Shown in pieces: positions 1 to 64,000 of a stretch of DNA of 64,000 nucleotides (position 1 is its first letter; every line of letters begins with the position of its first letter). The notes below the pieces were generated by a model. The model saw only the letters and a list, made by a program, of their open reading frames with translations. It was not told the DNA's origin and did not search any database. Both the position numbers and the translations under genes were made by a program. Source of the DNA: Acidobacteriota bacterium (GTDB taxonomy: Bacteria > Acidobacteriota > Blastocatellia > UBA7656); assembly GCA_040754075.1 (NCBI GenBank), contig JBFMDH010000012.1:62001-126000 (forward strand). The letters are read 5' to 3'.

Positions 1-1315
1 TCGCCTTCTTGGGCATATCGCCACGATGATAACGCACGACAGCGGCAATCATAGCGATTTCATTAGCGGTAAATCCCGGCATCTCGGAATTTTTAATCAG
101 ATAAAGTCCGTGGCGATGATGGTCATTTTGCGCAACCCGGTAGCCGATATCGTGAAGCAAGGCTGCGTAGTGCAATATTTTTCTCTCTTCATTGCCTAAT
201 CCATGAAGTTCGAGAGCGCCATCAAAAATCCGCAAGGCTAATTTTGCCACGAGGTGTGAATGCGCCGGGTCGTATTCAAAATGTCTGGCGACCGAAAGCA
301 CAGACTTCATTCGCACATCGGCAGGCTCCGGGGTTTCCAAACCCTCGAACAGTGATTGTTCAACCGCAGAATCGCCGGCGCTATTTTTTCTAAGGAAATC
401 GAGCACCACCCCTTCGCGCAAAGCCCAGTCGCATTTGGTAATCTGGGTTGCGCCGAGTGCCGCAAGGCTAGTTTCCAGCAGCAACCCCCCGGCGACGATA
501 ATGTCTGCGCGTTTTTCTTCAACTCCGGGAATATTGCGGCGCTGATAAATATCTTTTTTGGCGAAACGCTGATTGAGCCGGACAATCTGGTCGAGCGTGA
601 TGGTTTGCGAAAAGGCTTCAAAATCGAATTCATCATCAATATCGGCGGCTTCGGATTGAATGATGGCATCGGTGATATTGATTACCGTTCCCGAAGTGCC
701 GATAACAAAATCGAAACCAATCTCTTTAATCTCTTGAATCACCCGCGCCAAATCGGCGCGAACGTTGGTAATCAAATTGTTGATTTCAGCTTTGCCTGGC
801 GGGTCTTTTTTGATGAATTTTTCGGTAAGCGACACCGCGCCCAAACGAACCGAGCGCAAGAGTTCGGGTTCGCCGCCCGACGTAATAATGAATTCCGTAG
901 AACCGCCGCCAATGTCGATGATTAAGGCGCGACGACCATTGAAATCGGTGACCTCTGCAACCGCAAGGGCGATTAACCGCGCCTCTTCGACCCCGGGTAA
1001 AAGTTGGGCATTGAGACCAACCTCTTTGCGTACCCGTTCAAGGAATTTTCCCGGATGTTGCGCAGCTCTTACGGCAGCGGTTGCGGTGGTGATGATAAGG
1101 TCTGCCCGGTTGGCTTCGGCGATTTGTTTGAAGCGTTTCAAGGTCAGGATGGTGCGTTCGACCGCATCTTTTGCCAGTCGGTGATCGCGAAGACCTGCGC
1201 CAAGTCGCGTGACCTCTTTTTCGCGGTCAATGATTTCCAGGTGTTGCCCACGTTCGGCGCGAATAATCACCATGTGAGTGGAATTTGAGCCGATGTCAAT
1301 TGAAGCTATTTTCAT
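1..1315 (-). CDS. ppx: Ppx/GppA family phosphatase with C-terminal HD domain (3' end cut by window edge)
   Basis: This frame runs off the left edge, so the C-terminus is missing. It starts at ATG 1313-1315 and begins MKIASIDIGSNSTHM, the actin-like ATPase phosphate-1 motif of exopolyphosphatase and guanosine pentaphosphatase (Ppx/GppA). A second signature, IDIGGGSTEF, lies about 125 residues in. After roughly 310 residues comes an HD-type segment with HYAALLHDIGYR and a following HHRHG, as in the fused Ppx-HD proteins. The family hydrolyses terminal phosphate from polyphosphate or pppGpp in the cytoplasm, linking phosphate storage and the stringent response. Which substrate applies here cannot be told from sequence. 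It is the last gene of a minus-strand run whose next neighbour is lysC. No frameshift is visible. Confidence 0.9.
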   Translation of the reverse strand, partial: MKIASIDIGSNSTHMVIIRAERGQHLEIIDREKEVTRLGAGLRDHRLAKDAVERTILTLKRFKQIAEANRADLIITTATAAVRAAQHPGKFLERVRKEVGLNAQLLPGVEEARLIALAVAEVTDFNGRRALIIDIGGGSTEFIITSGGEPELLRSVRLGAVSLTEKFIKKDPPGKAEINNLITNVRADLARVIQEIKEIGFDFVIGTSGTVINITDAIIQSEAADIDDEFDFEAFSQTITLDQIVRLNQRFAKKDIYQRRNIPGVEEKRADIIVAGGLLLETSLAALGATQITKCDWALREGVVLDFLRKNSAGDSAVEQSLFEGLETPEPADVRMKSVLSVARHFEYDPAHSHLVAKLALRIFDGALELHGLGNEERKILHYAALLHDIGYRVAQNDHHRHGLYLIKNSEMPGFTANEIAMIAAVVRYHRGDMPKKA

Positions 1316-1381
1316 CTCAGGTTACCTGCGGGCGACTCCGCTATTTTAAAGGAAAAATTGCGATAAAACGAACCGCGATTT

Positions 1382-2596
1382 TTAGTTTTCATCCAGATGG
1401 AAGAGGTCGTGAACCAGACGCACAGCTTTTTCCGCATCACCTTCGCTCACCACACAACTGATGCGAATATCAGAAGTCGAAATCATTTTGATGTTGATAT
1501 GGTTGCGTCCGAGTTCACCAAACATCCGCGCCGCAATATCCGGTGTATCCATCAATTTCGCGCCGACAATTGAAACCTTGGCAGCATCTTCGTCGGTGAG
1601 CACCGCCTCTGCGCCTAATTGTTCGCGCACCGCTTCCATTACCCGTTTGGCGGTTTCCAAATCATCGCGTTTAATCGTAAAGGTAATATCATTGACCGAA
1701 CTTTGCGGGTGAAACGCCTGAATAATCATATCGACATTGATGTGGTGTTCGGCGAGCGCGCCAAAAATTTTTCCGGCAATACCGGGTTGATCCGGCACTT
1801 TTAAAATCACCATTCGCGCCTGATTTTTATCGACGGTGACGCCGCTTACCGGGCGATAGATTTCCATTTCATCTGCTCCTCTTAAAATCGTTCCTTCGGA
1901 TTCATAATCGAAGGTATTGCGCACCCGAACCGGCAATTTATGTTTGCGCGCCAGTTCAACCGCGCGCGGATGGAGAACCTGCGCGCCAACCCGCGCCATT
2001 TCCAACATCTCTTCATAAGAAATTTCTTTGAGCAGTCGCGCCGTTGGCACGAGGTTCGGGTCGGTCGTATAGACGCCGCTCACATCCGTGTAGATGTCAC
2101 ACACGCGCGCCTGGAGCGCCGCGGCAAGCGCCACCGCTGTGGTATCGGAACCGCCGCGACCAAGCGTGGTTACATCCCCGGATTCCGTTACCCCTTGAAA
2201 ACCGGCGGCAACTACGATGTAGCCTTCATCAAGGTAGCGTTGAATGCGGTCGGTTTTTATATCTACGATACGCGCCGATGCGTGAACGCTTTCAGTCAGG
2301 ATGCCAAGCTGTGCGCCGGTCATCGAAATCGCTTTTTTGCCCAACTCATTCAATGCCATCGCCACGAGGGCAATGGAAATCTGCTCACCGGTAGAGAGCA
2401 ACATATCGAGTTCGCGTTTATTTGGCGAGCGGGAAATTTGCCTGCCGAGTTTGACTAAATAATCCGTGGTATCGCCCATCGCCGAAACCACTACAACAAC
2501 CGCATCGGTTTCGGATGCTCTGGCGATAATGTTTGCGACGTTTTTAATTCTGGCTGCGGACTTCACAGAAGTGCCGCCAAATTTCAGTACAATCAT
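1382..2596 (-). CDS. lysC: Aspartate kinase
   Basis: Aspartokinase phosphorylates aspartate in the first step of lysine, threonine and methionine synthesis. The protein opens MIVLKFGGTSV, the nucleotide-binding motif of the family, carries the GRGGSDTTA loop in the middle of the kinase domain, and ends with two ACT domains (about residues 265-404) that usually bind lysine or threonine as feedback inhibitors. Length (404 aa) is that of monofunctional bacterial enzymes. I use ATG 2594-2596; a TTG three codons further out lies inside the upstream heptamer repeat and is less likely. Homoserine dehydrogenase lies directly upstream on the same strand, giving two aspartate-pathway genes in a row, separated only by a repeat-filled spacer. 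No clear Shine-Dalgarno precedes the ATG. Confidence 0.97.
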   Translation of the reverse strand: MIVLKFGGTSVKSAARIKNVANIIARASETDAVVVVVSAMGDTTDYLVKLGRQISRSPNKRELDMLLSTGEQISIALVAMALNELGKKAISMTGAQLGILTESVHASARIVDIKTDRIQRYLDEGYIVVAAGFQGVTESGDVTTLGRGGSDTTAVALAAALQARVCDIYTDVSGVYTTDPNLVPTARLLKEISYEEMLEMARVGAQVLHPRAVELARKHKLPVRVRNTFDYESEGTILRGADEMEIYRPVSGVTVDKNQARMVILKVPDQPGIAGKIFGALAEHHINVDMIIQAFHPQSSVNDITFTIKRDDLETAKRVMEAVREQLGAEAVLTDEDAAKVSIVGAKLMDTPDIAARMFGELGRNHINIKMISTSDIRISCVVSEGDAEKAVRLVHDLFHLDEN

Positions 2597-2597
2597 A

Positions 2598-2661
2598 GGA
2601 TTCAAGAATCAGGATTCAGGATTCAGGATACGGGATTCAGGATATAGGATTCAGGATTCAG
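2598..2661. repeat. Heptamer tandem repeat block, AGGATTC family (left arm)
   Basis: About nine degenerate copies of the 7-bp unit AGGATTC (variants AGGATAC, AGGATAT) lie immediately upstream of the lysC ATG. An inverted block of the same unit sits at 2763-2797, so a transcript through the hom-lysC spacer could fold into a long stem. The block begins one base from the lysC start codon and leaves no room for a normal ribosome binding site. Confidence 0.9.
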
Positions 2662-2762
2662 AAATGAAGGCGGTAGTAACCATGAGAAAAGAACAATGAA
2701 TAACAGGTCATTTTGAATTGCTATTGAATTATGTTCGTTTTGAAAACCCATGTGAACTACTA

Positions 2763-2797
2763 CCTGAATCCTGAATCCTCTATCCTGATTCCTATTC
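2763..2797. repeat. Heptamer tandem repeat block, AGGATTC family (inverted right arm)
   Basis: Read on the minus strand this is AGGAATC AGGATAG AGGATTC AGGATTC AGG, the same unit as the block at 2598-2661 in the opposite orientation. The TAG stop codon of hom (2792-2794) shares its last two bases with the first repeat unit, so the repeat begins at the end of the coding sequence. Roughly 100 bp of non-repetitive spacer separates the arms. Confidence 0.88.
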
Positions 2798-4057
2798 AAA
2801 AACTCTGAGCGCCACACCGATTTGTTTGGTGGTGGCTTGCGCTTCGATTTCTTTTAAGGCACGCGAGACACTGATTTCACTGGCTTTGTGTGTAAGAAAA
2901 ATTACTGTGGCATTGCCATCGGCAGTTGTCCCGCGTTGCACAAGGCTATGGAGGCTGACGTTGTGACCGCCGAGCGCGTGCCCGAGGTTGCCGATGACGC
3001 CTGGCGTGTCTGTGGTTTCAAGGCGTATGTAAAAGGCGCTCTCGCTTTCATCCATCGAGCCGAGCGAAAGTTCGGTGTCACCGATGGTTGGTTGAAAATA
3101 CGGCGCGAAATCCGGGAGTTGCAAGGCGCTCGCGAGATTGATAATGTCACCGACCACCGCCGATGCCGTAGGCATTTGTCCCGCGCCCGGGCCAACTAAC
3201 ATCACTTCGCCAACGGCGCTGCCGCTGATGAAAATGGCATTGTTTGCGCCTTCCACAGATGCCAGCAGATGCTTCAATGAAACCAGCATGGGATGAGCGC
3301 GAATGTCCAGTTTGTCGCCCTGTCGCCGCGCCAGTCCAATCATCTTGATACGGTAGCCGAATTCGCGCGCCGTCTTGATGTCCAAATCGGTGATGCGTGT
3401 GATGCCTTGGCGAAAGACGGCTCCGGGTTCCACAAAGCGCCCGAACGCGAGTGAGGCAAGGATGTTGATTTTGTACGCCACATCAAACCCTTTGACATCA
3501 TTGGTCGGGTCGGCTTCGGCAAAACCGAGCGCCTGGGCTTCGGCTAAAGCGTCTTGAAAGCTTTGCCCTTTGGTTTCCATCTGCGTCAGGATGAAATTGG
3601 TTGTGCCGTTTAAAATTCCTGCGACGCTTTGAATTTCGTTTGCCTGCAATCCGCGTTGCAAAGTTGAAATCAACGGGATGCCACCGCCAACCGCCGCTTC
3701 AAACATTATGGTGACGTTTTGTTGTTTAGCGAGATTGAAAAGTTCCGCGCCGTGTTTGGCGATGAGTTCTTTGTTGGCGGTGACGATGTGTTTGCCCTGA
3801 GCGATGGCGCGTTTCGTGAGTTCATAAAACGGTTCAGTGCCGCCCGCGACTTCGACAATGATTTCAACTTCCGGGTCGTTGACAATCTCGAAAGGGTCAT
3901 TGGTGACGCGAATGTTGGCAAGGTCAACTTCGCGCGGTTTGTCGGTGTCGCGCACTGCCGCGAGTTTTAATTTAAAGCGTTTGTCATCGCTCAGTAATTT
4001 GACAACTCCTGTGCCAACCGTTCCGAGACCGATGATTCCGATATTGGTCTTTGCCAT
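2792..4057 (-). CDS. hom: Homoserine dehydrogenase
   Basis: NAD(P)-dependent reduction of aspartate semialdehyde to homoserine, the branch point to threonine and methionine. From ATG 4055-4057 the protein begins MAKTNIGIIGLGTVGTGVV, a Rossmann GxGxxG motif. The catalytic domain contains the family stretch ANKELIAKHG and the GILNGTTNFIL motif, and a C-terminal ACT domain (about the last 80 residues, from FYIRLETTDTPGVIG) is the usual site of threonine feedback. The chosen ATG has AAGGAA a few bases upstream; the longer open frame to 4141 adds a hydrophobic stretch foreign to the family. It is transcribed toward lysC. A TTGACA hexamer lies upstream on the minus strand, but no good -10 at the right distance was seen. 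Confidence 0.97.
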   Translation of the reverse strand: MAKTNIGIIGLGTVGTGVVKLLSDDKRFKLKLAAVRDTDKPREVDLANIRVTNDPFEIVNDPEVEIIVEVAGGTEPFYELTKRAIAQGKHIVTANKELIAKHGAELFNLAKQQNVTIMFEAAVGGGIPLISTLQRGLQANEIQSVAGILNGTTNFILTQMETKGQSFQDALAEAQALGFAEADPTNDVKGFDVAYKINILASLAFGRFVEPGAVFRQGITRITDLDIKTAREFGYRIKMIGLARRQGDKLDIRAHPMLVSLKHLLASVEGANNAIFISGSAVGEVMLVGPGAGQMPTASAVVGDIINLASALQLPDFAPYFQPTIGDTELSLGSMDESESAFYIRLETTDTPGVIGNLGHALGGHNVSLHSLVQRGTTADGNATVIFLTHKASEISVSRALKEIEAQATTKQIGVALRVFE

Positions 4058-4260
4058 AGGTTCCTTAATAAAAGCGAAAATGATAAGAGAAAGGTTCAGC
4101 GATGGTTTTGTCAAGGCATGAAAAATTTTGTGCCTGAGCAATTTTAATTTAATTTAAAATGCCATAAATTGCTTTAACCCGACTCCGGCAATTGGTTGAA
4201 TAATATTTCCGGTTTTCAATTCCACCGGTTAGGTTGGCAGGTATTGGTTTTCATTTCCCG

Positions 4261-4315
4261 AAACGGCTTTGATGATTTTGGTGAGCTGTGCCGGTAAAGC
4301 CGTTTTTTCTTTTTT
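4261..4315 (+). terminator. Intrinsic terminator-like hairpin without an obvious upstream gene
   Basis: Arms AAACGGCTTT (4261-4270) and AAAGCCGTTT (4296-4305) are perfectly complementary and the second is followed by a T-rich run (TTTCTTTTTT). The U-tract exists only on the plus strand. It lies in the divergent gap between hom and pduO and upstream of the likely pduO promoter, so it would end a short plus-strand transcript initiated inside the gap. A smaller hairpin, CCGGT/ACCGG, lies at about 4211-4230. Confidence 0.6.
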
Positions 4316-4323
4316 AACCATCT

Positions 4324-4352
4324 TTGACAATGGTTGAGGCTATGCCTACAAT
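4324..4352 (+). promoter_or_regulatory. Sigma-70 type promoter for pduO
   Basis: TTGACA at 4324-4329 and TACAAT at 4347-4352 are separated by exactly 17 bp. Transcription would start near 4359, about 20 bases before the ATG at 4379. It also argues against the longer reading frame that would begin at 4334, inside the promoter. Confidence 0.75.
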
Positions 4353-4378
4353 TGCCTGTCTGTTTGAAGTGCAAAGAC

Positions 4379-4936
4379 ATGCGAATCACCAAGGTTTATA
4401 CAAAAAGCGGCGATGGTGGCGAAACTTCACTGGTTGGCGGCGAGCGCGTCAGCAAAGCTTCGCTGCGCGTTGATGCATACGGTGATGTCGATGAGTTGAA
4501 TTCGGTCATCGGTCTGGCGCGCGCCAATTTGCAGGATGCGGAAATAGATGAAACCCTGAGTCATATTCAAAACGATTTATTTACTCTTGGCGCAGACCTC
4601 GCAAGCCCCGCCAGTGTGGAAGTCCCGCGCCTTACCGAAACCTTTATCGCCGCCCTTGAAACCTTTTCCGATAAATTTTTAGCAGAACTGGAACCACTTA
4701 AAGAATTCATCTTGCCGGGCGGTTCAGCAGTTGGCGCAACGCTTCATTTAGCGCGCACCGTCGCGCGTCGCGCCGAACGCAAAGTCGTCGCCCTCAGTTC
4801 GCAAGCAGAAATCAACGCAAATGCAATTATCTATTTGAACCGTTTATCCGATTTACTGTTTATTGTGGCAAGGCTGGTAAATAAACGAGCAGGCGTACCG
4901 GAAAAAATGACCGATTTTAGTAAGAGGAAGAAGTGA
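4379..4936 (+). CDS. pduO: PduO-type cob(I)alamin adenosyltransferase
   Basis: Transfers the adenosyl group from ATP to cob(I)alamin to make coenzyme B12. The N-terminal motif [14 protein letters not shown] is the ATP-binding signature of the PduO/MMAB family, followed by [13 protein letters not shown] and, near the C-terminus, an arginine-rich helix ([11 protein letters not shown]) and NRLSDLLFI. At 185 aa it has the normal single-domain length. The ATG at 4379 is preceded by a short leader from a strong promoter. No cobalamin riboswitch (no B12 box) could be seen upstream, which is notable because many such genes carry one. The TGA stop codon lies within the first unit of a heptamer repeat that fills the gap to accD. 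Confidence 0.95.
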
Positions 4937-4964
4937 TGAGCGGTGAGTGATGAGTGATGAGTAG
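4933..4964. repeat. Heptamer tandem repeat block, AGTGATG family (left arm)
   Basis: Units AGTGATG, AGCGGTG, AGTGATG, AGTGATG, AGTAGGG. The first unit contains the pduO stop codon. It pairs with the inverted block at 4980-5010 over a spacer of about 15 bp, giving a stem of roughly 25-30 bp. Confidence 0.9.
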
Positions 4965-4979
4965 GGTTCTACTTGATTT

Positions 4980-5010
4980 CACTCATCACTCATCACTCAT
5001 CACTCATCAC
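4980..5010. repeat. Heptamer tandem repeat block, AGTGATG family (inverted right arm)
   Basis: Four perfect copies of CACTCAT plus a partial CAC, the reverse complement of the left arm. The block ends six bases before the accD ATG (TAAAAA then ATG), so no Shine-Dalgarno is present between repeat and start codon. Confidence 0.92.
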
Positions 5011-5016
5011 TAAAAA

Positions 5017-5868
5017 ATGGCTTGGTTTAAAAGAAAAAATGAAAAGACCGCGCCGCTTCTCACAGACGAACGGCACGTCAAAACCGAAGGGGTGTTTGTT
5101 AAATGTGAAGGGTGCAGTCAATTTCTTCTCAAACGGGAATTTGACGACAACCTCTGCGTTTGTCCGAAATGTAATTATCATCACCGCTTGCCTGCTCAAG
5201 ACCGCTTGCGTTTAACCTTTGATGATGAACAGTGGGTTGAGTACGATACCCGCATCGTTTCCAACGACCCGTTGAAATTCGTAGATAAAAAGCCTTATAC
5301 CGAACGTTTGCAGGCGGGGCAGAAACTTACAGGCTCACTCGATGCCTTGATAACCGGCGAAGGCAAAGTCGGCGGCTATCCTGCGATTATCTGTTCGATG
5401 GTTTTGGATTTCGTCGGCGGTTCGGTTGGTTCCGTCGTCGGTGAAAAAATCGCCCGCGCCATTGAAAAAGCTTTAGAGAAAAAATCCGCTTTAATTATTT
5501 ATTCGGCATCCGGTGGTATGCGCATGCAGGAAGGCGCAATCTCACTGATGCAGATGGCAAAAATTTCCGCAGGACTTGCAAAGGTGGATGAAGCGGGGTT
5601 GCCGTTTATTTCAATTTTAACCGACCCGACGACCGGCGGCACGACCGCGAGTTTCGCCATGCTCGGCGATTTCAATATTGCCGAACCTGCGGCGCAAATC
5701 GGCTTTGCCGGACCGCGGGTGATTGAACAAACGATTCGCCAGAAATTGCCGCCGGGATTTCAACGTTCAGAATTTTTACTCGACCACGGCATGCTGGATG
5801 CGGTGGTTGAGCGCAAAGATTTGCGCGATTTTTTAATTCGTTCTTTCGATTTTATGTTCGCAAAATAA
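5017..5868 (+). CDS. accD: Acetyl-CoA carboxylase carboxyltransferase subunit beta
   Basis: Beta half of the carboxyltransferase that moves carboxyl from biotin to acetyl-CoA, the committed step of fatty-acid synthesis. A zinc ribbon with cysteines 30, 33, 49 and 52 (CEGC and CPKC) is followed by the crotonase-fold domain with GGSVGSVVGEKI and SASGGMRMQEG and the acyl-CoA site DPTTGGTTASFAMLGD. Length 283 aa is typical. folC follows, a common accD-folC gene order. The ATG sits directly behind a heptamer repeat with no visible Shine-Dalgarno. The partner accA is not in the window. Confidence 0.97.
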   Translation: MAWFKRKNEKTAPLLTDERHVKTEGVFVKCEGCSQFLLKREFDDNLCVCPKCNYHHRLPAQDRLRLTFDDEQWVEYDTRIVSNDPLKFVDKKPYTERLQAGQKLTGSLDALITGEGKVGGYPAIICSMVLDFVGGSVGSVVGEKIARAIEKALEKKSALIIYSASGGMRMQEGAISLMQMAKISAGLAKVDEAGLPFISILTDPTTGGTTASFAMLGDFNIAEPAAQIGFAGPRVIEQTIRQKLPPGFQRSEFLLDHGMLDAVVERKDLRDFLIRSFDFMFAK

Positions 5869-5945
5869 GCGAAAAGGGTGCGCCTCATCTTTAGCATCCC
5901 GACTATACCCACAAACTCTGTTACCTGTCGTTGAGCAGCTAACGT

Positions 5946-7253
5946 ATGAACTATTCCGAATCCTTAGGCTACCTGTATGGACTTGGACACGAAATTCTCG
6001 CGGCGAAATTTCGCCTGGAAAATATTCGCGCGGTTCTCGACCGCTTAGGCAGCCCCGACCAGGCTTACCAATCGGTTCTGATTGCCGGAACCAATGGTAA
6101 AGGGTCAACTTCTGCGATGGTCGAATCCATCGTCCGCCATGCGGGTTATCGCACGGCGCTCTACACCTCGCCGCATCTGGTGCATATCGAAGAGCGCATC
6201 AAAATTAATGGAGAAAATATCCGGCGTGATGATTTCGCGAGGCTCGCTACCCTTGTAAGAGAAACTTCCGAGGCGCTGGTCGCAGACGGGATTTTAGAAA
6301 CCGTTCCCACTTTTTTTGAACAGATCACAGCCATCGCTTTAACCTGTTTTCGAGAACAACGCATCAACCTCGCGGTTCTCGAAGTTGGACTGGGCGGCAG
6401 ACTCGATGCCACGAATGCCGCCGATAGAATCGTCTCGGTAGTGACAACGATTGATTTTGACCATCAAAAAATTCTCGGTGAAAGCATCGAAGAGATTGCC
6501 TTTGAAAAAGCCTGCGTCATTCGCGAAGGCGTGATTCCGGTCATCGGCAGGCAATTTTATGAAGCGGCTTATGATGTTTTATCGCGAAGATGCATGCAAA
6601 TGAAAACCTCGCCGATTTATGTCAATCAACCTTATCAAATTCGCATGAATAATTTCGGCTCAGTGGTGTTCGATTACGACTCTTCAAAAAATACTTACAA
6701 AAGGGTGATGACCGGTTTAAGAGGTCGGCATCAGGCTGATAATGCGGTTACGGCAATTGAAGTCGCCGAAGCCCTGACCGATTTGGGGTTTACGATTCCC
6801 CGGGAAGCCATCATCCGAGGGTTGCGCGAAGTGCGCTGGCCCGGACGATTGGAGTTTATCAACAATGCGCCGGCTTTCTTGCTGGATGGCGCGCATAACG
6901 AATCCGGCGCGAGAACTTTGCGAAATTACCTGAGAGAAGTTTGGCATGGACATTTAACTCTGATTTTTGGCGTGATGAATGACAAAGATTATGTGCACAT
7001 GGCAGAAGAATTGTTTTCGTTGCCGGAGGTGGTGATCTTAACCAGAGTCGATGACCGACGGGCTGCGAGTAGCGAAAAAATGGGCAATATCGCTTATCTG
7101 GCTCCCGGTCGGGTGATCTTTACGCCCGATGTTGAACTGGCGATTCGCGAAGCCCTCGACCATACGCCCGAAGACGGTTTGATTTGTGTTGCGGGTTCTT
7201 TGTACCTTGTCGGTGAAGCGAAAAAAATCATACAAGAAAGGCAAGTGAATTAA
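5946..7253 (+). CDS. folC: Bifunctional folylpolyglutamate synthase / dihydrofolate synthase
   Basis: Adds glutamate to dihydropteroate and to folates (Mur-ligase fold). The ATP loop GTNGKGST is at residues 48-55, followed by TSPHLVHIEERI, the folate-binding stretch, and the FDHQKILG motif of the central domain. The C-terminal Mur-ligase domain includes LLDGAHNESGARTL. Length 435 aa is normal. It lies 77 bp after accD on the same strand and probably shares its transcript. The stop codon is followed within a few bases by another heptamer repeat block. Confidence 0.96.
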   Translation: MNYSESLGYLYGLGHEILAAKFRLENIRAVLDRLGSPDQAYQSVLIAGTNGKGSTSAMVESIVRHAGYRTALYTSPHLVHIEERIKINGENIRRDDFARLATLVRETSEALVADGILETVPTFFEQITAIALTCFREQRINLAVLEVGLGGRLDATNAADRIVSVVTTIDFDHQKILGESIEEIAFEKACVIREGVIPVIGRQFYEAAYDVLSRRCMQMKTSPIYVNQPYQIRMNNFGSVVFDYDSSKNTYKRVMTGLRGRHQADNAVTAIEVAEALTDLGFTIPREAIIRGLREVRWPGRLEFINNAPAFLLDGAHNESGARTLRNYLREVWHGHLTLIFGVMNDKDYVHMAEELFSLPEVVILTRVDDRRAASSEKMGNIAYLAPGRVIFTPDVELAIREALDHTPEDGLICVAGSLYLVGEAKKIIQERQVN

Positions 7254-7257
7254 AAAA

Positions 7258-7302
7258 AGTAATGAGTGATGAGTAATGAGTAATGAGTGATGAGTGATGA
7301 GT
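7258..7302. repeat. Heptamer tandem repeat block, AGTGATG family (left arm)
   Basis: Six units alternating AGTAATG and AGTGATG begin five bases after the folC stop codon. It is the same family as at 4933-5010, and an inverted block closes the spacer at 7393-7441. About 90 bp of unrelated sequence lies between the arms, in which I see no gene. Confidence 0.9.
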
Positions 7303-7392
7303 TTCGGAAAGGTTGAAATCTGAAGTAGGAACGTTGAACGAGTAACAATAGCCTGGCATTAAGATATTTATTCTTCTTACTTGATTATCTCT

Positions 7393-7441
7393 ACTCATCA
7401 CCCATTACTCATCACTCATCACTTATCACCCATCACTCATT
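7393..7441. repeat. Heptamer tandem repeat block, AGTGATG family (inverted right arm)
   Basis: Seven units of ACTCATC with variants ACCCATT, ACTTATC and ACCCATC. The block ends about ten bases before the ATG of the Nudix gene, in the context GCTAAAAAATATG, nearly the same junction as at accD (CACTAAAAAATG). Confidence 0.9.
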
Positions 7442-7451
7442 GCTAAAAAAT

Positions 7452-7979
7452 ATGGCACACGAACTGATAAAACGAGAATATCTGCATCGAGGCAGAGTTT
7501 TTGATATGAGCCTGAGCACTTTTAATTCGGCGCACAAAGGCGAGGTGACTTTGGAATTGGTTCATCACAATGGCGGCGCGGGAGCCTTGCCATTGTTTGC
7601 CGATGGAACCGTGGCATTGGTGCGACAATGGCGTTATGTGATTAATCGTTATTCGCTGGAAATTGCCGCCGGTCGCATCGAAAAGGGGCAGACGCCTGAA
7701 GAAGCCGCGCGTCGCGAACTTGAAGAAGAAATCGGGGTGCGGGCAAAAAATCTAAAATTAATCAGCGATTTTTTAGTTGCGCCGGGTTATTGCGATGAAC
7801 GCATTTATACTTACCTGGCGACCGATTTGCAGCCCTCAACCCAAAACCTCGATGATGATGAAGAAATCGAGATTGTTAAAATGCCGCTTGCCGAAGCCCT
7901 TGCCAAAGCGCAAACCGGCGAAATCGACGACGCCAAAAGCATGATTACTTTGTTGACGGTTGCCAGAATGAAATTGTAA
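7452..7979 (+). CDS. Nudix hydrolase, ADP-ribose pyrophosphatase-like
   Basis: Nudix enzymes hydrolyse nucleoside diphosphates linked to another group; the family resemblance here is to ADP-ribose/ADP-sugar pyrophosphatase (NudF). The Nudix box spans about residues 75-97 (GRIEKG through REL and EEEIGV). The first conserved acidic position of the box is glutamine rather than glutamate (EKGQTP), while the metal-binding RELEEE glutamates are kept. ATG 7452 is preferred over TTG 7440, which lies at the repeat edge. The upstream repeat leaves no ribosome binding site. Substrate cannot be fixed from sequence. Confidence 0.88.
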   Translation: MAHELIKREYLHRGRVFDMSLSTFNSAHKGEVTLELVHHNGGAGALPLFADGTVALVRQWRYVINRYSLEIAAGRIEKGQTPEEAARRELEEEIGVRAKNLKLISDFLVAPGYCDERIYTYLATDLQPSTQNLDDDEEIEIVKMPLAEALAKAQTGEIDDAKSMITLLTVARMKL

Positions 7980-8018
7980 TCAAACCGATGTAATTACAAG
8001 GTTGCTCAAGGTCACAAC

Positions 8019-8657
8019 ATGAGCGCAAAAATTGAACAGCAATATTACACTCCGCAGGAATACCTGGAACTGGAACGGAAGGCTCAGGATAAGAGCGAAT
8101 TCTATTTTGGCGAAATATTTTTAATGTCGGGAGGCAACCCCGAACATAGTCTGATTAGTTTGAATATTTGCAGCGAGTTGCGGGCGCGGTTGAAGGGCAA
8201 GAATTGCCGGACATTTGAAAGCAACATGAAAATCGGGGTGCCGAACTCGAAGCTGTTTTCATATCCCGATGGTTCTGTGGTGTGCGGTGAGCCGCGTTTC
8301 CGGGATAACCAAGGCGATGTGTTGATGAATCCGAATCTGATTATTGAAGTGGTTTCGCCATCCACAGAGGCATTCGACAGGGGAAAAAAGTTTTTTCAAT
8401 ATCAACAGATTCCAACTTTTACCGATTACATTTTAGTTTCACAGGATGAGCCGCGATTGGAACATTATGCAAAACAGAAAAACGGCACCTGGGTCTTAAC
8501 GATGGTTGAAGGCTTGAAAGGGAATTTGACTATTCCGGCGCTTGGTTGCAAGGTGCGATTATCAGAGGTTTATTATCAGCTTACTTTTCCCAAAAATAAG
8601 CGGCGGCAAAGCGCGCAATTAAAAACCAAAATCAAAACTACACAAAAAGTTAAATAA
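8019..8657 (+). CDS. Uma2 family (DUF820) PD-(D/E)XK nuclease-like protein
   Basis: Uma2/DUF820 proteins share a restriction-endonuclease-like fold and are abundant in cyanobacteria and other bacteria with large genomes; their role is unknown. Visible hallmarks are the N-terminal TPQEYLELERKAQ and KSEFYFGEIFLMSGG, the central YPDGSVVCG (the D of the PD motif), and NPNLIIEVVSPSTEAFDRGKK, which supplies the ExV and K positions. The C-terminus is basic (KNKRRQSAQ onward). AAGG lies about seven bases before the ATG. It stands alone between the Nudix and plsC genes. Confidence 0.88.
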   Translation: MSAKIEQQYYTPQEYLELERKAQDKSEFYFGEIFLMSGGNPEHSLISLNICSELRARLKGKNCRTFESNMKIGVPNSKLFSYPDGSVVCGEPRFRDNQGDVLMNPNLIIEVVSPSTEAFDRGKKFFQYQQIPTFTDYILVSQDEPRLEHYAKQKNGTWVLTMVEGLKGNLTIPALGCKVRLSEVYYQLTFPKNKRRQSAQLKTKIKTTQKVK

Positions 8658-8662
8658 AAACG

Positions 8663-9412
8663 TTGGGAACCTTCAAAAAAATATTAATCTATCTTTGGGC
8701 GCCGTTTGCCAATCTGCTCTGGTACTTTTACACGATTGTGATGGCGACGATTTCGTTAATCCTGTCGCCATTCGATAAAACCGGCGAAATGCAACACTGG
8801 TGCGCTCGCTGGTGGTGCCGCTTGATTGCCTGGACGATCTTTTCCAACATCCACGTTCACGGAAGCGAAAATCTCAGCAAAGATCAAACCTATGTCTATA
8901 TGGCAAACCATGCGAGTTTGATTGATACGCCGGCGTTGTTTGCTTATCTGCCGTATCAGTTTCGTATTATGGCGAAAAAGCAATTGTTTTATGTGCCGTT
9001 TATGGGGTGGCATTTGTGGACTGCCGGAAATTTCGCCATCGACCGGGGCGATGCCCGCAAAACCGCCAAAAGTTTGAAAGGGGTTGTCGAAGGCATTCGC
9101 GCAGGCAAATCGCTTGCCGTCTTTCCCGAAGGCACACGCTCACCCGACGGGCATTTGCAGGAATTCAAGCAGGGCGCATTTAAACTCGCCGCGCGCGCAG
9201 GAGTGCCGATTGTGCCAGTGACCATCATTGGCACCAGTAAACTTTTGCCCAAAGGGTCGCTTGCGCCGCGTCCCGGACGGGTCGATGTGGTCATCGGTAA
9301 ACCGATTGAGACGAAAAATTATTCGGAAAAGCAGTTGAGTGAATTAATCACTGTGGTGCGTAACGAAATCGATAAAGCCCTCAAAGCCGGATGGCAGGCG
9401 CAAAAGAAATAA
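8663..9412 (+). CDS. plsC: 1-acyl-sn-glycerol-3-phosphate acyltransferase
   Basis: Acylates lysophosphatidate to phosphatidate in the membrane. An N-terminal hydrophobic segment (about residues 8-35) precedes the acyltransferase motifs: NHASLIDTP (the NHxxxxD catalytic motif), FAIDRGDA, FPEGTRSPDG and the final VPIVPVTIIG. Length 249 aa fits PlsC. The frame opens at TTG 8663, five bases after the Uma2 stop; the next ATG would remove most of the membrane segment, so TTG is preferred with some doubt. Transcription is probably continuous with the genes before it. Confidence 0.92.
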   Translation: MGTFKKILIYLWAPFANLLWYFYTIVMATISLILSPFDKTGEMQHWCARWWCRLIAWTIFSNIHVHGSENLSKDQTYVYMANHASLIDTPALFAYLPYQFRIMAKKQLFYVPFMGWHLWTAGNFAIDRGDARKTAKSLKGVVEGIRAGKSLAVFPEGTRSPDGHLQEFKQGAFKLAARAGVPIVPVTIIGTSKLLPKGSLAPRPGRVDVVIGKPIETKNYSEKQLSELITVVRNEIDKALKAGWQAQKK

Positions 9413-9452
9413 CTTCGCATCCCCTCACCTCGTCGGTTAGAATGTCACCGTT

Positions 9453-10277
9453 ATGATGGAAGAGAACGTATTGCCCTATCCTCAGACAGAGAATCAGATT
9501 CCTTTAACCGCCACTGAACCTGACCCGGATAATCCGCAATGGGGGGTTGTGAGTGGATTCGGGGTCTGGCTTGCCAGCATCTTTGTGCTGTTTATGGCTT
9601 CGGCGCTCGGCGCAGCCATCTGGTTGATGGTTCTCAAAGCTCGCGGCGAAATCATTCCCTTACAAGAAGAAGAGATGAAACAGGTATTGTTGTCAGAAGG
9701 TTCGATTCTGATTCAAATGGCAATGAATATCATCGCTCATCTCGCAACCATAGCCATCTGCTGGGCGGTAGCAACCAGCTTGGGTAAACGTTCGTTTGCC
9801 GAAAGTATCGGCTGGGATTGGCGCGGCCCGACGGCGCTTTATAAAGTCGCGTTGGTTGTCGGAATTTCCATCGTTTCGATTTTCATCGTCAGCACTCTAC
9901 CGCGCATCATTCACGATTCGCAATCCACGCCGTTTGCTGAAATGTTGAAAACTTCGCAAACCGTGCGTTATTCGGTGGCTTTTTTAGCGGTGTTTACCGC
10001 GCCGATTACCGAAGAGTTGGTCTATCGCGGACTGGTCTATTCACCTTTGAAACGCGCCATCGGCATGGTTGGCGCAATCATTACGGCAACCATGTTGTTT
10101 GCGCTGGTTCACGTGCCGCAATACTGGGGCGCTTGGGGTTCGCTTACCGGATTGTTGCTGTTGAGTTTGATGTTGACGGTGGTGCGCGCCAAAACCAAAT
10201 CCATCTTTCCAAGCGTGTGGATTCACGCGCTATTCAATTCGATTGGCGCAATCGGCATTATTTTGGGCAAAGAATAG
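9453..10277 (+). CDS. CPBP family intramembrane metalloprotease
   Basis: CPBP (Abi, CAAX-protease-like) proteins are multi-pass membrane glutamic/metallo proteases. The signature EELVYRGLVYSPLKR (EExxxR, motif 1) lies near residue 190, followed by FALVHVPQYW (motif 2 histidine) and HALFN (motif 3 histidine-asparagine). About seven hydrophobic segments are visible. Substrates are unknown; members have been tied to prenyl-protein processing, bacteriocin immunity and membrane homeostasis. Start is one of two adjacent ATG codons (9453 or 9456). It ends the plus-strand run and converges on the esterase gene. Confidence 0.9.
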   Translation: MMEENVLPYPQTENQIPLTATEPDPDNPQWGVVSGFGVWLASIFVLFMASALGAAIWLMVLKARGEIIPLQEEEMKQVLLSEGSILIQMAMNIIAHLATIAICWAVATSLGKRSFAESIGWDWRGPTALYKVALVVGISIVSIFIVSTLPRIIHDSQSTPFAEMLKTSQTVRYSVAFLAVFTAPITEELVYRGLVYSPLKRAIGMVGAIITATMLFALVHVPQYWGAWGSLTGLLLLSLMLTVVRAKTKSIFPSVWIHALFNSIGAIGIILGKE

Positions 10278-10390
10278 GACTGACGAGCATTGGCGCTGTC
10301 TGATGATTGCTCTCGCCGAGGTGAACTCAGGTTGTTGAATCGGACGCCGGTTTTCCTTCTCTACTTGCATGCGATTCTCACCGGCGGCGC

Positions 10391-11245
10391 TTACGGCTTC
10401 TTCTCCGGTTGCGGCTTGAACACTGCGCGAAACGCTTTGAGCGCGGCTGGATGATAGATGGTTGAGTGCTTTTCATCAGGCATCTTTTCATAATGCCAGC
10501 GCAAACCCTGTGGCGCATTTTTGGTGAGAAGGTTTGCGAACTTTTGGGTAATTTCGGCAATGCCTTTTTCGTCACTGCTTGCGAAATACAAAGTCTTTGC
10601 AAACTTTTGACTATTCGTTAAATGTTTTGCCGCATCACTAACCAGCTTTTGATTATTCCACCACAGGCTTGGGTCAAAGGCGATATAGGTATCGAATAAA
10701 TCCGGTTCCAGCAGAAAAGTTTCCACCACAAACAGTCCGGCAAGCGATTCGCCGACGATTGCGGTTTCTGTAGTCGCGCGATAACGGGCTTTTATGAGGG
10801 GCATCAACTCCCGGCGAATGAAGGCGCGAAACGAGGTTGACCCGCCAACTCGCGGGGCGATTTTTTTATCTTCGGCATTTTCCGTGTGTCCGGTCATATC
10901 GCGACGCCGTTCGGTATTTTCAATGCCGACGAGGATGAACGGTCGCATGGTGGCGTTGCCGACCAAAACCTGCACCAGACCCGCGACGTGCAGAAAATCT
11001 TCACCGATGCCGCCATCGGGCATATAAAGCACAGGAAAATTTTTGCTGGAAGATTCAGCGTAGCCGGGCGGCAGATAGACATTGATGCGCCGGGTCTCAC
11101 GCAAAATTTGGGATTCAATGGCGAAGGTTTCGCCGATAACCAGTGGCTTGAGGTTTTGCCTTGCGCCAAGCGAAACGCTGAACAGTGAACCGATAAATAC
11201 CAAGCCTAAGCTGAACAAACCGATGCGAAAACCAATCACGCTCAT
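10391..11245 (-). CDS. Secreted alpha/beta-hydrolase, esterase D/Fes family
   Basis: A hydrophobic N-terminus (residues 5-27) looks like a signal peptide, so the enzyme is probably exported. The body matches the putative esterase family (PF00756): INVYLPPGYAES, FPVLYMPDGG, the nucleophile elbow GESLAG (Ser167) and a late His in DEKHSTIYHPA. Related proteins hydrolyse siderophore esters, acyl esters or polyketide-like esters; nothing here points to a single substrate. Peptidase E follows 49 bp upstream on the same strand, and the genes may form an operon. Confidence 0.85.
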   Translation of the reverse strand: MSVIGFRIGLFSLGLVFIGSLFSVSLGARQNLKPLVIGETFAIESQILRETRRINVYLPPGYAESSSKNFPVLYMPDGGIGEDFLHVAGLVQVLVGNATMRPFILVGIENTERRRDMTGHTENAEDKKIAPRVGGSTSFRAFIRRELMPLIKARYRATTETAIVGESLAGLFVVETFLLEPDLFDTYIAFDPSLWWNNQKLVSDAAKHLTNSQKFAKTLYFASSDEKGIAEITQKFANLLTKNAPQGLRWHYEKMPDEKHSTIYHPAALKAFRAVFKPQPEKKP

Positions 11246-11294
11246 ACCTCTTTTAATTTGATTTTCAAAATGTTCTAACTGATTTCAGAATGCT

Positions 11295-12017
11295 TCACAA
11301 CGCGAGTTTAAATTTTCCGGAAGCCAGATAAATTGTCGGCAAGGTTTTTTCTTCTATGGCACTGGATTTTTTCTTGACGAAATAAGCTTTGGCATTCGGT
11401 CGGGAACTCACGACCCGCACAAGTTTTGCCCCGACAAAATGAAGCGCGACCCCATCGTCTACGCCGTAGCCTGCGGATAATTCGCCGCGCAGTATTAAGT
11501 TGTGAAAGTCGGGGCGGCGGTTTTCCTCACCGTCATAATGCGGACAATTACTGCCTTTTAAAAGTCCAAGTCCCCGTAATCCGTTCAATTCACCCGGAAA
11601 GAAATCCGACAACCCTTCTTCAAACCAGCAGATTGACCCGGCGCTGATGCCTGCCAAGACCACGCCGTTTTTCCAAGCCGCGCGAAGAAACTTATCCATT
11701 TGCCACTCTCTCCACAGCGCCAGTAACGAACGGGTATTGCCGCCGCCGACATAAATCACATCCTGCTCAAGAATGAACGACCGCAAATCTTTGGTCGGCA
11801 GGTTGAATAGAGAAAGGTGCGTTGGCGTGCAGTTTAAAGTGGCGAATGAAGTATAAAAATTCAGAATGTAGCCTTCGGCATCGCCGCTTGCGGTGCCCAC
11901 GAAGCAGACTTTCGGCTTGCGTTTGCCGGTTTGCTTGAGGATGTATTCATCGAGCAGCAGATTGTCCGGCTCCATCGAAAACCCGCCGCCACCCAGTGCA
12001 ATGATCTGTTTCTTCAT
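11295..12017 (-). CDS. pepE: Peptidase E (S51 family)
   Basis: S51 peptidases cleave aspartyl dipeptides with a Ser-His-Glu triad. The protein shows IIALGGGGFSME at the start, the IYVGGGNTRSLL motif, and the nucleophile in AGISAGSICW (Ser125), then CPHYDGEENRRPDFH, the region supplying the histidine. Length 240 aa fits. The ATG overlaps the stop codon of the upstream cytochrome-type gene (stop 12014-12016), an ATGA coupling that implies co-translation with it. Cyanophycinase is the related alternative, but the size and motifs favour peptidase E. Confidence 0.88.
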   Translation of the reverse strand: MKKQIIALGGGGFSMEPDNLLLDEYILKQTGKRKPKVCFVGTASGDAEGYILNFYTSFATLNCTPTHLSLFNLPTKDLRSFILEQDVIYVGGGNTRSLLALWREWQMDKFLRAAWKNGVVLAGISAGSICWFEEGLSDFFPGELNGLRGLGLLKGSNCPHYDGEENRRPDFHNLILRGELSAGYGVDDGVALHFVGAKLVRVVSSRPNAKAYFVKKKSSAIEEKTLPTIYLASGKFKLAL

Positions 12018-13645
12018 GGCTGTTTTTGACCGCTTGCAACCACTTTTTTAGCTTGAAATGTTCGATTGCCCATTTCAAAAACAAAGCCGGTCACTTCGCC
12101 TTTTTCATTCCGCGCGAAGGTCATCTGCGCATCCATCGCGCGTACAAAGAATTTGGTTTCTGATTCGGGAAAGGCTTCGGCTTTCATCCAACCCGGAGCG
12201 TTAAGCATAAGCTTATCGCCTTCTTTGGAGATGGTGCAGGTTCTTGACCCCACCAGATAATCTCCTACGTAAGCCGCAAAAACTGCCGGACTGATATTGG
12301 CAAGCGGATGCGATTCCCGCGTTTTATCGACAATATAATCGACAAACCCTGCAAGCATCTCATCATTTGTCGAATCACCGAAGCGCACGGCTTTTCCGGG
12401 GGCAGGGTTATATTTATTGCGTGGCGAATTGTCGAAGTGTGCGGTTACGGCGATGCGTGTACCTTGAGGAATGCTGACAGGCTCTTTGAGTTTATAGAGC
12501 GTTTGCCAGTAAAAATTATAACGCGGCACATAGAGCAGGGTTTGCCTGCGCCCGTCCGCATAGACAGCTTCGTAACGCATATCTTTACCGCGAACATGCA
12601 TATGCGGCATGAAGCCTACGAGTTGCACATCCTGTTTGAAAGTGGAGCAAGCCGTGACCTGATGATTTTCAGCGCCGGCAGGAATGCGGAAATATAAATT
12701 CATAATATCGAGCGAAACGATCATCTTTTCGACAGGTTTTTGCGCCAGTTGAATAGCAACGCTTGAGCGGTCTTTTTCTGTCTTGCCGGCGACCTTGGCA
12801 TAATGCATCTGGAAAATCAGGTTTGAGCCTTTGGGGATAAGTTTGGCAGTGCCTTCACGCCAGATGTCAGCATTACGACCGGGCGCGTAGACCGTGAGCG
12901 CGAAACGCGCGTTGTTGCCCCCGCCTTCGCGTTTGGCAGCGCAGGCGTCATCAATGACCGGAACCTCATCACGAACCTGGCGATTGGTTCCCTGGACTTT
13001 GAATATCGCATCTTCGCCTGAAGGGTTGTTTGCCTGATCTGCACGCCTCATTTCAGGAGTTTGAATTAAGACCACTGCATGATGAATCGCCCGCCGGTTG
13101 CCGGGGCGAAATTCGACGGCTTGAACCCAACGGTCTTCGGTAAACCCCGTCGGGACGATGAACTCCAGATTTTCATCCAAGCCATCGCCATTGCCTTGCC
13201 ATTCCTGCTGCATGGTAATGATGACCTCGGGCTTGCTGATTTCCCATAATTCCTGAACTGGCGGAATTGGAGGAAGCTCGCGCCGGTTTCCCTCTTTCGC
13301 TCCCTGATCAACCCAGGCGGCAATGGTATCAATTTCACTTTGAGAAAGGCTTGAATCATTAGCAAATTCGCCATAATGCGGGTCAGCAGACCAGGGCGGC
13401 ATGGCTCGCGTCACCACTTGCTCTTTGATGGCGCGCGCCCAGGGGCGTGCCGCTTTGTACGAAAGCAATGACATTGGCGCTGTCGAATCAGGACGATGAC
13501 ACCCGACGCAGTTTTTAAAAAAGATCGGGGCTACGTCTTTGGTGAAGGTCACGCGCTTTGGGCGATCACTTGCACTGATTGAAGCGAGAGAACAAAAAAG
13601 CCCAACGAAACCGAATGCTGCGCAAAATAAAACTGCTCTTCTCAT
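12014..13645 (-). CDS. Secreted cytochrome c / copper monooxygenase-like protein
   Basis: From ATG 13643-13645 (AAGGAG upstream) the protein has a signal peptide, one haem-c site CVGCH (residues 46-50) in a class I cytochrome domain ending near residue 110, then a long beta-rich region. That region carries paired-histidine motifs resembling copper type II ascorbate-dependent monooxygenases: NRRAIHHAVVL, FQMHYA and FMPHMHVRGKDMRYE. Such hybrids are frequent in Acidobacteria and Planctomycetes. The activity is unknown; an exported oxidase or hydroxylase is a reasonable guess. A final beta-rich portion of about 80 residues is unassigned. Its stop overlaps the pepE start. The longer frame to 13810 overlaps the neighbouring glycosyltransferase and is not supported. 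Confidence 0.78.
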   Translation of the reverse strand: MRRAVLFCAAFGFVGLFCSLASISASDRPKRVTFTKDVAPIFFKNCVGCHRPDSTAPMSLLSYKAARPWARAIKEQVVTRAMPPWSADPHYGEFANDSSLSQSEIDTIAAWVDQGAKEGNRRELPPIPPVQELWEISKPEVIITMQQEWQGNGDGLDENLEFIVPTGFTEDRWVQAVEFRPGNRRAIHHAVVLIQTPEMRRADQANNPSGEDAIFKVQGTNRQVRDEVPVIDDACAAKREGGGNNARFALTVYAPGRNADIWREGTAKLIPKGSNLIFQMHYAKVAGKTEKDRSSVAIQLAQKPVEKMIVSLDIMNLYFRIPAGAENHQVTACSTFKQDVQLVGFMPHMHVRGKDMRYEAVYADGRRQTLLYVPRYNFYWQTLYKLKEPVSIPQGTRIAVTAHFDNSPRNKYNPAPGKAVRFGDSTNDEMLAGFVDYIVDKTRESHPLANISPAVFAAYVGDYLVGSRTCTISKEGDKLMLNAPGWMKAEAFPESETKFFVRAMDAQMTFARNEKGEVTGFVFEMGNRTFQAKKVVASGQKQP

Positions 13646-13772
13646 TAACGCTCCTTTTAAGGCTCGGATGAAGGCTGGGAACTTAGCTGAAGTATCTTGA
13701 GGCTGGGCGCAACGAATTATACTTGAGATTATCAAATGACTCCACCGGAGTGGTTTTTGTAGAAGCGGCGCA

Positions 13773-15041
13773 CTAATGAAATGATGATGGATGGCGCGCA
13801 AAATCTTCAATGATGGTACAAGTGTCGTCGAGCGATTTCGCGGGGGCTATTTTTCGAGCGTAGGATTTACAACGTTCAAGGACCGTTTGTGAAGTAATCA
13901 GCGCCTTTAATCTTTCGGCAAGTGACGCGGCATTAAAGCGTTTCGGGGTGAGTTGCGCGCCAATTCCCAATCGCTCGACGCGAGCAGCATTATCGGGTTG
14001 GTCGTGCGCCATCGGGCGAATCACTTGCGGAATCCCCGCAGCCATCGCTTGCGCGGTTGTCCCTATGCCGCCGTGATGCACCAGAGCCAGGGCGCGCGGC
14101 AAAATCCGGCTGAAAGGCAAATAAGCAAAATGTTGAATACCCGCTGGCAGTTCAGCAGGCAATTGTTCGGTATGCCCGGTCAGCAAAATGCCGCGCCGCC
14201 CAAGCCTTTGACAAGCCTCGACGCAATCGGCAAAGAATTGATTGGCGTGTTGCATCGCCGTGCCGGGCGTGAAGATGATTGGCGCGTCGCCTGCATTTAA
14301 GAATGCTTCCAATCGCTCGGAAACCTTTGAATGTTCAGTTTGTTTGTCGTAAAAAACGAACCCGGTCAATCGGGTTTGTGTGGGCCAATCAGGCTGAATC
14401 GGCGCAAACCAATCGGGAAACAAGCCCAGATTCAATTGCGGTGAGTGTGTCCATTGGTCGAAAATTTTCTTAATCGGCGGCAGGTTCAAACTTCGTCTGA
14501 ACCGGTTAATCTCCGGCGCGAATACTTTATCCAGAAGTAACTTGTCGAGCAGATTAAATATCCCGCGCTTCATAAACGCCGGCATCCACGTCGGCAATAC
14601 CGGAAAGTCATAGACGCTGCGAAAGGCAGCCGATTGCAGGTGAATGGTGATAAACGGGAATCCCAATTTCTCGTGCGCGATGTGCGCGCCGAAAACCTGC
14701 CCTTGAGCGGCAAGGATGGTTTGCGACGGGTCAAACCCGGAAATCAGTTGATAGACCGGCTCCAGGATTGGCAGGATGACGCTTTCGGCAAAAACCCTGA
14801 AGCCTTTTTTAGAATCCCAGAGATCAGGGTTTTGGATGATGGTTTGATAATCATCAGGACTGCCGAGTCCCAAAAACTCCAAGCCTGCATCACGCGCCTG
14901 AGCCTCGAAAAATTGGCTGGTTATCAGCGTCACGCGATAGCCGCGCCTGCGTAATTCCTGCCCTATGCCGATAAATGGATAGACATCACCGGCGCTTCCG
15001 ATGGTGCACAAGAGAATGTCTGAAAGCGATTGTTTTTTCAT
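13773..15041 (-). CDS. GT1-family glycosyltransferase (UGT/MGT type)
   Basis: Two Rossmann halves of a GT-B glycosyltransferase are visible: SDILLCTIGSAGDVYPFIGIGQELRRRGY at the start, typical of sterol or macrolide/flavonoid glucosyltransferases, and the donor-site motif ALVHHGGIGTTAQAMAAGIPQVIRPMAHDQPDNAARVE near the end. Members move a sugar from a nucleotide donor to a lipid or natural product; the acceptor here is unknown. ATG 15039-15041 is used because the longer frame begins at a TTG with no binding site. Upstream of it lies a noncoding stretch with a hairpin. Confidence 0.9.
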   Translation of the reverse strand: MKKQSLSDILLCTIGSAGDVYPFIGIGQELRRRGYRVTLITSQFFEAQARDAGLEFLGLGSPDDYQTIIQNPDLWDSKKGFRVFAESVILPILEPVYQLISGFDPSQTILAAQGQVFGAHIAHEKLGFPFITIHLQSAAFRSVYDFPVLPTWMPAFMKRGIFNLLDKLLLDKVFAPEINRFRRSLNLPPIKKIFDQWTHSPQLNLGLFPDWFAPIQPDWPTQTRLTGFVFYDKQTEHSKVSERLEAFLNAGDAPIIFTPGTAMQHANQFFADCVEACQRLGRRGILLTGHTEQLPAELPAGIQHFAYLPFSRILPRALALVHHGGIGTTAQAMAAGIPQVIRPMAHDQPDNAARVERLGIGAQLTPKRFNAASLAERLKALITSQTVLERCKSYARKIAPAKSLDDTCTIIEDFARHPSSFH

Positions 15042-15203
15042 GGCGATGTACGATGACAGCAAATGCTGACCGATTAATATAAATCCACTATTTGATTTGG
15101 TTATTCCGGGAATTGAATGATGGAGGCAATTTCTTAGCCGTTGAATTTCGTGTTAGACCACCGTTGGAATCATTTACCTTTGTTGATGGTCTTCAGGAGT
15201 TCA

Positions 15204-15236
15204 TTCAGGCGTGATGCACGGCAACTCACGCCTGAA
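15204..15236. repeat. Perfect 11-bp inverted repeat (hairpin)
   Basis: TTCAGGCGTGA (15204-15214) and TCACGCCTGAA (15226-15236) flank an 11-base loop. There is no T-run on either strand, so it is not a standard terminator. It lies in the gap 15042-15323, which otherwise shows no convincing gene. REP-like element or operator are both possible. Confidence 0.75.
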
Positions 15237-15323
15237 GGCGTTACTCTGAACCTCAAGAAATTGGTTTCCAATGTACTTAATCAAGTCCTCGTTCGCAATT
15301 TTATCTATCGCGATTTCCGGTGA

Positions 15324-15764
15324 TTATTTTTTAACACTTGTACCGCGAGCTTTGTTATTGAGGAAAATCGTCCAACGCCCATTCTTCACTGTAACCTTTC
15401 CCCCTTCAGGATTCATGGCATCTTGACGATATATTTCGCTTCGATGAAATGGCCCACTCAACCAGCGTAATCGCCGGTTGTTTCCATCATATACATAATC
15501 TCCAGACCATTTTGCTTTTTCTTCTTTCGAGGTTTTTCCCATCTGTAGTTCGTACCGACCGGGCTTACCTTTTTCCGATGGTGTCAATAATTCAAAATCA
15601 AAAGCGTATTCAGCATTCCCATACGGGTCGAAAAGATAGACCGCATATTTACCCAATGGCGGGTGCTCGCTCTGAGCCGTTGCCAGCGATTGTGTACAAA
15701 TAGAGGATATAGTAATGACCCAAACCGTTAAGCCAATGGTGAATAATTTTGGCTGATTATTCAT
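15324..15764 (-). CDS. Hypothetical small secreted protein
   Basis: I do not recognise the family. From the Met at 15764 the protein has a short polar start, a hydrophobic stretch (FTIGLTVWVITISSICTQS) and a likely cleavage after TAQS, then about 110 hydrophilic residues rich in Gly, Tyr and Lys, with no cysteine in the mature part. The pattern LGKYAVYLFDPYGNAEYAFD followed by KPGRYELQMG suggests a small beta-sheet domain, as in many exported acidobacterial proteins. The longer frame to 15785 adds seven residues. No neighbour indicates its role. Confidence 0.65.
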   Translation of the reverse strand: MNNQPKLFTIGLTVWVITISSICTQSLATAQSEHPPLGKYAVYLFDPYGNAEYAFDFELLTPSEKGKPGRYELQMGKTSKEEKAKWSGDYVYDGNNRRLRWLSGPFHRSEIYRQDAMNPEGGKVTVKNGRWTIFLNNKARGTSVKK

Positions 15765-15905
15765 AGGCAGTTTACAAACTGGCATGCCTAACGGGCTGAT
15801 TGACAGAGCGTGCGAGTGGTGCTGCGAATCTATGATGTGGTTGTTATGCGCGCTCTGGTTGAATCGCTCGTTGGAGTTCGACCTCAGGAAAAAGAGCAGC
15901 GTACC

Positions 15906-16742
15906 CTACTGAGCGCTACCCGTCCGAAGGCTCAAAGTAACCCAACCAATAGCGACGAGAGCCGAGATTATCGTCGCCATCAGGTGTAAAATCAGAAGTG
16001 CGTTTGGAACCCATATCTCGCGAGACGTAAAGGAACGATATACTTTTGGATTCTCTCCTCTGCCCAACGCCTCCCACTCCGCAGCATATATTGCAGCCTT
16101 TAGATACCGTTCAATGCTATTGATTACTTGAAACTTGCCGCGATTCAACTGACCGAAGGAATTAATTAGACTACGCCAAGCACCGCAAAGAATTGCTCCA
16201 GCGATTTCCAAGACAAAAACACCTACAGCACCATATCTATCGCTTCCAGAACTTTGAATAATAAGCCCCGCTCCGGTAAGTATCGCCCCATTGATCGTCA
16301 AGAAGAATGTATTTACAGCCTGTCGACGGTTCACGAGACTTTCGGAACTTTCGACCATAATCTTGTAAAGGTCGAGAGCCTGAGTAATTTCCTGATCAGT
16401 CTTTGGAGGACCCGATGGGAAGAGAATTTCCCCGAAAGAACGCTGATGGGGGGCGGACTGACCAAGCTGTATAGCGGCTTGCCTAATCGCGCTTACGAAT
16501 ATTCCATCCTCAGCTTGAACGGGTTGCTCAAGATCCTCATACGCCACCAACGCCGGATGCTTGCCATTTCGCTTTGCCATCCATGCCGACCAAGCATCGT
16601 GAACATCACTCTGCGTGATATTTGTCCCTTTTGCCCGAAGTAAAACGGCATAGATCCGAAATAACTCATCAGAGTTTCCCTCAGGTATCCTGTCCGTCGG
16701 GACGAATTTGCGAATAGCGGCGGCTACATCATCTAGGTACAT
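15906..16742 (-). CDS. DUF7701-like / RipA-like membrane protein, putative effector
   Basis: Two parts are visible. Residues 1-95 (LFRIYAVLLRAKG, SDVHDAWSAWM) resemble the DUF7701 domain as I remember it. Residues 120-278 resemble the RipA family octameric membrane proteins: DLYKIMVESSESLVNRRQAVNTFFLTINGAIL is the typical entry to the first membrane helix. Three membrane segments are likely at about 146-163, 171-190 and 247-271, with a cytoplasmic helical stretch between the second and third. The gene begins six bases after the TIR-like gene stop, with GGAG of that gene acting as ribosome binding site, so the two are an operon. A membrane-disrupting effector driven by the TIR-like partner is my inference. 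Both family assignments need a profile search. Confidence 0.7.
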   Translation of the reverse strand: MYLDDVAAAIRKFVPTDRIPEGNSDELFRIYAVLLRAKGTNITQSDVHDAWSAWMAKRNGKHPALVAYEDLEQPVQAEDGIFVSAIRQAAIQLGQSAPHQRSFGEILFPSGPPKTDQEITQALDLYKIMVESSESLVNRRQAVNTFFLTINGAILTGAGLIIQSSGSDRYGAVGVFVLEIAGAILCGAWRSLINSFGQLNRGKFQVINSIERYLKAAIYAAEWEALGRGENPKVYRSFTSREIWVPNALLILHLMATIISALVAIGWVTLSLRTGSAQ

Positions 16743-16748
16743 GCCCTG

Positions 16749-17132
16749 TCACTCCCAAGTCTTTAGCCACTTTACGATCTGATCAAAATCCCAACGAATC
16801 ACGTTCTTGCTAGGTAACCCCACAGGAATCGGGTGCGTCTGGCCACTGTTTATTTGTATGCCAAAAATATAGTGACCTTGACGAATCGTCTCAGCGATTT
16901 CCCAAAGTACAGCATCTGCTTTAGAAGTCGTGGGGCCGACCATAACGATTGTGCCTTTGGTCATCGCTATACGCTTTGCACATTCTGTTTTCCACTTCGA
17001 GTCAAAGGCTTCCTTCACAGAGTAGTCATAAAATTCTATGTCATTAGCTTGATCTTTGGCGTGCTGCACGAGAAAATCTCGAGCCCACCTGTCTTCCATT
17101 TCAAAGCTAATGAACGCACGCGGTTTTGCCAT
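16749..17132 (-). CDS. TIR-like domain protein (ThsB/DUF1863-like)
   Basis: A 127-aa single-domain protein with a flavodoxin/TIR-like plan: RAFISFEMEDRWARDFL (first strand and BB-loop region), DIEFYDYSV, ECAKRIAMTKGTIVMVGPTTS and AVLWEIAETIRQG, in which Glu78 sits where TIR NADases carry the catalytic glutamate. The ending VIRWDFDQIVKWLK is typical of TIR-like DUF1863 proteins such as Thoeris ThsB, which make a cyclic-ADP-ribose-type signal from NAD on infection. A strong AAAAGGAG lies upstream of the ATG. It is followed after six bases by the RipA-like gene. No SIR2/SLOG ThsA or macro-domain effector is nearby. NADase or signalling activity is inferred. Confidence 0.8.
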   Translation of the reverse strand: MAKPRAFISFEMEDRWARDFLVQHAKDQANDIEFYDYSVKEAFDSKWKTECAKRIAMTKGTIVMVGPTTSKADAVLWEIAETIRQGHYIFGIQINSGQTHPIPVGLPSKNVIRWDFDQIVKWLKTWE

Positions 17133-17399
17133 AAATACTCCTTTTCCTCATTACTCAAAACTACAAGAGTTTCAAGCCATTGCCCTACGATTTGGATCGG
17201 TGCCCTAGGATGAATTAGACGCACATGCGTCCAATTTGGCGTTTTTCCGGTTTCAACGCGATTGCATCTAATTCTGAACTGTTAAGAAAAATTCCATAAT
17301 CGAATTTCTGTTCAGCCTCGATTTATAGGCAATTGGTTGATTGCCGTCAAGTTTTTTTAACCTTTGTTTATACAAATTCGGAAAGTAAAGTCGCCGCAT

Positions 17400-18038
17400 T
17401 CATAACCATGTATGTTTATTGGCAAAATAATCGGGCGAGCGGTCGGGGTATTCAGCGTGGAATTTTAAATATCGGCGCAGATTTTTCTGATAACGCAGTT
17501 CGGAACCGTTAATCGCGCGATGTGGAATGTCTTGCAGGTAATGCTCAACCTTCCAGACATTCTTCTCGGAAAATCGCCAGTCATAATTTCCTAAATCATT
17601 GAGGTCGGCGACCGCATAGCCTTTAATGCGTCCGGTCTTATCCACATAAGCATCGAAATAGCTCATCACCAGATCGCGCACCCGCCGAAACACCGGCTGG
17701 CGTCCGTGCAAAGCTGTATCACGCGAACGCGCTACCGAACCGTATTTCCCTCGATGTTCATAAAGCAACAGCACATGGTCGAGATGGTCTTTGGATTCGA
17801 TGCTCACCATTAACGGCGGATAGCCGTGTTGCTCTAAAATCACCGCCGCGGTGAGCGCGCCTTCCAGACAATGCGCCAGGCGTTTTTCAATCACTTTGCG
17901 AAATGAAATACAGGTCGCGCCCTGCTTCTCGCGGTTGTAGGCAAGCGTCCGCAGAAAATTTTGCACCTGCGCGGGCGTGCGATGTTGTTGAATGACCTGC
18001 CATTCTTCACGGGTGAAATCGGCTTTCGTTGGTTTCAT
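17400..18038 (-). CDS. Hypothetical protein with transglutaminase-like Cys/His pattern
   Basis: I cannot name the family with certainty. The central segment RLAHCLEGALTAAVILEQHGYPPLMVSI, followed by DHLDHVLLLYEHRGKYGSVARSRD, has the Cys-then-His spacing of transglutaminase-like or NlpC-like cysteine folds. No signal peptide is seen, so it is probably cytoplasmic. The C-terminus is rich in Tyr, Arg and His. It follows the GT-C glycosyltransferase by six bases on the same strand, so the two are co-transcribed, but the link is unexplained. Confidence 0.6.
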   Translation of the reverse strand: MKPTKADFTREEWQVIQQHRTPAQVQNFLRTLAYNREKQGATCISFRKVIEKRLAHCLEGALTAAVILEQHGYPPLMVSIESKDHLDHVLLLYEHRGKYGSVARSRDTALHGRQPVFRRVRDLVMSYFDAYVDKTGRIKGYAVADLNDLGNYDWRFSEKNVWKVEHYLQDIPHRAINGSELRYQKNLRRYLKFHAEYPDRSPDYFANKHTWL

Positions 18039-18044
18039 ATTCGA

Positions 18045-19769
18045 CTATTGAATTTTTCTATAGACTACCGACTCGGCGTTTTTTAACGGAATCGGCAACG
18101 CGGCGATTCGTTGATAAGTTCCCGGCGTTTGTTTGACCAGTTGTTCGGCGTGACGTTCAAGCGGCGCAAGCCAATCGGCTTCATCAAGTCCGGTGCGCAT
18201 AATCAAATAATCACAATCCGCAAATCGCTCTTTGGAAGATTCGGCGGTCAACCATTCGACTTTAAACAATGCCGGTGCGCCGCGCCCTTTGGTCATCAAC
18301 CGCACATAAAGCGCAACATTCGATGGATTCAAAAACGGTAAATTGACGACCACGCCGACGGTCGGAGTATTTCCCGAATCTACAACTTTATGCGTAGATG
18401 GCGACAGGGTTTCCTGCGGGGTTGCCGGATTGCTATTTTCAGGATGCGGCGACCTTGCAGGACGAGCTTGCCAATCGGCTTCGATGTTTTGAATGGCTTC
18501 GGGAATTCCCCAGTCTTCGTTCAACGGGCGATGGTCGAAGCCGTAATAATTTCTGCCGTAAACCATCCAGCGAAATCGCGGTGTGTCGAGGTAACGACCC
18601 ATCCCTTCGCCTGGATACTGGGCGTTGAAAAAACTGACAACTGCCCAACCCGCGATAACGGCTACAGGAGCCAGTTTCAGGGCGAATACAGATTTATTTT
18701 TTAAGTCCAATCGCAGGTCTTTCACCCACGAAACCGACAAAATGGCAACCGCCGGAAGCACCGGGAAGGTGTAGCGCAAATCTTTATTCGCAACCAAAGT
18801 GAACATGCCGATGCCGCTTAAAATCCAAAGCGCCGGGATGACGCTTTCCCGGCGATGGCGAATCAATGAATAACCGAGTCCAAATAAAAAAAGCAGCGCG
18901 AAAGGAACCTGAATCTGCGGGCTGAGCAATCCGTGAAGGTAAAACAGATTGGACATCATCGAAAACAGCGGCGCTTCGTTTTCATGCACGGCTGCCGTTT
19001 GATTCTCTCTATAAATCGCTATGACTTCTGCAAGGTGCGGCGCATACCAGATACTGGCAATCGCGACGATGACTAATCCCGCAAGCATCAAGTTGGTTAT
19101 CGCTTTAAAATCGCGCGACCATAAAATTTTGAGCGATACATAAATCGCCGGAAGCGCGAAAAAGAATGCGAAGGTCTGTTTGGTGAGCATTCCCAGTCCC
19201 GCCGCGAGTCCGAACCATAGAGCGGCTTTGCGGTTTTGAAAATTACCGGCTTTAAGCAATAGCGCAAAACTCACGGTAATGATGACCATCAAGGGATAAT
19301 CGAGAAAGCCATCGTGAATCAACCAGGCAGAAAAGTGGTAGCTTGCCGCCAGCAGGCTTGCCAAAACGCCCATCAACATCGCCAACCGGTTTTTCTCATC
19401 AGGGTTTGAATCATCTTTAAACAGATACCGGCAAAGCCAGTTGACGGTGTAAAGCAAAACGCCAAGCGACAGCAGATTGACGCCGATGCCTGTAACCCGC
19501 GAAGCGCCGAAAATCAGCATAATGACTGCCGTACAGAGATGCACGAAAGGCGCGTAATAGTGCGGGTAAATAAAAAATTCGCGGTAAAACTCTTTGAAAT
19601 CCAGACGTGCCAGCGGCGCATAGTAATCATAGCCGGCGCTGATGTGGTCTGCGGGGTCCCACGCGGGCGGCGTTTTATCTGCCACCGTCCAAAAGATGGT
19701 GGATGCCGAGAAGGTAATGAAAATCAGCAAAAGCAGCAGTTTGTCAGGGGAAAGTTTTAATTTATTCAC
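18045..19769 (-). CDS. GT-C glycosyltransferase, ArnT/PMT (GT39) type
   Basis: A multi-pass membrane protein (about ten to twelve hydrophobic segments through residue 375) followed by a soluble C-terminal domain of roughly 190 residues. The first periplasmic loop contains PPAWDPADHISAGYDYY, with the acidic residues GT39 enzymes use. Such enzymes transfer a sugar from a polyprenyl phosphate carrier to proteins or lipids outside the membrane. The soluble tail contains a low-complexity Pro/Ser/Thr linker (about 430-455). ATG at 19769. Operon with the downstream Cys/His protein. Confidence 0.82.
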   Translation of the reverse strand: MNKLKLSPDKLLLLLIFITFSASTIFWTVADKTPPAWDPADHISAGYDYYAPLARLDFKEFYREFFIYPHYYAPFVHLCTAVIMLIFGASRVTGIGVNLLSLGVLLYTVNWLCRYLFKDDSNPDEKNRLAMLMGVLASLLAASYHFSAWLIHDGFLDYPLMVIITVSFALLLKAGNFQNRKAALWFGLAAGLGMLTKQTFAFFFALPAIYVSLKILWSRDFKAITNLMLAGLVIVAIASIWYAPHLAEVIAIYRENQTAAVHENEAPLFSMMSNLFYLHGLLSPQIQVPFALLFLFGLGYSLIRHRRESVIPALWILSGIGMFTLVANKDLRYTFPVLPAVAILSVSWVKDLRLDLKNKSVFALKLAPVAVIAGWAVVSFFNAQYPGEGMGRYLDTPRFRWMVYGRNYYGFDHRPLNEDWGIPEAIQNIEADWQARPARSPHPENSNPATPQETLSPSTHKVVDSGNTPTVGVVVNLPFLNPSNVALYVRLMTKGRGAPALFKVEWLTAESSKERFADCDYLIMRTGLDEADWLAPLERHAEQLVKQTPGTYQRIAALPIPLKNAESVVYRKIQ

Positions 19770-19877
19770 GGCTTCGGCAGATTATCTTGAAAACGCGCGA
19801 AAGGCAAAATCGAAATTGAAAAAGCCCGCACTCGCACGGTTCAGGCGATGCGTAATTGCTTTTGGACTGCCTGCAAA

Positions 19878-20240
19878 TTAATCCGCGTTTTTATGGCTTT
19901 GAATGGTTTCGGCTAATCGCGAAGCGGTGATTGCGCCGTGTGATGCGTTCCAGATGCCCTTCCCGTTTTTTACCAGAATTGCCTGCGGGGATTCGTGCAA
20001 AATGTTTAACCGCGATTCGATGGCGTTTGAAACCGGACGGGCGGTTTGCACAATAATCAATTTATAGCTGACCGATTCATCAGGGTTTTCCAGATAGGTT
20101 TTAAACTCGCGAAAGGCGCGCGAGCTGATCGGACAGGCATTGCTGTGTTTGAATAACAACACCGGATGGGTTTTTGATTCTTCAAAGGTTTGCTCTAACT
20201 CTTCAAGTGTGTGCAGTTCTTTAACCAAGGGATTCACCAT
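19878..20240 (-). CDS. ytxJ: Bacillithiol-system redox protein YtxJ-like (monothiol)
   Basis: YtxJ (DUF2847) proteins are thioredoxin-fold monothiol bacilliredoxin-like proteins found in bacillithiol-producing bacteria. The signature HSNACPISSRAFREF (Cys36 followed by Pro-Ile-Ser) is the family active-site stretch, and SPQAILVKNGKGIW matches the cis-proline part of a thioredoxin fold. Length 120 aa is typical. Acidobacteria are among the groups reported to make bacillithiol, and the DinB-fold gene further on fits that context, since some DinB proteins are bacillithiol transferases. GAGG lies just before the ATG. Divergent from the VWA gene. Confidence 0.85.
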   Translation of the reverse strand: MVNPLVKELHTLEELEQTFEESKTHPVLLFKHSNACPISSRAFREFKTYLENPDESVSYKLIIVQTARPVSNAIESRLNILHESPQAILVKNGKGIWNASHGAITASRLAETIQSHKNAD

Positions 20241-20492
20241 GACCTCAATCTATTTTTGTGTATTTTTATTTTCATTTTGGGGATTTTTGCAAGAAAATAT
20301 TGCAGGCAAATTCGGGAGTTTGCAAGTCTCTGAGAAATCGCGGCGCAGAGAAAGAATTTTTAGTGAGCAGACCACTTGGCGGCATCCCTCAGGCATCAGA
20401 GCAGTGAATCCCAAAAATCGGATGAAGCTTTCGGGAAGCTGAGGAATTCCCGAAAATCAATCGGGCAATTTTCAACAATGGAGTTAAACGGT

Positions 20493-22328
20493 ATGAAGCC
20501 CCAAAAATTACGCTTTCTGATGGTGTGGGTGCTGGTCGTCGCCTGCGCCGCCTCACTCTTTCCGCTTAATTTATCGGGTGCCCCGGCTGCGCAAACCGCC
20601 CCCACCCAACGGCGCAGCAAAAACGGCAGTGTGAGTTCAACCCCATCCGCCAAACCAACCGCTGAACCAACTGACACTGAAAAATCGCCTACAGAGACCG
20701 ACGCAGGAAAAACCGCCAGAGCCAATGCCGCAACCGCTGAAAAAGCGAAACCTGAAAGTGAAGAGCAAAAAACAGGCGACAAGGAAAATGCGACGACTGC
20801 TGAAAAGACCAATGATTCACCAACCCCCTCAACCCGGAAAAAACGTGAGCCATTACCTTTTGACCGCCCGCCAGTGAATGCGCCATCCAACACCTCGGAT
20901 AAATCGGCTCCGGGTTTCGATAGACCGGCATCAACTCAACAATCGCCCAACAGCAACCCCGCAACTGCGCAACGGTCAACTACCGCGAGACCCGCGCAAC
21001 CCGGTGTCGAGGTGCAAAAACCGCAGACTACCAGAACGCCAACTCGACCAGTCGAAACCGGTACAAGAAATACCCCGGCGGCAAATCCTGATAGTGACGC
21101 GAACGCTTCAACGCGAACCACCCCGCCGGTTTTAAAACGCGGTGATGATTTACCTTCGACTGGCGGGAATCCGAATACGACACCTGCGGACAGACAGAGA
21201 GGCGCGCCGCCGGTTTTACAAAGACCCGGACAACCTGAACAAGAGCCGGTTTGGCGTTCAACCACCAGACCCGATGCGCCAACCAGTGGTCAACCGTCAA
21301 CCAACTCCAACACCAATACCGGTTCGACACAAACCGGCGATGATGAAGTCGTGAAACTGGAATCCACGATGGTCAGCATTCCGATTCTCGCGAGCGACCG
21401 TTCCAATCGTTATGTCCCGCAACTCGTCAAACGGGATTTCCTGCTCTATGAAGACGGCGTTCAACAGGAAATCGCTCATTTCGGCAACGAAGAGGTGCCC
21501 TTCAGTGTTGCGCTGGTATTGGATTTCAGTCCGAGCGTTCAAGGAAGTCAGGACGCCATTCAGGATGCGGCAATAGATTTTATTCGCCAACTGCGCCCGC
21601 AGGATCGCGTGATGGTCGTCGCTTTCGATAGACAGGTTGAATTTTTGACCGATTTCACCAGTGACCGCTACACCCTGGAACGTGCCATTCGCAGCACTCA
21701 GACCGGCAGCGGAACCAGCGTTTATGAAGCGGTTTATCGAACCGTTGAGCGTATGAAAAATGTTGATGGGCGAAAAGCCATGATTCTATTCTCGGACGGA
21801 GAAGATACCACGAGTCGCAGCGTTGATTACAATGACGCCATCAGCATTGTCACCGAATCCGATGTGCTGGTTTATGGATTGCGCTATCCGGCAAATGGCG
21901 GCGGTGGCAACGTGCGCGTCAATCCTTGGCCAAGAAATATCCCCAATATCGGTTTGCCGATTCCGTTGCCCTTTCCCTGGCCCAAACGCCGACGCGGTCC
22001 CTTTGGCAATTTCCTGCCGCAACCCAATGCATCAAATGCTGCCCCGCAATGGCCGCGAGGTGGAGGTCGGGATTTTATGACCGATGTCACCAATGCAGGC
22101 GGCGGTCCGGTTTATGACGCACAAAATATCGGCGATATGCGTGGACTGGCTTATAAAATTGCCGAAGAGTTACGCCACGTCTATATGATTAGCTATTACC
22201 CGACCAATGCGCTTTCCAACGGCGGCTATCGAACCATTCGCGTGCGCGTGAAAAATCGCGATGATATAGCGGTTCGTCATCGTCGCGGTTATTACGCCAA
22301 AGATAGCCATCACGGCAGTAAAACATAG
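20493..22328 (+). CDS. VWFA-related secreted protein, acidobacterial type
   Basis: From ATG 20493 (GGAG nine bases upstream) there is a signal peptide, then about 270 residues of low complexity rich in Thr, Pro, Asn and Lys, then a von Willebrand factor A domain. The MIDAS motif DFSPS (DxSxS) occurs in VALVLDFSPSVQGSQ, followed by the strand-D acidic site MILFSDGEDTTS. This matches the VWFA-related domain family that is expanded in Acidobacteria (TIGR03436-like). A Pro/Trp/Arg-rich loop (NPWPRNIPNIGLPIPLPFPW) interrupts the domain, and the C-terminus has the typical RTIRVRVKNRDDIAVRHRRGYYA. It is probably exported and may bind ligands via metal. Function is unknown. Confidence 0.85.
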   Translation: MKPQKLRFLMVWVLVVACAASLFPLNLSGAPAAQTAPTQRRSKNGSVSSTPSAKPTAEPTDTEKSPTETDAGKTARANAATAEKAKPESEEQKTGDKENATTAEKTNDSPTPSTRKKREPLPFDRPPVNAPSNTSDKSAPGFDRPASTQQSPNSNPATAQRSTTARPAQPGVEVQKPQTTRTPTRPVETGTRNTPAANPDSDANASTRTTPPVLKRGDDLPSTGGNPNTTPADRQRGAPPVLQRPGQPEQEPVWRSTTRPDAPTSGQPSTNSNTNTGSTQTGDDEVVKLESTMVSIPILASDRSNRYVPQLVKRDFLLYEDGVQQEIAHFGNEEVPFSVALVLDFSPSVQGSQDAIQDAAIDFIRQLRPQDRVMVVAFDRQVEFLTDFTSDRYTLERAIRSTQTGSGTSVYEAVYRTVERMKNVDGRKAMILFSDGEDTTSRSVDYNDAISIVTESDVLVYGLRYPANGGGGNVRVNPWPRNIPNIGLPIPLPFPWPKRRRGPFGNFLPQPNASNAAPQWPRGGGRDFMTDVTNAGGGPVYDAQNIGDMRGLAYKIAEELRHVYMISYYPTNALSNGGYRTIRVRVKNRDDIAVRHRRGYYAKDSHHGSKT

Positions 22329-22388
22329 GGCGATTGATGGTTGATTGTACTCAACCTCCATTGAAGAAATTTAAACCAGGGTTAATGA

Positions 22389-22480
22389 GCAGTCTTTGAC
22401 CGCGACTGCTCAATGACGCGGTCAAAGACCGCTCTCTCAACAGAGACTGCGTAAACGCTTTTGCAAACTGCTATAAGACC
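22389..22480. repeat. Dispersed hairpin repeat, long copy
   Basis: GTCTTTGACCGCG (22392-22404) and CGCGGTCAAAGAC (22417-22429) form a perfect 13-bp inverted repeat around a 12-base loop, followed by CTCTCTCAACAGAG and a tail with GTAAAC and GCAAAC. A related shorter copy lies at 34394-34456. It sits after the VWA gene, before its terminator. Confidence 0.8.
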
Positions 22481-22482
22481 GC

Positions 22483-22518
22483 AAAAAAGGCTCACTGAAT
22501 TTCAGTGAGCCTTTTTTA
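22483..22518. terminator. Bidirectional intrinsic terminator
   Basis: GGCTCACTG (22489-22497), loop AATTT, CAGTGAGCC (22503-22511), flanked by A6 on the left and T6 on the right. It ends the VWA gene on the plus strand and can end the DinB gene on the minus strand. Confidence 0.88.
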
Positions 22519-22549
22519 TTCACGAGGAATTTTACAAAACCCTGCGATT

Positions 22550-23074
22550 TTACAGGTATTTTTCTTTAATCACACTGAGGTGGTGCAGTTCATGACCGGC
22601 GATGATGTAAGCCAAAGCGCGAACGCTCACTTCATTGTCGCTTGCCGTGCCGCGCCTGAGCCACGCCGCTTCATCAAGATTTCTGAACAAGAAAAGCGAA
22701 GCCTGTCGCACACATTTAAATTCTTCAAGTAAATCGGCAAAGCTTCGCGCAGCGAAATTTCCCGCCTCAATATAACCGTCCTGTTCAAACCCCGGTAGCG
22801 GGGTTTTATCATTGCGGGCAATACGCAAGGCGCGATAAGCAAAAATTCGTTCGCCATCGATGATATGCCCAAGGACTTCTTTAATGCTCCATTTGTCGGG
22901 CGCATAGCGGGAATTGGCTTTTTCTTCGGATATTTCCTTTAAAAAATTGAGCGTTGAAGCGAGTTGATTTTCCAACGTCTCAACGATATTGCCATCAGCG
23001 ACTAGTGAAGTGTATCTGGCATAATATTCCGCGTGTTCGTCGGTTGCGGGTCTAACGGATAAAGCTTTTGACAT
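22550..23074 (-). CDS. DinB family protein
   Basis: DinB/YfiT-fold four-helix bundle of the damage-inducible family, many members of which are metal-dependent thiol transferases. Likely metal ligands are His70 in KEVLGHIIDGER and the pair in AGHELHHLSVIKEKYL near the C-terminus. The motif KWSIKEVLGHIID is the typical second-helix start. In bacillithiol producers some of these proteins are bacillithiol S-transferases, a possibility raised by the YtxJ-like gene 2 kb away but unproven. It has its own promoter or follows the GrdB-like gene by 86 bp. Confidence 0.87.
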   Translation of the reverse strand: MSKALSVRPATDEHAEYYARYTSLVADGNIVETLENQLASTLNFLKEISEEKANSRYAPDKWSIKEVLGHIIDGERIFAYRALRIARNDKTPLPGFEQDGYIEAGNFAARSFADLLEEFKCVRQASLFLFRNLDEAAWLRRGTASDNEVSVRALAYIIAGHELHHLSVIKEKYL

Positions 23075-23160
23075 GTCTTCCTTCCTTTCAGTTTGTTGTT
23101 TAACACGATTCAGTTTGGTGGATTGATGATTGTGAAGTCATCCTGAATCCATAACGGTTT

Positions 23161-23883
23161 TTAATTTTTAGCGGTTTCGCTTTTTTCATATTCCGGGTAC
23201 TGCATCTCAATTACCTCACCGGGTCGCGGCGCGGCTTTGAGTTGTAACAGCGCATCGCGCAAGACCTGTTTTTGCAAGTCAGCCATAAACGGGCGTCCGA
23301 GTGAATTGCCAATTTGAAAGCCTTTCGGATAAATCGCGCGCGGCGGGCGCATCTGCTGCGAAGCCGTGGGACTTACGGTAATCAATACGGTAGAAATGCC
23401 GCGCATTTCAATTTCGCGTTGCACCGCAACAATCGTTCGATGACAAACCTCCGGGCAACCACCTGTGAGAATAACCGCGTCGGCGCGGACTTGTTTATCG
23501 ACATACCCGGCAATCTGCGGCGCGACCTCTTCGTACATCTTTTTGAGTTGCATCGAGTAGCCCATATAACCGATATGTTCGCTGGCAACTTCACCAATGA
23601 AGCCTTCGTTTTGCAATTCGCGCAACCGTTCAATCGGAAAAACCACATTGATGTCGCGGTCGGCGTCCGTGTGGTCATAATGATGGTGCGTCACCATTAA
23701 ATCTTCGACGTCTACATTCCCTTCAATAACCCGAAAAGTTAAATCGCCCAGTTCATCGCCGATGTTAAAAGGTTCCTGACTTTTATGATGGACGCCAGCG
23801 GCAGTCACCAGAACAATTCGGGATTTGTTTAATTCGCGGTCAAAGGGAGTGAAGGGAACGCACTTTCTGGCAAGGGTTGACAT
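23161..23883 (-). CDS. GrdB-related glycine/sarcosine/betaine reductase-like protein
   Basis: Resembles the B-subunit family of glycine, sarcosine, betaine and D-proline reductases (PF07355). Typical stretches are VTAAGVHHKSQEPFN, THHHYDHTDADRDINVVFP and IGYMGY. In clostridial reductases the active site has a selenocysteine; here the matching region reads TGGCPEVCHRT, with Cys instead and no in-frame TGA. Other reductase subunits and thioredoxin partners of the Stickland pathway are absent here. The ATG at 23881-23883 is chosen because a longer frame starts inside a hairpin (23899-23946). An uncharacterised redox role is likely. Confidence 0.75.
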   Translation of the reverse strand: MSTLARKCVPFTPFDRELNKSRIVLVTAAGVHHKSQEPFNIGDELGDLTFRVIEGNVDVEDLMVTHHHYDHTDADRDINVVFPIERLRELQNEGFIGEVASEHIGYMGYSMQLKKMYEEVAPQIAGYVDKQVRADAVILTGGCPEVCHRTIVAVQREIEMRGISTVLITVSPTASQQMRPPRAIYPKGFQIGNSLGRPFMADLQKQVLRDALLQLKAAPRPGEVIEMQYPEYEKSETAKN

Positions 23884-23898
23884 AAAAAAATTGGAAAG

Positions 23899-23946
23899 AT
23901 TTTTCCTGTGAGCATCAATGGTTTTGGTGACGCTCACAGGAAAAAT
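23899..23946. repeat. Perfect 15-bp inverted repeat upstream of the GrdB-like gene
   Basis: ATTTTTCCTGTGAGC (23899-23913) and GCTCACAGGAAAAAT (23932-23946) with an 18-base loop. It fills the gap between the peroxiredoxin stop and the GrdB-like ATG. No U-run follows on the minus strand, so it is not a standard terminator; it may be an operator or a stem that affects expression of the downstream gene. Confidence 0.82.
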
Positions 23947-23955
23947 TGCAAGGGA

Positions 23956-24420
23956 TTATAATTTTCTCAAAACATCAAAAATGACTTCGTTATCGGGTTG
24001 TTTTCCAAGTTCGTGAATTTCTTTGTAAGCGATTTTGCCTTCCTTATCCACGACAAATAAGGCGCGTTCGGAAAAGCCTTTATCGCCGATGTATGCGCCA
24101 TATTCCTGCGCCACTGCGCCTTTCGGTTCAAAGTCAGCGAGAATGTCATAGCTGATGCCGCCTAAACTTTTTGCCCAGGCGCTGTGTGTGGGAACCGAAT
24201 CAACGGAAATCGCTACGACTTCGGTATCGTATTCAGCGAACCGGCTGAGGTCTGCTTCATAGGACGGGATTTGTGCCGAACAAACGGGAGTAAAAGAGAG
24301 TGGATAAAACGCGATGAAAACATTTTTCTTACCACGTAAATCGGAAAGCTTGACGGATTTGCCGCCATTGTGGCTTTTTAATTCAAAATCGGGAGCCATA
24401 TCTCCTACTTCAACAGCCAT
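23956..24420 (-). CDS. 1-Cys peroxiredoxin (AhpC/TSA family)
   Basis: Reduces peroxides with a reactive cysteine. The catalytic motif PLSFTPVC places the peroxidatic Cys at residue 47, in the PxxxTxxC form. No other cysteine occurs in the 154 residues, so it is 1-Cys and needs an external thiol, which could be bacillithiol or a thioredoxin-like protein. The rest ([25 protein letters not shown]) is standard. AhpE or BCP-like labels are both possible. aroDE lies 97 bp upstream. Confidence 0.93.
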
Positions 24421-24517
24421 TTTAATTCCTCCTGAAATAAGTGAATTTAACGAACTCAGGTAGTTTATCGACTCGACCGGAATGAGGCAAATGCAAGTGA
24501 ATTGAGCCTGTGGGTAA

Positions 24518-26032
24518 TCAGAGTTTGAGTTTTTCCAAAGCAGCAGTTTTCATCAATTCGAGGTCGGGCGTTTTTCCTGTCCACAGTTTAAATTGCAAAC
24601 CGGCTTGCGCGACCAACATTTCAAGCCCGCTGATGGTTTGACATCCGGCTTCGCGGGCGTCTTTCAAAAGCCGCGTTTCAAGCGGATTGTAAACCAAATC
24701 ATAAACTATCGGCTGATGGTTTAAAGCATTGAGTGGAACGATGCTCGAATCAATGCTATGCCCCTGCATGCCGATGGGCGTGGTATTGATGAGAATAGAC
24801 GCCTGAGTTTTTTCCAATTCATCAAGCGGCAATAATTCAATAGCGAATTCATCGGCAAGGGGTTTGGCTTTTTCGATATTGCGGGCAAAAACCGATACTT
24901 TTGCCTGTCTTTCAAGAAGTCCGAATATCACCGCTCTTGCCGAACCGCCCGCGCCAATCACCGCGCAGGATTGATCGGCAAGCCGACACACTTTTTCGAG
25001 CGGTTGCATCGCGCCATCAACATCGGTGTTGTAGCCGATGGCTTTATCATCGCGAATGACAACGGTATTGACCGCGCCGATTTGCCCGGCAGTACGATTG
25101 ATTTCATTAAGAAAGGGCATGATTGAAATTTTATGCGGAATGGTGACGCTGAAGCCTTGCAACTTCCAGTTCATCCGACGCGAATGCGGTTTAATGAAAT
25201 CCTCGAAAAATGCCCTGATATTGCTGACTTCCATTGGCAGGTAAACCCAATCAAGACTAAGCGCGGCGAATGCCCGATTGTGCATGGCAGGCGATGCCGA
25301 ATGCGAAACCGGATTGCCGATGATGCCTGTGATGTTGGTTTCATCAGTGAGTTGATGAATGCGATAAAGCTGCCTTAGTTCATCAATGGTCACCTGTCCG
25401 GGGGCGCTCGCTTTGGCTTTATCGAATGAACCGTAGGTTAGGAAACTGCCGCGTGAACAACCGAGTATGCGCGTGATGATGCCCGGTTCGTTCATGGCGA
25501 TGGCGATAAATTTCCGGTCATCGTGTCTGGCGCGTTCGAGAATTTTAAAAACGGGAAGGGTATCGCCGATTGCATTACTTCTGACGGCAAATTTATGAAT
25601 CGCCGCCGGGAGTTTGATTAACTGTTCATAAATTTCCGGCAGGTTTTTTGAGGGTTCCTCGAAATCGTGATAAGAGACGATAAGCTTATCAATATCCGGT
25701 TGAAGTTTTATCGTCTCTTCGTAATGCGCGGCTTCGATGTCGCAAAAATCGGCGTAGCGTTTTGCGCCTTCAATGAGTAGCGGCAAACGAATCGCTTCAT
25801 CAATTTTTTGTTTCCCACCTTCTGCGATATGACGGCAGGTGATAATTGTTGGCAGCGTTGTTTCAGCGGTAAGCGTTTGCAAATTTTCAACTCGCGAAAA
25901 ATCAAAATCGGTTAAATAATCCAGCCGGATTTCAATCATATCGGCTTGGATGGTTGCCCGGCGCATTGCCAGACGCGCCGCTTCAATGGTTGATTCGGTA
26001 ATCACTGCGCAGATTTTTGCGGATTCATTCAT
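24518..26032 (-). CDS. aroDE: Bifunctional type I 3-dehydroquinate dehydratase / shikimate dehydrogenase
   Basis: A fused protein that performs steps 3 and 4 of the shikimate pathway. Residues 1-225 are the class I dehydroquinase barrel, with EIRLDYL (Glu34, Arg36), the general-base His122 in [10 protein letters not shown] and Schiff-base Lys147 in IHKFAVRS. Residues 235-504 are Aro[21 protein letters not shown], the NADP-binding [14 protein letters not shown] and the conserved NTTPIGMQG. Such fusions occur in plants and several bacteria. It begins 12 bases after the BchI-like gene stop, so they are likely one transcript. Confidence 0.95.
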
Positions 26033-26044
26033 AGCAAAAAAGAA

Positions 26045-27163
26045 TTATTTTGAGGCAGCGGTTTTCGATTGTGGCGAATTCCTGCCGAAGACTTTATCCA
26101 TTGCCTGTTCGATGCGATAGCCGGATTCGATTTTTTCGAGCGGGTCTTTGCGTAAACGATGCCGCAATGCCATTCCTGCAACCCGACGCAAATCTTCGAT
26201 GGTGACCTGCTTGCGCTCTTCAAATGCCGCAAGCGCGCGTCCGGCACGGGCAATGGTTAATTCGCCGCGATGCCCGTCAATTGCCAGTTCAACGCAGAGC
26301 GCGGCGATGAAAGCCAACTGTTGCCGCGTCAATTCGATTTTTAAAATTCGCTTTTTCGCTTCGAGAATTTTCAGTTGTAAATCTTTCTGCTGGTCGCGAA
26401 ATTCCTTAGCAAAGGCTTGCGGGTCACGTTCAAAACGGTCGCGCCGCAACACGATTTCCACACGCTCATCTAAATCAGTAAGCGTTTCGATTTGCGTATA
26501 AAGTCCAAATCTGTCGAGCAACTGCGGTCGCAAATCACCCTCTTCGGGGTTGCCTGAACCGACGAGAACGAAACGCGCCGGATGACTGACGGAAATGCCT
26601 TCGCGTTCAACGGTGTTGCGACCGCTCGCCGCCGAATCGAGCAGGACATCAACTAAATGGTCTTCCAGCAAGTTGACTTCATCAATGTACAAAAAACCGC
26701 GATTGGCTTTGGCGAGTAATCCCGGTTCAAAAGCTTTGACGCCTTCAACCAGCGCGCGCTCAATATCAAGGGTTCCACATACGCGGTCTTCAGTAGCGCC
26801 GAGCGGCAATTCAACCACCGGAACCTGGCTCCATTTTGCTTGCAGTTTGCCGCGATGAGATTTTTTGTCACGGCAATCATCACAAAGTTCTGCGGGGTTT
26901 GTCGGCGAACAACCATACAAACACCCGTTGACTTTTTTAATTGAAGGCAGCAGGTCTGCCAACGCCCGCACCGCAGTGGATTTGCCGGTTCCGCGATGCC
27001 CCATAATCATTACGCCGCTAATCCCTGGGTCAATGACATTCAAGATAAGCGCGAGTTTCATCTCATCCTGCCCGACAATCGCAGTAAACGGGAAACGATA
27101 CTGAGTGGCAGAAATTGTTTGAAGATTTTTTTTGCCTGTCTTTTTTCGGGTTGGTTTGTGCAT
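26045..27163 (-). CDS. bchI: Magnesium chelatase subunit I-like AAA+ ATPase
   Basis: AAA+ ATPase of the BchI/ChlI type. Walker A is GHRGTGKST, Walker B is YIDEVNLL, and arginine-finger and sensor regions follow. The insert with four cysteines (CLYGCSP and CDDC) is the pattern of chlorophyll-type BchI rather than of a generic MoxR ATPase. The N-terminus [23 protein letters not shown] is typical. BchD and BchH are not in the window. The first ATG at 27163 is used; the longer frame has TTG and no binding site. Sits between a molybdopterin oxidoreductase gene and aroDE. Confidence 0.85.
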
Positions 27164-27208
27164 CAGGAAAAGCACTATAAAGGTTGGTAGCCCAACAGGC
27201 AAAATGAA

Positions 27209-28789
27209 TTATTTTTTTCTCACCTTGATGCTGTGAATACCGGTTGCGCCGCCGGGGTCAGCGGGTGTCGGTTTCGACTCCTGTAAATTGCCTCTGCCAT
27301 CTGTAGCTCGCACGCGAATGCTGTAATCACCCGGTTGTTCCGGCAGCCACTCCGTGTGCCATAACGCCCACGAATAGGGCGAAAGCGGCGTTTTGATTTC
27401 TGCTGCCTGCCAGCTTTTTCCATCATCGGTTGAAACTTCGACGTTGGCGATTCCACGATCACCGGCAAACGCTACGCCTGAAATGATTGTCTGCCCTTCA
27501 ATGTCGCCATCCGGCGTGTCGATGCGGGAAATGGTTTTATATTCGGCTTTGTCATCCCACCCGCGTTTTTGCCAGTAGCCTTTAAAATCAAAATCCACCG
27601 CTTCGATATGAGTTATCCATTTGACGTTTTTCATTCCGAAAATCCCCGGAACGATTAAGCGAAGCGGGAATCCATGTTCTCTGGTGAGCGGTTGACCGTT
27701 CATTTCATAAACCAGCAACGTCGCTTCGTTCTGGGCGCGCTCAAGCGAAATCGAATCCGTGTATCCGTCACTGGCGCGAAACACAATATCAACGATACCG
27801 TTCTGCAAACCGGCATGAGTCAATAAATCTTTCAACCGAACGCCGCGCCACAATGCATTGCCGATTAAATTGCCGCCCACAGGATTATCGATGCATTCGA
27901 GCGTCGCGTATTGTTCGATTGCCGGAAAGTTTTTCAATTCCTCATAAGTTAAAGCCCTAGGCTTATCAACCAAACCGCTGATTTCCAGTTGCCAATTATG
28001 TGCAGCGACATCCGGGTCGAAAGGGTTTTTTGAAACTACATAAAAATCTTCGGTGGAAGTGATTTCCAGCGCCAATCCGTCAAGGCTAGGAAAAATGCCA
28101 TTGCCGTTTTTTACGCGCCCTGCTGAAAATTGAAACCAGGTGCCAATCAGCGATTTGCCAATATCAAAAATGCCAATCGCTAACAGCGCATAACTCATGC
28201 CGCGCACCACTTGACGCCGACTCAATCGGCGGTTGTTCGATTTGGCAATTTCCGGTTTATCAATGTAAAACTTCATCACCCAACCGAGCGCCGTGGCGTA
28301 TAAAGCAAAAATCAGGAATAGCGAAAGTGAAGTGTAAAGACTGCCTTGCCGCAAGCCTCGACCAAAAATTCCTGCGTCGAGCAATGGCAAGAGGGCGACC
28401 ATGACGAATAGCCAGATGACGAAATGAAAAAATATGAGCGCGTAGATTTGCTTTCGCCATATCAGTTGGCGTTTCGATAACTGCGCGAGAAAACCATGTG
28501 CTGCGCCGATTAACCCTAAAAGGTAAATAATCACGAACCCTAAAAATGCGAGGTGTTTGGCAAACGCGCCGAGAAAGCCGACCACGAAAGCGATTAAATT
28601 AATCGGTAAAATCGCGAAAAAAGCCTGCGCCATCAATTCAGGAATGAGCGGCACATCGAACATGAAGCGCGCCAGAAAACTTGCGACCAGCCCGCCAACC
28701 GCTGCCAGCAATGCTATCTGAAAGCGAACTTCCGATTCATCCGGTTTATCGGTTTCATCATTGATTAAGTTGAGCCGCTGTAATTCCAT
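27209..28789 (-). CDS. Membrane-anchored molybdopterin-dependent oxidoreductase (sulfite oxidase type)
   Basis: The first 200 residues contain about five membrane helices, followed by the SUOX-type molybdopterin domain. TLECIDNPVGGNLIGNA carries the conserved cysteine that ligates molybdenum, and the LIVPGIFGMKNVKWITHIEAVDFD motif follows. The C-terminal beta-sandwich (GVAFAGDRGIANVEVSTDDGKSW) is the dimerisation domain. Family members oxidise sulfite or reduce sulfoxides; the substrate here is unknown. Residues 190-210 look like a SRRxxxRG motif, which together with the helix resembles a Tat or anchor region. Start of the minus-strand run with bchI and aroDE. Confidence 0.88.
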   Translation of the reverse strand: MELQRLNLINDETDKPDESEVRFQIALLAAVGGLVASFLARFMFDVPLIPELMAQAFFAILPINLIAFVVGFLGAFAKHLAFLGFVIIYLLGLIGAAHGFLAQLSKRQLIWRKQIYALIFFHFVIWLFVMVALLPLLDAGIFGRGLRQGSLYTSLSLFLIFALYATALGWVMKFYIDKPEIAKSNNRRLSRRQVVRGMSYALLAIGIFDIGKSLIGTWFQFSAGRVKNGNGIFPSLDGLALEITSTEDFYVVSKNPFDPDVAAHNWQLEISGLVDKPRALTYEELKNFPAIEQYATLECIDNPVGGNLIGNALWRGVRLKDLLTHAGLQNGIVDIVFRASDGYTDSISLERAQNEATLLVYEMNGQPLTREHGFPLRLIVPGIFGMKNVKWITHIEAVDFDFKGYWQKRGWDDKAEYKTISRIDTPDGDIEGQTIISGVAFAGDRGIANVEVSTDDGKSWQAAEIKTPLSPYSWALWHTEWLPEQPGDYSIRVRATDGRGNLQESKPTPADPGGATGIHSIKVRKK

Positions 28790-28935
28790 GAATTTATCGC
28801 TACCTTAAATAGAATGCCTAAGCGGTTGGAAATATTCCAATTTCAACAGATTTAACCTGAGGCAGTGGCGGATTGGATTGCTGGATTCGTAAACGAAATA
28901 GTAATCTTCCAACTTCAATTGCGCGTTGAAAGCTT

Positions 28936-29904
28936 ATGACAGATTCAATAACGGAAAATTCGGGGGTTGATAAAAAGCCTGAAGCGCAAACGCTGGCGCA
29001 AATTATTTATGGGCAAATTCAAACGCTAAGAAATTATTACTCGCTGGTTTTAGACACCCAGGAGGTCGAGGCGATTCATAAAATGCGTGTGACCACCAGA
29101 CGATTGCAGGCTTCGCTGGATTTACTTGAAATCGATAAAGCTGAACGAAGCATCGGGAAATTGAAAAAACGATTAAGGCGATTGCGCGGCAAACTCTCGG
29201 AAGTGCGCAACTATGATGTCTTTTTGATTATCCTTGAACAGGAAGCCGGAAAACGCCGAACCGTGAATCCGCCATTCGCTTCGCTTGAAGAAGAACTTCG
29301 TCGTCGCCGTGCATTGCGAGCCGATAAAATGATGCAGTATCTACGGAAAATAGACTTCAATAAATTTTTTGCGATTCTGAAAATGGATTGGGAAAGCTCC
29401 AATCAAGGTGAAGTAAGTCTTGCGCACCTCGCCGACGATAAGGCGATTGCCGGGCGCGCCGCAGCGCGCATCGAACAACGATTGAGGGAATTTAAAGATC
29501 GGGCTATCAATGCGCAGCCCATCACTCACCCCGAAGAATTGCACCAGTTGAGAATTGCTGCAAAACGCCTGCGCTACCTGTTGGAAATTGCCACAGACAT
29601 GGGCATTCGCGGCAATCTGACGGCGCTTGGATGGCTTCGCGCGTTGCAGGATAAAATCGGTGATTGGCATGATTTTGAAGCCATCGAAGATGAAATCATC
29701 AACATTACCGCTAACCGGGAATTCGTAAAAAAACATTTGCGCGAAAGTCACGCGATACTCAAAGCCGCCGTGCATTTAAGGAAGCAAAAACTGGCACTGG
29801 TGAAGCGATTATTTCCCGTAAAAATGCATCCGAGTATTGAAAGCGCAGCCAGCCGCACCGCGAATACCTATCGCAAAAAATTTAACCTGGTTCAACAACT
29901 ATGA
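28936..29904 (+). CDS. CHAD domain protein
   Basis: CHAD domains are helical bundles with conserved histidines and basic residues that bind polyphosphate. The signature HKMRVTTRRLQASLDLL occurs near residue 50, followed by a second half with LHQLRIAAKRLRYLLEI, each with the paired His/Arg pattern. It is largely alpha-helical and basic. It overlaps the next gene by four bases (ATGA), so the two are one operon. The Ppx/GppA phosphatase at the left edge also concerns polyphosphate, but it is too distant to call linkage. Confidence 0.9.
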   Translation: MTDSITENSGVDKKPEAQTLAQIIYGQIQTLRNYYSLVLDTQEVEAIHKMRVTTRRLQASLDLLEIDKAERSIGKLKKRLRRLRGKLSEVRNYDVFLIILEQEAGKRRTVNPPFASLEEELRRRRALRADKMMQYLRKIDFNKFFAILKMDWESSNQGEVSLAHLADDKAIAGRAAARIEQRLREFKDRAINAQPITHPEELHQLRIAAKRLRYLLEIATDMGIRGNLTALGWLRALQDKIGDWHDFEAIEDEIINITANREFVKKHLRESHAILKAAVHLRKQKLALVKRLFPVKMHPSIESAASRTANTYRKKFNLVQQL

Positions 29905-31484
29905 GCCGACTCCTGAAGGCTGCACAAAAAAACCGATCATCAGATATTACGATTGCCGCACTTTGTGTGATTGCCGCTTCATCCATCATTATGATTTTTA
30001 ACGGCGGCATCAGCGTCGGGTATTCCAATCACACAGGTTTGTTGCCGGTGGTGCGTCGATTGCTCAATCCCGATTACCTGTCCGGTGATTTCAACATTCA
30101 GTTGCGCTTTTATCATCATCGAATTTTCGCAATGGTGATCGCCTCTTTTACAAAACTGTTTGGCGAAGATAACGCTTTAATTTTATTGACGGTGATGGGC
30201 TTCACGCTGCTTGCCGCATCAATCTATTACCTGTGCCGCGTATTAAATTTTCCCCGATGGTCGTTTTTCGCTTTAATTTCGCTGATTGCCACCAACCTCG
30301 CGTGGGTCGGGCGCGGACTTGAAACCAATACCTTTGTCGGCAATCGCGAAATCAATCCGCCGACTTTTGCTCATGCGTTTGTCCTATTCAGTCTGGCGTT
30401 GGTCATTCAAAAGCGATTGCGGTGGGCGGCGTTTTTTGCCGGGCTTACGATTCTATTTCATTTGCAAATCGGCATTGCCTGGCTGTTGATTTTAATGACA
30501 ATTTTTTTGTCACAGGTGAAAAGTTTATCTATCAAAGACTGGTTCTGGTGTGGATTGCTGTTTTTAATTCCTGCGGTATTGGTATTCCCGGATGTCTTGC
30601 AGATGTTCAGTCGCGGTCTGGTTAATTTACCCTTCAATCGCGCCGATATTGATTTTCGACAACCGCACCATTTTGAACTCGCATCAACCAAAGCCGCCAT
30701 CTGGGTGGGAATTCATTTCCTGTTGACGCTGTTGATTTACTGGTTTTTACGCAAGCAAAAAGATGGTGAACGACAACCGCTTTTTTTTATTACCATCAGC
30801 AGCATGATGATTATGGCGATTTCAATTTTGCATTTTCTGGATTATTACCTGCTCAATTTGGGTTGGGTTATGAAAACTCAGGGGGTGCGAATCAGTGTGT
30901 TTATTCCGGTTTTTAGCGCGTTTACACTGCTTTATTTCCTGAATGATTACTTTCAAAGGCAATCAAAAAAACCAATGATAATCGCTAACCTTGCCATTAT
31001 TCTGGTGGCGCTGACGCTTTACGCCATTCCATCAACCAGACAAGGCGTAGCTTATTCCTTCGGCATTAGAAGACTTGCCGAACAAAAAAGCGAGTGGCTG
31101 GCGGTTTGTAACTGGGTACGAGAAAACACCCCAACTGATGCGCTATTCGTCACGCCACCTGCCGTCGAAGGCTTCACCTATCTCACCAATCGCTCAAACA
31201 TCGGTGAATTTAAAATCAACCCCGATGGGCCACAATTTTTATCCGAGTGGTATGAACGACTGACCGACATTGCCGGCGGGGAGTTACCGAAAGGCAAAGG
31301 ATTTGCCAACAATTCGCTGTTAAACAGAGCCTATGCGGGACTCGACGAAGTGAAATTCAACGCCCTGGTTGAAAAATATCAGGTGACCTATGCGGTTTTG
31401 CCAAAAGCATCCGCGATTCATTCCAATGTGGTTTTTGAAAATAACGGCTTCAAAGTTATGCAGATTCGCCGGGAAGGGAATTGA
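29901..31484 (+). CDS. Large multi-pass membrane protein (DUF6798-like C-terminus)
   Basis: About 12 hydrophobic segments occupy residues 15-375. The segment after the last helix includes CNWVRENTPTDALFVTPPAVEGFTYLTNRS, which resembles the DUF6798 tail found in bacterial GT-C-like membrane proteins. The overall plan resembles a GT-C glycosyltransferase, but the expected acidic first loop is not clear. The gene overlaps the CHAD stop codon, and its own stop is three bases from the recQ stop (convergent). Function unknown. Confidence 0.72.
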   Translation: MSRLLKAAQKNRSSDITIAALCVIAASSIIMIFNGGISVGYSNHTGLLPVVRRLLNPDYLSGDFNIQLRFYHHRIFAMVIASFTKLFGEDNALILLTVMGFTLLAASIYYLCRVLNFPRWSFFALISLIATNLAWVGRGLETNTFVGNREINPPTFAHAFVLFSLALVIQKRLRWAAFFAGLTILFHLQIGIAWLLILMTIFLSQVKSLSIKDWFWCGLLFLIPAVLVFPDVLQMFSRGLVNLPFNRADIDFRQPHHFELASTKAAIWVGIHFLLTLLIYWFLRKQKDGERQPLFFITISSMMIMAISILHFLDYYLLNLGWVMKTQGVRISVFIPVFSAFTLLYFLNDYFQRQSKKPMIIANLAIILVALTLYAIPSTRQGVAYSFGIRRLAEQKSEWLAVCNWVRENTPTDALFVTPPAVEGFTYLTNRSNIGEFKINPDGPQFLSEWYERLTDIAGGELPKGKGFANNSLLNRAYAGLDEVKFNALVEKYQVTYAVLPKASAIHSNVVFENNGFKVMQIRREGN

Positions 31485-31487
31485 AGT

Positions 31488-33779
31488 TTATTCGGGAATG
31501 TTCAAACGAATTTCTCTTTGTCCAAGCATCACTTCGCGCCCGATTTCAGTAAGGCTTACAGTCGGGTAAGCCTTTTGCCCGACCATAATACAATCGGACT
31601 CGATCAAGGCTTTGATATATTCGGTGATCTCTTCCTGAGATAATTCCCTGAGCAACCCATAGGTCGAAAGTTGATGGAGATTATTTTCGACCACCTGTTT
31701 GGATTTTGAACCTTTCAACACGGCGGCAACTGCGCCTTTACCAAATCGCCCGCGCATACGGGCTACGCAACTCAAAATTTTTTTCACCACGATGATTTCG
31801 GCTTCCGTAAGTTGGCGTGTTGAATCTTTCTTTTTTGAAAGGGGAATTTCTTCCATCGGTTTGGATTTTTCCGACAGGGCGCGAAGTTTAGCGCGCAATT
31901 CAGCGCCGGTTGGCGCGTTATCAATCAAAGCTTTTTCTTCGTGAGTCGCAGGCATCGCCGGTTTTGTTTGCGGCGATGGCAATTGGGATTTCAAAAACGG
32001 CTGAGATTTTATTGCCGATGGAGAAACCGCATCGCCAGCTTGATGATTGAGTGTCAGGGTTCCGGCTTTGGGGATTTTATAATCGCTTGGGCGGCAATTT
32101 GAACAGGTTCCGCAGTTGTTTACATACTTACGCTCGCCGAAATAATTCAAAATAAATCCGCGCAGACATTTTTTGTAATAACAATAATCGAGCATCTTGC
32201 GGAGTTTCCAATTTTCCGCCGCGAGCCTTGCGGCAAGCTCTTTGGTATCGATGCGCAAAACATTCTGGCGTTCGCCATCCAGCAGATGAATGCCGCGACC
32301 TTGAAAAGCGTTGCGGTATTCGAGAATTTCCAGAGCCGATAAACTCGACAAACTGCGACGCGCTTCATTTTCGCTTAAACCAAGCGCATTGCAAACCGTG
32401 GTTAAATCAAATTCCGTCTGTTCACGGTCACTGACGTTGCGTGAAAAAATCAAATCGCGAAGAAACCCGCCTTCATTTGAATCATCCCCGACCATACTCA
32501 AGGCTTCATCAATCGGTTTCCTGAGCATCGCCAGAAGCGCCGTATTTGACGGGCGACCGCGTTCGATGTGCCCGGCTTTTTCGAGGATGACCAGCGCCGA
32601 ATAAATCGCCATCTCATTTCGGGTTTTTAACCGGTTGGCAAGCTCTTTTGCTGACAGTTCGACATATTCCAAACCGAAAGAATAAATTTCATCATAGACA
32701 TCATTGATGAGTTCGGGATTCGGATGACTGCCTTCAATAAAAAATTGATGCGTGCGGGTGTCTGCGTAATTGAAAAGCAAAACACAGTCAGCATCGAGAC
32801 CATCGCGACCTGCGCGTCCGATTTCCTGATAATAGGCTTCGATGGAACCGGGCACCTGAAAATGAATGACGAAACGAATGTCCGATTTATCGATTCCCAT
32901 GCCGAAAGCATTGGTGGCGACGATGGCTTGACATTCGCCGCTCATGAATTTTTCCTGCGCCCGCGAACGTTCAATGTCGGTCATCCCTGCGTGATAGGCT
33001 TCGACGCTGAGGTCTGCCATTTTCAATTTCGCGGCGACGGTTTCGACGGCTTTGCGGGTTGCGGTGTAAATGATGCCTGAGCCGCCGGAATGTTTGAGAA
33101 TCTGTTTAATCGCCAGAATTTTTTCTTTTTCGGTTTGCGGGTGTCTCACTTGCAGGTGCAGGTTCGGGCGGTCAAACCCGGCGACAAAGATGCTGGGATT
33201 GGTTAATCCGAGTTGGGCGATAATATCGTCGCGCACTTTTTGCGTAGCGGTTGCCGTGAGCGCCACGATTTGCGGATTGCCTAATAATTCAGCGGCTTTT
33301 TTGAGGCGCAGATAATCGGGGCGAAAGTCATGTCCCCAGTGGGATATGCAATGCGCTTCATCAATCGCCAGCAGTTTAACCTGAACTTCGCTCATCGCAT
33401 CGGTAAAGGCTTCGCTGCGAAACCGTTCGGGAGCGATGTAAACCAGTTTGTAAACGCCGCGCCGGATTTCGCTCAATCGTTTTTTGGTTTCACTGTAACT
33501 TAATGAACTGTTGATAAAGGTGGTTGGGATATTGAGGGTTTTCAGGCTGTCAACCTGGTCTTTCATTAAAGCGATGAGCGGAGAGACCACCAGTGTGATG
33601 CCGTCGAGCATCAGGGCAGGCAACTGGTAACAGAGCGATTTGCCGCCACCCGTAGGCATAATGACCACGGCATTTTCGCCTGAAAGAATCGATTCAACGA
33701 CCTCGCCTTGCCCTTCGCGGAAATCGGCAAACCCGAAAAAAGTTTGCAAAGCCTCGCGTGCTTGTTCTCTCATGCTCAA
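31488..33779 (-). CDS. recQ: ATP-dependent DNA helicase RecQ
   Basis: 3'-5' helicase in recombination and replication fork repair. Walker A MPTGGGKSLCYQ is at about residues 41-52, followed by the DEAH box in LLAIDEAHCISHWGHDFR, the SAT motif (ALTATAT) and the motif VI region QEIGRAGRDG. The zinc site (CYYKKCLRG then CGTCSNC) follows. After it come a low-complexity Pro/Ser linker (about residues 570-660) and a winged-helix domain. The HRDC domain usual at the end was not seen. At 763 aa it is longer than E. coli RecQ because of the linker. Confidence 0.95.
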   Translation of the reverse strand: MSMREQAREALQTFFGFADFREGQGEVVESILSGENAVVIMPTGGGKSLCYQLPALMLDGITLVVSPLIALMKDQVDSLKTLNIPTTFINSSLSYSETKKRLSEIRRGVYKLVYIAPERFRSEAFTDAMSEVQVKLLAIDEAHCISHWGHDFRPDYLRLKKAAELLGNPQIVALTATATQKVRDDIIAQLGLTNPSIFVAGFDRPNLHLQVRHPQTEKEKILAIKQILKHSGGSGIIYTATRKAVETVAAKLKMADLSVEAYHAGMTDIERSRAQEKFMSGECQAIVATNAFGMGIDKSDIRFVIHFQVPGSIEAYYQEIGRAGRDGLDADCVLLFNYADTRTHQFFIEGSHPNPELINDVYDEIYSFGLEYVELSAKELANRLKTRNEMAIYSALVILEKAGHIERGRPSNTALLAMLRKPIDEALSMVGDDSNEGGFLRDLIFSRNVSDREQTEFDLTTVCNALGLSENEARRSLSSLSALEILEYRNAFQGRGIHLLDGERQNVLRIDTKELAARLAAENWKLRKMLDYCYYKKCLRGFILNYFGERKYVNNCGTCSNCRPSDYKIPKAGTLTLNHQAGDAVSPSAIKSQPFLKSQLPSPQTKPAMPATHEEKALIDNAPTGAELRAKLRALSEKSKPMEEIPLSKKKDSTRQLTEAEIIVVKKILSCVARMRGRFGKGAVAAVLKGSKSKQVVENNLHQLSTYGLLRELSQEEITEYIKALIESDCIMVGQKAYPTVSLTEIGREVMLGQREIRLNIPE

Positions 33780-33901
33780 TTCATTACCCTCGATTAACTC
33801 AATGATGCAACGATAGCACGCGGATTTTTAGCTGCTCAAATAGTTGAGCCGTTAAAGCCGATTATTTGAAAAAACTTTTCAGCAAGTGATGGCGGGTTCT
33901 T

Positions 33902-34327
33902 TCAAGCGTCGGAATGCCTCTGCGATTTTTTTCTTAACCGCTGCCAGCCCAATTCCCAGATATGAATAAATTGTCGCTCTAAAAATCGTTTTTCAAAAAA
34001 CGGCGATAAGCAAAACAACCATCTGACGGATATTTTTTCGTAGCCTTCGACGGTCACACCATCTTGATTATCAAAAAATCGAATTTCGCCTTCACCTTTC
34101 CAAAAACCTTTGAATTCCCATTTCACATACTCGTTGGGTATGCAAATAAGGTTGCGCGCTACCAGAGGAAAGGGGAAATTTTTTAAAGGAATAGCGTACC
34201 AGCCATTGCCATATTCTTTGACATTTCCGGGTAAACCATACAGCAATGTCCAGGCTTTTGGCGTAGTGAAATATTGAAATATTTCTTCGCCGGTCAGGTG
34301 AAATTTTTCTTTGAACTGAATCCGCAT
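33902..34327 (-). CDS. SRPBCC-like hypothetical protein
   Basis: From ATG 34325-34327 the protein MRIQFKEKFHLTGEEIFQYF resembles the beginning of a START/SRPBCC ligand-binding fold, with the family-like VEGYEKISVRWLFCLSPFFEKRFLERQFIHIWE near the end. The frame could be opened further to 34417, but that part lies in a dispersed repeat and looks unlike protein. I cannot name a ligand. A small membrane protein gene follows upstream. Confidence 0.6.
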   Translation of the reverse strand: MRIQFKEKFHLTGEEIFQYFTTPKAWTLLYGLPGNVKEYGNGWYAIPLKNFPFPLVARNLICIPNEYVKWEFKGFWKGEGEIRFFDNQDGVTVEGYEKISVRWLFCLSPFFEKRFLERQFIHIWELGWQRLRKKSQRHSDA

Positions 34328-34393
34328 ATTGCTTTCCGTATTCTTTATAGAGAACCTATTGCGGTTTGCAATAGGATTTACTGAGGTTGGACA

Positions 34394-34456
34394 AGCAGTC
34401 TTTGACCGCTCTCTCAACAGAGGCTGAGTAAACTCAATCGCAAACCATTATAGAGA
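34394..34456. repeat. Dispersed hairpin repeat, short copy
   Basis: GCAGTCTTTGACCGCTCTCTCAACAGAG-type sequence matches the long copy at 22389-22480 but lacks the inner arm and loop. The tail (GTAAAC, GCAAAC, TATAGA) is also shared with some substitutions. Confidence 0.78.
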
Positions 34457-34509
34457 TTATCCACGTTCCACTCGTCCGTTCTGTCACGTTGGTTTACAAA
34501 CGGAAGTTG

Positions 34510-34677
34510 CTAAGAGTCGTTGGTTTTGGAGAATCCCCTGGACGCCACCCCCAACAAAACCAGAGCAAACGCGAAAATAATACCGCCAATGATTGGCGTG
34601 ATGATTTGCCCAAGCAATAGACCCGCTAATACCAGGCACAAAGCCACGAACCATCCGGCAGCCATCCGTTTATTCAT
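34510..34677 (-). CDS. Small membrane protein (55 aa)
   Basis: Too short for a length-filtered ORF search but well supported. ATG 34675-34677 has a strong GGAGG five bases upstream, and the reading frame is closed by TAG at 34510-34512. The protein begins MNKRMAAGWFVALCLVLAG and has two hydrophobic stretches (about residues 8-25 and 28-45) with a basic start and a polar end (SKTNDS). No family is recognised. It is read toward the SRPBCC-like gene. Confidence 0.75.
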   Translation of the reverse strand: MNKRMAAGWFVALCLVLAGLLLGQIITPIIGGIIFAFALVLLGVASRGFSKTNDS

Positions 34678-34905
34678 ATCGCCTCCAATTTAATACTTTT
34701 GATATTGCCCAACAGCTTGCCGGCAAACCGCGCAACTGATGTTGCACGGATGAGCAAATCGCTGTGCATGGATAAATGATTAAACCGCATTGTACTTGTA
34801 ATGTTCAATTGGCATTTCCGGCAAGTTATTCCACGAAAAATCAGGGCTACAGTGAATTCAAACCCGCATCTTTAGATTTCTTGATTTCCAATCAGCTTTC
34901 AAAGT

Positions 34906-34935
34906 TTGTCAGTCACTATTATCAAAGGCTATACT
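34906..34935 (+). promoter_or_regulatory. Sigma-70 type promoter candidate for gatB
   Basis: TTGTCA (34906-34911) and TATACT (34930-34935) with an 18-bp spacer, about 28 bp from the gatB ATG. It supports the ATG at 34963 over a longer frame that would begin at the -35 element. Confidence 0.6.
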
Positions 34936-34962
34936 TGCACCTTACCAAAAACAGAGAAAATT

Positions 34963-36438
34963 ATGAGAGAGAAATACGAATCGGTTATCGGTCTTGAAAT
35001 TCATGCCCAGCTCAAGACCGAATCGAAAATATTCTGCGGCTGTGCAACCCGATTTGGCGATGAACCGAATGCCAATACCTGTCCGGTCTGTTTGGGACTC
35101 CCCGGCGCGTTGCCGGTAATGAATCGCCAGGCATTAACCATGGCGACGCGCGCGGCATTGGCTTTGAATCTGCATATTAATCAGGAATCGATTTTTTCGC
35201 GGAAGAATTATTTCTATCCAGACCTGCCGAAAGGCTATCAAATCTCGCAATATGACCGCCCGTTTTCCGAGCACGGCTGGGTTGAAATTCCTTCAGCCGA
35301 CCGTGACGAAAGCGGCAAGCCCGTCAAATGGCACCTGAAAAAATTTCACATCACGCGATTGCACCTCGAAGAGGATGCAGGGAAATCCATTCACGATGGA
35401 CTGCGCGAAACCCATATCAAATCTTATGTTGATTTGAATCGCAGCGGAACCCCGCTTGCCGAAATCGTTTCCGAACCGGATTTTCGCTCGTCCTGGGAAG
35501 CTTACGACTATGTACAGTTTTTGCGCCGCACCCTGCAATACATCGGCGTTTGCGATGGCAATCTGGAAGAAGGCAATCTGCGTTGTGATGCCAATGTCTC
35601 TGTGCGTTTGAAAGGCGCAGAAAAATTAGGCACCAAGGTTGAACTGAAAAACTTAAACTCATTTCGCTTTTTGCAAAAAGCTATTGAATACGAGATTGAC
35701 CGGCAAATCGCCGTCATCGAAGCGGGCGGCGTGATTGTTCAGGAAACCCGGCTTTGGAATGAGAAGGAATCGAAAACCTTTTCCATGCGCTCGAAAGAAG
35801 AGGCGCACGATTATCGTTATTTTCCTGAACCCGATTTACCGCCGCTGCGGGTAAGCCGGGAATTTATCGACGAACAGCAAGCGGCGATGCCGGAGTTGCC
35901 TGAAACTCGCAGGCGCAGGTTTATTGAAACTTATGCCTTATCGTTCGAGGATGCGGCGCTTCTGACCGACACGCGGGCGATGGCTGATTATTATGAAGCG
36001 GTGGTCAGTGAATGCGGCAATGCCAAAGCCGCAGCCAACTGGTTATTGAATGAACTGGTGCGCGAGTTGAAAAACGCGAATTGCGAAATCCAGGATAGCC
36101 CGGTGACGGCGAGCGCGCTTGCCGAAATGATTCAATTGATTGACGACGGCACCATCAGCGGCAAGATGGCTAAAGATGTGCTGGTTGAAATGTACAAAAC
36201 CGGCAAGCCGGCTAAAGCAGTGGTTGACGCTTTAGGTGGCGGGCAGATTTCTGATGAAGCCACGATTCGCGCGATGGTTGAGCAGGTTGTTCGTGATAAT
36301 CCCAAACAGCTTGAACAATATCGCGCCGGAAAAACCAACCTTTACGGATTTTTTGTCGGGCAGACTTTGAAAGCGAGTGGTGGCAAAGCCAATCCGCAAA
36401 TCGTCAACAAATTATTGAAAGAGATTCTCGACAGCTAG
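34963..36438 (+). CDS. gatB: Asp-tRNA(Asn)/Glu-tRNA(Gln) amidotransferase subunit B
   Basis: Second subunit of the GatCAB complex, which converts Glu-tRNA(Gln) (and Asp-tRNA(Asn)) to the amide form. The hallmarks are the start YESVIGLEIHAQLKT, CGCATRFGDEPN and CPVCLGLPGALPV (zinc-site cysteines), and FSRKNYFYPDLPKGYQISQYD. The C-terminal part is the YqeY-like tail domain ending KANPQIVNKLLKEIL. Length 491 aa is normal. The partners gatA and gatC are not in the window. Confidence 0.97.
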   Translation: MREKYESVIGLEIHAQLKTESKIFCGCATRFGDEPNANTCPVCLGLPGALPVMNRQALTMATRAALALNLHINQESIFSRKNYFYPDLPKGYQISQYDRPFSEHGWVEIPSADRDESGKPVKWHLKKFHITRLHLEEDAGKSIHDGLRETHIKSYVDLNRSGTPLAEIVSEPDFRSSWEAYDYVQFLRRTLQYIGVCDGNLEEGNLRCDANVSVRLKGAEKLGTKVELKNLNSFRFLQKAIEYEIDRQIAVIEAGGVIVQETRLWNEKESKTFSMRSKEEAHDYRYFPEPDLPPLRVSREFIDEQQAAMPELPETRRRRFIETYALSFEDAALLTDTRAMADYYEAVVSECGNAKAAANWLLNELVRELKNANCEIQDSPVTASALAEMIQLIDDGTISGKMAKDVLVEMYKTGKPAKAVVDALGGGQISDEATIRAMVEQVVRDNPKQLEQYRAGKTNLYGFFVGQTLKASGGKANPQIVNKLLKEILDS

Positions 36439-36549
36439 ATTTGATAACCCGATTGCATCCGGTTTTGATTTCGTCAACAGCTTTGGACGATGGATGAAAA
36501 GACGGGTAATTCCTGAGAAAAAAACTTTGACATCTGGGTGAGAGGAAAT

Positions 36550-37161
36550 TTGAAGAACATAAGATTTCGTTTAACGGCAATTTCATTATTGTTTTTAACG
36601 GTTTTTGTGATTTCATGCGGGACGGATGCGGGGTCTGAAGACGAAGTCGCGGTGATTGAAACCAATTACGGGAAAATCGTTGTTGAACTTTTTCCTAAAG
36701 AAACGCCGAAAACCGTTGCCAATTTTAAAAATTTGATTCGCGAAGGCTTTTATAACGGCACGAAATTTCATCGCCTTGCCCGCGCCACCGACAAAGTGGC
36801 GGCGATTCAAGGCGGCGATCCCAATTCGATAAACGGCGACCCTGCAACCTGGGGAACCGGTCAACCGAATCAAAAAACCGTTCCGGCAGAGTTTTCGCAA
36901 AATATTAAACATGTGCGCGGAACGATTTCGATGGCAAGACGCGGCAATGACATCAACAGCGCCACCAGTCAGTTTTTTATTTGTGTGACCGAGATGCCCA
37001 ATTGGGACGGGCAATATTCGGCATTCGGCAAAGTCATCGAAGGCATGAATGTTGTCGATACCATTGCCCGCGCGCCGGTGCTGCCGAAAACCGAAAGACC
37101 AGTTGACCCGGTTGTGGTGACGCGCATGGTTATCGAAAAACGCAATCATACAAAGCCCTGA
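36550..37161 (+). CDS. Cyclophilin-type peptidyl-prolyl isomerase lipoprotein
   Basis: Peptidyl-prolyl cis-trans isomerase of the cyclophilin family. After an N-terminal signal with lipobox VISC, the domain runs ETNYGKIVVELFPKETPKTVANFKNL, FHRLARATDKVAAIQGGDP, and SMARRGNDINSATSQFFICV, with the usual catalytic residues. It is probably an outer-envelope lipoprotein that folds exported proteins. I use TTG 36550 with AGAGGA upstream; the GTG at 36538 is an alternative that adds four residues. 111 bp downstream of gatB. Confidence 0.9.
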   Translation: MKNIRFRLTAISLLFLTVFVISCGTDAGSEDEVAVIETNYGKIVVELFPKETPKTVANFKNLIREGFYNGTKFHRLARATDKVAAIQGGDPNSINGDPATWGTGQPNQKTVPAEFSQNIKHVRGTISMARRGNDINSATSQFFICVTEMPNWDGQYSAFGKVIEGMNVVDTIARAPVLPKTERPVDPVVVTRMVIEKRNHTKP

Positions 37162-37175
37162 TAAAAAGGGAAATT

Positions 37176-39740
37176 ATGACTAACAGGCAGATTGAAAACC
37201 AATCTGCGGGAAATCTTGGGGGCAAGATGAACACTCTTTTGAATAATCCCTTGGTTTTGGCGGGAGCCGGACTTGCTTTAATTGTGTTATTGGTGGCGAT
37301 ATTGATTTTCAGGCGGTCGCGGTCGGGAGGCAAAAAAAGCGAAAAGCAAATTCGTGAAGAACTGGCGGCGCTTGAACGCGAAAATCATTTTGCCAGCGAT
37401 GCCAATTGGGTTTCCTACACGGATTCAGGGGAAGAGGTTGCCAGTCAAATTGCTCGCCTATTTCGTGAACATCTTTCCATACAACTTTTTAAAATTTATG
37501 CCGGGCGGGATAATCAAGCGGTATTCCAAAATATTTTACCGAAAGATTCAACCGGGTTGGTTACCAATGAACTGGCGCAGGCGGCGAACCTTCCAGCGGA
37601 AGTCTCTGCACAATCGGCTCTGAATTTTACCTGGCCGCAAATTTCCAATATCAATGTTCTCGCCCCGGATAAAGCCTTTGGTGAGGGCGAAGCCATAACG
37701 ATTATTCCGTGGCGAGGGGCATACGGTTGGAGCGGTATCATGGTAGGCAATCCGCTTACCACGCCGCCCAATGATGTGCTGGCGAAATATAAACAACCGA
37801 TTAATGATTTAACTACCAAACTTGCCATCGCGCTTGAAATGGCGCAAGCCAAAGGCTCTTCTGCTTCCGGTTCATCACTGCCCAACGGGGATTCATTTTA
37901 TAAAACGTTATTAAAATCCATAGACGAAGAGAACCCTTACCCGGAAATTCTGAAAGACATCACTGCCATCATTGGCGCAGATAGCGCCGCGCTGTGGATG
38001 CCGGATGCGGGCAGCCAGGTATTAAAATTGGAAGCGGCTTATGGGTTGCGTTCATCTGAATTTTTACCGCAACCTCAGGGACAGGGTTTAACCGGAACGG
38101 TTTTTGATACAAAAGCGCCACTGGCTTTAGAAGATGCGCCCGCCGACCCGCGTTGTCTGTTTCCGCGTGAGGCTCGCGAAAGCGGCATCGTTTCCTATTT
38201 AGGGGTGCCCTTAATGAGCAACGGCACTGCCCTAGGGGTTTTGGAAGTTCACACCAACAAACCGAAATGGTGGGAAGAACGCGACGCCGACAACCTTGAA
38301 AAAATCGCCCAAACCGTCAGTGAGTTCATTCAAAAAAAATCCAATCGCAACAATCGCTTTCAGGTAGAGAATGCTTATTTAGGACTATCGGAGGCTTTGC
38401 AACTTTTACGCTCACCGGATGAGTTAATGAATGCGGTTGTCGAAGTCCTCGGTCATGCCTTGAATGTATCAAGGGCTTTGGTGGTTGATTTAGCGAAAAC
38501 TCCTGTGGTGATTAAACATGAATTTAAAGCCGAAGATGCCCGACCGGGACTCGGGTTTTCGTTTAATGATGCCGGGGTGCAACAAATTATTGCAGCGGTT
38601 GGTAAAAACCTTCGCCATAACATTGCCGATTCGGCGGCGCGTTCGCTTCTGGGCGAACAAATCGCCCACAGTCTCGATGTGCAATCCGAGTTGGCGATTC
38701 CGGTAAAAATCAATGGTCGGGTGCGTGCCTTGATTTTGCTTCATCAATGCGCCACCAATCGGGAATGGCGACAAAGTGAAATCGATTTTTCAGAACGTGT
38801 CGGTCGGCAATTGGCGCTTTCGCTTGCCAGTCTGGAAACCCAGGTTCAGGTGCCTGCTGTTGCCGCTTACCAAACCGGCGATTTGGATAAAAGCGCCCAA
38901 ACCATTTTGAATGCCTTATCCGAATCCATCATCGGGTTGGATAAAGATGGGCGAATTGCCTTTTTTAATGCAACAGCGCAAACCCATCTGGGATTGATGC
39001 CTGATGATCTTGGCAATCCGGCAACTTTAACCGATTCCCTAACCATGACGGATGATTATTTCTGGAATCGGGTGATTGCCTGCAAAGAAAAGACCCAGTT
39101 CGATGCGGTTTTAAAAGTCGCTGCGAATAACCCCTCGGTGTCGCAGGCAAGGGCATTCAATAACCATGGAAAAGCTCAGGTCAATGTCAATATTTCGCCA
39201 TTGCGAAATGATGACAATCAAATCAATGGTTTTCTGGTGTTAATCAATCCGGCGGCGGAAGAGGCTGAAACTACTGCGAACCTGAATTTGCGTCTGGTTC
39301 AGTTGAAGGAAGAGTTGGCGGTTGTCGAGAAAAATCTGGCGGAAGCCAAATCCGCAGAGATGCAGGCGCGGTTGCGTATCGAAAAATTAAACTCGCTGGC
39401 GGCAAGCGGGAAAACCCCCGGTGAAGAAATCCGCCGCCTCGAAGCCGAAATCGTCAAAGAACGACAACGCATTAAACAAGAAGAAGTCAAAATGCAGGAG
39501 GTCTATCAACAGCAGGTAGCCATCAATCGCATGAAGAATGAATTTATCGTGTCTTCAGGTTCTGAAATGTCTCATACGGCTCAAGCCACTCTGGGGATTG
39601 CAGAATTATTGGTCGCCGGAGTTTATGGTGAGATAAGCCCCAATCAAAAAACTGCCCTTGAGGATTTAATGAAATTGGCTAAACAACTCAAGGTCAATAT
39701 TGATGATTTGATTGAATATGGTTCCGCGAGGGGACGTTAA
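37176..39740 (+). CDS. Membrane-anchored GAF/PAS sensor protein ending in a HisKA-like segment without kinase domain
   Basis: Residues 1-50 hold a single membrane helix (about 25-46). Repeated GAF-like modules follow; the clearest (about 245-390) includes LWMPDAGSQVLKLEAAYGLRS and GLTGTVFDTKAP, and another spans about 400-560. A PAS-like domain begins near LSESIIGLDKDGRIAFFNATA. A coiled coil of roughly 90 residues leads to RMKNEFIVSSGSEMSHTAQATLGIAELL, which looks like a HisKA dimerisation helix in which the histidine is kept but the ELRTP that follows it is not. No HATPase domain follows. A non-catalytic sensor or scaffold is inferred. ATG 37176 chosen; 37227 is possible. Confidence 0.8.
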   Translation: MTNRQIENQSAGNLGGKMNTLLNNPLVLAGAGLALIVLLVAILIFRRSRSGGKKSEKQIREELAALERENHFASDANWVSYTDSGEEVASQIARLFREHLSIQLFKIYAGRDNQAVFQNILPKDSTGLVTNELAQAANLPAEVSAQSALNFTWPQISNINVLAPDKAFGEGEAITIIPWRGAYGWSGIMVGNPLTTPPNDVLAKYKQPINDLTTKLAIALEMAQAKGSSASGSSLPNGDSFYKTLLKSIDEENPYPEILKDITAIIGADSAALWMPDAGSQVLKLEAAYGLRSSEFLPQPQGQGLTGTVFDTKAPLALEDAPADPRCLFPREARESGIVSYLGVPLMSNGTALGVLEVHTNKPKWWEERDADNLEKIAQTVSEFIQKKSNRNNRFQVENAYLGLSEALQLLRSPDELMNAVVEVLGHALNVSRALVVDLAKTPVVIKHEFKAEDARPGLGFSFNDAGVQQIIAAVGKNLRHNIADSAARSLLGEQIAHSLDVQSELAIPVKINGRVRALILLHQCATNREWRQSEIDFSERVGRQLALSLASLETQVQVPAVAAYQTGDLDKSAQTILNALSESIIGLDKDGRIAFFNATAQTHLGLMPDDLGNPATLTDSLTMTDDYFWNRVIACKEKTQFDAVLKVAANNPSVSQARAFNNHGKAQVNVNISPLRNDDNQINGFLVLINPAAEEAETTANLNLRLVQLKEELAVVEKNLAEAKSAEMQARLRIEKLNSLAASGKTPGEEIRRLEAEIVKERQRIKQEEVKMQEVYQQQVAINRMKNEFIVSSGSEMSHTAQATLGIAELLVAGVYGEISPNQKTALEDLMKLAKQLKVNIDDLIEYGSARGR

Positions 39741-39755
39741 TCGAAGGATGATTTT

Positions 39756-40139
39756 ATGTTGATGCTATGTCCCATCTGTGCAGGAGAATTTCAATTTCAG
39801 ACCCTTGCCTGTCCGTCCTGCGGTTGCAACCTCATTCCTGAAAATCTCCCTGACATCTCAACGGAGATGCCACCGCAACAACCCGCAAAACCGATTCAGT
39901 TTGTCGAACTGTGCCGTCCGAAACTTCATCCGATTGCCATGCTGGTGAAAGATACGCTTGAACAACACGGGATTCGGGTGATGGTGCAGGGCGGAAATGC
40001 CATTTCGGTTTTGCCGCAATTGGCTTTCGGCGGGGAATTGCGGGTGATGGTTGACCAGTCCCAGATTGATTTCGCAAAAGAAGTTTATCAGGCGTATTTT
40101 GAAAACAACGAGGGCGTTGATTACATATTCGACGTTTAA
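39756..40139 (+). CDS. DUF2007-like protein with N-terminal zinc ribbon
   Basis: Small protein of 127 aa. The first part MLMLCPICAGEFQFQTLACPSCGC is a zinc-ribbon pair (CPIC and CPSC). The C-terminal half, FVELCRPKLHPIAMLVKDTLEQHGIRVMVQG and LRVMVDQSQIDFAKEVYQAYF, resembles the DUF2007 'putative signal transducing' fold. It starts 15 bp after the sensor protein, so co-transcription is likely. Role unknown. Confidence 0.75.
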   Translation: MLMLCPICAGEFQFQTLACPSCGCNLIPENLPDISTEMPPQQPAKPIQFVELCRPKLHPIAMLVKDTLEQHGIRVMVQGGNAISVLPQLAFGGELRVMVDQSQIDFAKEVYQAYFENNEGVDYIFDV

Positions 40140-40153
40140 ATCAGGCGTTTCGG

Positions 40154-40339
40154 TTATTCATTTCTTTTCATGGTCATCCACCCGAAAGCGATTCCGGTTG
40201 CAATCGCCAATAACAATTCGATAACCGCAACCAGTTGGGTGACGCTTTTACTCATCGGGATGTTTTTGACCACGAGCGCCAGAATAATTAGAAAGGCGCT
40301 CCATCCGAATAACCATTTGTGTGATTTTAATAACTCCAT
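40154..40339 (-). CDS. Small two-helix membrane protein (61 aa)
   Basis: Sequence starts MELLKSHKWLFGWSAFLIILAL and contains two hydrophobic segments (about residues 10-27 and 34-54) with a basic cytoplasmic end (MKRNE). GAGG precedes the ATG by five bases. It is read just after the di-haem peroxidase gene, whose stop lies seven bases away, so the two are probably co-transcribed. No family recognised. Confidence 0.7.
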   Translation of the reverse strand: MELLKSHKWLFGWSAFLIILALVVKNIPMSKSVTQLVAVIELLLAIATGIAFGWMTMKRNE

Positions 40340-40346
40340 TACTTCC

Positions 40347-41501
40347 TCAATGAATTTTAGTTTGATTGACTGCTGATAATGATGCCTTAATGTCCGTGCT
40401 TGTCAATGCTTTTAAAAAAGCGATTAAATCCCCGACCTCGTCATCGCTTAAATCCAGTGCCTGCAATTCCCAATCCCGCAGCGAATTGTCGTTGCCGCCT
40501 TTCATATAATAACGAACGACATCTTCGAGGGTGCTTGCGCTGCCATCGTGAAAATAAGGCGCGGTGAGTTCGATGTTGCGAAGCGAAGGGGTGCGAAAAG
40601 TGCCAATGTCGAGCGCATTGCCGGTAGAAGAAAATCTTCCGAGTTCGGAACTGCCTGCTTGTTGATTGAGCGAGGGCAAATCCGCGAACGGATTTTTTCG
40701 GTTGAGAATTTCCATCGCCAGACGTGTGATTCGCTCAAACTGCGGATGGTTTGCCGCAACTCCTGTGTTGCGAAAGTTCTGGTCACTGAAAAACGGATAC
40801 GAATCGCTGATCCGATGACAGACATTGCAACGGGCTTTGGCGCGAAAGAGTAGCAACCCGCGTTTCTGTGCATCGGTCATGGCACTGAAATCACCTGTTT
40901 GAAAACGATCAAACGGCGAATCGGCAGAAACCAATGTCCGTTCATAAGCGGCGATGGCTTTACCGACCGCTTCAATGGTGATTGCGGAATGAAAAACCAT
41001 GTGAAATTTTTCTTTGTATTCAGGAATTTTTTTTAAACGTTCAACAACCTCAGCAAATGACGCATTGCCCATTTCATCGAGATTCGTCAGCGGTAAGATT
41101 GCCTGTTCTTCGAGCGTCGCCGCGCGCCCATCCCAGAACTGACCGGAATTGAACATGGCGTTTAAAATGGTTGGCGCATTGCGGGTTCCGCGTCTGCCTT
41201 GAATGCCTTCGGAAACCCGTTTGCCATCTGTGAAAGCGCGTTCGGGGTCGTGGCAGGTGGCGCAACTCACTGTGCCATCAACAGAGAGTTGTTTATCAAA
41301 GAAAAGCCTTTTGCCGAGTTCAACTTTTGCCTGGGTTAAGGGATTGTCTTTGGGCACGTAATAATTCCAGATGTCGATTGAAATTCCCAAAGGCAATTTA
41401 AACTCGAATTGATTATTTGACGCCGTATCATTTGCCTTTGCCATGAATACAAAGACAAATGATACGGCGATGATTAATTTGAGAAACTTTGACAATCTCA
41501 T
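40347..41501 (-). CDS. Di-haem cytochrome c peroxidase (CCP/MauG family)
   Basis: Exported di-haem protein with a signal peptide (residues 1-23). Haem sites are CATCH (Cys80, Cys83, His84) and CNVCH (Cys225, Cys228, His229). The typical LGKRLFFDKQLSVDGTVSCATCH and FRTPSLRNIELTAPYFHDG stretches of the CCP/MauG family are present. It could reduce hydrogen peroxide in the periplasm or, like MauG, modify a protein; gene context does not tell which. Starts 16 bp after the S9 peptidase ends, so the S9 and CCP genes are close but probably separately regulated. Confidence 0.93.
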   Translation of the reverse strand: MRLSKFLKLIIAVSFVFVFMAKANDTASNNQFEFKLPLGISIDIWNYYVPKDNPLTQAKVELGKRLFFDKQLSVDGTVSCATCHDPERAFTDGKRVSEGIQGRRGTRNAPTILNAMFNSGQFWDGRAATLEEQAILPLTNLDEMGNASFAEVVERLKKIPEYKEKFHMVFHSAITIEAVGKAIAAYERTLVSADSPFDRFQTGDFSAMTDAQKRGLLLFRAKARCNVCHRISDSYPFFSDQNFRNTGVAANHPQFERITRLAMEILNRKNPFADLPSLNQQAGSSELGRFSSTGNALDIGTFRTPSLRNIELTAPYFHDGSASTLEDVVRYYMKGGNDNSLRDWELQALDLSDDEVGDLIAFLKALTSTDIKASLSAVNQTKIH

Positions 41502-41517
41502 ATCTTGAAAATTGATT

Positions 41518-43542
41518 TTACTTTTTCGCTTCCGATGCTGGCATGGCTTTCTCTTCTACGGCTTTTTCGCGTTTGATGCCAAGGTGCGAATCGAACCATT
41601 CAAGTTGACGATTGACCAGATCGATCTGGTGATTGGGTTCCTGAATGCCGTGACCTTCTCGCGGATAGCGCAGAAATACCACATCAACCCCGCGACGTTG
41701 TAATGCTCGATAATATTCTTCCGCCTGAGCAATCGCCACGCGCCGATCTTGTTCGCCGTGGGTAATCATAATCGGGGTTTTCACTTTATCAACATAAGTC
41801 ATCGGCGAGAACTTGCGATAATTATTCGTCGCATTCCAGGGGAAGCCGACAAAGCCGTATTCCATCAAGCCGGGAATATCGCTTTGTCCATGAAAACTGT
41901 ACCAATCGCTGATGCCAGCGTGTCCGATTGCCGCTTTGAAACGGTCGGTTTGAGTGATTGTCCAGAAAGTCATAAACCCGCCATAACTGCCACCCATCAC
42001 CACACATTTATTCGAGTCAGCGATGCCTTTGGCAATCACTGTGTCAACGCCGAGCATAATGTCTTGAAAATCTTTGCCGCCCCAATCGCCGAGGTTCGCG
42101 CGGGTGAATTGCAATCCGTAACCGGTTGACCCTCTGGGATTGGGCATCAATACGGCGTAACCATTCGCCGCAAAAATTTGCGCGCGACTATTAAAACTGT
42201 CACTGAATCTGCCATAAGGTCCGCCGTGAATTTGCAAAACCAACGGGTAACGATTGCCCTGTGTGTAGCCGAGCGGCTTAACCAATACGCCTTCGATGTC
42301 GAAATTATCGGGACCTTTCCACTTGATGACTTCGGTGTCGGCGATTTGAAAATTTTTGAGTTGCGGATTGACATCGGTAATTTGTTTCGCTTGCTCGCCA
42401 CTGATAGACAGCAAATAAATATCATCTGAAGTGCGACTGTCGTTAATCGTACAGGCAACGGTTTTTCCATCGGGTGAGACATCGAATTGTCCATAGTTGC
42501 GATTGCCTTTGGTGATTTGCGTAGCCGCGCCGCCGCCGACCGCAACGCTGAAAATGTGCGAATACATTCCAATACCGCTCGAAAAATAGATGGCTTTGCC
42601 GTCAGCCGACCAACTCATACCGAAACCTGCGGATTCAAAGAAATCCTTGGTTAAATTGCGCGGTTCGCCGCCTTCGACGCTGATGAGGTAAATATCATTT
42701 TTCGCCGCCCACGAGGTTGCCTCGGGGTTTCCGGTGTAAGCCAGCCACTTTCCATCAGGCGAAAATTGCGGGTTGTTATCGGGTCCGGGATTGGTGGTAA
42801 TTTGTCTGGGCGTTCCTCCCTCGCTTGAAACCAGATAGATATTGCTATTGCGGTCAGGGCTTAATTCCGAATAAGGATTTTCGGGTGCGCCGTTGGTTGA
42901 GCGCACCAGGGCAATCCATTTGCCGTCAGGCGACCATTGCGCCGAGTCAATGCTGAATGCGCCTTCAGTGATGCGTTTTTTCTCTTTCGTGTCGACATTG
43001 ATCGTCCACAGGTGCGAATAGGTGAACTCTTTTTCAACCACGATGGTATCGAATTTATCTTTCTTGCGTTTTTCACGTTCGGCTTTGTCTTTCGGGGTAT
43101 CGCGGGTGATAAACGAGATGCGTTTGCCATCGGGCGACCAGCGAAACCCGCCGACGCCGTTTTCTTCCGACGTGAGTTTTTCAGCTTCCCCGCCCATCAC
43201 GTTGATAATCCAAATTTGATTGCCTTTGTCGCGGTCAGCGGTAAAAGCGATGCGTGTGCCGTCGGGCGACCATTGCGCGCCGCCTTCACCCTTTTCCCCG
43301 TTGGTCAGTTTGATGGAACGCCCGCCGCTTGAAGAGACCAGATAGATATGCGAGACGCGACGGTTGTTTTCTTTGTCCCAGGCTGAGATGGTATAAGTGA
43401 GCCATTTGCCATCGGGTGAGAATTGCGGTGCGCCGATGTTCTTAATAGCCAGGCTGTCTTCGATGGTCATCGTTTTCGTGCCAGCGAATGCCGCGAGGGT
43501 TATCAGTAGTAAAATCAAGAACGAAAATGCAATCTTCTTCAT
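41518..43542 (-). CDS. Secreted S9 family prolyl oligopeptidase-type peptidase
   Basis: After a signal peptide come WD40-like TolB repeats (APQFSPDGKWLTYT, PQWSPDG, several copies to about residue 380), then an alpha/beta-hydrolase domain. The nucleophile elbow is GGSYGGFM, the acid GEQDRRVAIAQAEEYY and the histidine REGHGI, the Ser-Asp-His triad of acylaminoacyl peptidase/dipeptidyl peptidase. It would cleave peptides in the envelope. GGAGG lies before the ATG. Length 674 aa is typical. Confidence 0.93.
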   Translation of the reverse strand: MKKIAFSFLILLLITLAAFAGTKTMTIEDSLAIKNIGAPQFSPDGKWLTYTISAWDKENNRRVSHIYLVSSSGGRSIKLTNGEKGEGGAQWSPDGTRIAFTADRDKGNQIWIINVMGGEAEKLTSEENGVGGFRWSPDGKRISFITRDTPKDKAEREKRKKDKFDTIVVEKEFTYSHLWTINVDTKEKKRITEGAFSIDSAQWSPDGKWIALVRSTNGAPENPYSELSPDRNSNIYLVSSEGGTPRQITTNPGPDNNPQFSPDGKWLAYTGNPEATSWAAKNDIYLISVEGGEPRNLTKDFFESAGFGMSWSADGKAIYFSSGIGMYSHIFSVAVGGGAATQITKGNRNYGQFDVSPDGKTVACTINDSRTSDDIYLLSISGEQAKQITDVNPQLKNFQIADTEVIKWKGPDNFDIEGVLVKPLGYTQGNRYPLVLQIHGGPYGRFSDSFNSRAQIFAANGYAVLMPNPRGSTGYGLQFTRANLGDWGGKDFQDIMLGVDTVIAKGIADSNKCVVMGGSYGGFMTFWTITQTDRFKAAIGHAGISDWYSFHGQSDIPGLMEYGFVGFPWNATNNYRKFSPMTYVDKVKTPIMITHGEQDRRVAIAQAEEYYRALQRRGVDVVFLRYPREGHGIQEPNHQIDLVNRQLEWFDSHLGIKREKAVEEKAMPASEAKK

Positions 43543-43685
43543 AGGGAGCCTCCGAGATTATCGCATCGAACAATTAAAGGTTTTCAAAACGCCCTGCGCC
43601 GAATCGATGCGACAAAATAAAATTGGCTGGATTGTTCGGTTGAGAATTGCTGCGAGAAATTTTGCAGCAACGCTATTCCACTGAA

Positions 43686-44816
43686 TTAACCTGACCGCTG
43701 AATTTTGCTCTCTAAACCGGCATTTGAGCAAGTGATGGTAATGGTTAAATGCTTTTCACGCCCAAAGGTTTCAAAAGCCGCCTGTTCGACAGCTTTGACT
43801 AATTCGGTGTGCAGACCGCGCGCCCCGGTGCCGCGTTTTTTGCTGCGTTTAACTAAAAAATTCAATGCCGCATCACTGATTTCGAGATGCAATTGTTCGC
43901 CGGTAAATTCATTTTGAAACTGCGGAATGATATTGTCGCGCAGAATGTGTTTTAAGGTGTCTTCCGATAGCGCCGGAAAGGTGAGAATGCGCGCAAATCT
44001 GCCGATGAGTTCCGGCAGGAAACCGAATTTTTGAAAGACCGCGACTTCATCAACGGTGAATTCAGTTTGCAATGCGTCCTGGTGATTGAATCCGATACCT
44101 CCGCGTTGTTTTTGCAGTTCATCAAATCCTGAAAACGCCCCGCAGGCGATGAACGGAATATTGCGGGTGGAAATTTTGGCGCGTTGCCCGAATTCCGAAA
44201 ACCCATAATCCATCGGGATCATTAAATCTTTGCCTTCAAGCATGGCAAGCAACTCGCGTTGTACGCCGTAACCCGAGACGTCTTTGGTTGTGCCCTGACC
44301 GGCAAAACGCGCATTGCTGCTTGAGGCGGCGATTTTATCGAATTCATCAAGACAGACAACCCCGATGGCTGCAAGATAGGGTTCGCTGCCAGCCGATTCA
44401 ATCAGGCGCGTGAGAATGGTGCGCACATCGTCGCCGATATATCCGCTTTCGGTAAAACTGGTGATGTCAACGACAACGGTCGGCAGTTTGAATATGTGTT
44501 GAAACAGCAATTCAACCATAAAGGTTTTGCCGCATCCGGTGGGTCCAACCATCAAGAGGTTCTGTTTTGGCGGCAAGGCGCGCGGGTCTTCATCATTGAC
44601 ATACAAACTTTTTAATCGTCGAATATGCCGGTAAGCCATAAGCGCGATGGCGCGGCGTTGTTCGAGTTGACCTTTATAACCGAGGCGTTCAAGTTCTTCG
44701 ACAATTTCAAACGGCGGCAGGACAGGCAGATGATTTACGAAAGCGCGCAGGGCATTTGAAGCACTGCGCGCTTTTTCCTCTTCATATGAATATTGCATGT
44801 CCGGATTGTAAATCAT
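43686..44816 (-). CDS. ClpX-like AAA+ ATPase lacking the zinc-binding N-domain
   Basis: A ClpX-related unfoldase: Walker A GPTGCGKT (about residues 91-98), Walker B VVCLDEFDKI, pore-loop GYIGDD (ClpX GYVGED), sensor/arginine motifs and a C-terminal small domain with KRGTGARGLHTELVKAVE. The four-Cys zinc N-domain that ClpX uses to select substrates is missing, and clpP is not adjacent, so it may be a paralogue with another partner. It opens one base after the stop of the preceding secreted-protein gene, suggesting translational coupling. Confidence 0.85.
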   Translation of the reverse strand: MIYNPDMQYSYEEEKARSASNALRAFVNHLPVLPPFEIVEELERLGYKGQLEQRRAIALMAYRHIRRLKSLYVNDEDPRALPPKQNLLMVGPTGCGKTFMVELLFQHIFKLPTVVVDITSFTESGYIGDDVRTILTRLIESAGSEPYLAAIGVVCLDEFDKIAASSSNARFAGQGTTKDVSGYGVQRELLAMLEGKDLMIPMDYGFSEFGQRAKISTRNIPFIACGAFSGFDELQKQRGGIGFNHQDALQTEFTVDEVAVFQKFGFLPELIGRFARILTFPALSEDTLKHILRDNIIPQFQNEFTGEQLHLEISDAALNFLVKRSKKRGTGARGLHTELVKAVEQAAFETFGREKHLTITITCSNAGLESKIQRSG

Positions 44817-44817
44817 G

Positions 44818-45480
44818 TCAGTGTTCGACTTTTCCGTTTACCACAAAAGCAATGGGTAAATCGCTGCCCGCAGAAGTTTTCACCTTCAAAGTTAAAATCA
44901 AATGCGCCTGCTCGTTCTCTGATAATTTCGGATTGACTTCTGCGCCTTCGGCTAATAACAGACTCATCGCTGCCGGGTGATTGCCGCCTAATGATTTGGC
45001 GCTCATCTTGGTTAAATCGGTAAACCCATAGGTGGCGTCAACGTTTTGATCAACGGCAACCGGGGTGAGTAACAAAAAATCACGGTAGGGAGAGATGCCC
45101 ATGTGATTGCCATCGGTCGGATGCAACGCATACCGCAACGTATAGGCTCCGGCTTTGACATCCTGCCCGCGAAAATCGGAATAATTTTTCGGGAAATTAA
45201 TGACGGCGATTACTGCGGAATCGACGATTTCCGTATAAAACGCGCCCGATATATCTTTTTTAGTGGCGACCGGAATGGCTTTTCTGAACCAGATTTCACA
45301 AAGCGATGTGCCATCCGCCAAAGTGATTTTATAGCCTTTTTCTTCTAACGATTTTTTCACTGAATCCGAAGCGGCAGCATCGGTAAACGCGCCGGTCGGT
45401 TCGATTTTGTCGCTGCTTGCAAAGGTAGAGAAGGGAATAAGCAGGGAAACCAGCGCCAATAATACAAGTCTGCGAAACAT
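44818..45480 (-). CDS. Hypothetical exported protein
   Basis: From ATG 45478-45480 (GAGGAG upstream) MFRRLVLLALVSLLIPFSTFA is a signal peptide. The mature part has an AGAYTLRYALHPTDGNHMGIS pattern resembling families of exported beta-sandwich proteins related to DUF2911, which I can only suggest. No membrane or catalytic motif is seen. It is coupled to the ClpX-like gene at a one-base gap. Confidence 0.6.
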   Translation of the reverse strand: MFRRLVLLALVSLLIPFSTFASSDKIEPTGAFTDAAASDSVKKSLEEKGYKITLADGTSLCEIWFRKAIPVATKKDISGAFYTEIVDSAVIAVINFPKNYSDFRGQDVKAGAYTLRYALHPTDGNHMGISPYRDFLLLTPVAVDQNVDATYGFTDLTKMSAKSLGGNHPAAMSLLLAEGAEVNPKLSENEQAHLILTLKVKTSAGSDLPIAFVVNGKVEH

Positions 45481-45739
45481 TAAAATCTCCTCGGTATTTA
45501 TCAATGGGATGAAAGCGTTGATGGATTTTGAATATCGGCTCACTTAATTAGTCAAATCAACAAAGGGCATCGGTGATTAACTCGCTGACTTAAAAGCCCG
45601 TGCTTTGATGTCATTTGAAATCAAAGGTGTTGCCCGTTCATTGATTGAGTAATGAAAAGCAAGCGCAGGTATTTCAGCCCGGTATAACTTTGCGGATTAA
45701 AATATCTGCGCCCTTTAATTTATCAATTTGAATTCAGGC

Positions 45740-46456
45740 TCAATGATGCGCCATCGCCTGCGGGGAGGTGAGCGTTTGCTCGGTTGCAAAACTGCCGATG
45801 AAGGCGCTACGTTTGCCGCTCAATTTCCAGGTCACATTCAAATCTTTGCCTTCATACATATCCAGCATCGCCACCGCCGCCATCGCATGAGTCGTTTGCG
45901 TGAGAGGTTTGTAAAACGTCTCTTCATTGCCGCAGAGGTGGTCTTTGCTATTGAGCATTCGGGTTTCAATGCCGGCGATGGTTCCGGCGGTCATCTTGAT
46001 TTTGTTGTAATGCCCGTTCTCCTGGCTGACTTCAAAATCAATCGGCGCGGCGACCACGCGCACCACATCATTTAACAATTGCCCTCCCATATTTTTGGCG
46101 AAATTCAATAAAGCCGCGCCTTGCGCCGGTGTGGCTTTTTCATCAACGAGGACGACCGCTTTAGCGGCGGGAATGTTACCGGTGTAAGGGTCGCCAATTG
46201 TGGCATCGGCTTTGATAACCGCAACCACACCCAATCCGTCAACCTTTACGCCGTTCCAACTTCCGTTATTGATTCGCCAGCCCATCACTGCCTGATCGCC
46301 GACGAGATTCATTTCAGCATTGGCGACACAATATCCCGTATACACATCGGCGTTGCGGGATTCGACATAATCGCCGGAAATCTGTTGCGCGTTGCCTGTT
46401 GACGCCATCGCCAACACGCTCAAACACAGAGAAGCAAGGATGAACATTCTACGCAT
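45740..46456 (-). CDS. DUF1326-like exported protein
   Basis: After a signal peptide (cleavage near NAQQ) the start of the mature protein, ISGDYVESRNADVYTGYCVANAEMN, matches the DUF1326 family opening, and DGLGVVAVIKAD and AAKAVVLVDEKATPAQGAALL continue the pattern. Biochemical role is unknown. Two conserved cysteines occur (in TGYC and HLCG). It stands between the secreted-protein gene and the methyltransferase, with about 200 bp of plain sequence each side. Confidence 0.75.
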   Translation of the reverse strand: MRRMFILASLCLSVLAMASTGNAQQISGDYVESRNADVYTGYCVANAEMNLVGDQAVMGWRINNGSWNGVKVDGLGVVAVIKADATIGDPYTGNIPAAKAVVLVDEKATPAQGAALLNFAKNMGGQLLNDVVRVVAAPIDFEVSQENGHYNKIKMTAGTIAGIETRMLNSKDHLCGNEETFYKPLTQTTHAMAAVAMLDMYEGKDLNVTWKLSGKRSAFIGSFATEQTLTSPQAMAHH

Positions 46457-46621
46457 CTTTTCTGCTCCTATTGATATTAAATTTAGATTGACTCTAAGTT
46501 TTGAATTTATCTTTGTGATGCGGGCGCGTCAAGCGAAAGGTTGACGCCTGGGGCTTGCGCTTGAGGGTTTATTGATTGGCAAACTTACTCTGAATTTTCG
46601 CGCCTCGCATCATTGATAAAT

Positions 46622-47680
46622 TTATGGTTTCGCCTCGAAAATTATATTGAATGGCGTTTCTGTGGCGCGGCGAAATTGGCGGAATCCGCCCTGCATGACA
46701 ACATCACGAAGTTTGGCTTCACCGGCTTGTGCGCCCAGCGCCAGACCAACCTCCTGCGCCAGCGATGCAGGGGTGCAAATCAACGTCGATGCCGAATAAA
46801 AAACGCGCCCGACAGGGTTGAGGTTTTCGGCAGCATCATCATTAGCGAATGGCTCAACAATCATCCAGGTGCCATCCGCTTTCAGGGATTGCAACACGTG
46901 CGCGGCGGCTCCCACGGGGTCGCCCATATCGTGAAGGCAATCAAAAAAAGTGACGAAGTCATAATCATTTCCCGGATATTGTTTCGCAGCGGCGACTTTA
47001 AAAGTCACCCGGTCTTCAACTCCTGCGGCGGTTGCGCGCTCCTTGGCTTTTTCAATGGACGCCGGATGATAATCAAATCCCAAAAACGTTGAATTGGGAA
47101 AGGCTTGAGCCATGAGAATGGTTGACGAACCGTGACCGCAACCGACATCCGCGACCTTCGCGCCATCCCGCAATTTCATCTCCACGCCATCCAAAGTTGG
47201 TATCCACGCATTCATTAAATTGGCAGCATAACCAGGGCGGAAAAACCGCTCGGTTCCCAGGAATAAATCGGCGTGATGTTCATGCCATCCGAAACCTTCG
47301 CCGGTACGAAACGCCTGAGCAATTTTTGGCGCGGCTTTAGTTGCTGCTAAGGCAACTTGAAACGCGCCGGGCAAAAAAGCCGGGCTGTTATCGTTGGCAA
47401 AGATGAATGCCTGCTCTTCGGTTAAATAGAATTTTTTGTTCTCAGCATCGTAACTGACATAACCGCTTGCCGCCTGTGATGCCAGCCATTCGCGAACATA
47501 GCGTTCGGCGGTTTGTGTGCGTTCGGCTAATTCCGTAGATGTTTGTGCGCCGCCTTCAGCGAGTGCTTTGTAAAGCCCAAGCTCATCGCCGATGACCACC
47601 ATCGCGGCTGCCATCGTCGCGCCGAAATCATTCACACCTTTACCCAATAATTCATGCAATTTGTCTTCGTTGATTGACAC
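46622..47680 (-). CDS. Class I SAM-dependent methyltransferase with N-terminal winged helix
   Basis: An N-terminal winged-helix dimerisation domain (about residues 15-80) precedes a class I methyltransferase: VADVGCGHGSSTILMAQAFP is the SAM-binding motif I, and FDCLHDMGDP and the following part are motif IV-like. This is the arrangement of small-molecule O-methyltransferases; the substrate is unknown. GTG 47678-47680 with GGAGG upstream is preferred over the ATG at 47773, which is not aligned with the family start. Confidence 0.85.
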   Translation of the reverse strand: MSINEDKLHELLGKGVNDFGATMAAAMVVIGDELGLYKALAEGGAQTSTELAERTQTAERYVREWLASQAASGYVSYDAENKKFYLTEEQAFIFANDNSPAFLPGAFQVALAATKAAPKIAQAFRTGEGFGWHEHHADLFLGTERFFRPGYAANLMNAWIPTLDGVEMKLRDGAKVADVGCGHGSSTILMAQAFPNSTFLGFDYHPASIEKAKERATAAGVEDRVTFKVAAAKQYPGNDYDFVTFFDCLHDMGDPVGAAAHVLQSLKADGTWMIVEPFANDDAAENLNPVGRVFYSASTLICTPASLAQEVGLALGAQAGEAKLRDVVMQGGFRQFRRATETPFNIIFEAKP

Positions 47681-47823
47681 AGCTCTTGCCTCCTTGAGGA
47701 TTGTTGTAGGGGCTACGGAAGGGAGGTATACGAGAGATGAAAAACTGAAGATCGTGTTCCTGCTCCTACACAATGCAGAATTTATTACAGTGTGCGGGCA
47801 AATTCAAATCAACTGGGTCGTAA

Positions 47824-47859
47824 AACTAAAAAAGGGCGATGCCTCGCCCTTTTTTAGTT
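47824..47859. terminator. Bidirectional intrinsic terminator, perfect 16-bp stem
   Basis: AACTAAAAAAGGGCGA (47824-47839), loop TGCC, TCGCCCTTTTTTAGTT (47844-47859). On the minus strand it ends the xanthine-dehydrogenase-type operon before the methyltransferase gene. Confidence 0.93.
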
Positions 47860-47895
47860 TGTCGAACCTTGATAGAGATTCAGTTGAAATTTTAA

Positions 47896-48126
47896 TCAGA
47901 TTTTGCCCGTGCCATGACAAGGACGGTCTGCGGAGTTACATTCGCCGGGTTCGGCAAGTTGTCCGTCCGGTCCCAGACAACTCTGCGTAAACAGACACCA
48001 GAAATGCCCGTTCAATCCGTGGGGAATTTCCGGGTCGCGCGGCGCATCATAAAACATGGCTTTCCAACGCAGCATCGGGCATAGATGCGGATGGGATGTA
48101 TCGTAACGTTCGGCTTCGGTTCTCAT
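47896..48126 (-). CDS. Small Cys-rich hypothetical protein (76 aa)
   Basis: Overlaps the FAD-subunit stop codon by ATGA, so it is translated with the oxidase operon. Five cysteines (16, 44, 50, 63, 70) and conserved-looking HPHLCPMLRWKAMF, GHFWCLFTQSCLGPDG suggest a metal-binding or disulfide-bonded protein. There is no signal peptide. It could assist cofactor or metal handling of the neighbouring enzyme, but that is a guess. Confidence 0.7.
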   Translation of the reverse strand: MRTEAERYDTSHPHLCPMLRWKAMFYDAPRDPEIPHGLNGHFWCLFTQSCLGPDGQLAEPGECNSADRPCHGTGKI

Positions 48127-49112
48127 CGCATTCCTCCTTTCGCTGCCGCTAAGATAGCGCGCTTGACAGCAACTTTTGCCAGTTGAATTTTATAGCCGTT
48201 TTTACTTAATGCTTTGGCTTGTGCGACGGCGGCTTTGCCGGCAGCTTCGGCGCTCTCTTCGGTAATCGCCTGACCAACCAGCGCCTTTTCGGCATCCATT
48301 GACCGATAAGGCGTCGGCGCAACGTGACCGAGTACAATGCGCGCCGCTTTAACTTTGTTGCCGGTCATGGTTAATACCACCGAAGCCGTAGCAAGCGGCC
48401 AATCCAATGAATCTTTTTGACGAACTTCATAGGTCGCGCTCTTGGCTCCAGCCATCGGCGGCACGATGATGTCCGTGACCATTTCACCGGGCTTTAAATC
48501 ATACTCGCGGTCGCCATCGGATTTCGGCGTGACAAAGAAATTTTCAAGCGCCACTTCGCGTTGTCCTTTTGCGCCGAAAATTCTGACTTTGGCATTCATC
48601 GCAATCAATGCCGGAGCCAGGCTCGAAGGATTGACGAACAAGGCTTCGCCATTGTTACCGAGAATCGCGTGATAACGATTGTCGCCGTTCGGAACCAGCG
48701 GTTCGCCTTTTTCATCCTTTGCCAAAATGCCGAATCCTGCGCGGTAATACCAGCAACGCGGACGTTGACAAAGCTCACCACCGACGGTTCCCATCGCCCG
48801 AAGTTGCGGACTGGCGATGCCTTCACCCGCTTGAGTGATGGCTTTGTATTCGCGCAGTTGCGGGCTATCCAATAATTCCTGAATGGTCACGATAGCGCCG
48901 ATTCTCAGTCCGGCTTTCGCAGACCAACTGACGCCGCGAAGTTCCTTGATGTTTTTAATGTTTACCAGACGTTTCGGGGTGACGACGTAATCTTTCATTA
49001 AAGAAATCAAATCGGTGCCACCCGCGAGAACTTCTGCGTCAGCCCACGAATTGCCTAATAATTTGACTGCCTGTTCTTTTGTCGTCGGACTTGCGTATTC
49101 AAATGCGTTCAC
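48123..49112 (-). CDS. Xanthine dehydrogenase-family FAD-binding subunit
   Basis: FAD-carrying subunit of a three-part molybdenum hydroxylase. AEVLAGGTDLISLMKD and TIQELLDSPQLREY are typical of the FAD domain of CoxM/YagS proteins, as is GGELCQRPRCWYYRAG, which in YagS-type proteins binds a 4Fe-4S cluster. Overlaps the molybdopterin subunit by four bases (ATGA). Confidence 0.92.
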   Translation of the reverse strand: MNAFEYASPTTKEQAVKLLGNSWADAEVLAGGTDLISLMKDYVVTPKRLVNIKNIKELRGVSWSAKAGLRIGAIVTIQELLDSPQLREYKAITQAGEGIASPQLRAMGTVGGELCQRPRCWYYRAGFGILAKDEKGEPLVPNGDNRYHAILGNNGEALFVNPSSLAPALIAMNAKVRIFGAKGQREVALENFFVTPKSDGDREYDLKPGEMVTDIIVPPMAGAKSATYEVRQKDSLDWPLATASVVLTMTGNKVKAARIVLGHVAPTPYRSMDAEKALVGQAITEESAEAAGKAAVAQAKALSKNGYKIQLAKVAVKRAILAAAKGGMR

Positions 49113-51244
49113 GAGCGACCTCCTTTCTCAAGCGCGGCAAGCACGCGGTCGGGTGTCAGTGGCAGATTGGGAACGCGCACCCCTATGGCGTTCGCCACCG
49201 CATTGCCAATGGCTGCGCCGGGCGAAACCGCAGGCGGTTCACCGATGCCTATCACGCCGCGCTCATCGTAACCTTTGCCGGTCATCAGATGGACTTCAAA
49301 ATCGCCGATGTCACCGATGCCTGCAAGTTTGTAAAACTCCATATTCGGATTCAAGGCTTTTCCGGTTCGCGCATCCATCACCTTTTCTTCATACAATGCC
49401 CAGCAAACGCCCATAATGATTGCGCCGTTTACCTGACTTTCAGCGAGCTTGGCGTTGATTACCAAACCGACATCTTGCACGGCGACGATTTTATTGATTT
49501 TGACGATGCCGGTTTCAATATCGACCGTCACATCAGCCATCTGTACGCCGCCGACGCCTTGCGAAGTGAGTTGTCCGGGTCCGGGATTTTTGCCGCGAAC
49601 CGTGAGCGGCGCGGCGCCCAACTTCTGACAGGCTTCTTTCCAACTCAGGCTTTTAGCGGGATTGCCTTTGACTTGAATTTTGCCGCCGACAGCTTCAAGG
49701 TCAGCCGGTTGTGCGCCAAGGGTTGGCGCGACTTTGGCAAAAATTTGATCAAGCGCATCAAGACAACCACGCCGTGTGGAAGCGGAGACGCCGCCGATGG
49801 TGGTGCTGCCGCCAGAGCCTCCGGACGCCGGATATTTGTTATCGCCGATGCTGATTTTGATAGCTTCGAGTGGTAAACCCAAAGTATCCCCGGCAACGAT
49901 GGCAAGCGCCGTGCGCGTGCCGACACCTAAATCCTGGGTGCCCATTTTGACTTCGACAGAGCCATCCGGTTGAATCACGATGTCGCAATCGCTGGCGTGA
50001 CCGCCCCCGCCCCAGGTGTGAATCGAAAGTCCGAGTCCGCGTTTGAGATAACCCGGAGTTTTATCGCCGCGCGGATGCCAGTTCTTTTTCCAGGCGATTT
50101 TTTCAGCGGCAATCACCAACTCCTCGGCATAAACATTCTGGCGGGTGCCGAGCAGATTTTTGTTTTTCAAAAAGAGATCAAGCGGGTCCATATTTAATTT
50201 TGCCGCCAGATCATCCAACGCGCTCATGGTCATATAACAAACCTGCGGATGGGTCGGCGCGCGCCAGGCTCTCTGGGGCCCGATGTTATTGACGATGCCG
50301 ATGTTTTGTTTGCGTTGGTTGGGAATATCGACGATATAAGGCATCAAGGGATTGGGATTGCCTGAACCGCCGACGCCACCTGTGCCCCAAGATACCGATT
50401 CCCATGCGGTCAGTGTGCCGTCTTTTTTCGCGCCGATTTTAACTTTGGCATAAAGCGAAGGACGCCCACCGGCAACCATTAATTCAGCATCACGTTCAAG
50501 AAATATTTTGACCGGTTTACCGGCTTTTTTCGCCAGTTTCGCGGCTGCCACGTCCCAGGTATCGGGACCAAATTTGCTGCCGAAGCCGCCGCCAATATGG
50601 TCTTGTTGAACGCGCACATTGCCTGCGGGAATTTGCAACGGCGGCGCAATTTGCGCCGCAATATTGCTCACTGCTTGAGTTGAAATGAAAGAGGTCAAGT
50701 TATTGCCGTCCCATTCGGCAACCGAGCCATGCGGTTCCAGACAGCAATGGGTGATGACCGGCAAACCATATTCGCCTTCGTGAATGACTTCGGCTTCGGC
50801 AAACCCTTTATCGGGATCGCCCTTGGTGGTTGCCGCAGTCGGTCTGGCGCGGTCACCCGCATTATTCGGGTCGTTATCGACAACATAATGCGGCAGGATT
50901 TCATACTGAATTTTGATGGCGCGGATGGCATCTTCGGCGGTGGGTTCATCGATTGCTGCAACCGCCACGATATTTTCACCCGCCCATTGAATTTCAAAGC
51001 CCACGTTGTTGATGATTTGCACCGCCGCCACGCCTTTCATCTTTTCAGCCGCAGAGGTGTCAATGCTGACGATTTTCGCATGCGCGTGCGGCGAACGCAG
51101 AATTTTACCGAACAACATATTCGGGCGGTTGACATCGGAATTGTATTTGGCTCTGCCGGAAACTTTCGGCGGGCCGTCGACGCGGGAAATGCGTTTACCG
51201 ATTAATGTGCGTTTTTCGGCATCAGGCCATTTATATTCAGCCAT
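49109..51244 (-). CDS. Xanthine dehydrogenase-family molybdopterin-binding subunit
   Basis: Large catalytic subunit (711 aa) with molybdopterin-cytosine dinucleotide-type motifs: GGGFGSKFG, the region AWRAPTHPQVCY, and the active-site glutamate within IGIGEPPAVSPGAAIGNAVA. It resembles YagR/PaoC aldehyde oxidases. The start overlaps the 2Fe-2S gene by eight bases. Substrate could be aldehydes or purines. No PaoD-like maturation factor is in the window. Confidence 0.93.
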   Translation of the reverse strand: MAEYKWPDAEKRTLIGKRISRVDGPPKVSGRAKYNSDVNRPNMLFGKILRSPHAHAKIVSIDTSAAEKMKGVAAVQIINNVGFEIQWAGENIVAVAAIDEPTAEDAIRAIKIQYEILPHYVVDNDPNNAGDRARPTAATTKGDPDKGFAEAEVIHEGEYGLPVITHCCLEPHGSVAEWDGNNLTSFISTQAVSNIAAQIAPPLQIPAGNVRVQQDHIGGGFGSKFGPDTWDVAAAKLAKKAGKPVKIFLERDAELMVAGGRPSLYAKVKIGAKKDGTLTAWESVSWGTGGVGGSGNPNPLMPYIVDIPNQRKQNIGIVNNIGPQRAWRAPTHPQVCYMTMSALDDLAAKLNMDPLDLFLKNKNLLGTRQNVYAEELVIAAEKIAWKKNWHPRGDKTPGYLKRGLGLSIHTWGGGGHASDCDIVIQPDGSVEVKMGTQDLGVGTRTALAIVAGDTLGLPLEAIKISIGDNKYPASGGSGGSTTIGGVSASTRRGCLDALDQIFAKVAPTLGAQPADLEAVGGKIQVKGNPAKSLSWKEACQKLGAAPLTVRGKNPGPGQLTSQGVGGVQMADVTVDIETGIVKINKIVAVQDVGLVINAKLAESQVNGAIIMGVCWALYEEKVMDARTGKALNPNMEFYKLAGIGDIGDFEVHLMTGKGYDERGVIGIGEPPAVSPGAAIGNAVANAIGVRVPNLPLTPDRVLAALEKGGRS

Positions 51245-51878
51245 TGCGCTTTCCTCCTTTCTGCATTTGCGCTGCCTGCAATACGGCTGCGCGGACTCCT
51301 ATGTAGGTTCCGCAACGGCAGAGATTGCCGCCCAGCCCTTTTTTCACCTGCTCAGGCGTCGGGTTCGGATTTTTATCCAAAAAAGCTTTACAAGCCATTA
51401 CGAATCCCGGCGTGCAATAGCCGCACTGTTGCCCGTCGTTATCTACGAAAGCTTGTTGAATGGGATGTAATTTCTCGCCCTGCATCAATGATTCAACTGT
51501 GGTGATGGATTTGCCTTGCGCTTCGATGGCAAGCACGGTGCAGGAATAGACCGGTTTGCCGTCCATCATTACCGTGCACGCCCCACAGGTGGCGCGGTCA
51601 CAAACCCGTTTTGCGCCGGTGATGTCCAGTTCGTTGCGTAAAGCTTCAAGCAAGGTGACGCGAGGTTCGACTTCAACTGTGCGCTTTTGCCCGTTGACCG
51701 TGAGCGAAACCGCAGATTTGGCTGGGCCAAATATTTTTACATCCTGTCCGTTGACCTTAACGATTCGATGTCCGACGACCAGCGGCACACCAAGCGAAAT
51801 GCCCGATGCTTTTAAAAAGGTTCGTCGCGACACCGCCGCTTTCTCTTTATCTGATTTGTTTATTTCATCACTCATCAA
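51237..51878 (-). CDS. 2Fe-2S subunit of xanthine dehydrogenase-family oxidase, Tat-exported
   Basis: Small subunit with a twin-arginine signal (SRRTFLKASGISLGVPLVVG) that sends the complex, folded with cofactor, to the periplasm. Two [2Fe-2S] sites are visible: CDRATCGACTVMMDG with a later Cys, and GQQCGYCTPGFVMA with LCRCGTY. It opens the operon in the order 2Fe-2S, molybdopterin, FAD, small Cys-rich protein. It resembles PaoA/YagT. Confidence 0.94.
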   Translation of the reverse strand: MMSDEINKSDKEKAAVSRRTFLKASGISLGVPLVVGHRIVKVNGQDVKIFGPAKSAVSLTVNGQKRTVEVEPRVTLLEALRNELDITGAKRVCDRATCGACTVMMDGKPVYSCTVLAIEAQGKSITTVESLMQGEKLHPIQQAFVDNDGQQCGYCTPGFVMACKAFLDKNPNPTPEQVKKGLGGNLCRCGTYIGVRAAVLQAAQMQKGGKRNG

Positions 51879-51898
51879 TAGCCTCCACGTTTAGGTGA

Positions 51899-51929
51899 GA
51901 AGGCAAAAGGTAAAAGGTAAAGGCAAAAA
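51899..51929. repeat. Heptamer tandem repeat block, AAAAGGY family (left arm)
   Basis: Units close to AAAAGGC/AAAAGGT between the 2Fe-2S gene start and the next gene stop. An approximately inverted block lies at 51982-52003. It is a different unit from those at 2.6, 4.9 and 7.3 kb. Confidence 0.8.
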
Positions 51930-51981
51930 CGATGGTTAGGAATTTGGTATCGCTCAGTATCCACCCCGTTACTTTCATCTG

Positions 51982-52003
51982 CCATTTACTTTTTACTTTT
52001 ACC
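51982..52003. repeat. Heptamer tandem repeat block, AAAAGTA-like (inverted right arm)
   Basis: ATTTACT, TTTTACT, TTTTACC; its reverse complement is a run of AAAAGTA units, akin to the left arm but less exact. About 50 bp of unrelated sequence separates the arms. Confidence 0.7.
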
Positions 52004-52022
52004 CGATTGAAAAGGTTGTGCT

Positions 52023-52517
52023 CTATGGCTTTTCGAGAGCTGGCTTCTCTCTGTATTCGAGCGGATTAAAACAGCAAGGGCAATCGCCAGGCCCCAAAGC
52101 CGTAATACTGCAAACGTCACAATAATAAAAAATGTCTATCAGTTTGCCATCACGAATGGTTTGAATGTTGGTAATTTCCAGAAAATTGTTGGCGCGTGGT
52201 TCACCGGTTATTTGTAAATCGAGTTTTCGCACGCGCGATTCTTTAAACATCGCGGTCAATAAATCATCGGCTGCAAACTTGAAAACTTTTTTATCCTTTG
52301 ATACCAATTCATAAGTATGCGAACCCGTGCTACAGTCCCGGTTTTCGCTCAAACGCTGCCCTGATTCATCCAGACAATAAACTCGCCCCTGAGCGATAAT
52401 TTTTTCAGTTTCGGATTCACTGGCAGGATTTTTCCCCTGCCCGAAGGCAATGGGAGAGAAGCAGGCGGTTAAGCAAGCCATCAGAAGGCAAATAAGAATT
52501 GGTGTGTGCCGCTTCAT
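52023..52517 (-). CDS. Hypothetical exported protein with Cys pairs
   Basis: From the Met at 52517 the protein has a signal sequence (ILICLLMACLTACFSPIAFG); a lipobox reading TAC is possible. The mature part contains VYCLDESGQRLSENRDC, then near the end YYCDVCSITALGPGDCPCC, where two C-rich pairs could bind metal. No family recognised. It lies upstream of the oxidase operon on the same strand, separated by a repeat-filled gap. Confidence 0.65.
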   Translation of the reverse strand: MKRHTPILICLLMACLTACFSPIAFGQGKNPASESETEKIIAQGRVYCLDESGQRLSENRDCSTGSHTYELVSKDKKVFKFAADDLLTAMFKESRVRKLDLQITGEPRANNFLEITNIQTIRDGKLIDIFYYCDVCSITALGPGDCPCCFNPLEYREKPALEKP

Positions 52518-52731
52518 TGTGAAGATGCTCAAAGGAAATTTTGCTCATTCGATGAATGAGTAATTCCACTGGTGTTGCCTGACAATATTTTAAAAATAAA
52601 TACTCAACTGGAAGTGGCAACATAGCACAATCACTTTTTGCTTCGCAATCAAAGTGGCTACAGGTGACCGATTCAAAGGAAGGGTGGAAAACCGCTTCGC
52701 TGATTTTATTTCTCAAGCGGTTCGCGCGCCG

Positions 52732-53277
52732 TTATGGCACACAGTCTCCGGTAAGACTTATCAAGCTTTTGGATACGCATCTGCAAAGCGAATTGGCGCA
52801 AGGGGTGGCAACCAGACACTCGGAACCTATTGGCGCTATGGATACGCAAACACAACCATCTGTAACAACTGTACAACCCGAAGCCGCCGCCACGGCTGAC
52901 GGGATAATCAACGAGGTGATTAAAGGAAGCAATGCCAAAGACCCGATGCCGACTTTTTTAATGACGGCTCTCCTGGACAACTGGTTAATCGAGTGGGGCA
53001 GGTCGAGATAATTTTCAAAGAGGTGCGTGTTCTGTAGTTGCTTAATCGCCAATTCCACCAGATAACGGGCTGAAGGCAGATTGCCTGCCTTTTCCAATTC
53101 TTGAATGATTTCGGCAATGGTGCGGGAACCATCACACCGTTGCCAGACCCAAGCGGATGTTTTGTTCAGGCAGTACGCTTTATGGTAGTGCAAATCATAA
53201 ATCAGGATTTCATCAGCCAACTCTTTAATAACTAAATCCTTGGTTCGTGTTTTGGGAAACTTTTGGGATTCTTGCAT
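52732..53277 (-). CDS. PqqD-like RRE protein with hydrophobic anchor and Cys-rich tail
   Basis: Residues 10-90 match PqqD-type peptide-binding domains (RiPP recognition element): LADEILIYDLHYHKAYCLNKTSAWVWQRCDGSRTIAEIIQEL. Residues 101-134 form SRRAVIKKVGIGSLALLPLI plus a hydrophobic run and an AVAAASG end, resembling a twin-arginine or anchor signal placed after the domain. Residues 135-181 hold eight cysteines (135, 142, 144, 154, 160, 165, 167, 179). GGGGGA lies before the ATG. Divergent from the FAD reductase gene. A RiPP precursor or a maturation protein is possible; neither is proven. Confidence 0.75.
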   Translation of the reverse strand: MQESQKFPKTRTKDLVIKELADEILIYDLHYHKAYCLNKTSAWVWQRCDGSRTIAEIIQELEKAGNLPSARYLVELAIKQLQNTHLFENYLDLPHSINQLSRRAVIKKVGIGSLALLPLITSLIIPSAVAAASGCTVVTDGCVCVSIAPIGSECLVATPCANSLCRCVSKSLISLTGDCVP

Positions 53278-53631
53278 GACACTTATTCCCCCTGCGTTGT
53301 GGAGATTTACTAAAATAATTTCGGTTAATTAGCCAAACGGGGGTAACGATAAGGGGCGGAAACTCTGGTTTGAACGAGTCAGTTCATTTTGATAATGGTG
53401 TGGAAGGGATTGGGGAGTGACCAAAAAAATTTGACAATCAACCTCTATGACCACCAAGCGGAGATGTCAATAATTCAAACCCGCATTGAAAAGTGGGTAC
53501 AAACCGGCTTGCCGTGAAAGTGATTTTGACTGGTCGGCTTGTTAGAAGCAAATGTCTTCATGTTAAAATCGTCGATAACCGACGACGGTTGACAGCGATA
53601 AAAACCATTTTCACCCAAAGAGGAAAAGCTT
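53278..53631. other. Non-coding divergent gap of about 350 bp
   Basis: Lies between the PqqD-like gene and the FAD reductase, transcribed away from each other, so it should hold both promoters. I see no convincing gene. Segments such as AACGGGGGTAACGATAAGGGG are purine-rich, but I could not fold them into a known riboswitch class. A TTGACA hexamer at about 53430 has no good -10 partner. Confidence 0.6.
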
Positions 53632-54861
53632 TTGAGCGCAGAGCGTTTGGCAGTCCCCATCTCTTCACACCTTTTCGATGAAGTAGTCAATAAATTATGG
53701 GATGTTGTAATTGTTGGCGCAGGTCCCGCCGGGTCTATCGCGGCTCTCCACCTTGCCCGAAACGGACGCCAGGTTTTATTACTCGATAAAGAAGATTTTC
53801 CCAGAGACAAGATTTGCGGTGACGGGTTGATTGCCGATTCACTGGCGGCATTGAAAAGAGCCGATTTATTTGACCAGATACAGGCGCACGGCTATCAAAC
53901 ATCGCTTGGCAAGGTTTATAGTCCGTCGCGTTACAGCTTCGAGGTAATCGGGCAATTCATTACTTTGAAACGCTTCATCCTTGATGAACTGATTATGAGA
54001 AAAGCTGTAGCCTCCGGCGCGCGATTTATTAAATGCAAAGTCAGGGATATTGCGGTTCTTGCTGATCAATCGCTGGCGCTTGCGGTCGAAGGTTACCAAA
54101 CGGCGATCTCCGCGAAAATCGTTTTGATTGCAACCGGGGCAAATGTCGAATTGCCGGCAAAATTGGGATTGGTGAGGTGCGCCAATCCGAGCGCGGTTGC
54201 GTTAAGAAGTTATGTGCGCTCTAAATTTACCTTAGACCATCTGGTGATTTCCTATGACCGGTCGATTGCGCCCGGTTATGCCTGGATTTTTCCGCTTGGC
54301 AACGGCGAATTTAACATCGGTTGCGGCATTACCTATGACCAAACCAATGGCAAGCGACCGAATTTAAGAGCGGTGTTTAAACAATTCATCGAGAATTTTC
54401 CCCTCGCCCACCAGATTATGGAACAGGTTGAGGCGCAAACGCCGCTTCGTGGCGCAATGTTGAGGTGTGGGTTGACGGGAACTTCAGCGAAAGGGAAAGG
54501 GAATATTCTGGTCATTGGAGAGAGTATCGGCTCCACTTTCCCGTTTACCGGTGAAGGTATCGGCAAAGCCATGGAAACCGGAGAGATTGCTGCACAAATC
54601 GTCAATGAGGCGTTTAATCAATCGGATTTTGCTGCATTAGATAAATTTCCTGCACGTGTTGAACAAGAATTAAAACCAAAATTTTTCGGCTATCAAATCG
54701 CACAGGATTGGTTTTCCAAACCGTGGTTGAATGATTTTGTGACACGTAGAATAAATAAAAGCCGGTTTTTACAGGAAGGACTTGCCGGAATGGTTAATGA
54801 AACCGTTGACCCGGGAAAAATATTTTCAATCGGCGGCATCCTGCGATCTTTTTTCGGGTGA
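53632..54861 (+). CDS. FAD-dependent oxidoreductase, geranylgeranyl reductase family
   Basis: A flavoprotein of the geranylgeranyl reductase family. Dinucleotide-binding GAGPAGS at residues 29-35 (with 13 residues of leader before the first strand), the family motif FPRDKICGDGL, and FPFTGEGIGKAMETGEIAA near the C-terminus. Members reduce isoprenoid double bonds on chlorophyll or lipids, or halogenate substrates. Start is TTG 53632 with AGAGGA upstream; no ATG gives an intact nucleotide fold. The divergent PqqD-like gene is the nearest context. Confidence 0.86.
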   Translation: MSAERLAVPISSHLFDEVVNKLWDVVIVGAGPAGSIAALHLARNGRQVLLLDKEDFPRDKICGDGLIADSLAALKRADLFDQIQAHGYQTSLGKVYSPSRYSFEVIGQFITLKRFILDELIMRKAVASGARFIKCKVRDIAVLADQSLALAVEGYQTAISAKIVLIATGANVELPAKLGLVRCANPSAVALRSYVRSKFTLDHLVISYDRSIAPGYAWIFPLGNGEFNIGCGITYDQTNGKRPNLRAVFKQFIENFPLAHQIMEQVEAQTPLRGAMLRCGLTGTSAKGKGNILVIGESIGSTFPFTGEGIGKAMETGEIAAQIVNEAFNQSDFAALDKFPARVEQELKPKFFGYQIAQDWFSKPWLNDFVTRRINKSRFLQEGLAGMVNETVDPGKIFSIGGILRSFFG

Positions 54862-55104
54862 TAAGTCATCAAAAAGTGGGTGCATCAAAGAAAAATTTAT
54901 TACAAAATTATTGTGGGATAGACGATAATCGAATCTTATGGTAATTTGGAAATCCCAAGAAAATTTTTTCGAGCACAAGTAATCTCCGTGAAAGTCAGGA
55001 AAAAATATTAAAGCGGTTGATTGGCTTGAAGTGTCGTGTACATCAAGTTTCCACTGCCCCTACTTTCAGTATTAAAAAAGTAAAAGAGAGGATAAGGAAG
55101 TATA

Positions 55105-56877
55105 ATGATCCTGTCGAAATATCGAACTCCCCGAAGCATATCCTGCTTCATCGCCATCATCATCAGCCTTGCACTCACCACGGCGTTTCCCACACACACC
55201 GAAGCCAAAAGTCGAAAATCAGGCAAATCATCTGCCCAGTCATCAAAAAGCAAACGTGGGAGTGTGAGTCGTAGCCGAACCGCTAAAGGCTCGAAAAGTC
55301 GTGGTCGAAAAGCGGTTGCGCGTTCACGTGGCGGCAAAAGCAATGTTCGCGTCGCCCGTGTAAGAGTTCGCGGACGTAATGGCAAAATGGTTTGGAAACG
55401 GGTTTATGTCGCTCAACGACCGCGATATGTTTCCCAACCCGCAAGCGCCACCACCATCGGAAGACATGGAACCGGCGTTCACAATTTTTTAGCCGAGTCC
55501 TGGAAAGAGGCGCAACTGAATCCGCCCGGTTCAACCGGAAGCGCGACGCCTGTGGTAACGACTTCAGGTATTGCCGATGCGGATGCGGCTAAAGCCTCAC
55601 CCTCGCTTACCCAAACCAATGGTGCCAATCAAATCATCACCGGTCAAAACGGCGAAGGTGAAGCATACGCCAATCCGCTGGTTGGCGCGTATGCGACAAG
55701 TTTGATGGCGCGGGGATTTTCGCCCGACAATCAAGGGTTTATCGTCACCACGATGGATGGCGAAGTGCTTGCCGAACACAATGCCGACCGCTTGTTTAAT
55801 CCGGCATCGGTTACGAAAATCGCCACCTCGCTTGCCGCTATCGCCAAAGTCGGCCCGCATTTTCAATATCGCACCAATCTTTACACCGACGGCGGATTAG
55901 ACCCGACGACCGGCACCCTGAAAGGCTCGCTCTATGTCATCGGGTGCAGTGACCCGGCATTCTTCTATGAAAATGCCATGCTTATTGCCGACCAGTTGAA
56001 TCGCGCAGGCATTCACACCGTCGAAGGCAACCTGGTCGTTTTAGGACAATTCTATTTCAACTTTTCGGCAAATCGTGATGCTTCCGCTAAGGCGCTTCGC
56101 AATGCCTGGAATCCCACCGCGTGGAATGCCACTGCCAAAGCCGCATACTCGCATTTTCTTTCCATGCGACCGATTGATAGTCAAAACACCACAACCTTGC
56201 AGCAACCGGCGTTGACAATTATGGGCGATACCATCACTGACCCGGCGGTGAATACCTCGAATTTGAAATTGCTCGCCACTCACACTTCACTGCCGTTGAT
56301 TCGTGTGCTCAAAGGGTTGAATGATTTCTCGAATAACTGGATGGCGACGATGATTGGCAATCTGGTTGGCGGACCCGATGCCGTGCAACGTATTTTGCAA
56401 CAGGAAGTCGGATTCACTGCCGAAGATTTGAACATCGCCAGCGCCTCGGGTTTAGGCTCGAATCAAATTTCGCCACGCGGAACCATCAAAATGATGCGGA
56501 AACTGGCGACTTATCTCGCCAAATACAACCTCGGTTTTGAAGATATTTTACCAGTTGCGGGAATCGATGCCGGAACCCTGCAACGCCGTTTTGACGAGCA
56601 GTTTCGCGGTTCGGTGGTCGGCAAAACCGGCACGTTGAGCGGCGTGAGCGCGCTGGCAGGTGTGATGTACACCCGGTCAAAAGGCGCGCTGCTGTTTGTC
56701 ATTTATAATCGCGGCGGTTCGGTTTATTCATTCCGCAACGCGCAGGATGAAACCATTAAAAAAATCATTACGCTTTATGGCGGTCCGGTGTCTGTGAAAT
56801 TTTCGCCGCCGCTGAATCCGAGTGTAAATGAAAAAAATCAGGACGCCGGGCAAGCCAATCAGATGAAACAAAAGTAG
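55105..56877 (+). CDS. dacB: D-alanyl-D-alanine carboxypeptidase/endopeptidase, PBP4 (S13 family)
   Basis: Penicillin-binding protein 4 type enzyme that trims or cleaves peptidoglycan peptides in the periplasm. Active-site serine motif SVTK at residues 235-238, SNN at 409-411 and KTG at 507-509. After the signal peptide there is an unusual extension (residues 35-110) very rich in Lys, Arg and Ser, with repeated SRxK or RxRG patterns, then a Ser/Thr/Pro linker. AGGAAG precedes the ATG. A terminator follows. Confidence 0.93.
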   Translation: MILSKYRTPRSISCFIAIIISLALTTAFPTHTEAKSRKSGKSSAQSSKSKRGSVSRSRTAKGSKSRGRKAVARSRGGKSNVRVARVRVRGRNGKMVWKRVYVAQRPRYVSQPASATTIGRHGTGVHNFLAESWKEAQLNPPGSTGSATPVVTTSGIADADAAKASPSLTQTNGANQIITGQNGEGEAYANPLVGAYATSLMARGFSPDNQGFIVTTMDGEVLAEHNADRLFNPASVTKIATSLAAIAKVGPHFQYRTNLYTDGGLDPTTGTLKGSLYVIGCSDPAFFYENAMLIADQLNRAGIHTVEGNLVVLGQFYFNFSANRDASAKALRNAWNPTAWNATAKAAYSHFLSMRPIDSQNTTTLQQPALTIMGDTITDPAVNTSNLKLLATHTSLPLIRVLKGLNDFSNNWMATMIGNLVGGPDAVQRILQQEVGFTAEDLNIASASGLGSNQISPRGTIKMMRKLATYLAKYNLGFEDILPVAGIDAGTLQRRFDEQFRGSVVGKTGTLSGVSALAGVMYTRSKGALLFVIYNRGGSVYSFRNAQDETIKKIITLYGGPVSVKFSPPLNPSVNEKNQDAGQANQMKQK

Positions 56878-56908
56878 TCAAATCACCAATGACTTTACGC
56901 AATACTTG

Positions 56909-56939
56909 AAAAGGGAGCATCATTGTCGCTCCCTTTTTT
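56909..56939 (+). terminator. Intrinsic terminator after dacB
   Basis: AAGGGAGC (56911-56918), loop ATCATTGTC, GCTCCCTT (56928-56935), then T-run. It rules out an upstream TTG start at 56923 for the next gene, which would lie inside the stem-loop. Confidence 0.88.
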
Positions 56940-56967
56940 AATTGCGAATTCGCAGTCAGGAAAACCT

Positions 56968-58407
56968 ATGAAAAGAAAATTCTCACAGATACTCGCTCTC
57001 GGTTTATCGCTTTTATTTACCGCGCAAATTTTATTTGCTCAGGATGGCAGCGTCTGGGCAAGCAAAAAAAATGGCTGGCTGCTGCTCACGGAAACACAGC
57101 GCAAAGAGGTTTTTGAGTTTGCCGAAAAGTATAAAAATTATTTGCGGGTTTCACGCACCGCTTATACTTCCGCTAAAGATGTGATGCGTCAGGCTAAAGC
57201 CGCGGGGTTCATGGAATTTACCGACGCAGCGCAGGTCAAACCCGGCGCCCGTTTAATCTTTCATTCGCATGACCGCGCGGTGATTCTCGCGGTTGTCGGC
57301 ACCGAACCCATCAGTAATGGCTCAAGAGTTGTAGCCACCCATCACGACAGCCCACATCTTGATTTAAAAGGGCGACCGATTATTTCGGCAGCGGGCGGCA
57401 CCTATGCGTTATTTAAAACCGTGCCCTATGGCGGCATTAAAAAATATCAGTGGGCGAATTTGCCGCTGGCGCTTGTTGGACGCATTGATACAACCGACGG
57501 ACGAACCATTGAAATATCCATCGGACTTAAACCCGAAGACCCGGTATTCGTTTTACCCGACAGCGCGCCACATTCCGATACCGAACTTCGCAATCGAACT
57601 TACACCAATGTATTTGCAGGCGAAGAGATGAATCCAGTAGTGGGGAGCATGCCGGGCGCTAGCAGTTCAGTGCTTGGCGAAACGCTTCGCCAGTTGATGA
57701 CCACTTATAATTTTAAGGAAGAGGATTTCGTCAGCGCCGAACTGGCATTGGTGCCTGCGACACAGCCGATGGATGTAGGCATTGATAGAGGGTTGATTGG
57801 CGCTTATGGACAGGACGACCGCTTGTCTTCGTATTGCGCGGCGCGCGCGGTGATGGATTTAAAAGGCACGCCACCATTTACCGCAATGGCTTATCTGTCG
57901 AATTTTGAAGAGGTCGGTTCAAGTAACAATTCCGGCGCAGCTTCACAATTTTTAAATAACACCTATGCGCAACTCATCGCCGCCGAGCGCGGGACTATGT
58001 ATAGTGATTTGGATTTGCGCAAGGCATTAACCAAAGCCTTTGTGGTATCTGCCGATACCAATGATGGGGTCAATCCGATTTTTCCCAACACCAGCGAAGC
58101 GTCGAATGCGGCGCGGCTCGGCTTTGGCGCGACGATTAAACTCTATCGCGGCGGTTTCAATGCAAATTCGGAATTTACCGCGAAAATTCGGGCGATTCTC
58201 GATAAAAACGCGATTCCGTGGCAAACCCAGACGCCGAAAGTTGACGTCGGCGGTGGCGGCACGATTGGCAGTTTCATGTCCAACCAGAATATGCAGGTGA
58301 TTGATATGGGAGTGCCGCTACTTTCCATGCACGCGACCTATGAAATGTCTTCAAAGGTTGATGTGTGGAATTTTTATCGCTTCATGTCGGCGTTTTATCA
58401 ACAGTAG
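56968..58407 (+). CDS. Secreted M18-like metal-dependent aminopeptidase
   Basis: M18 (aspartyl aminopeptidase-like) fold with a signal peptide, which is unusual because most M18 enzymes are cytoplasmic. Metal-binding motifs: THHDSPHLDL, GQDDRLSSYCAARA, FEEVGSSNNSG, VSADTNDGVNP and MGVPLLSMHATYEM. ATG 56968 has CAGG upstream. It would process peptides outside the cell or in the periplasm, next to dacB in position but behind its terminator. Confidence 0.85.
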   Translation: MKRKFSQILALGLSLLFTAQILFAQDGSVWASKKNGWLLLTETQRKEVFEFAEKYKNYLRVSRTAYTSAKDVMRQAKAAGFMEFTDAAQVKPGARLIFHSHDRAVILAVVGTEPISNGSRVVATHHDSPHLDLKGRPIISAAGGTYALFKTVPYGGIKKYQWANLPLALVGRIDTTDGRTIEISIGLKPEDPVFVLPDSAPHSDTELRNRTYTNVFAGEEMNPVVGSMPGASSSVLGETLRQLMTTYNFKEEDFVSAELALVPATQPMDVGIDRGLIGAYGQDDRLSSYCAARAVMDLKGTPPFTAMAYLSNFEEVGSSNNSGAASQFLNNTYAQLIAAERGTMYSDLDLRKALTKAFVVSADTNDGVNPIFPNTSEASNAARLGFGATIKLYRGGFNANSEFTAKIRAILDKNAIPWQTQTPKVDVGGGGTIGSFMSNQNMQVIDMGVPLLSMHATYEMSSKVDVWNFYRFMSAFYQQ

Positions 58408-58486
58408 GTCTGGTATTTTTTGGATGAGAGTTGTTCTCAGACCGGCTCTCATTAGATATTCATATAAAGTGGTTGACGGTTGAAGG

Positions 58487-59377
58487 CTATGTAGAGTCAA
58501 CGGGTTTTTCAAAATCGGACTGACTGAGTTCGCGCATCACCGCGAGATTTTCTTCGTCACCACGAACTTGATCAACGGGCGTTTCTAAAATGAATGGCAG
58601 TTGACGAAACTTGGGATGATGGGTGATGCGACGAAAGGCTTCGAGTCCGATATGCCCAAGACCAATGTGTTGATGTCGGTCCACACGCGAACCGAGCGGG
58701 GCTTTGGAATCGTTGCAGTGAAGCAGTTTTAAACGGTCAAATCCGAAAGTGTTTTTGATTTGTGTGACCGTCTGTTGAAACCCTTTGGCGCAGGCGATGT
58801 CGTAGCCAGCGGCAAAAGTATGAGCCGTATCCAGGCAAACACCGACAGGGATTTCATCAACCATACCGGCAACCAAATCCGCCACCTGCTCGAATGTGCA
58901 ACCGATGGACGAGCCTTGCCCGGCGGTGTTTTCAATCAGAATAGTGAGACCGTTCATTTTGACTTTGCGTGTGGCTTCGCGAATCGAGTTAATGGCGGTT
59001 TGAATGCCCGCGTCAGTCGAAGCCGTTTTTGAACTGCCCGGATGAACGACAAGGTAGTCAGCGCCGATTGCAATGCCGCGCAACACCTCTTGCCTGAAGG
59101 CTTCACGCGAACGACGAAGGTTCACTTCATCCTGGGCTGCGAGATTGATTAAATAGACCGCATGGATGGCGAGAACTGATAATCCGGCTTTTTCTCTCGC
59201 ATTCTTGAATTCGTGAATTTCTTCTTTTAAAAGCGGGCGCTCCTGCCAACCGCGCGGGTTGTGCGCGAAAATTTGAAAGCAATCGCAAGCTTTTTCGACA
59301 GCGCGTTCAACGGCTTTCGGTAAACCTCCGGCAATTGATGTATGCACTCCAAACTTGGGTGAATAATTATTTTTCAT
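58487..59377 (-). CDS. nfo: Endonuclease IV
   Basis: AP endonuclease that cuts at abasic sites in base excision repair. TIM-barrel with three-zinc site: HTSIAGGL and VVHPGSS, ENTAGQGSSIGCTFEQ, VCLDTAHTFAAGYD and LLHCNDSKAPLGSRVDRHQHIG. Length 296 aa is standard. Divergent from hyuB with a 70 bp gap. Confidence 0.96.
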   Translation of the reverse strand: MKNNYSPKFGVHTSIAGGLPKAVERAVEKACDCFQIFAHNPRGWQERPLLKEEIHEFKNAREKAGLSVLAIHAVYLINLAAQDEVNLRRSREAFRQEVLRGIAIGADYLVVHPGSSKTASTDAGIQTAINSIREATRKVKMNGLTILIENTAGQGSSIGCTFEQVADLVAGMVDEIPVGVCLDTAHTFAAGYDIACAKGFQQTVTQIKNTFGFDRLKLLHCNDSKAPLGSRVDRHQHIGLGHIGLEAFRRITHHPKFRQLPFILETPVDQVRGDEENLAVMRELSQSDFEKPVDST

Positions 59378-59447
59378 TGCCAGTCAACATAAGAGGGAAT
59401 TGCCCGGGCTGTAAAGCCGATTCATTTCACGATAAACTAACGCCGCT

Positions 59448-61085
59448 ATGAAAAGCGACCCGGTAAAACTCGAAATATTTAAATCTCTCTATTCATCGGT
59501 AGCCGAAGAGATGGGCATCTCGCTTAGGCGCTCGGCATTTTCACCGAATATCAAAGAACGCCGCGACTATTCCTGCGCGGTATTCAATCAAGATGGCGTG
59601 TTAATCGCGCAAGGCGACCATATGCCCGTGCATTTGGGGTCGATGCCGATGTCCGTGAAAGCTGCGCTTGAAACGATTAAATTTTCGCCCGGTGATGTCG
59701 TTGTCTTAAATGACCCGTATGCAGGCGGCACGCACCTCCCGGATGTGACAATGGTTGCTGCGGTGTTTGCCGAAAGCAAAAGGCAAAAGGCAAAAGGCAA
59801 AAGGCAGCCTGAATCACCACGTCACCTCATCGCCTCTTCACCTCTTCATCCGCTTTTCTATGTTGCCAATCGCGCGCATCACGCGGACATCGGCGGCGCA
59901 ACGCCCGGTTCGATGGGACGCGCTGATGAAATTTATCAGGAGGGGTTACGGATTCCTCCGGTGCGATTGATGATTGATGGAAAGATAAACGACGATGTGA
60001 TGCGTTTGATTGCTGCCAATGTCCGCATACCGGAAGAACGCGAAGGCGATTTAACCGCGCAACTCGGAGCTATCGTCACAGGGCAAACCCGCCTATTGGA
60101 GATTGTCGAACGTTATGGATTCAAGGAAGCGAATTTCTTTGCGTCGCGGTTGGTGGATTACACGGCGGAGATGATGCGGCGGGTGATTCGCGAATTGCCC
60201 GATGGCGTTTATGAGGCGGAGGATTTTTTAGATGATGATGGCTACGGCGATAACCCGGTTCGCATAAAGGTTAAAATCACCATTCAAGGTGAGCGGGCAA
60301 CCGTGGATTTCACTGGAAGCGCCTCGCAGGTTCGGGGCCCGATTAATGCGGTTGAAGCGATAACCGTGTCGGGCGTTTATTATGTTTTTCGCTGTTTGAT
60401 TCCGATAGATGTACCGGCGAGTTGGGGGATATTGGAACCGATTGAGGTGATTGCGCCAATGGGGACGATTGTCAATGCCTGTCCGCCTGCGCCGGTGGCG
60501 GGTGGAAATGTCGAAACGTCGCAACGCATCGTTGATACGTTGTTGCTGGCTTTGTCGAAAGCCTCACGGAAAGTTCCTGCGGCAAGTCAGGGAACGATGA
60601 ATAATTTAACCATCGGCGGCATTGATGAACGCGCGAACAAACCGTTTGCTTATTATGAAACGGTTGCGGGCGGGATGGGTGGGCGCGATGGATTCGTTGG
60701 CTTGGATGCGATTCATACGCACATGACCAATTCATTGAATACGCCTGCCGAAGCGATGGAATATGCTTACCCGATGCGCGTGAAAAAATATGCGATTAGA
60801 AAACATTCGGGCGGCGAAGGTGAATTTCAGGGCGGCGATGGGGTTGTGCGCGAATTGGAACTACTCACCGACGCGCAGGTGACGATTCTTTCTGACCGGC
60901 GGAAAACCAAACCTTATGGACTGAACGGCGGAAACCCTGGCAAGGCTGGCAGGACGTTGTTAATTACCAAAAAAGGCGAGCGGGAATTAGCAGGCAAAGA
61001 TTCGGTTTTTGCTAAAAAAGGTGACCTCGTGCGGGTCGAATCACCCGGCGGAGGTGGTTATGGAAAACGGAGAAAGCGTCAGTGA
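59448..61085 (+). CDS. hyuB: Hydantoinase B/oxoprolinase family protein with repeat insertion
   Basis: Beta-type subunit of ATP-dependent hydantoinase/5-oxoprolinase. Family stretches are RRSAFSPNIKERRDYSCAVF, LNDPYAGGTHLPDV, FYVANRAHHADIGG and FSDRRKTKP-like tail. Between LPDVTMVAAVFA and FYVANRAHH lies an extra segment of about 28 residues (109-136) that is coded by a heptamer repeat (59774-59806) and following degenerate units. It keeps the reading frame. HyuA is not in the window. The downstream small membrane gene overlaps by 26 bases. Confidence 0.9.
   Translation: MKSDPVKLEIFKSLYSSVAEEMGISLRRSAFSPNIKERRDYSCAVFNQDGVLIAQGDHMPVHLGSMPMSVKAALETIKFSPGDVVVLNDPYAGGTHLPDVTMVAAVFAESKRQKAKGKRQPESPRHLIASSPLHPLFYVANRAHHADIGGATPGSMGRADEIYQEGLRIPPVRLMIDGKINDDVMRLIAANVRIPEEREGDLTAQLGAIVTGQTRLLEIVERYGFKEANFFASRLVDYTAEMMRRVIRELPDGVYEAEDFLDDDGYGDNPVRIKVKITIQGERATVDFTGSASQVRGPINAVEAITVSGVYYVFRCLIPIDVPASWGILEPIEVIAPMGTIVNACPPAPVAGGNVETSQRIVDTLLLALSKASRKVPAASQGTMNNLTIGGIDERANKPFAYYETVAGGMGGRDGFVGLDAIHTHMTNSLNTPAEAMEYAYPMRVKKYAIRKHSGGEGEFQGGDGVVRELELLTDAQVTILSDRRKTKPYGLNGGNPGKAGRTLLITKKGERELAGKDSVFAKKGDLVRVESPGGGGYGKRRKRQ
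59774..59806. repeat. Heptamer tandem repeat inside hyuB, AAAAGGC family
   Basis: Four near-perfect AAAAGGC units, translated as a Lys/Arg/Gln-rich stretch (ESKRQKAKGKRQ). It is the same unit as in the gap at 51.9 kb. The bases after it (to about 59855) contain CTCATCG and CTCTTCA-like degenerate units. Confidence 0.88.
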
Positions 61086-61404
61086 AGCCAATCCGTTGTA
61101 TGCTCGTGTGCTACGAGTTATTTGGGGAGTCTTATTTTTTTGGTTAGCATTAGCTGCTATTTGGATTCTCTATTGTTTAATCTGGTGGATAAATGATTCT
61201 GCTAATCCAGGTCGTTATGAAATAGCAATCATTGCCGCAATCATTCTATTTTATTCTTCACCGGCAGCCATTGGTGTGCTTATAACAGGATTGTTACCTA
61301 AGACTGGGTTATCAACCAAATGGCGTATAAGAGGCATCGCCCTTTTACTTTTTTGCATAAGCACTTTCATGTTGCTGGACTACTTACAAGTGAAATACCG
61401 ATAG
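61060..61404 (+). CDS. Small multi-helix membrane protein
   Basis: ATG 61060 is preceded by a strong GGAGG and overlaps the hyuB end by 26 bp in another frame. Three hydrophobic stretches (about residues 19-42, 55-77 and 90-108 of the 114-aa product) indicate a membrane protein. It is of lower GC than neighbours. No family recognised. Confidence 0.7.
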   Translation: MENGESVSEANPLYARVLRVIWGVLFFWLALAAIWILYCLIWWINDSANPGRYEIAIIAAIILFYSSPAAIGVLITGLLPKTGLSTKWRIRGIALLLFCISTFMLLDYLQVKYR

Positions 61405-61432
61405 CGTATTGAAGTTTGAATTCTTTAAATCT

Positions 61433-62767
61433 CTACTCATTCTGATTTTTCCGTTTTGGCGGGTGATAATATTTTCGCCCTTTTAACTGTTCGGGCAAAC
61501 ATTCCATGTCTTCGGCGCGTCCCGATTCAAAATCATGCGCATACTGATAATTCCGTCCATAGCCTAAGCTTTTCATCAATCCGGTCGGCGCATTTCTCAA
61601 ATGCAAAGGCACGGGATATTGCTCGGTTTCAATGGCATCTTTTTGCGCGGCTTTCCAGGCGGCAACGACCGCATTCGATTTCGGCGCAGTAGCTAAATAA
61701 ATCGTCGCCTGGGTGAGCGCAAGCCGCGCTTCCGGCAATCCGACAAAGCGCACCGCTTGCATGGCAGCGACAGCTTGAACCAGAGCTTGCGGGTCGGCAA
61801 GCCCGATGTCTTCCGATGCGAGAATGACGAGGCGACGCGCAATGAACATCGGGTCTTCGCCGCCTTCAATCATGCGCGCCAGCCAATACATCGCTGCATC
61901 GGGGTCGGAATTGCGAATGGATTTGATGAAAGCTGAAATCAAATTGAAATGCTCTTCGCCGGTTTTATCGTATTTCAACGCCGCGCGTTGCAGGGCTTCG
62001 CGTAAAACTTCTTCAGTGACCACACGCTTTTCCAATTCACCTTTTTCTGCAACTGAAACCGCGAGTTCCAAGGTATTCAAAGCGACACGCGCATCCCCCG
62101 ATGCATAAACCGCAATGGAATGCAGCAACTCATCTGAAATTTCCACGCTTTCAACAATGCCGCGAGTTTTATCATTTAAGGCATTCTTTAAAATCGTCAC
62201 CAAATCTTCAGCGCTCAGAGCTTCAAGCACGAAAACCTTTGAACGGGAAAGCAGCGCCGAGATAACTTCAAATGAAGGGTTTTCCGTGGTCGCGCCGATT
62301 AAAATAATGGTGCCGTTTTCAACATAAGGCAGAAAGGCATCCTGTTGTGCTTTGTTGAAGCGATGAATCTCATCTACGAAAAGCACAGTACGGCGATTGA
62401 GTTTTTTTCGATAAGTGGCAGCTTCCGCCATGACATCTTTGACTTCTTTGATGCCTGAAGTCACGCCGGAAAAGGGAATGAACCGTGCAGCGGTTTTTTC
62501 TGCGATGATGCGCGCCAGCGTGGTTTTTCCAGCGCCCGGTGGTCCCCAGAGAATGATGGATTGTAAACGGTCTTCGTCGATTATGCGGCGAAGGGCGCGA
62601 CCTTCACCGACGATTTTTCGTTGACCGGTGAATTCATCGAAGGATTTCGGACGCATACGGTCAGCGAGGGGTCGGGAAAAATCCAGGTCTGATGGTGATT
62701 GATTTTTCTGCGGATCTTCAAAAAGATTGCCGGATTGCTCGCTAATTGGATTGTTTGTTTTCGCCAT
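61433..62767 (-). CDS. rarA: Replication-associated recombination protein A (MgsA/RarA AAA+ ATPase)
   Basis: Clamp-loader-like AAA+ ATPase that acts at stalled forks. Walker A in [17 protein letters not shown], Walker [20 protein letters not shown], sensor 1 [11 protein letters not shown], and the C-terminal tetramerisation part ([22 protein letters not shown], then [21 protein letters not shown]). Start ATG 62765-62767 is preferred; the longer frame to 62794 adds nine residues upstream. About 445 aa is normal. Confidence 0.95.
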
Positions 62768-62828
62768 TTTCTTTTGCGCAAAAAATGATGGCAAAGGATT
62801 TTAAAAAGCGCAAAGGATTTGTCTGGCA

Positions 62829-62857
62829 AAAAAATGGGCAGCTTATCGAAGCTGCCC
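62829..62857 (-). terminator. Intrinsic terminator on the minus strand, orphan
   Basis: GGGCAGCTT (62836-62844), loop ATCG, AAGCTGCCC (62849-62857). Read on the minus strand it is followed by ATTTTTTT. It lies just before rarA, so it would end a minus-strand transcript arising in the 490-bp gap to its right, for which no convincing gene was found. Confidence 0.75.
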
Positions 62858-63257
62858 TTGTGAATGTGTTGAGAGTGGATGGATAAAAGTTAGAAAGCCG
62901 AAATCTTCACGTAAAAACCTAAAAAATTTCAAGCAACTCTTTCCGCCGGTTTGTATAACAAGCTTTGTGCCAAAGCTTAAAAGGCTTTAAATCTCCCTGA
63001 ACAGGGAATTCATGCCGGTAATTATTTACTTTTTTAATTCGCTGATATTTTCTCTGTTCGAGCAAGATGTTGAAATGACTGAATGGATAGGCAAATTGAC
63101 CGAATCTCACCAATTTATCGCAGAAAACCTGTGAAACCGGCAGTGAAAACCGTTTTTATGGCACTGATTGACAAGAGAGAATTTGGTTTGTTAGCCTGTC
63201 TGTTTAGAAAATGGGCTTCATTGGCTTCTGCGTGTGACCGAACCTCACGGAGTTAAT
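62858..63257. other. Non-coding gap of about 400 bp
   Basis: Between the orphan minus terminator and the lipoprotein gene. A 64-residue frame opens on the minus strand from TTG 63113 but has no binding site or recognisable family. TTGACA at 63168-63173 is a possible -35 for the lipoprotein gene but its -10 (TTAGCC at 17 bp) is poor. A short RNA ending at the hairpin is possible. Confidence 0.5.
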
Positions 63258-64000
63258 GTGATACGACATCGAATCCTGGCATCGCTGATTCTATTCTTTC
63301 TTTTAATCGGCACCGCTTGTATTAAACGCATTACGGTTCCAGAGACTTTGCCGACCAATGAACCGGTAGAGGTCGCGGAATTGGTGAACCGCATTAATGC
63401 GTTTAATCAAATTGACACCCTCGCAGCGCAAGGTGGCATCAAAGTCACCAATTATTTCACCGATAAAGAAAACAAGGCAGATGAACTGCCGGGCGGCGAT
63501 CAACTCATCAGATTCAAAAAACCGGAAAATATTTTATTAAAAGTCAAAGCCCCGATTATCGGTAAGCAGGTTGCCGATATGGCAACTGATGGAAAAAAGT
63601 TTTCTCTGGCGATTTTTTATCCGGGCAGTAAACGGCAATTTATTTACGGAACCAATCCGAAACAATTTAAAAAAATGACGGCTAAAGATTTGACCGACCC
63701 GCGACTCAAAGAAGCCGGTGGTCTGGTCAATATGCGTCCGCAACATATCACCGACGCTTTTAAAATGTTGCCCTTCGATCAAGGCTTCGACCTGTTTCGT
63801 GAAGAAGTAACTCAGGAAGAACCCGATACCCGACCCGGCAGAAAAGGGAAAAGGGTTTATCGCAATTACTATGTGTTATATCTCATCGAACGAAAAAATG
63901 GTGGGACTACCAATATGGCGGTACTGCGGAGAAAATTCTGGTTTGATCGAACGATAAGCAATACGCCTTTAACCCGCGTTCAAGTATTTGAAAATGACGG
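63258..64000 (+). CDS. Lipoprotein, LolA/DUF4292-like (3' end cut by window edge)
   Basis: Starts at GTG 63258 with GGAG upstream and runs off the right edge. The signal ILFFLLIGTAC is a lipobox (Cys about residue 19). The next part (INAFNQIDTLAAQGGIKVTNYF, IIGKQVADMATDGKKFSL, FYPGSKRQFIYGTNP) fits a LolA/LppX- or DUF4292-like beta-sheet that binds lipid or lipoprotein. A role in envelope transport is only inferred. It is not closed by a stop within the 743 bases seen. Confidence 0.75.
   Translation, partial: MIRHRILASLILFFLLIGTACIKRITVPETLPTNEPVEVAELVNRINAFNQIDTLAAQGGIKVTNYFTDKENKADELPGGDQLIRFKKPENILLKVKAPIIGKQVADMATDGKKFSLAIFYPGSKRQFIYGTNPKQFKKMTAKDLTDPRLKEAGGLVNMRPQHITDAFKMLPFDQGFDLFREEVTQEEPDTRPGRKGKRVYRNYYVLYLIERKNGGTTNMAVLRRKFWFDRTISNTPLTRVQVFEND

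Follow-up and report, generated by a model that had tools for sequence, protein, structure and literature searches.

Facing arrays of 7- and 8-nt repeats recurrently found in one loop of HyuB-like proteins of Blastocatellia

The hyuB-like gene of the window (the whole 64,000-nt stretch of Acidobacteriota DNA analysed here) carries an in-frame insert composed of two facing arrays of short repeats, one of heptamers and the other of octamers. Arrays are present at exactly this loop in at least 35 distinct Blastocatellia hyuB genes, with about 20 different words and mostly as facing pairs, and in the genomes that we checked the word found in the loop is one that the host also carries in tandem elsewhere. 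We propose, with a probability of about 0.55, that dispersed convergent 7/8-mer repeats are copied in trans into permissive protein loops, where they are filtered for frame.

Results

The window hyuB-like ORF encodes a 545-aa protein corresponding to Hydantoinase_B (Pfam PF02538, E-value = 2.6e-201), with fold matches to the structures 9h03_A (TMq 0.88), 6yra_B (TMq 0.88) and 5l9w_A. TRF identified the left array of the insert with a period of 7, 4.4 copies and a 100% match (Table 1); no period-7 array of this strength was found in dinucleotide shuffles of 464 kb. The right array reads TCACCACG/TCACCTCA/TCGCCTCT/TCACCTCT/TCA, and its octamer also forms perfect arrays elsewhere in the same genome (AAGAGGTG). 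The preliminary description of this DNA had placed an in-frame repeat insert at this position, which the TRF array, the frame open all through the insert and the short turn of the solved homologues (below) confirm. It had also recognised the AAAAGGC heptamers, but had read the second half as CTCTTCA-like heptamers, where we find an array of the octamer TCACCTCT. Counted from the valine in VFAESK up to PLF, the loop comprises 32 codons (96 nt). In relatives with an empty loop it measures 27-36 nt, so that the gain is about 60-69 nt. The earlier figure of about 84 bases (28 codons) was thus too large, and the explanation attached to it, a length divisible by both 3 and 7 that would keep the frame, falls with it.

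Table 1. Repeat arrays and associated features in the window
Feature	Position	Strand	Basis or remark
hyuB-like gene, 545 aa, Hydantoinase_B, carrier of the insert	59448..61085	+	profile match and fold matches
Residues 100-106, beta strand preceding the insert	59745..59765	+	AlphaFold model m2899cd9ac95e
Array of 4.4 perfect GCAAAAG (= AAAAGGC) heptamers (left array); coding strand G-rich	59776..59806	+	TRF
Spacer of 7 bases, GCCTGAA, between the hyuB arrays	59807..59813	+	sequence
Degenerate array of TCACCTCT octamers (right array); coding strand C-rich	59814..59848	+	sequence
Residues 137-143, beta strand following the insert	59856..59876	+	AlphaFold model m2899cd9ac95e
Intergenic dyad (AGGATTC)n, 101 nt, (CCTGAAT)n	2599..2793		fills the space separating two genes
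Intergenic dyad (AGTGATG)n, 16 nt, (TCACTCA)n	4932..5011		lies between a stop codon and the start of an accD-like gene; z of -10.3 for the RNA fold
Intergenic dyad (AGTAATG/AGTGATG)n, 90 nt, (ACTCATC)n	7258..7440		sequence
Single degenerate AAAAGGC array	51900..51928	+	sequence

In the AlphaFold model of the protein (pLDDT 82 overall, pTM 0.84) the insert is located at the tip of a beta-hairpin and is predicted to be disordered, residues 111-131 having a pLDDT below 50. At this position the solved homologues 6yra_B and 7hk5_A exhibit a tight turn of few residues. The insert peptide has a net charge of +5, in agreement with the basic loop of the preliminary description. The insert is not palindromic and does not fold as RNA (z = -0.54).

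Homologues of hyuB were collected from 39 relatives, 396 genomes of the phylum and named genome records, and their loops were cut at the same anchors. The words found there include heptamers (AGAAGGC, AGGGGTC, AGTNGTC, AGTAAGC, AGGTGTC, GATTGCG and others) and octamers (GGGGACAA, GGGGAGAC, GAGGGAAA and others). On the coding strand the two-armed hyuB loops all present the G-rich arm first and the C-rich arm second. The convergence of array pairs has one likely exception, a reversed case at L295. When mapped on a tree of the HyuB proteins from which the loop had been removed, these states require at least 30 changes of word or of empty state, with word classes assigned by hand. Two empty genes (L061 and L071), for instance, stand next to a gene with a loop of 186 nt (L062). 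Two genes of the same genus (L002 and L003) share a word and differ by 21 nt, i.e. three heptamers, and a close pair (L010 and L037) differs by 24 nt, i.e. three octamers; both steps fit a change in copy number, whereas the different words of different genera are consistent with copying from other parts of the genome. The repeats had been described as mobile or expanding: copy-number steps are seen within a genus or a close pair, and movement is what the word changes suggest. Within single species no insertion event was observed, and the genomes nearest to the window belong to other genera, a distance at which entry, replacement and conversion look the same. Relatives do carry the same loop with unrelated DNA, which the preliminary description had named as grounds against an insertion; yet this DNA is each time another pair of 7-/8-mer arrays, drawn from the host vocabulary in the tested genomes, and therefore indicates recurrent entry or replacement rather than the contrary.

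Array-bearing loops vary from 57 to 186 nt in length and from -1 to +9 in charge, with a mean charge of +4.6 (35 loops) against +0.8 in 61 empty loops. In the array loops the frame that is read has 0.127 charge per residue, compared with 0.086 in the other five frames. Loop length is a multiple of three in 108 of 108 hyuB loops, as open frames must be. Where perfect arrays would place a stop codon in frame, it is broken by a variant unit in 6 of 6 cases, while 14 of the 18 off-frame stop triplets are intact; this count is partly circular, as open frames were the selection criterion, but it shows an adjustment of the arrays to translation.

An array census of 1.184 Mb out of the 7.58 Mb of the host genome (G000) revealed 104 arrays of period 7, whereas no other period between 5 and 15 was represented by more than 15 arrays. 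Some dozen words are used again and again. Among 48 neighbouring array pairs 43 are convergent, with the G-rich strand pointing inward (pairs of different words being counted by base make-up), and 35 of these 43 are inverted copies or near copies of one word; some pairs combine different words, some are nested, and some arms stand alone. The excess of tandem 7-nt units, their dispersal and their convergent pairing, by which heptamer repeats are recognised, are thus all found in this genome. The spacers between arms are mostly unrelated among loci, although those of different words are weakly similar to each other (9 of 300 shuffles as good). An origin of the spacers as remnants of the native loop is not supported, 287 of 300 shuffles being as similar to empty loops, and the greater likeness of arms within a dyad than between dyads is weak (11/16). 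A 43-nt right arm is common to three loci of a composite family, with AGGATTC outside and AACGATG-like units inside. Homology of spacers, as would mark a moving unit, was found only in this AGGATTC/AACGATG composite and in one duplicated region. A composite repeat with mixed 7-mer arms in the same order occurs at L224 (7708-7860), L230 (19833-19985), L238 (18690-18820) and L253 (15102-15266), and is the leading candidate for a mobile unit.

Several other loci deserve mention. The three intergenic dyads of the window span nearly whole intergenic gaps, their arms lying near stop and start codons, and a strong hairpin is found at positions 4925-5015. At three loci of the same genome (L188, G000:C1:7107; L189, G000:C2:12373; L191, G000:C2:372217) AAAAGGC arrays directly follow likely start codons and give basic N-terminal extensions ahead of apparent signal peptides. 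Another locus (L211, G000:C27:64889) exhibits nested arrays, AAAAGGC being outermost, then GATTGCG and CCTGAAT, and TTTTTGC again on the outside. In a different genome, a 60-nt array of the window's octamer TCACCTCT (L286, 2483-2543, G003:C79) lies 165 nt from a Y1 transposase gene. Exact triple arrays were also seen in contigs filed as viral in IMG/VR (L312-L365), with 12 stretches of AAAAGGC and 42 of GATTGCG; these contigs may be proviruses or bacterial DNA filed in error.

The correspondence between the loop and the host vocabulary was checked in four hyuB-carrying genomes with three words (AAAAGGC, AGAAGGC and GGGGTCA). The window shows no excess of AAAAGGC as a single word (23 occurrences against an expected 20.6). 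Its tandem form, however, is enriched: runs of about three exact copies give 27 matches at some 17 places in G000. In the comparison of the 39 genomes, nine contain tandem AAAAGGC, and G000 has the most (24 matches). Three exact tandem copies of AGAAGGC occur in four of the 39 genomes, namely G004 (54 matches), G006 (18), G016 (81) and G008 (1), and the hyuB genes of both G004 and G006 carry this word. Similarly, tandem GGGGTCA is found in four of the 39 genomes (G003 with 20 matches, G009, G019 and G013), and the hyuB gene of G003 carries it. The reversed-pattern controls for the three words gave no match except one in G013 for GGGGTCA. The agreement of the hyuB words with dispersed families of their hosts indicates that the word in the loop is not simply built from local sequence. 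The sharing of words between genera amounts to 9 of 63, where letter-shuffled words average 1.0, and none of 2000 shuffles scored as high. In samples of about 80 kb each, G018 and G022 showed no period-7 arrays and G033 a single A/T-rich one, and the hyuB loops of these three almost array-free genomes contain no arrays.

As the preliminary description had held, the repeats do enter coding sequence, and hyuB is not their only such site. A CobN/magnesium chelatase-like ORF of the same genome (L287, G000:C23:50432-52753), unrelated to hyuB, contains in-frame repeat inserts at two sites. The first site carries (AGTCTGG)4 and the second (G000:C23:51487) AAAAGGC followed by (TCACCTCT)4, the same hybrid pair as in hyuB. 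In the sister genus G001 the same two sites of the CobN-like gene are occupied by GGGGAGAC-type octamers and by AAAAGGC-like units with TCTCCCCG-type octamers, respectively; in three relatives of the same family (L292-L294) both sites are empty.

Discussion

We regard the hyuB insert as probably one of the short repeats dispersed throughout the genome, in each of which two arrays of 7-nt or 8-nt words face each other across a spacer. Its arrays would have been copied in trans from elsewhere in the genome; template switching or recombination between array-like sequences, during replication or repair, would be the most likely route. Anything tolerant may serve as a landing site, be it an intergenic gap, a protein N-terminus or a disordered loop, and the tip of the HyuB hairpin would be one such site, at which arrays may have been received or exchanged many times in Blastocatellia. 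Selection would keep only the in-frame and stop-free versions, and between events the copy number would shift by steps of three units. The insert peptide is then probably a tolerated, near-neutral loop. Of this reading, the architecture of the arrays, their recurrence at one site, the words particular to each genome and the keeping of the frame are observed, while the copying, its route and the neutrality of the loop are inferred.

One competing explanation is local slippage, in which each lineage would independently have expanded a short native sequence of the loop into an array by duplication. The 21-nt and 24-nt steps of the two close pairs are what slippage would produce, and the word GTNGTCA, found in some Pyrinomonadaceae, resembles the codons for PVVS in empty relatives such as L050. 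The hyuB words are, however, dispersed families of the host, and slippage alone gives neither an inverted second arm nor a hybrid pair common to hyuB and the CobN-like gene; we consider it unlikely. Slightly better placed, yet also unlikely, is the transposition of a REPIN-like hairpin unit by a Y1/HUH transposase. Inverted doublets at several loci fold into strong hairpins (z from -8 to -10), and every array-rich genome has Y1_Tnp genes, which are almost missing from the array-free family f7, a loose correlation between Y1 genes and arrays. On the other hand, the window's own insert is unfolded, neither a tag nor a spacer is conserved, the five Y1 matches of G033 go with almost no arrays, and only 2 of the 20 Y1 genes are found with an array at 300 bp or less, close to the expectation from array density, so that a linkage to RAYT was rejected. 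Selection for a long basic HyuB loop, for which repeats are merely the easiest raw material, would account for the basic nature of array loops and for a read frame somewhat more basic than the other five. It agrees poorly with the wide variation of these loops in sequence, length and charge, with empty genes adjoining carriers, and with the occupation of intergenic gaps by the same arrays, and we give it about as little credit as slippage.

A telomerase-like reverse transcriptase, adding G-rich repeats at both ends of a break before joining, would explain the convergent polarity, the hybrid arms and the single arms, and DRT10 is known to make tandem-repeat cDNA in bacteria (PMC12632851). It is nevertheless very improbable: no RVT_1 match exists in G001 (98% complete) or G008 (100%), both of which have arrays, including in hyuB, and an RVT_1 origin was rejected on these grounds. 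Ku-dependent joining was likewise rejected, Ku being absent from G000, G001 and G003. Neither reverse transcriptase nor Ku is required. Short repeats can be misassembled, but an artefact of assembly or sequencing is hardly credible when the same architecture appears, in frame and with stop-avoiding variants, in independent assemblies of dozens of species. More speculatively, a copying activity other than a reverse transcriptase, and not previously described, might write G-rich words of 7 or 8 nt inward from both sides using a genome-specific vocabulary, overwriting earlier arrays even within genes; we rate this a long shot beside the copying in trans of dispersed repeats favoured here.

The repeats belong to a known bacterial kind, the dispersed convergent heptamers. 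The STRR are the dispersed heptameric repeats of heterocystous cyanobacteria. Described words include GGGAATC in Xanthomonas and GGGGAYT in Nostoc (PMC4692102), and TAACTGA in Beggiatoaceae and cyanobacteria (PMC4679880). Convergent heptamer pairs have been reported in Xanthomonas (70 and 75 cases), and two species were not found to have their long repeats at the same genes (PMC4692102). The present repeats share with those heptamers (PMC4692102, PMC4679880) the 7-nt unit, often in about four copies, and a genome-wide, mostly intergenic scatter. They differ in that one genome reuses about a dozen words and has octamers as well, in words that change with the genus, and in one protein loop that is repeatedly hit. 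G-tracts with G-quadruplex potential characterise the GGGAATC subclass only, and GGG is absent from the words here (AAAAGGC, AGGATTC and AGTGATG).

A close parallel comes from Nostoc, where the P6b stem-loop of the tRNA-Leu(UAA) group I intron (PMC4476775) is one site at which the repeat class was replaced repeatedly and where indels of seven nucleotides occur. There, however, the host is an RNA stem under a pairing constraint, whereas here it is a protein loop under a frame constraint, with many more words. The Rickettsia palindromic elements (RPE) are similarly inserted in frame in unrelated genes and translated, their DNA being palindromic and the genes metabolic (PMC10969869, citing Ogata 2000). 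They form families of about 150 bp, in contrast to the present repeats, which have no common consensus but only a period and a polarity; the window insert, moreover, is no palindrome. REPINs and REP doublets (PMC3116915) also are inverted doublets with a spacer that fold into hairpins and are dispersed extragenically, but the arms here consist of 7-mers, Y1/RAYT linkage is lacking (2/20) and no common tag was noticed. MITEs have a conserved unit, terminal inverted repeats and a target-site duplication; the spacers here are mostly unrelated. A limited search of open full texts found no papers on such repeats in Blastocatellia. Here these known features come together at one protein loop, with the further finding that the word in this loop matches the host vocabulary.

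Conclusion

Dispersed heptamers have been known for decades in several phyla, with no known way of spreading. One conserved protein loop now provides a record of their changes of state, at least 30 of them within one bacterial class. Since the conserved coding sequence flanking the loop fixes the alignment, the spread of the arrays, their choice of word and their rate of turnover become measurable, which is hardly so for intergenic copies. Together with Rickettsia, this is a further clear case of repetitive DNA supplying new peptide segments to ordinary enzymes.
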